Shown here: in pieces, positions 1-27,993 of the stretch | How positions within the stretch are numbered: position 1 is the first letter of the stretch | Layout: every line of letters starts with the position of its first letter | Virus record (IMG/VR): IMGVR_UViG_3300025138_000259 | Location: 1 to 27,993 of that record | DNA length: 27,993 nucleotides | DNA from: a virus | Direction: 5' to 3' (one strand) | Translations under genes and position numbers: made by a program | The notes under the pieces: generated by a model | Databases searched by the model: none | What the model was told of the DNA's origin: nothing | What the model saw: only the letters and a program-made list of their open reading frames with translations

Positions 1-1
1 A

Positions 2-1237
2 ACCCGATCCGGTGGCTTTGCTGATTTTCCTGTAACGAAAACAAATGAATACCCTGCTGTAAATAATATAAATACATTTGCCGGGAGTGGTTACCCTAAT
101 TTAAATATTTCATCATCAGTCGCGACAAACGGAGGGGCAGGTACACCTCTATTTGATAAAAACCTCGGTATACTGTCACTCGCTCCACCACTTGCAATTG
201 AACCTAAAGAAGCTGCAAACTTTATTATCGGTACTACACCCGAAGATTGGCCTAGTGAATCTGGTAAATCATTTGTTAATGGAGATGGTAAGAGTCCATC
301 GACTCAAGACGGGGATTGGTCACCAGAAAATAAAAATTTAGGTGATGAGATTTTAGCTATACAAGCTGATTTAATGTTCAAAGAAAAGGATTTTGGTCTC
401 GGTGGTAGTGAAATAATAGAAATAAGTAAAAATAAATTAGAAAATATTGGAACCGTAATGAATGATTACGGCAGTATAAGATTAGACCCAATTGGTAAAT
501 TAATTAATAACGAAGTACTTGTAGGTAATCAAGCCACTTATACGAATAGTGATTCAGGGCCGCTACTCGAGTATGTCGATGTTCAAGATTTACCTGGTGG
601 TACATACAATTTAAATGTTAATAATAGATATAATGTTATGGTAGGGGCTGGTGGTATAAATTTAAAGTCATATGGACCAACTAATATATCAGGCAGTATC
701 ACAAATATTGCAGGTCAACAAGTTAACATTGGTTCTGAAAATGAAGTTAATATAGATGCCAAAGTAATTAATATAAGTGCAGAAATTTTAAAATTACGCA
801 ATAAAAATCAAAGACAAGTTTTAGTTGATAGTGGTTTAGGGGTAAGTAAAAATGTTGTCATCGGTGGTGGTTTGTCGGTAGAGGGTGAAACATACTTACA
901 ACATGTTACTGCACCGGCAGAAACACAAATAACAAATACTACGCAAACTTTAGGACAAACAGTGGCGGCGGCGGTCATTGGAATCGTAACGATATCTGGT
1001 GTACCTTATAATGTCTTAGGCAACGGCTTGGCGGATACAATTGCAACATACCCACATACACATACGTTTCAAAATTTACCATTAACATTGACTGATTCAA
1101 ATGAAAGTACTCGTATATCAGCAAAAAATCAAGGTATTAATAGTACAAATAGAGTAATTGCAACTCCTCAATTTAATACACAAAAAGATGGTATTCAAGT
1201 TGAGTCATATACATCCGAAGCAAAAGGGCTAGGCTAG
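2..1237 (+). CDS. Baseplate central spike / hub protein, gp5-like C-terminal part (5' partial)
   Basis: The frame is open from the window edge with no stop, so the start lies outside; 411 residues are visible and the ATG at 374 is internal. The middle (about residues 220-300) is a run of short alternating beta-strands rich in Gly, Asn, Ile and Val (NINIS-type repeats), like the beta-helix that ends T4 gp5 and VgrG spikes. A later segment with DSGLGV and HVTAP is of the kind I associate with gp5 proteins of marine T4-like phages. A His-Thr-His at 1055-1063 resembles the metal-binding HxH at the tip of other phage spikes. The lysozyme and OB-fold parts of gp5 are not in view. The role would be the membrane-puncturing tip at the centre of the baseplate. 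Position just before gp25 and gp6 genes fits. Family assignment is by pattern and context. Confidence 0.6.
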   Translation, partial: TRSGGFADFPVTKTNEYPAVNNINTFAGSGYPNLNISSSVATNGGAGTPLFDKNLGILSLAPPLAIEPKEAANFIIGTTPEDWPSESGKSFVNGDGKSPSTQDGDWSPENKNLGDEILAIQADLMFKEKDFGLGGSEIIEISKNKLENIGTVMNDYGSIRLDPIGKLINNEVLVGNQATYTNSDSGPLLEYVDVQDLPGGTYNLNVNNRYNVMVGAGGINLKSYGPTNISGSITNIAGQQVNIGSENEVNIDAKVINISAEILKLRNKNQRQVLVDSGLGVSKNVVIGGGLSVEGETYLQHVTAPAETQITNTTQTLGQTVAAAVIGIVTISGVPYNVLGNGLADTIATYPHTHTFQNLPLTLTDSNESTRISAKNQGINSTNRVIATPQFNTQKDGIQVESYTSEAKGLG

Positions 1238-1240
1238 CCC
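1226..1240 (+). terminator. GC-rich hairpin across the spike-gene stop codon
   Basis: GGGCTA, a GGC loop and TAGCCC form a perfect 6-bp stem that includes the TAG stop (1235-1237). It stands out in this AT-rich sequence. No T-tract follows directly, so it may be an mRNA 3'-end or stability structure rather than a classical intrinsic terminator. Confidence 0.35.
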
Positions 1241-1289
1241 ATAGACAGGCTGGTACTTTAGAAGAAGAATAACAATAGTTATAACCCAT

Positions 1290-1297
1290 ATTAAATA
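1290..1297 (+). promoter_or_regulatory. Late-promoter-like motif ATTAAATA
   Basis: One mismatch to the T4-like late consensus NATAAATA; ends 9 nt before the ATG at 1307. No Shine-Dalgarno is present between motif and start. Confidence 0.45.
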
Positions 1298-1306
1298 TTA
1301 TAGAAG

Positions 1307-4054
1307 ATGATGAGATTTACAGATTATGTAGTTAGCAATAGTATCACCAATAATTTATCTGATGATAAATATGATGTTGGTAGCCCCTTCAATTTTATCG
1401 AATATTTAAATTATATTAAACTTATTGATACAAATGATTTTGAAAATTTTAAACTGTATAAAAAATATTTAAATAAGTGGCAAGAAACTAATTTTGAAAA
1501 CAATAAAGATAATTCTATTAATATAAAAACAATTTATTTAAATTTTTTCAATGATTTAACTTTAAAATATTCAACTGAAGAACAAAGAAGATTTTTTAAT
1601 ACTGTAGATTTTTATGATGACGGTTCATTATCAAAAATTATTCCTTTCTACAGGTCTAAAATAGTTGAAATTTTAAATTACTATAGAGAAAAAAGAAATA
1701 CATTTCAAAGAGAATTAAGAGAAAAACAAGGTAAAGGAAGTAATTTTAGTGTTAAAGATCAAATAAAAAATAATATTGCTAATTTTTTTATTAGTCCTGA
1801 TTATACTGGTAATATAGTTTCTTTGTCTTCTTTAAGGATAGATGTCGAATTAGGTTATGATACCTTTAATGATTATTTTGATATAAATCCTGAAACTGTA
1901 GACTCAAATGAAACTTATATTACCAATGATATAAATGTAAATGCTTTCTTAGATTTAGATAGGGCTTTAGTACAAGTTTTAAATAATAATAAAATTTCTC
2001 TTTCTGAATTAAACCCTTATAAATTAGTTGTCGAGTTCAATGAAGTTAATACAAGTCTATTACGTAGTGATGATTTTATCGATTATAAAATTACAAATAA
2101 TACTGATACATATAGAGTTCTATTTGAAGCTGAATTATCAGAGCATTTAGTAGGTACAGATTATTATTATTTGAGCACTACAAATACAGGTTTTGTATCG
2201 GGTAAATTATTTGAAGCCAAAAATAAAGCAAAAAATTTATTTAATATCAATTTTCCATCTGTTTTAGCCAAAGAAAAGGTTCCTTTAGAATTTGAAAGAA
2301 GCGTAGGTTTATTTTTTAATCCAACTAAATTTTCAATTTTAAAAGTTGATGGGGAATTTATAAAGAAAATTAAACCTCAATTGATTGAAAATTATGTTTA
2401 CATATTTCCTGACCCAAGTGTATACGGTGACGTGGTTAATTTAAGTAATACAAAGAGAAAAAATCCTTATAATTTTTACTTTGATCAAAATAGTTATAAA
2501 AATATTTCATCATCTTCATCAAGAAATACAGTAAAATCAGATGAAAGAAGTCATTATTTCCATTCATACCAATCGGTCGAAAATAGAAGAATCAATATTA
2601 CCAATAAAGGTGTATTTTCAGATTCAATAACTGATTTAATGAATTATGGTTCAGTTAATAAAATTGAAACCGACATATATGGTAATGAATATTTTCAACT
2701 AATACCAGATAAAGGTGTAATAAGAAATACATCCGATATTGATATCGTACAAGATTCAGTTTTTGATTCAGGCAATACAATTGATATAACTGAAAATCGA
2801 TACGGGGTCGTTGAACCTTTAAAAGGGTTTTATAATAAACTTAATTGTACTAAGCAAGTTTATATTAAAGATGCTGTTACAAAATCATTAGTACCGTTGG
2901 CTAATTCAAATTTTAATCAGATTTATAATAAGTTTGCTTTTAATAATACTTTATATAGTGAAATAACAGGTAACAGTATATTAGATATTAATGTGTATGA
3001 AGATACATATAGTATAGATCTAAGTTCTTTTTCAATTATAGATTCATTTAAATATGACGGTAATTATATAGAACAGGTAAGTTCACCATTAATAATTGAA
3101 AAAGATAATTCTCATCCTAATTTATCTTATATTACCAAAGACTGCTTTAATAATGGTTCAGTATATAAATTTAATATCAGCTTATCTGGGGTTAGTACAT
3201 CAAATATTTTTACTTATCAATTATATAAATTTGATACAAATAAGAAAATACTAGAGGAAATTTGCACACTAAATACTGAAACGTCAACATTTTTTATAGA
3301 TAATTTTAATTTTAATTCAAGTACTAATAATAAAACAATAACAAAATTAGTTTATAGTGATTTAAATTATAATAGCTATGATGACTCATTTATTTTAACC
3401 ACTACATTTGAAGATGAATTTAAATCATTAGTTTTACACCATTTAAATTATAAAATTATTAACAATAAAATTTCTATTATTACTAATGATATATTTACGA
3501 ATTTTAATAATACTGCAATAACTACAACAAGAAATTATGTTACTAATCAGTCTTTACGATCGAATGTTTATAGCTTTTTAAGCGGTTCAGGTGACTTAAT
3601 TTTACCATCCCTTTCATTTCCAATAGAGAATTTTTCTAGGACAGTTACGTTAGCTTATTCAGGTTCAGTTTTTGTAAACTTTGATACCCGAAATGTTGTT
3701 CAAACATTAGACGGTATGAGTTTATATAAAGCAGAAATAGATTATGGAGATAATGCTACTGAAACAGTGTATTCGAAATTTCAAACCTCTACTGACACTT
3801 TAAATTTAACTAATTTTAATCATAATTATTCTTCATTTAATAATACAGTATCATCCACCGGTTCAATAAAATTATATTATGAAAACGGAGGCATTACTAC
3901 TTTAAATTTAGAAGTTATAAAATTAATTTCTGATCTAGCACCTCTCGAAATAAAAGCTATTAACGGTCAAAAGACAAATAATGGTAAATTTGTTTTAAAT
4001 TTAGTTGATAATACTAATACCTTATACAACTTTATTAGGTCGCGTTCATCCTAA
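1307..4054 (+). CDS. Large virion/baseplate structural protein with C-terminal PKD-like fold (915 aa)
   Basis: I do not recognise the family. The N-terminal 160 residues are charged and helical (with a run of EKRNTFQRELREKQGKG type), the rest is Asn/Ser/Tyr-rich and beta-dominated, as in phage tail proteins. Near the C-terminus (about residues 800-880) the pattern IDYGD ... NHNYSS ... KLYYENGG matches the strand/turn signature of a PKD domain. No signal peptide or membrane segment is visible. It sits between the spike gene and gp25 in the same direction, so a role as a baseplate or tail accessory protein is inferred. Two ATG codons lie in tandem at 1307 and 1310; either could be used. A late-promoter-like element precedes it, so it may open a transcription unit with gp25 and gp6. 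Confidence 0.75.
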   Translation: MMRFTDYVVSNSITNNLSDDKYDVGSPFNFIEYLNYIKLIDTNDFENFKLYKKYLNKWQETNFENNKDNSINIKTIYLNFFNDLTLKYSTEEQRRFFNTVDFYDDGSLSKIIPFYRSKIVEILNYYREKRNTFQRELREKQGKGSNFSVKDQIKNNIANFFISPDYTGNIVSLSSLRIDVELGYDTFNDYFDINPETVDSNETYITNDINVNAFLDLDRALVQVLNNNKISLSELNPYKLVVEFNEVNTSLLRSDDFIDYKITNNTDTYRVLFEAELSEHLVGTDYYYLSTTNTGFVSGKLFEAKNKAKNLFNINFPSVLAKEKVPLEFERSVGLFFNPTKFSILKVDGEFIKKIKPQLIENYVYIFPDPSVYGDVVNLSNTKRKNPYNFYFDQNSYKNISSSSSRNTVKSDERSHYFHSYQSVENRRINITNKGVFSDSITDLMNYGSVNKIETDIYGNEYFQLIPDKGVIRNTSDIDIVQDSVFDSGNTIDITENRYGVVEPLKGFYNKLNCTKQVYIKDAVTKSLVPLANSNFNQIYNKFAFNNTLYSEITGNSILDINVYEDTYSIDLSSFSIIDSFKYDGNYIEQVSSPLIIEKDNSHPNLSYITKDCFNNGSVYKFNISLSGVSTSNIFTYQLYKFDTNKKILEEICTLNTETSTFFIDNFNFNSSTNNKTITKLVYSDLNYNSYDDSFILTTTFEDEFKSLVLHHLNYKIINNKISIITNDIFTNFNNTAITTTRNYVTNQSLRSNVYSFLSGSGDLILPSLSFPIENFSRTVTLAYSGSVFVNFDTRNVVQTLDGMSLYKAEIDYGDNATETVYSKFQTSTDTLNLTNFNHNYSSFNNTVSSTGSIKLYYENGGITTLNLEVIKLISDLAPLEIKAINGQKTNNGKFVLNLVDNTNTLYNFIRSRSS

Positions 4055-4062
4055 AATAAATA
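4055..4062 (+). promoter_or_regulatory. Late-promoter motif AATAAATA before gp25 gene
   Basis: Perfect NATAAATA, beginning at the base after the stop of the preceding gene (4052-4054) and ending 5 nt before the ATG at 4068. No Shine-Dalgarno. Confidence 0.5.
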
Positions 4063-4067
4063 TTATC

Positions 4068-4544
4068 ATGGCTATAAAATTAAATATAATAGAAACGAAA
4101 AAAGATATAACCCAAGAAGGTATTATATACAGGGATATAAATCTTGATGTTAAAACTGGTATCGTTAGAGGGGATGACGCTAATAGCCCAGCAAATCTAA
4201 AAGATTTAAATACGTCAGTAAATTTTGAAGCTATTAAAAATTCTTTAATAAATTTAATTACCACCTTTCCTGGTCAAAAAATTTTAAATCCAGAATTTGG
4301 TATGAACTTTGGAGACTTACTATTTTTACCGGTATCTAAAGCAAGAGCTAGAGTGATAGGGGAGACTATTAGTAATACTTTTGTTGGTTTTGAGCCAAGG
4401 ATTGAAATAACAGAAATTGAGGTAGTATCGGATGTTGAAGCACAAGAGTATGAATTAAACATTACGTTAAATATACCTGAGTTTAATAATAATCCTCTAA
4501 ATATAAAAGGTAGACTAAACAAATCTGGTTTTTATAGTTACTAA
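4068..4544 (+). CDS. 25: Baseplate wedge subunit gp25
   Basis: 158 residues, close to the usual size of the gp25/TssE family (T4 gp25 is 132). The family core is clear: a helix then TTFPGQKILNPEFG (residues 65-78), and the EPR motif at residues 109-111 within GFEPRIEI, which in gp25 and in TssE of type VI secretion anchors the wedge core bundle. It would join gp6 and gp53 in the inner baseplate and help trigger sheath assembly. The start at 4068 is chosen because the frame's upstream ATG at 4005 lies deep in the preceding gene and adds 21 residues unlike the family, whereas 4068 gives a normal MAIKL start 13 nt after the previous stop. gp6 follows 12 nt downstream, the expected partner. Confidence 0.93.
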   Translation: MAIKLNIIETKKDITQEGIIYRDINLDVKTGIVRGDDANSPANLKDLNTSVNFEAIKNSLINLITTFPGQKILNPEFGMNFGDLLFLPVSKARARVIGETISNTFVGFEPRIEITEIEVVSDVEAQEYELNITLNIPEFNNNPLNIKGRLNKSGFYSY

Positions 4545-4551
4545 TTAAATA
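4544..4551 (+). promoter_or_regulatory. Late-promoter-like motif ATTAAATA before gp6-like gene
   Basis: One mismatch to NATAAATA; starts on the last base of the gp25 stop codon and ends 5 nt before the ATG at 4557. No Shine-Dalgarno. Confidence 0.4.
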
Positions 4552-4556
4552 TATTT

Positions 4557-6380
4557 ATGGCAGAGAAAAATTTAACTGATTTTAGTTTATCGAGAGATAG
4601 TTATGCTGCTTTTGATGCGAAATCGCTAAAAGAATTAATTCAAACGAGATTAAATGACGGGGGTATTTATACCGATCAGTCGTTTGAAGGTAGTAATATG
4701 TCGTCTATAGTAGATGTTATAGCATATAGTTACCATTTACTTTTATTTTATTTAAATCAGACTTCTTCAGATGCAATGTTTACCGATACCAGCATATATG
4801 AAAATATGAATAGGATTGTTAAATTAATTGACTACAAACCTAGAGGTTACCAAACTTCATTACTTGCATTTGATTTAAAAGCAAGTAGCTTATTACCAAT
4901 TGATACATATACTATTAAAAGATATAGCTATTTCTTAGCTGGTGGTCTTTATTATTCATTTGTAGATGATAGCACGTTTAACAAGACAGTTAAAGGTGAT
5001 CAATCTTTAGCAAACTTTTCAAGTGAAAATATATTAAGAGAAGGTCAATACTTTGAATACCCTGAAATTATAGCTTTAGGGGAGAATTTTGAAACCATTC
5101 CATTAGCACTTCAAAGTAATGACGATAATGTAACAGTAAACATAGATAGTGGTTCGATTGATATATATGTACAAGATAGTAATACTAAGCAAATAATTGA
5201 ATTTACTGAAACAACTAGTTTATTTTTAGAAAATTCAGATTCCACTGTCTATGAAAAAAGATTAAATGAAAATGGTTTATACGAATTTAAATTTGGTAAT
5301 GGTGTCTTTGGTAAAAAATTAAATGAAGGAGATTCAGTTTATATCTATTATATAAAATCTTCGGGAGATGCCGGGGTTATATCACCTGGTGTACTCGATG
5401 GTAATAATTTAAATTTATATATTACACCTCGATTTGATTTAATTAGCCGTAACATTTATAATGCTACATTTAATTTTATTGATGTACAAGAAATACAATA
5501 CCTAGCGTTTAATAATACTTTACAATCGACTACACCAGTAGATATAGAAGATGTTGATAGTATAAGAGCTAATGCATCTAAAAACTTTCAACTACAAAAT
5601 AGGGTTATAACTTTAAAAGATTATAATGATTTTTTAGATGCTAATTTCTCTCAAATACTTAAGTCGTTTAGTGTATCAAATAATGACGAATATGTTGACC
5701 AATATTTAAATTATTTTTTAAATATCGGTTTAAATAGACCTAATGATGATAGTAGAGTACTTTTTAACCAAGTTAATTTTAATTCTATAAATCAAGCAAA
5801 TAACATATACTTATTTTTAGTTTCAAAATTTAATAATGTAGATGCAAATAATAATTTATCCTTTTTATCTACATCTCAAAAATCTTCCATTATAAATACT
5901 TTTAAAGAAAAGCAACAAGCAAATATTAATCTAGTACCTGTCGACCCAGTTTACACAGCTTTTGATCTTGGAGTTAGATCAGGTGTTAATGAAACTATAA
6001 CGAAAGATATAGCAGAAGAATCATTTTTAGTTATAAAAAGAAACGTTTTAAGTAACACCAGTACTGAAGCTTTAAGAGAACGGATTAATAATATATTTAT
6101 AAATTATTTCGAAAGCTTAAATTTAAATGATTTGGTGAGCCTTAAAGATATAAGCAATCAAATATTCGGTATTGAAGGGGTTGAAAGCGTAATTACAAGA
6201 CGTATTATTAACTCCACGACAATAAATGAAGTTGATGGTATAAGTCTTGTTGTTTATAATCCTATTTACCCTGATAATGATATTAGAATTATTGGCAGCG
6301 ATTTAAAGTTACCATTTTTCAAGTACCCATATTTATCAGATAAATCAATACTAGCTAATATAATCATAGAGAATACATAG
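4557..6380 (+). CDS. 6: Baseplate wedge subunit gp6-like (baseplate J family)
   Basis: 607 residues; T4 gp6 is 660. The N-terminal section is diagnostic: TDQSFEGSNMSSIVDVIAYS (about residues 39-58), then a YHLLLFYLN helix and YENMNRIVKLIDYKPRGYQT (about 80-100), the hallmark of gp6 proteins of T4-like phages. A middle section with FKFGNGVFGKKLNEGD (about 241-257) and the C-terminal LVPVDPVYTAFDL region correspond to baseplate J-type beta domains, ending with an EGVESVITRRI segment typical of this family. gp6 dimers link the six wedges into a ring around the hub and partner gp25 and gp53; gp25 is encoded just upstream. The ATG lies 12 nt after the gp25 stop with no Shine-Dalgarno. Confidence 0.93.
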   Translation: MAEKNLTDFSLSRDSYAAFDAKSLKELIQTRLNDGGIYTDQSFEGSNMSSIVDVIAYSYHLLLFYLNQTSSDAMFTDTSIYENMNRIVKLIDYKPRGYQTSLLAFDLKASSLLPIDTYTIKRYSYFLAGGLYYSFVDDSTFNKTVKGDQSLANFSSENILREGQYFEYPEIIALGENFETIPLALQSNDDNVTVNIDSGSIDIYVQDSNTKQIIEFTETTSLFLENSDSTVYEKRLNENGLYEFKFGNGVFGKKLNEGDSVYIYYIKSSGDAGVISPGVLDGNNLNLYITPRFDLISRNIYNATFNFIDVQEIQYLAFNNTLQSTTPVDIEDVDSIRANASKNFQLQNRVITLKDYNDFLDANFSQILKSFSVSNNDEYVDQYLNYFLNIGLNRPNDDSRVLFNQVNFNSINQANNIYLFLVSKFNNVDANNNLSFLSTSQKSSIINTFKEKQQANINLVPVDPVYTAFDLGVRSGVNETITKDIAEESFLVIKRNVLSNTSTEALRERINNIFINYFESLNLNDLVSLKDISNQIFGIEGVESVITRRIINSTTINEVDGISLVVYNPIYPDNDIRIIGSDLKLPFFKYPYLSDKSILANIIIENT

Positions 6381-6381
6381 A

Positions 6382-7161
6382 ATGTCTTACAGCTTTAATA
6401 AAGATTATAGTACATTATCAGGTATCAGCATACCTTTAAATATCTATAATAGTAATAAAAACCAGGTATTAGGAACTGTGATACCGACGTCGCAAAGTTC
6501 TATATATACCGGTGAATTAGGTGGAGTATATGCAGTACCTGATTTTTTATCTGCAGATTCGACAATTTCTGATACAGACTTTTTTATTGATTTCGGAGAC
6601 GGTACTATAATTGAAAATAATTTATCAGCCTTCCATACTTATATAACTTCTGGTAACTATCCGATTACTTTGGTAGTAACAAATAGCGCTGGTAGTTTTT
6701 TCAGAAGCAATAATAGTTACATAGTTAATATAACTGACCCAGTACCGGATAAAATTTATATAACCAATGATGGTGATAAAGTCCCACAACAAAATGCAAG
6801 TGAAAGTACTGTTAAATTTTATATAACGAGATTTAATAATATAGTAACATCAAGAGATTTATCAGCAAACAATTATAGAATTAAATTAAGTGTTGATGGT
6901 AATTCTTCAAAATTGCAACAAGAAGAAGATTATTTGGAAAATGAAAACTTTCAATACCAACAAAGAAGTTTCTTTTTTACTGCTCCTAATGAAAACTTTA
7001 AAGTAATTAGTAATGTTGAAACTACTAGTGATTTTATTTATGGTAGGTTAGATGAATCTGATAACCTGATATTATCAACGCTTTCAGCTAGTAATACTAT
7101 ACTTGTTGGTACATCAGGCTTTGGGTCATTTAGATATTTTGAACCTACTTTTGTTACTTAG
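6382..7161 (+). CDS. Small PKD-domain virion protein (259 aa)
   Basis: The ATG is one base past the gp6-like stop, so translation is probably coupled. Residues 45-117 form a PKD (Ig-like beta-sandwich) domain: DFFIDFGDGT (66-75), then AFHTY (83-87), SGNYPITLVVTNSAGS (90-105). After this the chain is Asn/Ser-rich beta protein with no recognised domain. PKD modules on phage virions usually mediate protein or carbohydrate contact, so a baseplate-peripheral or host-binding role is inferred. No signal peptide. The tripeptide Leu-Ser-(Ala/Gly) occurs five times, a feature shared with the large minus-strand structural proteins. A related PKD-like fold ends the 915-aa protein, so the two PKD proteins bracket gp25 and gp6. 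Confidence 0.8.
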   Translation: MSYSFNKDYSTLSGISIPLNIYNSNKNQVLGTVIPTSQSSIYTGELGGVYAVPDFLSADSTISDTDFFIDFGDGTIIENNLSAFHTYITSGNYPITLVVTNSAGSFFRSNNSYIVNITDPVPDKIYITNDGDKVPQQNASESTVKFYITRFNNIVTSRDLSANNYRIKLSVDGNSSKLQQEEDYLENENFQYQQRSFFFTAPNENFKVISNVETTSDFIYGRLDESDNLILSTLSASNTILVGTSGFGSFRYFEPTFVT

Positions 7162-7162
7162 T

Positions 7163-7179
7163 AAAAATTATATTTTTTT
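7163..7179. terminator. Weak A/T hairpin between convergent genes
   Basis: AAAAATTATATTTTTTT spans the 6-nt gap and 3' end between convergent genes ending at 7161 (+) and 7168 (-). It could fold as an A/T-only stem with a U-run in both directions, a possible weak bidirectional terminator. There is no GC stem. Confidence 0.25.
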
Positions 7180-7968
7180 AAGTTTTTCTATTTCTTTACC
7201 GAGCCTTTTTACCTCTTCAATTAGTATTGGTATTAAACTAATATAATCTACAGATAGGTAACCTTCATTATTCTCTCTCACTAAACTGTCATCTAACTTG
7301 TATAAATCTTGAGCTATAATACCTTTACCTTTACCGGTTTTTTTGGATCTATCATTCCAATCAAACTCATAACCAGTTAAATTGCTTACAAAATTTTCCG
7401 AGTCTATAGGTGATAAATTATTTTTTAATCTACTATCTGATGTACTGAACGCAATGATATCACCGGTACTATTAATAGTACCATTAACTTGTAAACCAGT
7501 TGTTGTTAATAAAGCACCGACACCAACAGTACCGTTAACAGATAGAGTACCATCAATTGCAGTATTTTTTAAATTAGTAGTACCTAAAGTTGAAGTACCT
7601 GTTACTGTTAATGTGTTAAGTAAACTTAGAGGCCCGTTAAATGTACCACAACCAGTAAATCTATAATTACCCGCTGTTAAACCATTAGTAGTGGTGTCTC
7701 CACATGTGCTAATACTACCATCAAAAGCTCCTGCACCTTTTACGCATAAATTACCATTTGTAGTTAGGTTACCACCAGCAGTTACATTACAACTTACTAC
7801 TAAAGAACTATCAAATGAAGAATTATTACCAGTTGAGCCTAGTGTTAATGCTGTGCTACAACCAAAACCATCGGTAATTAAAGTGCCGGTTCCAATTGGA
7901 CTGCTATTAAAGGTTTTTAATAAACCAGGGTATGTTGTATTGATGTTTTTTCCTTGTAAAGTTGCCAT
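7168..7968 (-). CDS. Tail fibre with C-terminal S74 self-cleaving chaperone domain (fibre A)
   Basis: 266 residues. The N-terminal TTYPGLLK (residues 11-18) is shared with the next fibre and probably anchors to the baseplate. Residues 35-170 are Gly/Thr/Ser repeats such as GTLSVNGTVGVGALL, typical of trimeric beta-helical shafts, with five cysteines. From residue about 171 comes a peptidase S74 / endosialidase chaperone domain: DIIAFSTSDSRLKNN, with Ser177 and Lys182 spaced five apart as in the catalytic dyad of endosialidase, then GYEFDWND, GIIAQD, YLSVDY and a C-terminal coiled coil. In this family the domain folds the trimer and cuts itself off before the serine. The start has a strong GGAGG 7 nt upstream and overlaps the upstream stop as TAATG, so it is coupled to fibre B. 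Confidence 0.92.
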   Translation of the reverse strand: MATLQGKNINTTYPGLLKTFNSSPIGTGTLITDGFGCSTALTLGSTGNNSSFDSSLVVSCNVTAGGNLTTNGNLCVKGAGAFDGSISTCGDTTTNGLTAGNYRFTGCGTFNGPLSLLNTLTVTGTSTLGTTNLKNTAIDGTLSVNGTVGVGALLTTTGLQVNGTINSTGDIIAFSTSDSRLKNNLSPIDSENFVSNLTGYEFDWNDRSKKTGKGKGIIAQDLYKLDDSLVRENNEGYLSVDYISLIPILIEEVKRLGKEIEKLKKI

Positions 7969-8849
7969 TATTTTTCCTCCAATATTTTAATTCTATTATT
8001 TAAACCTTTTACCTCTTCAATTAAAAAAGGTATTAGCTTTATGTAGTCGACAGATAAATACCCGTCTGCTCTTTTCTTAACTAATGTAGGAGCTACTTTT
8101 TCAACTTCTTGAGCTATAACACCGTAATCGTGACCTTCTCTATCTGTTTTATCATTCCAATCAAATTCGTAACCATTTATACTATTAATAACATTATTTG
8201 AATCAGTAATTTTTATGATGTTATTTTTTAAGTTTCTATCGGATGAATGGAATGCAATAATATCAGCTTTTGATCGAATATTACCTTGAGCTTCTATAAT
8301 ACCGCAAACGTTTAAAGTGCCACCTGCAACTAGCGCTCCACCGTTAAAGGTTGCACATCCATGTAAAGTGGAAGTAGTACAAACTTCTAATGTACTACAA
8401 AGCAATGCAGCACCAACTAAGGTACTAGTAGTATCGACCTTCAACGACGTTAAACATGAAAGCCCGCATAAATTATTGACCCCGCTACCACTATCAGACT
8501 TTACGAAAATATTATCATCAATACACGCACCACCATTGCAAACCTCTAAAAGGTTTGCAGCCACTCCGGCTCCACCTGTTCTATCACCTTCAATACATGT
8601 AGGACCAAAAATCTTAGCTCCGGCTAAGTTTTGACCAATTGCTAATGAAGCTAAATTACCACTACCGTCACTTAATCTAGCTAAAGCACTAGGTGAGGCA
8701 GTACCTCTATTGTTATTTTTAAAAATAGCATTAAGAGTTCTATTACCTCCTTGGACTGTTGGTATAAATTGGTTGTCCGCAACCTTTATAAGTGATGGGT
8801 AAGTAAATGCTACTATTTCACCCGCTAAACCTGTAATCTCTGTTGCCAT
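7968..8849 (-). CDS. Cysteine-rich tail fibre with C-terminal S74 chaperone domain (fibre B)
   Basis: 293 residues, a tandem paralogue of fibre A. The N-terminus has AFTYPSLIK (residues 14-22), matching the anchor motif of fibre A. The shaft (about 60-195) consists of short Gly/Thr/Leu beta repeats carrying nine cysteines (residues 85-182), none in the chaperone domain. The S74 domain begins at DIIAFHSSDRNLKNN with Ser203 and Lys208 five apart, the catalytic pair, then GYEFDWNDK, DYGVIAQEVEKVAPTLV, YLSVDYIKLIP and a C-terminal coiled coil. Expected to form a trimer, cleave itself, and serve in host binding. A perfect late motif GATAAATA ends 5 nt before its ATG, so this gene may start a two-fibre unit. 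Confidence 0.92.
   Translation of the reverse strand: MATEITGLAGEIVAFTYPSLIKVADNQFIPTVQGGNRTLNAIFKNNNRGTASPSALARLSDGSGNLASLAIGQNLAGAKIFGPTCIEGDRTGGAGVAANLLEVCNGGACIDDNIFVKSDSGSGVNNLCGLSCLTSLKVDTTSTLVGAALLCSTLEVCTTSTLHGCATFNGGALVAGGTLNVCGIIEAQGNIRSKADIIAFHSSDRNLKNNIIKITDSNNVINSINGYEFDWNDKTDREGHDYGVIAQEVEKVAPTLVKKRADGYLSVDYIKLIPFLIEEVKGLNNRIKILEEK
7976..7980 (-). promoter_or_regulatory. Strong Shine-Dalgarno for fibre A
   Basis: GGAGG, 7 nt before the ATG at 7968, inside the last codons of fibre B. One of the few clear Shine-Dalgarno sequences in the window, and at a gene without its own late motif. Confidence 0.8.
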
Positions 8850-8853
8850 ATTA

Positions 8854-10848
8854 TTATTTATCTAATAGTACTGTCTTTAAAAGAGGTATTCTTTCTCCAA
8901 GTCTTATTGTTTTTACAGATTCAATTACTTTACTTTGATAATTAAAAATATTAGTTATTATTCTGTTTAAAGTATTACCATTTAAAGTTTCATTAATACC
9001 AGCAAAAAACTGCTTTTGGTCAGTTAAACTTAATATTTTTTTGTCTTCAAAACTTAATTCTAAAAATTCCTTAAACCTTAGATAACCATCAGTTTCAACG
9101 GTATCAAACTGTGCTAGTAATTGTTTGTTTAAATTTTTACTTAGTAAATTTAAATTAAATAAATGCCTGTAAATCGTCGAATTTAGTGTTATATTATTAA
9201 AATATTCGTTTTTTATAAATATTTCGCTTTTTTTGTAAAAATTAGGTCTTGTTGTATTTAACATTGAAATATAATCATTATTTTCATTAAAACTAAATAC
9301 TCTTTTATTAGACCACAACAATACTTTATCTGTTAAATTATTATCATCCCCAATAATATTTAAACCATTACCAGCTAACGTAAACTTATCAAAATCAGGT
9401 AACTTATCCCATGTTTCTTCATAAGCAGAAAATCTACTAAATATTGTATTCCATAAAGCTAGCGAATCAAATTCTATATTAATTGTAAATCGTTCAATAT
9501 TTTTACTCTGCGTATTGACAAAATATTTATATACGTTTTTAGTGGTCTGTAAATAGTATATATTGCTATCGTTTTCAGAAAAAACTATTTTACTGGGTTG
9601 TTCAAAAAATCCTATTAAAGGTATACTAAATTCGAACGGGTTGCTCGTTAGAGTGTACCTATCAACTTCAACAAAATTATTAGCGTTTAACACTAATACT
9701 GTATATGTATTAGTTAGTATATATAATAAATCAAAAGTATTATTATACGTCATACTTACAAACTCATTTTCTTCAAATAATTGAGTATTACCATATTTGA
9801 TTTTATATACGAACTTATCACTAAACTTTTTAATAGTTTTTTCTATTTGGTCATATATAAAAATATTTTTATTACCATATTCAATATATGTATTATCTGT
9901 AAAATTGGTTACATCATTACCTTGGGCACCAATTGTTTCTATTAGTTTAAATTTTCTGATTCCCGTTCTATCTTTATTAGTTATGGTTTTGGTTTCAGCT
10001 TTATAAATTTGATTTCTACCTCTATCATTTATATAAAGAATGCTATTTTGTTTATCAGCTGCTATAGATGTAATATCTTTAAAGGTAATTTGATTATCGA
10101 CACCAATTCCATTTGCACTTAAAACAAAATCAAACATTGTATCTTTATTATCTAATTGATAAGCATATAAAAATGAACTAGTTGAGACAAATAATGTATA
10201 TTCATCTACCGCTTTAGTACTTTTTATTGTTACAGTATTAAGTTTTTTAACGTCAACAAATTGATGGTTATACCCTGATAATGGGACTAAACCAGAATCA
10301 CTTTGAAAATTAGTACGGCCACCGCTACCACCAGAAATAAACCTAACATCAGAAGATACCCACTGCCATATTGTACCTTGGTCTGAGGCAGATAAAACTG
10401 CATAAGATTTAAACTCAGTTGGTATCAGCGGGTCATTAATGTTACTAAATCTAAATAAGTCGATAAAATTTTCATACATTAAATTTAATTTAAAATTGAT
10501 TGAATTTTTATTAATTAACTCATTTGGTTTGAATAATACATCATCCAATGTATATGATGTATCTAATTCTGTAAAAATCGTTCTATCGAAAAACTTTGTC
10601 GAACCAACAATATCGGTATATACCCCCTCGACGACAGTTAATTTATCTTTTTGAAGATTTTTTGTCTTGTAAAAACTTTCTCCATCGTAATTATAATAAC
10701 CGATATATTTGGAACCTAAAAATGTAAAATCATTTCCATTAGTATATCCTATTTTTTTTGATGTAGTAATAGATTTATACTCATCGCTAGATGTATTGTT
10801 TAAATCTTGACCTATATAAAATTTTGTTGCTATATCATTAACTGCCAT
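8854..10848 (-). CDS. Virion protein with beta-propeller-like repeats (664 aa)
   Basis: I do not recognise a named family. Roughly residues 165-470 contain repeated segments of NHL/WD-like pattern, for example ITSIAADKQNSILYINDRGR followed by NQIYKAE, then VSMTYNNTFDLLYILTN and IVFSENDSNIYYLQ, which suggests a beta-propeller. The last 120 residues are helical (LSKNLNKQLLAQFD ... LRFKEFLELSFEDKKILSL). No signal peptide or membrane segment. The gene ends 4 nt before fibre B and starts 4 nt after the 1345-aa gene, so the three are read together; no Shine-Dalgarno is visible. Context suggests a tail or baseplate-peripheral protein, perhaps a platform for the fibres; this is inference. Confidence 0.8.
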   Translation of the reverse strand: MAVNDIATKFYIGQDLNNTSSDEYKSITTSKKIGYTNGNDFTFLGSKYIGYYNYDGESFYKTKNLQKDKLTVVEGVYTDIVGSTKFFDRTIFTELDTSYTLDDVLFKPNELINKNSINFKLNLMYENFIDLFRFSNINDPLIPTEFKSYAVLSASDQGTIWQWVSSDVRFISGGSGGRTNFQSDSGLVPLSGYNHQFVDVKKLNTVTIKSTKAVDEYTLFVSTSSFLYAYQLDNKDTMFDFVLSANGIGVDNQITFKDITSIAADKQNSILYINDRGRNQIYKAETKTITNKDRTGIRKFKLIETIGAQGNDVTNFTDNTYIEYGNKNIFIYDQIEKTIKKFSDKFVYKIKYGNTQLFEENEFVSMTYNNTFDLLYILTNTYTVLVLNANNFVEVDRYTLTSNPFEFSIPLIGFFEQPSKIVFSENDSNIYYLQTTKNVYKYFVNTQSKNIERFTINIEFDSLALWNTIFSRFSAYEETWDKLPDFDKFTLAGNGLNIIGDDNNLTDKVLLWSNKRVFSFNENNDYISMLNTTRPNFYKKSEIFIKNEYFNNITLNSTIYRHLFNLNLLSKNLNKQLLAQFDTVETDGYLRFKEFLELSFEDKKILSLTDQKQFFAGINETLNGNTLNRIITNIFNYQSKVIESVKTIRLGERIPLLKTVLLDK
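8855..8862 (-). promoter_or_regulatory. Late-promoter motif GATAAATA before fibre B
   Basis: Perfect NATAAATA, 5 nt before the ATG at 8849; overlaps the last codons of the upstream 664-aa gene. No Shine-Dalgarno. Confidence 0.45.
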
Positions 10849-10852
10849 ATTT

Positions 10853-13800
10853 TTAATCCACGTTATAAATTAATTTTTGTTGTGAAGGGGTAGAAATTTC
10901 TACTGAACTTTGCAAGTACTCTACTAATTGTTTTTTAATATCATTATTTATATCAATATCTTTAATGTTAACCTTAATATGATTACTGGTATTACCTGGG
11001 ATATTATAGGTAAATAAAGTATCAATTTCTTCATTACTGTTTCTGGTACCGCTTGGCACTCTAAAATATAGCGGGTCGATCGATTTAGTTTGCAGTTCTA
11101 AATAATTTATTAAACTCAGGTTAAACGATGTATTATGTACTTTTAAATTTTTCAAAGTACCACCTGAACTATTATAAGAAGTATCTTTTATTATATTATC
11201 TATTGGTGTATTTCGTATATTTTGACTATTAATAAATAACTCAGGGTATATTATTCTTTCTATAGGTATTAAATTCGGATTAAAACTTATACTCCCAATT
11301 ATTATACCATTATTATAAAGTTGAATTTTACCTGCATTTAAATCTAAATCAAGATTAAAGTAATTTTTTATTGAAACATTAGGTACCCTAAATATTATCT
11401 CAACGTTGGTAACATCTTCAGTTATTATTGGTACAAGTTCACCATCCCAACCACTCAACGGTGCACCGGGGTGGCTCCAAGTAAAGGAAGCATACCCAGT
11501 AGCAGATAGAGGAGGACCAGCTCGATCCCAACGTTCTGTTAAAGTTTTAATATCAAGTAATGAATTAAGATTAAACTTAAATATTAGCTGATCTCTATAA
11601 CTGCTATATTTTTGATCCACTGCATAGTAATTTATAGGATTAAAGAGAGGCGTATTATTACTTAACAGTTCAAATTTAGTAGTAAAACTACTATTGAACT
11701 GAATAATAGAATTAAACTCATCAATTTCAACTCTTCTGTATTTGTATATACCTTTAGGGTACTGACTAGTTAGTGATTCGGTTGAATTGACTAATTGTGT
11801 GACCGGAATAGCTTCGTTAGCTACATATACTGTACGCTTAGTAGTATTGACACCTGTTAATATTAAGGTGTTAGTCGTTTCAATAGTACCGGTATTAGCG
11901 TTTATCTTATCTATTACGATATTAGAAGATAAATCTCTTGCAAATGACATTATTTTTAATTCTTTATTTTCTTCTAAAAAGTCAATCTTATAACCTGTAT
12001 GTACTGTTTCACTAAGTTGAAAAGCTGATAATTTAAATCGTTCCGGTGTAAATTCTTGCAAAAAGCCTTGTCCTGCGGATACATTCACATACTGGACAAA
12101 TAATCTATCGCCAACTGAATTAATATCATAAATTCTACTATTAATACTATCTAAAATTGGATCTTCTTTATCAGATAAGGCTAAATTATCGAAAATAATC
12201 CTAGCTTTACCGTCTTGTATAAAGTCGAAAAATTGCAAAAAGGAACCATTGAAGCCACTGTCCCCAGTAGCTGATCTAATAAGTGACATATAACCTGCAT
12301 CAAAAGATTGACCTTTTATAATACCAGCTGACTGTGCGGATGCCGATAGCGGAAAGACAACTCCGGTTAATTCAGCTGATAAAGAAGGACTATTTAAAAA
12401 AGCTTCTCCTGGTATATTCTGTCTGGCTATAAATCTATCATTAGTGTCTAATGAGCATGCAACATTTTCATTTAGTTTTTTCGGTTCTGTACCTATTAGA
12501 TATCTATAACTACCGGTTAGTCCAGGTATAATACTATGAAGCGATGCAGATAGCGGATTACTTTTATACTGACCCTGTAAAGATAAATTTTCAGTTGGTA
12601 CAAGATTATTTAAATCTAAATCTACAATAAAATTTTCTGTAAGATACTGATTTGTTATTATGAATATATTATTATAACCGTGATAGGTTCTACTCTTATA
12701 ACCCTTTATAATTTCTAATATTATATCACTAGTAAAACCATCAACAACTGGAGTTCTTTCATTTAATGTTTCACCAAAGAAATTAGTTTTAATTATTTTA
12801 TTATCACAAACTAAAACTATATTATTATTTTGTTCTAAATATAAAACATCAATAATATTGTCTGTACTATCATATTTGTTTGTTCTCAATAATTTTAAAT
12901 TATTATCATAAATATGCAGCTCATTACCCTGCGGGATAAAAATAAATGGTGTAAAATAGTGGTTATTTCTAAATGTAAACCCATCCTCATACAGGTTACC
13001 AAAAAGTTGAAATGAATTAAGAGACGATAATGTATCTAATTCTAACTCAAACCCAATATTAAAATCCCTATTTGGTATGGCTTCTATGTCTATATTATCA
13101 AAACCTTTAATTGTATTAAGATCAACTTGATTTATATTCTGTAATTGTACTGATGATGTTTGGATTGTAAAGGAATCTACCAATAATTTATCACTTTGTG
13201 AATCAATAAAAGTGTCAATTTGCTTTTTATTGATACGTTGATAACCGTAAGAAGCACTTGGTTCAAAAGTCAGATTACTTTTTAAATCAAAGTAAATTGA
13301 ATCTGTTTGATTATCTTCAAAATGTTTAGCAGCTTGAGTCGAATTATTAAATTGATTTAATTCACCAGAAAATGGTAAAGTATACGAATTTTCTTTTGGT
13401 AAATAATATCTATCAAACCACACACCTTTTTGAATACCATCACCTTTTAACCAAGTACATAAATAATCTCCAAATATATCATTATCTTCTATACTGTTTA
13501 TAGTCTCAAAACCAAATAAATCACCGCTTTGTAATACAAATAAACTTACATCGTTTTCCAATACTAAAAACTCTTCATCTTCAATAAAGCTACTTTGTAA
13601 ATTATTTTTATTTTTATCAGTAAGTTTAAAGACTTTATCACTAAAATAAGGGTTTGATGCTGCAAAAGAACCATTTAAAGCTAGACCTGTATCATTAATA
13701 TTAATTTTTCTAAAGGGGAATAAATTATCTGGTAAAGTAAATTGTGTATAACCTTTAGAACCAATTTTATATTCTTTATCGAAAAATGTATAGTTTAAAG

Positions 13801-14890
13801 ATATATTATCATAATCTTTTTCTTTACTGGTTTGATTTGTAAAATTTTGATACTCTCTGCCTCTATATTCTAAATTATCGTCTCTATTTTCTAATGGTCC
13901 CCCATATGTAACATTATTGTCAGAAATATGATTTTTTAAATTAAAGAAATTTAAATTAGCAAAAGTTTTATCTGCACTAATAATATTTGAATAGGTATAA
14001 TAAGTTAAGAAATCATAATTAATACCACTAAGTGTGTCCTCAGAAAGTTTATTACCTTCATTGTAATCGTAATATACAAACTGGTCTATATTATTAGTGT
14101 TTAATAAATTAAGTTCATTATCTACTCTTATCGTACCATTACGTATAGTATTAGGATTAAGACCGCTTAATCCTAAAGTAGGTATAATTGTTGAAAGGGT
14201 TTTGGTTATAAATACATTTCCATCAGTCGCGTTTGTTGAAATCGCCCTTACATTAGTAGTAAGAATTGTTGTAATTGTTGTTACAATATTATTATCTTTA
14301 TAAAGTCTTAATGCATTACTATTTGCGTCGTAAAAATAATTAAAATAGTAATTAGCAGTTAATGGGATCTGGGTCGGGTTTAAAAATTTAAATATTAAAT
14401 TCTCAGCACCACCAGCAAACATAAATTTAGGCACTTTACCATCGAATAATGAAACTGTACAAAAATTATTATCTATGAAATCTACTAAAAATTTATCACT
14501 AAAAGTCCGTGCAAGCTTAATAGAGGATAAATCTATATCAAAAATTATTATTGAATCTTTATCATCTCTTGTAGTTATAACTTGTGTAAAAAAGCCAGCA
14601 CTTACTGAATTTTGTGTACTTTTAAAAACTAACCTTGTGTTTAAGTCTTGTGTATCTATTTTATTTGATAATGTAAATATATCATTAGAATTTTTATTTG
14701 TTATTAAATTATTGACTGTATAATTTTTTACAAAACTATCATTAGCACTTTTATTAATATTATAAGTTAATAGGTTAAGGCCTTGTAAGGTGAATTTATC
14801 TTGATTAATAAATTCTATCTTATTATCCTCATCTTTAAAATAGATAGGTGTAAAAGCACTTAAATCGTGATATGTAGCTGATAAAGACAT
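10853..14890 (-). CDS. Very large virion structural protein (1345 aa)
   Basis: The largest gene in the window; family not recognised. It is almost entirely beta-strand-rich and Asn/Ser/Thr-rich. A segment near residues 1165-1250 (about 11140-11400) with EIIFRVPNVSIKN, FNLDLDLNAGKIQLYNNG and IIIGSISF resembles a jelly-roll or LamG/lectin-like sandwich, and a similar pattern occurs near residues 100-200. Mid-protein stretches such as NELHIYDNNLKLLRTNKYD and NIVLVCDNKIIKTN resemble propeller blades. The tripeptide Leu-Ser-(Ala/Gly) recurs about ten times. Size, composition and position upstream of the fibres suggest a long tail-fibre or outer baseplate component. A TATAAATA late motif lies 7 nt before the ATG, so it opens the unit 10853-14890, 8854-10848 and possibly the fibres. 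Confidence 0.8.
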   Translation of the reverse strand: MSLSATYHDLSAFTPIYFKDEDNKIEFINQDKFTLQGLNLLTYNINKSANDSFVKNYTVNNLITNKNSNDIFTLSNKIDTQDLNTRLVFKSTQNSVSAGFFTQVITTRDDKDSIIIFDIDLSSIKLARTFSDKFLVDFIDNNFCTVSLFDGKVPKFMFAGGAENLIFKFLNPTQIPLTANYYFNYFYDANSNALRLYKDNNIVTTITTILTTNVRAISTNATDGNVFITKTLSTIIPTLGLSGLNPNTIRNGTIRVDNELNLLNTNNIDQFVYYDYNEGNKLSEDTLSGINYDFLTYYTYSNIISADKTFANLNFFNLKNHISDNNVTYGGPLENRDDNLEYRGREYQNFTNQTSKEKDYDNISLNYTFFDKEYKIGSKGYTQFTLPDNLFPFRKININDTGLALNGSFAASNPYFSDKVFKLTDKNKNNLQSSFIEDEEFLVLENDVSLFVLQSGDLFGFETINSIEDNDIFGDYLCTWLKGDGIQKGVWFDRYYLPKENSYTLPFSGELNQFNNSTQAAKHFEDNQTDSIYFDLKSNLTFEPSASYGYQRINKKQIDTFIDSQSDKLLVDSFTIQTSSVQLQNINQVDLNTIKGFDNIDIEAIPNRDFNIGFELELDTLSSLNSFQLFGNLYEDGFTFRNNHYFTPFIFIPQGNELHIYDNNLKLLRTNKYDSTDNIIDVLYLEQNNNIVLVCDNKIIKTNFFGETLNERTPVVDGFTSDIILEIIKGYKSRTYHGYNNIFIITNQYLTENFIVDLDLNNLVPTENLSLQGQYKSNPLSASLHSIIPGLTGSYRYLIGTEPKKLNENVACSLDTNDRFIARQNIPGEAFLNSPSLSAELTGVVFPLSASAQSAGIIKGQSFDAGYMSLIRSATGDSGFNGSFLQFFDFIQDGKARIIFDNLALSDKEDPILDSINSRIYDINSVGDRLFVQYVNVSAGQGFLQEFTPERFKLSAFQLSETVHTGYKIDFLEENKELKIMSFARDLSSNIVIDKINANTGTIETTNTLILTGVNTTKRTVYVANEAIPVTQLVNSTESLTSQYPKGIYKYRRVEIDEFNSIIQFNSSFTTKFELLSNNTPLFNPINYYAVDQKYSSYRDQLIFKFNLNSLLDIKTLTERWDRAGPPLSATGYASFTWSHPGAPLSGWDGELVPIITEDVTNVEIIFRVPNVSIKNYFNLDLDLNAGKIQLYNNGIIIGSISFNPNLIPIERIIYPELFINSQNIRNTPIDNIIKDTSYNSSGGTLKNLKVHNTSFNLSLINYLELQTKSIDPLYFRVPSGTRNSNEEIDTLFTYNIPGNTSNHIKVNIKDIDINNDIKKQLVEYLQSSVEISTPSQQKLIYNVD

Positions 14891-14897
14891 TTATTAA

Positions 14898-14905
14898 TAT
14901 TTATA
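14898..14905 (-). promoter_or_regulatory. Late promoter TATAAATA before the 1345-aa gene
   Basis: Exact match to the T4 late consensus TATAAATA, in a 75-nt intergenic gap, ending 7 nt before the ATG at 14890. Transcription starting 5-6 nt beyond the motif would give a leader of about two bases. Confidence 0.65.
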
Positions 14906-14965
14906 ATGAAAATTATATATCAATTTCCATATACATGTATTTAAAACATAAGTACAATAATTCAA

Positions 14966-16441
14966 TTAAATTAATTTAGTTCCAGAATATATATCTTTAA
15001 GCAATATTTCATCAATACTATTGTTAATTGCACTTAATGATGTTATATCACTAGTAGAGTTTATATTAGAATCATCATAAAATGCAAATAAATTACTATC
15101 GTTAGTAGTTGAAATATAACTATAAAATGTATAATATTTTAATATTTCATCGGTCGATATACCATCAACTTCATTTAAAATTCTGAAACCATCTTGTAGT
15201 ACTAAATTATTACCTGTAATATCTAACATGTATGTAAAATTAGCAATTTCTTTAGGTAATACTAATCCCCAACCCCAATTTTTATTATATGATGATATTT
15301 GAAAAGTTTTATTAGGTCCTAAATATCTAAAACCAAATGAACTTGTTGGATCAGTATTAAGCATTATATACCTTTTACTAAATTTTTCATAAGCAACTAT
15401 TGGTTTAAAATTATCTCCACCAGAAAGAGTATCGGAAAGTTTTACTTCAGTTCCAAGATTTTTACCCCTACCGGTATTAGGTCTATTTTCATTGTCAAAA
15501 TCTTGATTAAAATTATTTTTTATAGGTATTAGTTTAGAACGATTAACACTAAAAAAGTCAACAATTCGCTTTAAACTTGCTGGGTATGCGTTTGAAAATT
15601 TATTTACATTACTATCAATCAATTTTAAATTACTAATTAAATTATCTACATTAGCATAATCTATATCACCTGAATTTAAAAGGTAATTAGATATTTTTTC
15701 GTAAACTTTAACACCTAAAGTATTAGGGTTCTTTTCATCCCCTACAATCTGACCTATTATATCAATAAAGAATTTAGGGTTATTTTTTAAATTTGGTTGA
15801 TAAAGGTAATCTAAAAAGTTTTGTTTTTGATTATTATCTTCATTTATTTTACGAAACTCTTTAGTATTTCCACTAGAAACTATATTAAATGTAGTACTTT
15901 CACCGGAGAGAGGACGTGCATCTGAATTTGCTTTTGCAATAACTTTAAGATTATTACCAATACCATTATAACTGAAAGCTCCTTTAAAAAACCCACCCGA
16001 TGAAGAAGAAAGTAATCCAAAATCACTAGAAATTGTAGCTGCTAACGTATTATTGAAACTATCAACTAAATCTACTTTTATAGTATTGTCTTCAAAAATA
16101 CCATCTCCTAAATTTAAAATATTAACGTATTTAGCTGGGTAATCAGTTAAAGTTTTAACCCTGACAGTAAAATATATAATTTGATTTGAAAAATAATTTT
16201 TATCAAAATTGAATGTTTGATCATCGTAACCATACCCATCGATACCTGTGGTAGAAAATTTCAATTGACCCATACCACTAAGGGGAGTAAGAGGGGCATT
16301 ATTTCGAATCGTAAGTCTAGCCGCGGCTGTAATTTGATTTAATACAGGTAAATTATTTCGAGGTAAATTATAATATTCTCTTTCTGGGTCAATTACTGCA
16401 GTTGTATCAAAATTTGCAAATATATTAATTTCGTTAGCCAT
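14966..16441 (-). CDS. Virion structural protein, family unknown (491 aa)
   Basis: No domain recognised. The N-terminal 200 residues are beta-rich (QLKFSTTGIDGYGYDDQ, then IIYFTVRVKTLTDYPAKYVN, KGAFSYNGIGNNLKVIAKAN), possibly a virion attachment sandwich. A central section of about 100 residues is helical (FLDYLYQPNLKNNPKFFIDI ... ISNLKLIDSNVNKF), and the C-terminus is again Asn/Ser-rich beta with TYMLDITGNNLVLQDGFRI. Leu-Ser-(Ala/Gly) tripeptides occur four times as in its neighbours. No signal peptide or membrane helix. It is the first gene of the minus-strand block, diverging from the gene at 16511, and has an exact TATAAATA motif 6 nt before the ATG. A tail or baseplate role is inferred from neighbours only. 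Confidence 0.78.
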   Translation of the reverse strand: MANEINIFANFDTTAVIDPEREYYNLPRNNLPVLNQITAAARLTIRNNAPLTPLSGMGQLKFSTTGIDGYGYDDQTFNFDKNYFSNQIIYFTVRVKTLTDYPAKYVNILNLGDGIFEDNTIKVDLVDSFNNTLAATISSDFGLLSSSSGGFFKGAFSYNGIGNNLKVIAKANSDARPLSGESTTFNIVSSGNTKEFRKINEDNNQKQNFLDYLYQPNLKNNPKFFIDIIGQIVGDEKNPNTLGVKVYEKISNYLLNSGDIDYANVDNLISNLKLIDSNVNKFSNAYPASLKRIVDFFSVNRSKLIPIKNNFNQDFDNENRPNTGRGKNLGTEVKLSDTLSGGDNFKPIVAYEKFSKRYIMLNTDPTSSFGFRYLGPNKTFQISSYNKNWGWGLVLPKEIANFTYMLDITGNNLVLQDGFRILNEVDGISTDEILKYYTFYSYISTTNDSNLFAFYDDSNINSTSDITSLSAINNSIDEILLKDIYSGTKLI

Positions 16442-16447
16442 TTATAA

Positions 16448-16455
16448 TATTTATA
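16448..16455 (-). promoter_or_regulatory. Late promoter TATAAATA before the 491-aa gene
   Basis: Exact T4 late consensus, 6 nt before the ATG at 16441, in the 69-nt divergent gap shared with the plus-strand motifs at 16493-16506. Confidence 0.65.
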
Positions 16456-16492
16456 ATCAGCACTGAAATCTATAGAAAAAACTATTAGTTAA

Positions 16493-16506
16493 CATAAATA
16501 TAAATA
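16493..16506 (+). promoter_or_regulatory. Overlapping late-promoter motifs CATAAATA and TATAAATA
   Basis: Two overlapping NATAAATA matches at 16493-16500 and 16499-16506, ending 10 and 4 nt before the ATG at 16511. With the usual T4 spacing, the first gives a leader of about five bases; the second would start transcription inside the start codon, so the first is the better candidate. Confidence 0.6.
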
Positions 16507-16510
16507 TATT

Positions 16511-17092
16511 ATGGCAAAGAAATTCTTAAATTTAATAGAAAATATTCAAAAACAGATGAATAGCGGCTTCACTACCGGTGGTTTAGTTAAATTAGCTAGT
16601 GATTATAAATCTAAAGAGGGTTATAAGAATCAAAATAAAGAACAGCAAAAATATATTGCTGATTATTTTAATTCAAATGGTAATTATAAAGTAAAAAATA
16701 TATCTACTGAATACCCTTCATCGGCACCAGGTAACAGTGATAATAGGGGGAATTTTTTCTATATTACTGTTGCAAAGGAATTAGCTAATGGTTTAACAGA
16801 TCAGCAAGGTCAAGTTACGGTCACGAGTGATATGCTTGAACCTATTGATGCCGATATCAATAGAACGCCAGTTGACCCTGATACAGTATACGACAACAAG
16901 GTACAAATTGATCCAAAAGAAGCAGAAGAGAATGAAGAGCAACAACAAACAATGACACAACAAGGGGATAGCCTTAAAAAGACAAACCTCTCCAACGCAC
17001 GTCAAAATACTAAGATTCCTTCATCCCCAGCGACTAAATCACCCGCAGTTAATGAAAGTTATACTTCGCAGTATATACCAATTAAAGGTTAA
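16511..17092 (+). CDS. Hypothetical protein with capsid-targeting-like N-terminus (193 aa)
   Basis: The family is not recognised. The first ten residues MAKKFLNLIE end in L-I-E, matching the (Leu/Ile)-x-Glu site at which the T4 prohead protease gp21 removes capsid-targeting peptides. Residues 12-100 are a compact helical/beta segment with KEGYKNQNKEQQKYIADYFN and a FFYITVAKEL strand. The last 80 residues are disordered-looking, acidic and Gln-rich (EEQQQTMTQQ), ending in a Ser/Pro tail. No membrane segment. It is the first gene of a two-gene plus-strand unit with a late-type promoter, followed after 4 nt by another protein with a similar N-terminus. A packaged internal head protein is a hypothesis; a scaffold-like protein is the alternative. 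Confidence 0.75.
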   Translation: MAKKFLNLIENIQKQMNSGFTTGGLVKLASDYKSKEGYKNQNKEQQKYIADYFNSNGNYKVKNISTEYPSSAPGNSDNRGNFFYITVAKELANGLTDQQGQVTVTSDMLEPIDADINRTPVDPDTVYDNKVQIDPKEAEENEEQQQTMTQQGDSLKKTNLSNARQNTKIPSSPATKSPAVNESYTSQYIPIKG

Positions 17093-17096
17093 TTTT

Positions 17097-17372
17097 ATGA
17101 AAAATAAGGACACTCAACTAATAGAAGAAGCCTACACACAAGTGCAAGAAGGTTTCGGCGACGTTGCTAAAAGCGGTGCTAAAATGGCTGGTAAAACGAT
17201 TGGTAAAGTTGGATTAGCAGCAACTGGAGTAGCAGCAAAAACCGCCGGTATCGGACTTGATGGTTTAATGAAAGCTTTAAACTACCTTACATCAGAGCAG
17301 CTTCAAAAACTTGGACAAGCTGCTTTAAATAAAGCAGATCAAATAAAGATTAGCGACGAAGAAGATTGCTAA
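17097..17372 (+). CDS. Small Gly/Ala-rich amphipathic protein with capsid-targeting-like N-terminus (91 aa)
   Basis: The start is placed at 17097 because the frame's earlier ATG at 17052 lies inside the preceding gene, while 17097 is 4 nt after its stop with AAAGG 8 nt upstream (17084-17088). The first residues MKNKDTQLIE, followed by EAY, closely resemble the T4 internal-protein targeting peptide type (MKTYQEFIAE in IPIII) with Glu at position 10. Residues 20-62 are a Gly/Ala/Lys repeat region (KSGAKMAGKTIGKVGLAATG) that would form a long amphipathic or membrane-active helix. The C-terminus is a second helix (TSEQLQKLGQAALNKADQ) and an acidic tail. Function unknown; an internal head or ejected protein is inferred. 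It converges on the next gene with a 2-nt gap. Confidence 0.72.
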   Translation: MKNKDTQLIEEAYTQVQEGFGDVAKSGAKMAGKTIGKVGLAATGVAAKTAGIGLDGLMKALNYLTSEQLQKLGQAALNKADQIKISDEEDC

Positions 17373-17374
17373 TT

Positions 17375-17812
17375 CTAGATATCGATACTATCTTGATCTG
17401 ATTTTTCAGATTTAGAATTAGCAATTCTCTCTAGTTTCTTTTTCGCACCGTATACTTTAGCAGCTCTACCTCCTACAACAGCTAACTTAGTTGCTGGCCT
17501 TGCGAGTTTACCTAATTTACGGAATTTTAATATTTTAATTACATCTGCAAATGGTATTAAAGATATAGCGGATATACCAGCGTTAACTATATGTTCTTTA
17601 GCTATATCATTCTCTTTTTTTGCTAAAGCTAATCCGGATCTGAGTGCAGATATTACGACGTTTACTGTATCTGCGGCAGGGCCGACACCTAATATAGGGT
17701 CTAGACCAAGTACATCAAGAGCTGTTTGAAGATTGTCAACTGCATTGCGTTTTCTTCTTTCTTCACAAACTACATCATATTGTTCAGCTATTAGGTTTAA
17801 ATCATGTTTCAT
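17375..17812 (-). CDS. Hydrophobic-module protein with capsid-targeting-like N-terminus (145 aa)
   Basis: MKHDLNLIAE has Ile-Ala-Glu at residues 8-10, the same ending as the T4 IPIII targeting peptide. A charged stretch (CEERRKRN) follows, then a hydrophobic module at about residues 26-97: LQTALDVLGLDPILGVGPAA, a helix, a short polar link, VNAGISAISLIPFADVIKIL. This two-helix pattern with 'xIPxxD' turns resembles the hydrophobic module found ahead of toxin domains in polymorphic toxins and in some phage virion proteins. The C-terminal 45 residues are strongly basic (LKFRKLGKLARPATK, VYGAKKKLER) before an acidic tail. It lies 12 nt after the clamp-loader gene but has its own late-type motif ATTAAATA 5 nt before the ATG. 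A packaged, injected protein is inferred; function is unknown. Confidence 0.72.
   Translation of the reverse strand: MKHDLNLIAEQYDVVCEERRKRNAVDNLQTALDVLGLDPILGVGPAADTVNVVISALRSGLALAKKENDIAKEHIVNAGISAISLIPFADVIKILKFRKLGKLARPATKLAVVGGRAAKVYGAKKKLERIANSKSEKSDQDSIDI
17396..17411. terminator. Hairpin near convergent gene ends
   Basis: ATCTGA, TTTT loop, TCAGAT: perfect 6-bp stem inside the 3' end of the 145-aa gene and 24 nt past the plus-strand stop at 17372, followed on the plus strand by TTT. It may end the plus-strand unit; weak. Confidence 0.3.
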
Positions 17813-17817
17813 TTAAT

Positions 17818-17825
17818 TATTTAAT
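17818..17825 (-). promoter_or_regulatory. Late-promoter-like motif ATTAAATA before the 145-aa gene
   Basis: One mismatch to NATAAATA; lies in the 12-nt gap after the clamp-loader gene and ends 5 nt before the ATG at 17812. It suggests that this gene can be expressed late, independently of the replication operon upstream. Confidence 0.45.
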
Positions 17826-18739
17826 TAAATCTTCTCGAGATTGACCCAGCATGCAAACGCATTAATCTCTTTATCTAATACAAATACGTCTTTATACATA
17901 TGATCTGAAATAGTAACTATATATTGACGTTTTTTATTATCATCTAAACTAGAAGCGTATACATAATTTAAGTACTGCTTCATTAAGTTATGGTAATCAC
18001 CCTGAAACTCATTTTCATTTTCAATTAGATACTTTCTTAGCTTTAAAGAATCTTTAGATATAATGTGCTTATGTATAACAATAACTATATCTTTACTATC
18101 TACACTATGGTCAATTGTAAAGATATTACTAATAGTAGCTTTTTGAATACTATTTAATACTTTACGAATATCAGGGTAACTTTGTTTAATTACATTCACA
18201 AAATTAGGTTTCTGATCAGTTTCAATCTTAATACCTTCCTGCTTCACTATTTCAACAACTCTTTTAACTACATCATCAAACGGAGGCATTAAGTCGAAGA
18301 ATTGTGTTCTACTTTGAATAGCAGGTATAATTTTATGCTTATAATTTGCTGTAAGTATAAACCGAGTCATACCACTATATTCTTCCATTGTATTACGTAG
18401 TGCGCGTTGCCCGTCGAGGGTAATACCATCAGCCTCATCTAAGATGACTACTTTATGTTTCCCATCAAGAGACTTAGTCTGACTAAAGCCAACTACCTTA
18501 GAGCGTATCGTATCAATACCATTTTCATCAGAAGCATTAATATAAAGGTATTGACACTGTAAAATATCATTTACTAATATTCTAGCTAATGTAGTTTTAC
18601 CTAAACCAGGTGTACCAACAAAAAGCAGATTTGGTATCTCTTCAGTAATAGATTCAAAATACTTTCTATTACTATCAGATAATACCAAATCTGATAACGT
18701 TTTAGGTCTATACTTTTCTACGTATAATTTATTAAACAT
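17825..18739 (-). CDS. 44: Sliding-clamp loader ATPase subunit (gp44-like, AAA+)
   Basis: 304 residues (T4 gp44 is 319). It begins with LYVEKYRPKTLSDLV, the clamp-loader signature. Walker A is GTPGLGKTT (residues 42-50), Walker B VVILDEAD (97-104), sensor 1 FILTANY (127-133), the Ser-Arg finger motif SRT at 143-145 (Arg144; SRC in many relatives) and a sensor-2-like Arg192 in YPDIRKVLNSIQ. The C-terminal helices form the oligomerising collar. With a gp62-like subunit, not encoded here, it would load the gp45 clamp onto DNA using ATP. Its ATG overlaps the stop of a 35-aa frame as TAATG and lacks a Shine-Dalgarno, so translation is probably coupled. It is last in the dUTPase operon; a 7-bp hairpin lies 25 nt upstream. 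Confidence 0.95.
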   Translation of the reverse strand: MFNKLYVEKYRPKTLSDLVLSDSNRKYFESITEEIPNLLFVGTPGLGKTTLARILVNDILQCQYLYINASDENGIDTIRSKVVGFSQTKSLDGKHKVVILDEADGITLDGQRALRNTMEEYSGMTRFILTANYKHKIIPAIQSRTQFFDLMPPFDDVVKRVVEIVKQEGIKIETDQKPNFVNVIKQSYPDIRKVLNSIQKATISNIFTIDHSVDSKDIVIVIHKHIISKDSLKLRKYLIENENEFQGDYHNLMKQYLNYVYASSLDDNKKRQYIVTISDHMYKDVFVLDKEINAFACWVNLEKI

Positions 18740-18846
18740 TATTTTTTCTTTTTTGATGGCTTTGTAACAGTTACTGTTACCGTCTTTCTCACCTTCGCAT
18801 TACCGACTCTTCTTTCGGTTATCTTTTGTCTTGTTACTTTTCCCAT
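18739..18846 (-). CDS. Tiny basic protein (35 aa), overlapping frame
   Basis: Reads MGKVTRQKITERRVGN, a TVTVTVT strand and a KKKK tail: Lys/Arg-rich, possibly nucleic-acid binding. Its stop TAA overlaps the clamp-loader ATG as TAATG, the same junction used between clear genes here. It overlaps the 52-aa gene by 47 nt in another frame. Both tiny proteins start with Met-Gly-Lys. Alternatives: a leader frame serving only for coupling, or the 3' half of one gene joined to the 52-aa frame by a +1 shift near the GGGAAAA run at about 18839-18845. Confidence 0.5.
   Translation of the reverse strand: MGKVTRQKITERRVGNAKVRKTVTVTVTKPSKKKK
18764..18780 (-). promoter_or_regulatory. Hairpin upstream of the clamp-loader start
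   Basis: GTAACAG, 3-nt loop, CTGTTAC: a perfect 7-bp inverted repeat 25 nt before the clamp-loader ATG, inside the 35-aa frame where it encodes part of TVTVTVT. It could modulate translation of the clamp loader; unproven. Confidence 0.35.
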
Positions 18847-18958
18847 AATTAATTATATCAGAGTTCCTTTTTTTATCACCACCCCAGTCAATACCATCGT
18901 AAGAATCTCCGAACTTCTTCAAACTATGACCTTTTCGCCATTTATCTCCTTTACCCAT
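18800..18958 (-). CDS. Small basic protein (52 aa) between dUTPase and clamp loader
   Basis: Not listed by size-based gene calling but well supported: its ATG overlaps the dUTPase stop as TAATG (18960-18956). The protein begins MGKGDKWRKGHSLKKFGDSY, continues with an aromatic, Gly-rich DGIDWGGDKK and ends in a Lys/Arg/Asn tail (KTKDNRKKSR). Very basic, no membrane segment or Cys. Small MGKG-starting proteins are common beside replication genes of marine T4-like phages in my recollection, but no function is known to me. Translation is probably coupled to dUTPase; the reading frame overlaps the next tiny gene by 47 nt. Confidence 0.68.
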   Translation of the reverse strand: MGKGDKWRKGHSLKKFGDSYDGIDWGGDKKRNSDIINYGKSNKTKDNRKKSR

Positions 18959-19425
18959 TACTTACCAGAGGAACCGAAACCTGCATCTCCACGTTGAGCT
19001 TCTTCAACACTATCAGACCACTCAATAGTTGTATCATAAATTTTTTCAATTTTGATCTGAGCTACTTTATCACCTTTTTCGAATACATACTTTTCATCAT
19101 TAAAATTATACATCTTAACTGCGCAATCCCCTCGATAACCATTATCCACTTCACCTAAATGCGGTTGTAAATTATGTTTAAACCCAAGACCTGACTTTGG
19201 TTTGATTACGAAACCGTAACCTGGAGTTATATATGCTACTGTAATACCTACAGGTACAACACCGCTGGATATTTTAACATTACCTACTGCATCTGATTTA
19301 CTTGGTCTAATAGTAGTACCTTGAACAGCATACAAATCAAAGCAATTATCCCCATTATGAGCTTTAGTAGGTAGTTTAGCATCTGGATGCGTCTTAACAA
19401 ATTTAATTATAACTTTTTCTTCCAT
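18958..19425 (-). CDS. dut: dUTP diphosphatase (trimeric dUTPase)
   Basis: 155 residues, normal for the trimeric family. All five motifs are present in order: GDNCFDLYA (residues 25-33), PKSGLGFK (76-83), GEVDNGYRGD (91-100) with the catalytic Asp94 and Tyr97, GDKVAQIKI (118-126) and RGDAGFGSSG (145-154). Motif 2 has Lys where Arg is usual (PRSG). The enzyme hydrolyses dUTP to dUMP and pyrophosphate, keeping uracil out of phage DNA and feeding dTMP synthesis. It is the first gene of a minus-strand operon with two tiny genes and the clamp loader. A sigma70-like promoter lies directly upstream, unlike the late-type motif of most other genes here, so early or middle expression is inferred. Confidence 0.96.
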   Translation of the reverse strand: MEEKVIIKFVKTHPDAKLPTKAHNGDNCFDLYAVQGTTIRPSKSDAVGNVKISSGVVPVGITVAYITPGYGFVIKPKSGLGFKHNLQPHLGEVDNGYRGDCAVKMYNFNDEKYVFEKGDKVAQIKIEKIYDTTIEWSDSVEEAQRGDAGFGSSGK

Positions 19426-19433
19426 ATATACCT

Positions 19434-19461
19434 ATTATAATATATTAGTTTAATTATTCAA
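19434..19461 (-). promoter_or_regulatory. Sigma70-like promoter for the dUTPase operon
   Basis: -35 TTGAAT (19456-19461), 16-nt spacer, -10 TATAAT (19434-19439, perfect). The start codon is 8 nt past the -10, implying a leader of one or two bases. The -35 lies inside the palindrome at 19454-19473. Confidence 0.55.
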
Positions 19462-19473
19462 CTAGTTGAATAA
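19454..19473. promoter_or_regulatory. 20-bp perfect palindrome, operator candidate
   Basis: TTATTCAACTAGTTGAATAA equals its own reverse complement. It lies in the 59-nt divergent gap and covers the -35 of the dUTPase promoter and the first bases of the plus-strand late motif AATAAATA (19469-19476). Suggests binding by a dimeric regulator; the protein is unknown. Confidence 0.5.
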
Positions 19474-19476
19474 ATA
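19469..19476 (+). promoter_or_regulatory. Late-promoter motif AATAAATA
   Basis: Perfect NATAAATA, 8 nt before the ATG at 19485; overlaps the right arm of the palindrome. No Shine-Dalgarno. Confidence 0.5.
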
Positions 19477-19484
19477 TTCTTACA

Positions 19485-19943
19485 ATGGATAATGATGTAG
19501 ATATTGTTGTTGATGATTTACTTTCTCAATTAAAAGGGGTAAACGTTGCACAAAAAGAATTAGAAAACCAGGATTTTAACCTAGATAAAGAAAAATTAGA
19601 AGATTTTTTACTGCAATATTCTGGTAAGTTAATTAAAGGTAGTGTTGATTACGTTGAAGATGTTAAGCAATTTATTACTTCAGCTCCAGATTCTAGAGAT
19701 GTAGATGCTTTAAGTAAATTAATAGGAGCATCTGCATCAGCTATTGAGAGTTTAAATAAAATTCTTTTACAAAATAAGGCTAATGAAGCTAAAATACAAG
19801 TTAAAGAAATGGATATACAAAGTAAAAGGGAATTACAAGATATCAATAACGAAAAGGCTGGTTTAACTATTAATAGAGAAGAACTACTTAAACAATTAAT
19901 TGATGATGCTAAAATAATTGATGTCGACGTTAGTAAAGATTAA
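19485..19943 (+). CDS. Helical protein, candidate small terminase subunit (gp16-like, 152 aa)
   Basis: Entirely helical. The centre (about residues 38-85) reads LLQYSGKLIKGSVDYVEDVK, APDSRDVDALSKLIGASASA, IESLNKILLQNK, a layout like the gp16 small terminase family of T4-like phages (helix, 'saPdsRdvEaLskLi' element, then 'LnklL..nK'). It continues with a coiled coil (KEMDIQSKRELQDINNEKAG) and a short acidic tail. T4 gp16 is 164 residues, similar in size. If correct it would recognise DNA and stimulate the large terminase during packaging; no large subunit is in the window. A late-type motif precedes it. Its stop overlaps that of the convergent next gene on the palindrome TTAA. The assignment rests on pattern only. 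Confidence 0.72.
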   Translation: MDNDVDIVVDDLLSQLKGVNVAQKELENQDFNLDKEKLEDFLLQYSGKLIKGSVDYVEDVKQFITSAPDSRDVDALSKLIGASASAIESLNKILLQNKANEAKIQVKEMDIQSKRELQDINNEKAGLTINREELLKQLIDDAKIIDVDVSKD

Positions 19944-20815
19944 CCTCCTGAAAAGGGTTTATTAATAGTCGTAGTCGTGTATATATTATTGTTGAATATA
20001 TCTAAAACGTTTTGTACTCCTTCAATATTATTTTGATAGCTAACTAGGTATGATTTATTATCTGGTTGTTCTCTTATATTTAAATTTTTATAAAACGTAA
20101 TAAGGTCTCCTAAATTTTCACCAAATACTTCAAATATTTTACTTGTTTTTAAGTTTACTATATTACCCCTATTTAAAGATTCAAAATTATCGTAAACTAA
20201 ATTTACACCATGTGGGGTTTTTGAAATATTTTCAACACTATAACCAGCGATATTTCTCATATTTCTTTTTAATAACGCATCAGTTTTAAGAGACATTTTT
20301 TTAAAGTTTTTTAGCACGTTTTTACTAACTTTATTGAACATTATAGGAGGTAAAGTAACTGGTGCACCGGATGCTTCTAAATTATAAAATGTATCAAATA
20401 TTGGGGTATTGGTTAGTCCTAAATTATGATTAATCTCCAAAGTCATACCGATATCATCAGAATAGTTAGAAAAAACACTTTGGTCTATATTGCTAACATT
20501 TTTTAATATAACAACTTTGAATATGTATAGTAAATTTTGAAATTTTTCATTTAAATATAACTTATAATTATTTGGTAATTCGGCACCATTTATTATCATA
20601 TTCGCATTATTTAAGTTAATGTATTTTTGAGTTAAATTCTTCAATACATTATCTGAACTTTTAGTTTCATCTAATTCAATAAAATAATTAACCACATCTA
20701 AAGAAACATCTTTAAAAATGTTTAATAATTCTTCACTACTTTCATAGAAGCTTATACTACCATTAACAACGGTATCTGAAAGGTCTGGTAAAATATTTTT
20801 TTTGTTAAATGCCAT
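19940..20815 (-). CDS. Unknown protein of the hub cluster (291 aa)
   Basis: No family recognised. The N-terminal half is helical (SSEELLNIFKDVSLDVVNYF, QNLLYIFKVVILKNV), the centre holds a Gly/Pro-containing strand section (MTLEINHNLGLTNTP, APVTLPPIMFNKV) and the C-terminal part is mixed, ending in KPFSGG. No signal peptide; the hydrophobic stretch near residue 95 is too polar at its edges to be a clear membrane helix. It is the last gene of the hub operon; its ATG overlaps the stop of the gp27-like gene as TAATG, with GAGGA 9 nt upstream (20825-20829). A baseplate hub or hub-assembly role is likely from position only. Confidence 0.75.
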   Translation of the reverse strand: MAFNKKNILPDLSDTVVNGSISFYESSEELLNIFKDVSLDVVNYFIELDETKSSDNVLKNLTQKYINLNNANMIINGAELPNNYKLYLNEKFQNLLYIFKVVILKNVSNIDQSVFSNYSDDIGMTLEINHNLGLTNTPIFDTFYNLEASGAPVTLPPIMFNKVSKNVLKNFKKMSLKTDALLKRNMRNIAGYSVENISKTPHGVNLVYDNFESLNRGNIVNLKTSKIFEVFGENLGDLITFYKNLNIREQPDNKSYLVSYQNNIEGVQNVLDIFNNNIYTTTTINKPFSGG

Positions 20816-22389
20816 TAGTCTAAATCCTCATTAAATTCTAAATTATCAAAGTAATAAGTTTTTACTGCGAATATCCTATTAATATATAAATCATCTTTTA
20901 TAAAATTGTGGTCAACATTAATTATAAAGTATGTACCAATAAATCTATCATCAAATTTATTTTTTGGATCCATACTTGACCTGTCTAAAGAAATAAACTT
21001 ACCAGCTTTTCTAAACATTTGACCCTTTAATGTTATTTCAACCCCTAAATTAGACATTATAGTATTTTTAAGAAGTTTATTTAAACCTTTACTTATACGT
21101 ACGTTTTCGTTACCACCATATAAGTTATAGACGTTTTCATAGTTAAAATTTAATTTTTTAAGATTAGTGTTAATTTGAGATGGAAATGGCTTGGTTTTAC
21201 CGAGCATATTTTGAACGTAATAATCATTAAATTTATCTTTAGAGTTTATTACGTTACTATCTTTTTGCATAATATTAAAGGTTTTATCCTTATGATTATA
21301 TTCATGTATAATTTTAGTATTAACCCTTTCATTTAATATATCAAAACTAGTGTTGTAAAATTTAACATCTAAAGCTTGACTTTTTTCATTAAAGCTAGGT
21401 GCATTCTTTGGAGATCTACCACCCTGGTCACTAATTTTTAAATTACCAGAACCTGAAATATTAATTTTTTCTATTGTATAAGTACCACTATTCTCCCCAT
21501 CGTTTGCTCTATCGAAAAAACTTTTTGCATTTATTAAAGTATATTTACCGGTGAAATAATCTTTTTTTAAAATACTAAAATCTTTTGAATCTAAATTACT
21601 AATATGTGCATCATACAAATAGTTTAAATCGTCCATTGCTTTTTTATATGTATTGCTACAATAATTTATTTTTGATAAACCATTTTCAAAATCTATATAA
21701 TTTACATTTTTTGATCCGCTGGTAGAACCATCAATATAAAATATATCTTGATCGTTTTGGTTTAAAGTAAATTTAAGTATTTCCCTTAGCATTATACCAG
21801 TATAATTACCACGTTCATCGTTATCTAAATTAAAAATAGGTACCCCAGATAAAGTATTAGTTTCAGAAACCTTCAAAGTGTTAATTGAATTAAAATATAT
21901 ATTTTTTTCTAATAATTTTCTCTGGTCTAGGTCATATAATTTTAATTTCTTATATAAAGCTCCTTCTATAATAGTATCAGTATCTTCAACGACGGTAAAT
22001 AAGTTACGTAATGAAAACACTGTATTATATTCTTTTTCTTCTTCTAATTTATAATCTTTTTTAGTACTTTTTAGCGGTATTATTTCTAAAAATAGTACAT
22101 CCCTACCATCACCTCTGAATGTAAACCCATTTTGAGAATTTAATGGTGTTGGTACGGTTCTTTCAATACTATGGTTATCATTATAAAGCATTATTTCAGC
22201 TTTTAAAAATGGGTCAAATAGATCATCAGTTATTGATATATTATAAAGAGAACCTTTTGATAGATCTAACCTTTCACCATCAGGATTTAAAAGGATAGCT
22301 TTTATATGATAAAATTGACTATCAATTTTAAACGAATTAGCTTTCGCTTCAGCCCCGGTTAAATTGTTTTTAATATAATCTTTTCTCAT
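20815..22389 (-). CDS. Baseplate hub protein, gp27/gpD-like candidate (524 aa)
   Basis: The N-terminal domain begins with YHIKAILLNPDGERLDLSKG, LYNISITDDLFDPFLKAEIM: an elastic beta-barrel opening like those of hub proteins (T4 gp27, P2 gpD). The C-terminal region (about 450-515) reads LKGQMFRKAGKFISLDRSS and GTYFIINVDHNFIKDDLY then INRIFAVKTYY, matching the 'G.Y.I..V.H.F....Y.N.I..VKTYY' end of that fold, which supports the call. T4 gp27 is 391 residues; this one is longer through Asn/Lys-rich insertions. A hub trimer would hold the spike and start the tube. It is coupled to the upstream gp53-like gene by TAATG, without a Shine-Dalgarno. Neighbours gp53, tube cap and tape measure fit. Confidence 0.7.
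   Translation of the reverse strand: MRKDYIKNNLTGAEAKANSFKIDSQFYHIKAILLNPDGERLDLSKGSLYNISITDDLFDPFLKAEIMLYNDNHSIERTVPTPLNSQNGFTFRGDGRDVLFLEIIPLKSTKKDYKLEEEKEYNTVFSLRNLFTVVEDTDTIIEGALYKKLKLYDLDQRKLLEKNIYFNSINTLKVSETNTLSGVPIFNLDNDERGNYTGIMLREILKFTLNQNDQDIFYIDGSTSGSKNVNYIDFENGLSKINYCSNTYKKAMDDLNYLYDAHISNLDSKDFSILKKDYFTGKYTLINAKSFFDRANDGENSGTYTIEKINISGSGNLKISDQGGRSPKNAPSFNEKSQALDVKFYNTSFDILNERVNTKIIHEYNHKDKTFNIMQKDSNVINSKDKFNDYYVQNMLGKTKPFPSQINTNLKKLNFNYENVYNLYGGNENVRISKGLNKLLKNTIMSNLGVEITLKGQMFRKAGKFISLDRSSMDPKNKFDDRFIGTYFIINVDHNFIKDDLYINRIFAVKTYYFDNLEFNEDLD
20825..20829 (-). promoter_or_regulatory. Shine-Dalgarno for the 291-aa gene
   Basis: GAGGA, 9 nt before the ATG at 20815, inside the last codons of the gp27-like gene (a TAATG-coupled start). 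Confidence 0.65.
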
Positions 22390-22751
22390 TATAATTGTTT
22401 TTCAATTGAATCGAGAATTTGTTCGATATATTGAGGTTTTAAAAGTCGTACCTTTTTACCATCGGGTAAATCTTTAATTGGATTAGTTATATTATTTAAA
22501 ACTAAAATTACCCACCACAAATCAATTGTACCATACGCATTATAGGATAATGTCGTTAACGGTGTACCTTTAGGTAATATAACGTGATAAAATAATCTTT
22601 CGTCAATATCATCAGGTATAGATATTTTTTTAGTTATATTATAATAAAAAAAGTTTTTTTCACCTGTATTATACAATTTAAATATATTTTCATAACGAGT
22701 TAAATCTAAATTACTTAGTTCATTTATATTATTTTGATATTTACCTAACAT
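22389..22751 (-). CDS. 53: Baseplate wedge protein gp53-like (LysM-like)
   Basis: 120 residues; T4 gp53 is 196. The core (residues 55-110) reads LFYHVILPKGTPLTTLSYNA, YGTIDLWWVILVLNNITNPI, then DLPDGKKVRLLKP. The pattern 'IxxGdTLxxLSyxxYGxxdLWWvIxxxNnIxxP...G..lrLp' is shared by gp53 and by LysM-type tail proteins that sit between wedge and hub. It would clamp gp6/gp25 of adjacent wedges around the hub. The gene is coupled on both sides by TAATG overlaps and has AAAGGAG 7 nt before its ATG. The N-terminal 50 residues are specific to this phage group. Confidence 0.8.
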   Translation of the reverse strand: MLGKYQNNINELSNLDLTRYENIFKLYNTGEKNFFYYNITKKISIPDDIDERLFYHVILPKGTPLTTLSYNAYGTIDLWWVILVLNNITNPIKDLPDGKKVRLLKPQYIEQILDSIEKQL

Positions 22752-23926
22752 TAAACTTCTCCTTTCTCTCTAACTTTTATGATTGGATCACCTAAACTAC
22801 GTATTAAGAAATTTTTAGTTTCCTTATTTAAACCTACAAATGAAAGTTTAACATTATATGCATCTGGTATAATCGAATTAATTTTTGTTCTGTCTCCTAA
22901 AGATTCATTATTACCTACATCTCCAAAACTAGGTATATCAATTGCCATTGTTCTTCTGTTACCAATAAAATCTACCTGTATCTTAGATATATAGCTATAT
23001 GGCATATAGGCCATACCTTCGATATAAAATTCGTAAATAACTGGTAGTTCTAATAAATTTCTATTAACTCTTCCTGGCTTATTTTGATATATTAGACCAA
23101 ATATAAGTTGCCAATTTCTTTTAATATCATCATAAGAACCTGTATTAAGTAAAGGAAATGTTATATCAAAAGTTCTACCATCTTGACCAAACTGATATTG
23201 TTTACTTTGTTCAACATATACACCAGGTTTATCCATGAAAGCTAACCCACGCACTGCATCGAAACCTGTTTGTAAGACTTCGGATATAGTATCTAACCCT
23301 GCTAACTTTTGAGAATCTTCAGAGAATGTATTGTTTGCCCCGAGATAATTATCACTTAAGTAAGGTAGATAATATTTAAACCCGGTATCTTCAGTATAAT
23401 ATAACCCATTATATGGTTTAAGTATATTATCTACTTGATTAGCATTAGTTAAAAACCTCGCAGCCTTATCTTTAAGTCCGTTAACCGCTGAACCTGCCTT
23501 TTCAGCTCCCTTAATTAATGCATCTTTTACCCCAGGAAATGAAACCCCTGTAGATTCTAACTTGTCAAAAACATTTAGTTGTTCTGAACCTACTTGAACA
23601 TTACCAGATTTAACTCTATCAGCTCCTGTTTCTATTACATCTGCCCCGGCTAAAATACCATAAAAGAAATTAGCTAAAGTTGAGTTAGTTAATAATCTTT
23701 TTTCTTTTATATATGCTGCTGGTATATCTTGTCTAGACGATTTTGGACTTTTTGTCCAAGGAAAATCACTTATCACATCTATTGGATCTGTAGAGCTATT
23801 ATTAATTTTACCATATATTCTACCATCCCCTGTATAACTGAAAGGATCAACAGTATTTGCAGTACCTCTTGTTAAAATAGGAAGTATTTTTTCGTCGTCA
23901 AATGTAAAACTGTATAGATCAGGCAT
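22751..23926 (-). CDS. Baseplate tail-tube cap protein, gp48-like
   Basis: 391 residues (T4 gp48 364, gp54 320). The N-terminal third is Ser/Asp-rich with KSPKSSRQDIPAAYIKEKR. The C-terminal section (about 250-385) carries PGVYVEQSKQYQFGQDGRTF, DITFPLLNTG, WQLIFGLIYQNKPGRVNR, YFY-type strands (YEFYIEGMAYMPYSYISKIQ, VDFIGNRR) and IPDAYNVKLSFVGLNKETKN, the 'IPDAYxVxLxFxxLxxExxNF' ending characteristic of tube-cap and tube-initiator proteins that share the tail-tube fold. It would sit on the hub and template tube and sheath growth. gp48 versus gp54 cannot be settled by eye; the partial gene at 27306 looks more like the initiator. Late-type motif ATTAAATA ends 6 nt before the ATG. Confidence 0.72.
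   Translation of the reverse strand: MPDLYSFTFDDEKILPILTRGTANTVDPFSYTGDGRIYGKINNSSTDPIDVISDFPWTKSPKSSRQDIPAAYIKEKRLLTNSTLANFFYGILAGADVIETGADRVKSGNVQVGSEQLNVFDKLESTGVSFPGVKDALIKGAEKAGSAVNGLKDKAARFLTNANQVDNILKPYNGLYYTEDTGFKYYLPYLSDNYLGANNTFSEDSQKLAGLDTISEVLQTGFDAVRGLAFMDKPGVYVEQSKQYQFGQDGRTFDITFPLLNTGSYDDIKRNWQLIFGLIYQNKPGRVNRNLLELPVIYEFYIEGMAYMPYSYISKIQVDFIGNRRTMAIDIPSFGDVGNNESLGDRTKINSIIPDAYNVKLSFVGLNKETKNFLIRSLGDPIIKVREKGEV
22759..22765 (-). promoter_or_regulatory. Shine-Dalgarno for the gp53-like gene
   Basis: AAAGGAG, 7 nt before the ATG at 22751, inside the last codons of the tube-cap gene; another coupled start that has a clear ribosome-binding site. Confidence 0.75.
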
Positions 23927-23932
23927 TATAAA

Positions 23933-23940
23933 TATTTAAT
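23933..23940 (-). promoter_or_regulatory. Late-promoter-like motif ATTAAATA before the tube-cap gene
   Basis: One mismatch to NATAAATA, in a 38-nt gap, ending 6 nt before the ATG at 23926. No Shine-Dalgarno. Confidence 0.45.
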
Positions 23941-23964
23941 GTTAGTGGAAAACTATGGTAAAAT

Positions 23965-25761
23965 TTAATACCCCATTTGTAAAGATCTAAAAGCATCTCC
24001 ACTTTGGTTAAAATTCTTTAATTCATTTGATTGAGGGGCTGGTGAGGGTGAAACTGAACCTGTTTTTTCTAATATTTGTCTTAGTAATATATTTTGTTCA
24101 TGCATTAATTTTAAGGCATCATATTCTACATCTATCAACTTACTTAACATTTTAGGTGTCTTATTTAACGCTTTTCCTAAAGGACCACCATCTTTCATTG
24201 CGTATAAAGTATCTTGAGAATCCGGTATTACAACTTCCCCTTGTTTCGTAATAATACCGTCCTCTATATTTTTGGTGATCGCACCCGGGCGGTCAGGTGC
24301 AATGCGGGGTAACCCTCGTGCGGCAATCTCTTCTGCTGCTGACATACCTGCGTATTCACCGTAAATTTCCTTAGTGTTTGCATCTCGAGCTGCGTTTATC
24401 GCTTCCATATCGTCTTCGACCGGTCCTAAATTTATCCCTAATGCCTCAGCTACTCTACTTCTTACACTAAACCCAAAAAGCTGATCAGGTAAGAAACTTA
24501 ACATTTTCTTTAATAATTTATCCTTTATCGGCCCGAAGAAATCTTTCATTTTACCGAATGCATCTTTATAACCAGCTTCTGTTCTTCCTCCAGCTTCTTC
24601 ATCATATTGACCGAAAAAGAAGTCTCCGATAGCTGCTAATACTGGCATACCATTTCTACCAATTTGACTTAAACCTCCTTTAAAGTCACCACCAAACACT
24701 TTAACTATACCTTCGTAAATACCTATAAAATTTTTCATAGGAAATTTATCTTTAATAGGTGCAATCAAAGTACTTATAAAATCCTTACCTTTTCCTGCTA
24801 AACTACTAATTTTTGAACCTATACCAGATGACATATCATCAACCGACCCTTCACCACCAAGAAATAAATTATTAAATAAGTTCAGTACATCAAAGATTGG
24901 AAAAGCTGTAACCATTTTACTAATACCTGATGAAATATTACCTGAGAATATTTCTTCAACACCAGTACCTAATGCTATAAAATTTCTTAAAGGAAATACA
25001 CCCTTCATTTTTTCGAATATTTTACCCATAAAATCTTTTAAAGTTCTTGATTTAGCCTCTCCGAGAGTTTCGCCTTCTTGTTGTTCAGTGTTAGCACTTA
25101 ACATGGCACTTAAAACATCTATACCTATTTGTAACGGTAACACGAACGGTTGTGCACCAGGTACAAAATATAGTAAACCAGTCAAACCACTAACCAAATC
25201 AAACATACCACCGACATAATCATCATTTTGAAATGCAGAATATGCAAAGCCGAAACTTATTAATGATCCTATAAGTGGTATTTTTTTAAGTAAAGGTTTC
25301 ATTAAAGTACCTAAACCTTTAGCTGCTAATTTTAAACCTGCGACTAAACCACCTTTACCTATAGCTTGGAGAGTGTCTTGTATACCAGAACCACCATCAG
25401 CAAAAATACCACCGACTAAAGCACCAAGACCACCGAGTATTAACATCGCAGGTCCAAGTAGTTTCTTTATAAAGTCAAAACCACCTGAAATTATTCCTCC
25501 TTTTTCTTCACCTGCTTCACCAGGGCCTAGTACGGCTAAATCTTTTTCAGCATTTCTACCAAAATCAGTAACTATAACAGGTGTAACTTCTTTAACTAAC
25601 TTTTCCTTTTTCTTAGGTTCAGTTTGGAATAGTTTACCACCACCTTTACTTGCACCTATAGTCTTACCGATAGCTGATTCTAAGGTTTTTAACCTGTTAT
25701 CAGTATCGACTGAGACCTTTGAAATTATTCCGAGTGCTTCCCCTATTGTAGCTTCTGCCAT
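23965..25761 (-). CDS. Tape-measure / hub-length protein candidate (598 aa)
   Basis: The frame also offers a TTG at 25764, but the ATG at 25761 is the natural start. After a helical N-terminus there is a hydrophobic Gly-rich helix (residues about 100-122, LGPAMLILGGLGALVGGIFA) of the sort common in tail tape-measure proteins. Three related repeats of about 28 residues start at 161, 256 and 340 (IPLIGSLISF; FPLRNFIALG; FPMKNFIGIY), each followed by a short acidic/Asn turn and a GG or SG. Near the C-terminus GIITKQGEVVIPDS and a terminal amphipathic helix resemble the ends of other tape-measure proteins. T4 gp29 is 590 residues and likewise lies beside gp48/gp54. Membrane contact during DNA ejection is plausible. 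Confidence 0.68.
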   Translation of the reverse strand: MAEATIGEALGIISKVSVDTDNRLKTLESAIGKTIGASKGGGKLFQTEPKKKEKLVKEVTPVIVTDFGRNAEKDLAVLGPGEAGEEKGGIISGGFDFIKKLLGPAMLILGGLGALVGGIFADGGSGIQDTLQAIGKGGLVAGLKLAAKGLGTLMKPLLKKIPLIGSLISFGFAYSAFQNDDYVGGMFDLVSGLTGLLYFVPGAQPFVLPLQIGIDVLSAMLSANTEQQEGETLGEAKSRTLKDFMGKIFEKMKGVFPLRNFIALGTGVEEIFSGNISSGISKMVTAFPIFDVLNLFNNLFLGGEGSVDDMSSGIGSKISSLAGKGKDFISTLIAPIKDKFPMKNFIGIYEGIVKVFGGDFKGGLSQIGRNGMPVLAAIGDFFFGQYDEEAGGRTEAGYKDAFGKMKDFFGPIKDKLLKKMLSFLPDQLFGFSVRSRVAEALGINLGPVEDDMEAINAARDANTKEIYGEYAGMSAAEEIAARGLPRIAPDRPGAITKNIEDGIITKQGEVVIPDSQDTLYAMKDGGPLGKALNKTPKMLSKLIDVEYDALKLMHEQNILLRQILEKTGSVSPSPAPQSNELKNFNQSGDAFRSLQMGY

Positions 25762-25767
25762 CAATAT

Positions 25768-25775
25768 TATTTAGG
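25768..25775 (-). promoter_or_regulatory. Late-promoter-like motif CCTAAATA
   Basis: TAAATA core with C at position 2; ends 6 nt before the ATG at 25761, in the 18-nt gap after the gp26-like gene. No Shine-Dalgarno. Confidence 0.35.
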
Positions 25776-25779
25776 GTAA

Positions 25780-26520
25780 CTATTGTACTATAAAGAAGTC
25801 TGCAGTTATATTAATATTTGTATCAGTCTTCGGTATTTTACTTAAATTTAATTCTAAATCCCTAACTTCATTGATATACTTTAGTATATCCTTTAATTCA
25901 TATGTATTAATTTCATTAATGAATTTCAATGAATTATCTAAATCATCCTGTATATTAATAGTTGTTTCACCGAAATTAATTTCTTCGATAAATTTGAGCA
26001 TTTCATATACATATAAATCACTTATTAAAAGGTTAATAACCCCATCATCAAGTTTTTTATTTTTATATTTTTTAAGTAAAATTTTATTAATTTTATTATC
26101 AATTTCTAAATTAGGACTTTTAAGTTTAAAAGTGAAATTTTCAGTAACTACTTCTTTTGCTTCTATTACTATTTCTTCTTTATTTTTTTCGATAACCTCT
26201 GAAATATTGTATGTATTACTATCCTCATCCTTATATTCATTTGAAATCTTCTGTCTAAGAGAAAGTGATATATTGACTCTATCTAATGTATTTAGATCTT
26301 TAATATCACCTATAAAATTCTCTTTAATTATATTAAAAAAAGTTACGTTAAAGAATAGAACAGATAAACTAGACGAAAAACCATTTTCAATAATAGATTT
26401 TTGTTGTTTCAAAGATAACGGAGAAATTTGTAACTCTTTGTTATTCGAAGGAGAGAAGAAATTTAAATTTTTCCTTAAATTTTTAATTTCATTTAAAACG
26501 GTTTTAAAATTATCAGACAT
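25780..26520 (-). CDS. 26: Baseplate hub subunit gp26-like
   Basis: 246 residues (T4 gp26 is 208). Residues 32-95 carry the family signature: ISPLSLKQQKSIIENGFSSS, a hydrophobic VLFFNVTFFNIIKEN stretch, then LNTLDRVNISLSLRQKIS, matching the T4-type 'PLSvkQQK ... fn.ii..n ... ld..li.LrlR' layout. The C-terminal half is helical (VINLLISDLYVYEMLKFIEE, DLDNSLKFINEIN) and Lys/Asn-rich. In T4, gp26 is needed for assembly of the baseplate hub. It lies between a tape-measure candidate and another hub-assembly-like gene. The start has no Shine-Dalgarno; a TAAATA core overlapping the previous stop ends 9 nt before the ATG. Confidence 0.75.
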   Translation of the reverse strand: MSDNFKTVLNEIKNLRKNLNFFSPSNNKELQISPLSLKQQKSIIENGFSSSLSVLFFNVTFFNIIKENFIGDIKDLNTLDRVNISLSLRQKISNEYKDEDSNTYNISEVIEKNKEEIVIEAKEVVTENFTFKLKSPNLEIDNKINKILLKKYKNKKLDDGVINLLISDLYVYEMLKFIEEINFGETTINIQDDLDNSLKFINEINTYELKDILKYINEVRDLELNLSKIPKTDTNINITADFFIVQ

Positions 26521-26529
26521 ATGTATATA

Positions 26530-26537
26530 TATTTACT
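26530..26537 (-). promoter_or_regulatory. Late-promoter-like motif AGTAAATA
   Basis: TAAATA core with G at position 2; overlaps the stop of the upstream gene (26533-26535) and ends 9 nt before the ATG at 26520. Confidence 0.3.
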
Positions 26538-27306
26538 GCTGGTTTAAATTTATACCAGTCGAGGATGAAGATTCTTTTTGAGCATTAAATTCCTTTACTA
26601 TTTTATTATAAAATATCTTCAACTCTGTAAAACTGTAATTTTTAAAATCAGCTGTATTTAAATTTAACTGCTTTATTAAAATATATTCAAAATCATAAAG
26701 GTTTTCTAATGAAGTGTTAAAAATATTTTTTAAAAAATATAAAACATCTCCATTATAAACTGATAGCTTTGTATCTAATACTTGAATAGTACTTTTTGTT
26801 AAATAATTACCGCAATCCGTAACAATTTGGGAAAAATTTAAATCGGGAATATTATCCAATATTTCTTCCTTTTGATTCAAGGTAAAATTACTAAAGTCTA
26901 TTTTTTTACCATTTAAATTAATGCTTTTTAAATTTTTATATAACTCATTAGTTAAATCTGATATAAAAAAAGTATCAAAATTTTTGAAAGCTAAATTTTC
27001 TGATGTTAAATCCCTTTCTTCTATATGGGTATTTTCTATTATATGTTGGGTATTTAGTTTATAGTTTTTATCATTATAAATTAGATCTACATCTTCTCCT
27101 AAAATTAATGATCTGATATGTAACAAACATTTTAATTTATCAAAAGCTGTAGGTTTTTTTTCAGTAAAAACATTATCCTTGTATAATTTCTCAAATATTT
27201 TATTTAAAACTTGTAGATCATCAGTTAAAAATGATTTAACCAAATTTTTATATTCAAAATAACTTAGTTCGGTTATTTTGTAATCATCAAAGTAATATGA
27301 GTTCAT
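26533..27306 (-). CDS. Baseplate hub assembly-like protein (gp51/gp26 type, 257 aa)
   Basis: Not firmly recognised. It has the size of T4 gp51 (249) and the same build as the neighbouring gp26-like protein: an FDKLKCLLHIRSLILGEDVD segment at about residues 59-78 comparable to the LDRVNISLSLRQ part of gp26, then a charged linker, and a helical C-terminus with DVLYFLKNIFNTSLENLYDF and EYILIKQLNLNTADFK. The Ser-rich tail (ESSSSTGINLNQQ) looks disordered. It starts with a TAATG overlap on the tube protein gene and has no Shine-Dalgarno. A role in hub assembly is inferred from context and from the resemblance to gp26. Confidence 0.6.
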   Translation of the reverse strand: MNSYYFDDYKITELSYFEYKNLVKSFLTDDLQVLNKIFEKLYKDNVFTEKKPTAFDKLKCLLHIRSLILGEDVDLIYNDKNYKLNTQHIIENTHIEERDLTSENLAFKNFDTFFISDLTNELYKNLKSINLNGKKIDFSNFTLNQKEEILDNIPDLNFSQIVTDCGNYLTKSTIQVLDTKLSVYNGDVLYFLKNIFNTSLENLYDFEYILIKQLNLNTADFKNYSFTELKIFYNKIVKEFNAQKESSSSTGINLNQQ

Positions 27307-27992
27307 TAATAAAAGGGATTTATATTTTTTAACATCTCATTAACGCTGAGATATAGATTACTACTTATTTCATATTTGTCAAATGTCCAAGTTGTGTTAA
27401 AATTCTTTACACCTTCATCTTCACTATTAGAATAATCTCTATTAGAAATAGATGTTGGAACGCAATTATAAAATCTCCATGTTTTTCTAGGTATTTGAGA
27501 TAAACCTTCTTTACTACGTGTATACTGGACAATGGTTAAATTCGTTTTTGGGTCTTTTAAACGTTCAGCCTCATCTTCAGGGTTTCTTGCTACTAAACCG
27601 TAGTGAGATGCCATAATAACCCATGGTCTTATAACAAAGTCTACAAATGATGTATTAGTTTCCCGTAAACTTAAATTAAAATTACCAAAATTACCTCTAT
27701 TTTTTAATACAGAACCAGCTATAAAACCTCTATTATTAGGTATTGTGGCCTTATCTGCTATTACCGAATCGTCTGGTATACTAAACTGATTAGCAAATAT
27801 ACAACCTACCATACCTTGGTTTTTAAAATTAGTGGTAGTTACTTTAGGTAAATTAATATCAAATCCGGTTGAATTAACTACCGGTTCTAAATTACGTAGT
27901 ACTTGGGTTGTTAAACCTGCTGGAAAGTTATCAATTAAAACTATAAATTGAGTGTTCAACGGTATAGAAGTACTCCATTGACTTAAACTGTT
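27306..27992 (-). CDS. Tail-tube-fold baseplate protein, gp54/gp19-like (5' partial)
   Basis: The frame stays open to the window edge (NSLSQWSTSIPLNTQF continues upstream of the TTG at 27959), so the start is outside; 228 residues are seen. The core reads FVDFVIRPWVIMASHYGLVA (about 114-133), a linker, NLTIVQYTRSKEG, TWRFYNCVPTSISNRDYSNS and FNTTWTFDKYEIS. The order 'RPW...H.G ... I.YT.. ... k.W.F.n..P..i....y......v....v.ftfd.Y' is that of tube proteins: T4 gp19 and the baseplate tube initiator gp54. The length and place next to hub genes favour the initiator. The C-terminus is LYLSVNEMLKNINPFY. Next gene coupled by TAATG. Confidence 0.72.
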   Translation of the reverse strand, partial: NSLSQWSTSIPLNTQFIVLIDNFPAGLTTQVLRNLEPVVNSTGFDINLPKVTTTNFKNQGMVGCIFANQFSIPDDSVIADKATIPNNRGFIAGSVLKNRGNFGNFNLSLRETNTSFVDFVIRPWVIMASHYGLVARNPEDEAERLKDPKTNLTIVQYTRSKEGLSQIPRKTWRFYNCVPTSISNRDYSNSEDEGVKNFNTTWTFDKYEISSNLYLSVNEMLKNINPFY

Positions 27993-27993
27993 T

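Follow-up and report, generated by a model that had tools for sequence, protein, structure and literature searches.

In a marine T4-like myophage, three adjacent genes raise the question of whether their products are packaged in the phage head and delivered to the host together with the DNA. The capsid-targeting sequence of T4 has been described on a small number of coliphage proteins, and three of these block restriction enzymes (PMC12373910); the first ten residues of IPIII are enough for targeting, and the prohead protease gp21 cleaves after L/I-x-E (PMC9026906). The marine genes, here called A, B and C, lie in a 28-kb genome fragment of 27,993 nucleotides (the window), which also encodes a gp6-like wedge protein (4557-6380, plus strand), a dUTPase (18958-19425, minus) and a gp53-like wedge protein (22389-22751, minus). 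They are flanked by a gene for a 491-aa protein and by the clamp loader gene (17825-18739, minus). Gene A (16511-17092, plus; 193 aa) is conserved in 26 marine contigs, and is followed by gene B (17097-17372, plus; 91 aa) and gene C (17375-17812, minus; 145 aa). The original prediction took the three N-termini for leaders of the T4 type, and its reading of the letters was accurate: A begins with MAKKFLNLIE (a putative propeptide, 16511-16540, plus), B with MKNKDTQLIE and C with MKHDLNLIAE (then QY; 17783-17812, minus), [LI]-x-E ends at residue 10 in each, the genes are consecutive with C opposite to A and B, and T4 ipIII does start with MKTYQEFIAE.

Of the 24 genes called in the window, A, B and C alone show [LI]xE with its glutamate at residue 10. 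Given a background of 0.0127 per position, three or more such genes would arise with P 3.4e-3, and any three consecutive genes sharing the motif at one common position between residues 8 and 12 with P about 2e-4. As the motif count among the window genes is modest evidence (P 3e-3), the case depends on relatives. A DNA pattern for the T4 leader found no match within the window, and none of the three proteins gave anything above cut-off in Pfam or in a PHROG set that includes the T4 internal-protein families; identification as IPI, IPII or IPIII by body homology was accordingly rejected. The small, basic character of mature IPI-III (a trait not shared by Alt) is not found uniformly in the set, where A is acidic (mature pI 5.1), B neutral (pI 6.4, about 8.2 kDa) and C basic (pI 9.6, 14.5 kDa, predicted helical); the median for the tag class described below is 6.1. 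A longer reading frame for B, from 17052, lacks support; homologues align from the methionine at 17097, taken here as the start of B, and in L051 a stop lies just upstream of that position. Alignment of B with its tag family reads L8 I9 E10 E11 A12 Y13 and places the equivalent glutamate at E11, so that cleavage is likelier at IEE|AY than after Glu10.

The tag of B (MKNKDTQLIEEAY, 17097-17135, plus) is portable. A search with B returned ten loci, two of which match only over residues 1-16 or 1-18 (MKNKDTQLLEEAYEKV and MKNKDTQLLAEAYDQI); the rest of each of these two proteins is unrelated to B. The DNA pattern MKxKDxx[LIMF][LIMF]xEAY, which fixes residues 2, 4, 5, 8, 9, 11, 12 and 13, was found in 68 viral stretches, against 3 for an order-permuted control with the same codons reordered. 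Pattern and earlier scan together yielded 68 tagged proteins long enough for comparison, and these fell into 51 body clusters. Positions left free by the pattern are conserved as well (residue 6 is Gln or Thr in 48/51, residue 10 Glu in 36/51), and the alignment has the consensus MKxKDQxLLEEAY with no conservation beyond it; when whole contigs were scanned with the tag profile, nearly all of the top matches lay at protein residues 5-6. The tag of C, second in the window by profile score, is a variant of that of B and occurs on other bodies (MKKDLKLIAEAY in G014, MKHHLELLAEAY in G012). In distant relatives of C the start has changed and the body has been kept.

Tandem arrays are common among the tagged genes. 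One of them (L107:85-8956 in G016) comprises nine tandem genes with unrelated bodies, all starting MK[SN]xD[QT]xLLE[EQ]AY and several preceded by TAAATA at a distance of about 10 nt; another contig carries four MTRKDINL-type genes (G014, 8033-9041). A 20-aa tblastn of the tag against cultured phages gave no match, and the KDxxLLEEAY class is consequently known here from environmental contigs only. A PADLOC scan of the tagged proteins gave weak matches only. No description of the marine tag was found in a search of mainly open journal papers, and priority is not proven.

A second class of tag is closer to IPIII itself. The leader pattern MKT[FY]xx[FY][LIMF]xEA was found in at least 120 stretches, against 3 in the control, and tags of this type (MKTFxxFIxEA) stand on 40 unrelated bodies that include T4 internal-protein families and peptidoglycan enzymes. 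Bodies are shared across classes: DUF5661 is found behind both tags, and one further body behind three different starts (MKFDLLVESF, MNFDLILEGI and MKNKDQILLEGIY).

Relatives differ in what they carry in the interval separating A from the clamp loader gene (17093-17824), which in the window is filled by B and C. It is empty in six relatives (L006, L010, L011, L012, L013 and L025) and holds one untagged 120-aa gene in L008 and L009, a MKTFQEFHEDAK-starting gene with C in L005, B with a C relative and MKSFKQHY or MKTFKQHY genes in L015 and L026, and a MQNIDSKLIYEAY gene with a MYNTILLEQKY gene in L014. Most of the genes that replace B and C there are tagged. Judged from these arrangements, the stretch behaves as an exchangeable cassette, resembling the cassette behaviour described for T-even internal proteins. 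The untagged protein of L008 (10579-10941, minus) has a helix-turn-helix-like N-terminus and is possibly a homing-endonuclease remnant. Beyond the clamp loader gene, in the gap before the dUTPase, the window has a small, very basic 52-aa reading frame (18800-18958, minus), where relatives carry different small genes.

We propose that the first 10-13 residues serve as a capsid-targeting propeptide resembling the N-terminus of gp22, which would dock the protein into the prohead core during its assembly. A gp21-type protease would then cleave after [LI]-x-E and the tag would leave, and the mature protein would remain with the DNA and enter the host at infection. Since targeting would reside in the tag, unrelated bodies could be swapped behind it, the stretch from A to the clamp loader being one such exchange slot. 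That B and C, and probably A, are propeptide-targeted head cargo seems to us quite likely. Taken singly, packaging is highly probable for B, likely for C and evenly balanced for A; the reading is well supported for the first two and weaker for the last. The predicted cassette of putatively packaged and ejected proteins survives in substance, through the portable tag, slot exchange and the gp21 genes of relatives, with A as its less certain member and possibly a structural protein.

The likeness to the T4 system also holds in substance. Both would rely on an N-terminal leader of about ten residues that ends in [LI]xE and stands on unrelated bodies (PMC9026906, PMC12373910, PMC3012670), and in both the locus is exchangeable; relatives of the marine phage also encode a gp21-type protease. 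In contrast, the marine tag (KDxxLLEEAY) forms a distinct class, its bodies lie outside IPI-III and are far more numerous, and it occurs in long tandem arrays; moreover, IPI-IPIII are basic whereas the putative marine cargo is not uniformly so.

The membership of A deserves separate treatment. Among 17 homologues with identity down to 23%, six residues are invariant (M1, F5, L8, E10, G23 and G94), and this invariance implies that the start of A matters. Its role could be structural. The predicted structure comprises an N-terminal helix, a small beta barrel (about 25-111) and a disordered tail; the model is weak overall (pLDDT 62.5, and likewise 60.7 for that of C), and fold searches with both models gave no match at E<=0.001. 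A tblastn of A against cultured phages was also without a match. The strongest alternative to our proposal is a mixed case, in which B and C are tagged cargo and A is an ordinary baseplate or neck structural or assembly protein with a fortuitous LxE in its N-terminal helix, so that the three are really two. Consistent with this, every relative carries A in the same position next to tail genes, a breadth of conservation expected of a structural protein; A also has a low tag-profile score (12th in the window), and its start was found on no unrelated body. Against it, F5, L8 and E10 make up half of the six invariant residues, and KFLxLxE-like starts do occur on other genes, such as MSKFLDLINEN in G014. 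We put the mixed case at somewhat under an even chance.

A profile of the marine tag that used no T4 data was applied to the N-termini of 248 T4 proteins, and ranked gp22 first, gp21 third, gp67 seventh and gp24, ipIII, ipII and gp68 16th-19th. Seven of the nine T4 head-core and internal proteins thus fall in the top 19 (P 1.6e-7, the cut at 19 having been set after the ranks were seen), and the presence of both gp22 and gp21 in the top three has P 1e-4 alone. The N-terminus of gp22, MLKEQLIAEAQ, contains QLIAEA, which matches the tag core (QLIEEAY in B, NLIAEQY in C); unlike cargo, however, gp22 forms the scaffold and is cleaved at many positions. Among the untagged proteins of tagged genomes, gp22 ranked 3/206, 9/249, 13/224 and 2/37. 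Such starts are not enriched in every T4-like phage, an idea excluded by T4 (no significant enrichment) and Mosig (none).

The window, a fragment without head genes, has no gp21 gene. Lack of such a protease from the genome would have told against the prediction, and relatives point the other way: G001, a 185-kb relative whose A is 82% identical, encodes one (E 7e-34). The gp21 family PF03420 is present in G001, G011, G014 and G015, and every one of the 11 tagged contigs that reach 170 kb has it, a count in which three are coliphages close to T4 and for which untagged contigs of that size supply no base rate. The gp23 of four relatives retains [LIF]xE near residue 60, in a loose alignment to the T4 cut site. 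These data bear on a second alternative, that the tag directs docking to another part of the particle or to a dedicated chaperone, is not cut by gp21, and carries its glutamate as part of the docking surface. Cleavage of the tag is indeed inferred, the conserved Tyr after EA is missing from T4 leaders, and some tagged contigs show no gp21. The last of these are fragments, however, and both the retained gp23 motif and the fact that the best T4 matches of the profile are gp22 and gp21 themselves weigh against this alternative, which we regard as unlikely. In G011, a protein encoded near the head genes (C1:102111-102668, minus) has several tag-like segments (MVFKDTQTLSGLYE, KDQDMLAEAYNVI), and may be a core protein with multiple cleavage sites.

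Two of the genes had also been credited with late-type promoters of their own. Gene A has an exact, T4-late-promoter-like TATAAATA (16499-16506, plus) 4 nt 5' of its start codon, but C, on the minus strand, has only the degenerate TTAAATAA; B has no such site and starts 4 nt past the A stop. Chance alone would give 15.5 exact sites in the window, where 12 were counted, and the site of A is exact in 11/26 homologues, with ATAAATA variants in the others. Across tagged genes the box is enriched: 14/41 tagged starts (34%) have ATAAATA in the 25 nt before them, compared with 118/1059 others (11%; P 1.3e-4). This enrichment, and the recombination of tagged loci, would suit a shared 5' end that acts at the level of DNA, as a late promoter, a translation start or a recombination patch, and encodes a peptide without a role. 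Yet upstream DNA is unrelated (identity 0.33), and within the tag identity is lowest at third codon positions (0.57 vs 0.74 and 0.83) and the peptide is retained, which indicates that selection acts on the peptide and leaves the DNA-level account very improbable. Chance occurrence of short LxE motifs in AT-rich genes, suggested by [LI]xE at 1.3% of positions and the modest window count, is hardly credible for the set, being refuted for B by the permuted controls of both patterns and opposed by the 51 and 40 unrelated bodies behind the two tags, and is a possible explanation for A.

Independent evidence on virions comes from cyanophage S-CREM2, for which a published mass spectrometry study gives 52 virion proteins in its Table 3 (PMC10665884). 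With reading frames taken from OR473000 and the motif [FYLIM][LIVFMY]xE fixed before the sequences were seen, 6/13 of the listed accessory proteins encoded away from the structural block carried the motif, against 8/160 undetected proteins (P 1.1e-4); for all unassigned virion proteins in the table the figure was 7/27 (P 1.8e-3). A narrower motif chosen post hoc, [FL]xxF[LFMN]xE, picks out five S-CREM2 proteins, all five in the virion list: a SAM hydrolase, an APH kinase, an NMNAT-like enzyme and two unknowns. The three enzymes start with MKxFxxFLxE and so parallel the marine proteins, with the difference that their tag is of an FxxFLxE class; in the text of the paper, the authors mention neither a common start nor cleavage, and remark that accessory proteins may co-purify with virions (PMC10665884). 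The NMNAT-like enzyme has a tag-type start in S-CREM2, S-SM2, S-SCSM2R, S-RIM2, Melnitz-1, G011 and G014, and begins directly with the enzyme, lacking a leader, in the jumbo phages RaK2 and Hallingskeid.

Somewhat more likely than not is the broader view that aquatic T4-like phages possess a modular head delivery, in which interchangeable tags (KDxxLLEEAY, MKTFxxFIxEA, FxxFLxE) would mark large, fast-changing sets of effectors for injection, sometimes nine in tandem. If this is true, sequence alone would suffice to predict, by way of the tag, which proteins uncultured phages inject. Should the tags act as in T4, the injected proteins that could be listed include NUDIX, NMNAT-like, kinase, SAM-hydrolase and peptidoglycan-cleaving enzymes and many unknowns. 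Delivery in the first minutes of infection would become directly testable, and short tags could be used for packaging proteins in phage heads.

N-terminal propeptides removed by a protease are also found on head and ejection proteins of phiKZ and SPN3US, but these are often over 100 residues long and follow another cleavage motif (PMC5694885). A minus-strand gene cluster with [LIF]xE-type starts lies beside large unannotated genes in G001 (C1:83528-88609; L038), and the same cluster is present in G013. The window encodes an adjacent pair of tail-fibre-like proteins (7168-8849, minus) whose chaperone-like C-termini resemble each other. Two MKTFxEF-tagged proteins (L192:3736 and L227:3515, both plus) contain a YYHGT/LHHGT segment that by eye is like an ADP-ribosyltransferase motif and recalls T4 Alt. 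Finally, a Cas9-like nuclease of S-CREM2 (L310:7704-10313), reported from the virion, has RFASFMAEAA from residue 18, suggesting a mis-annotated start or an internal tag.
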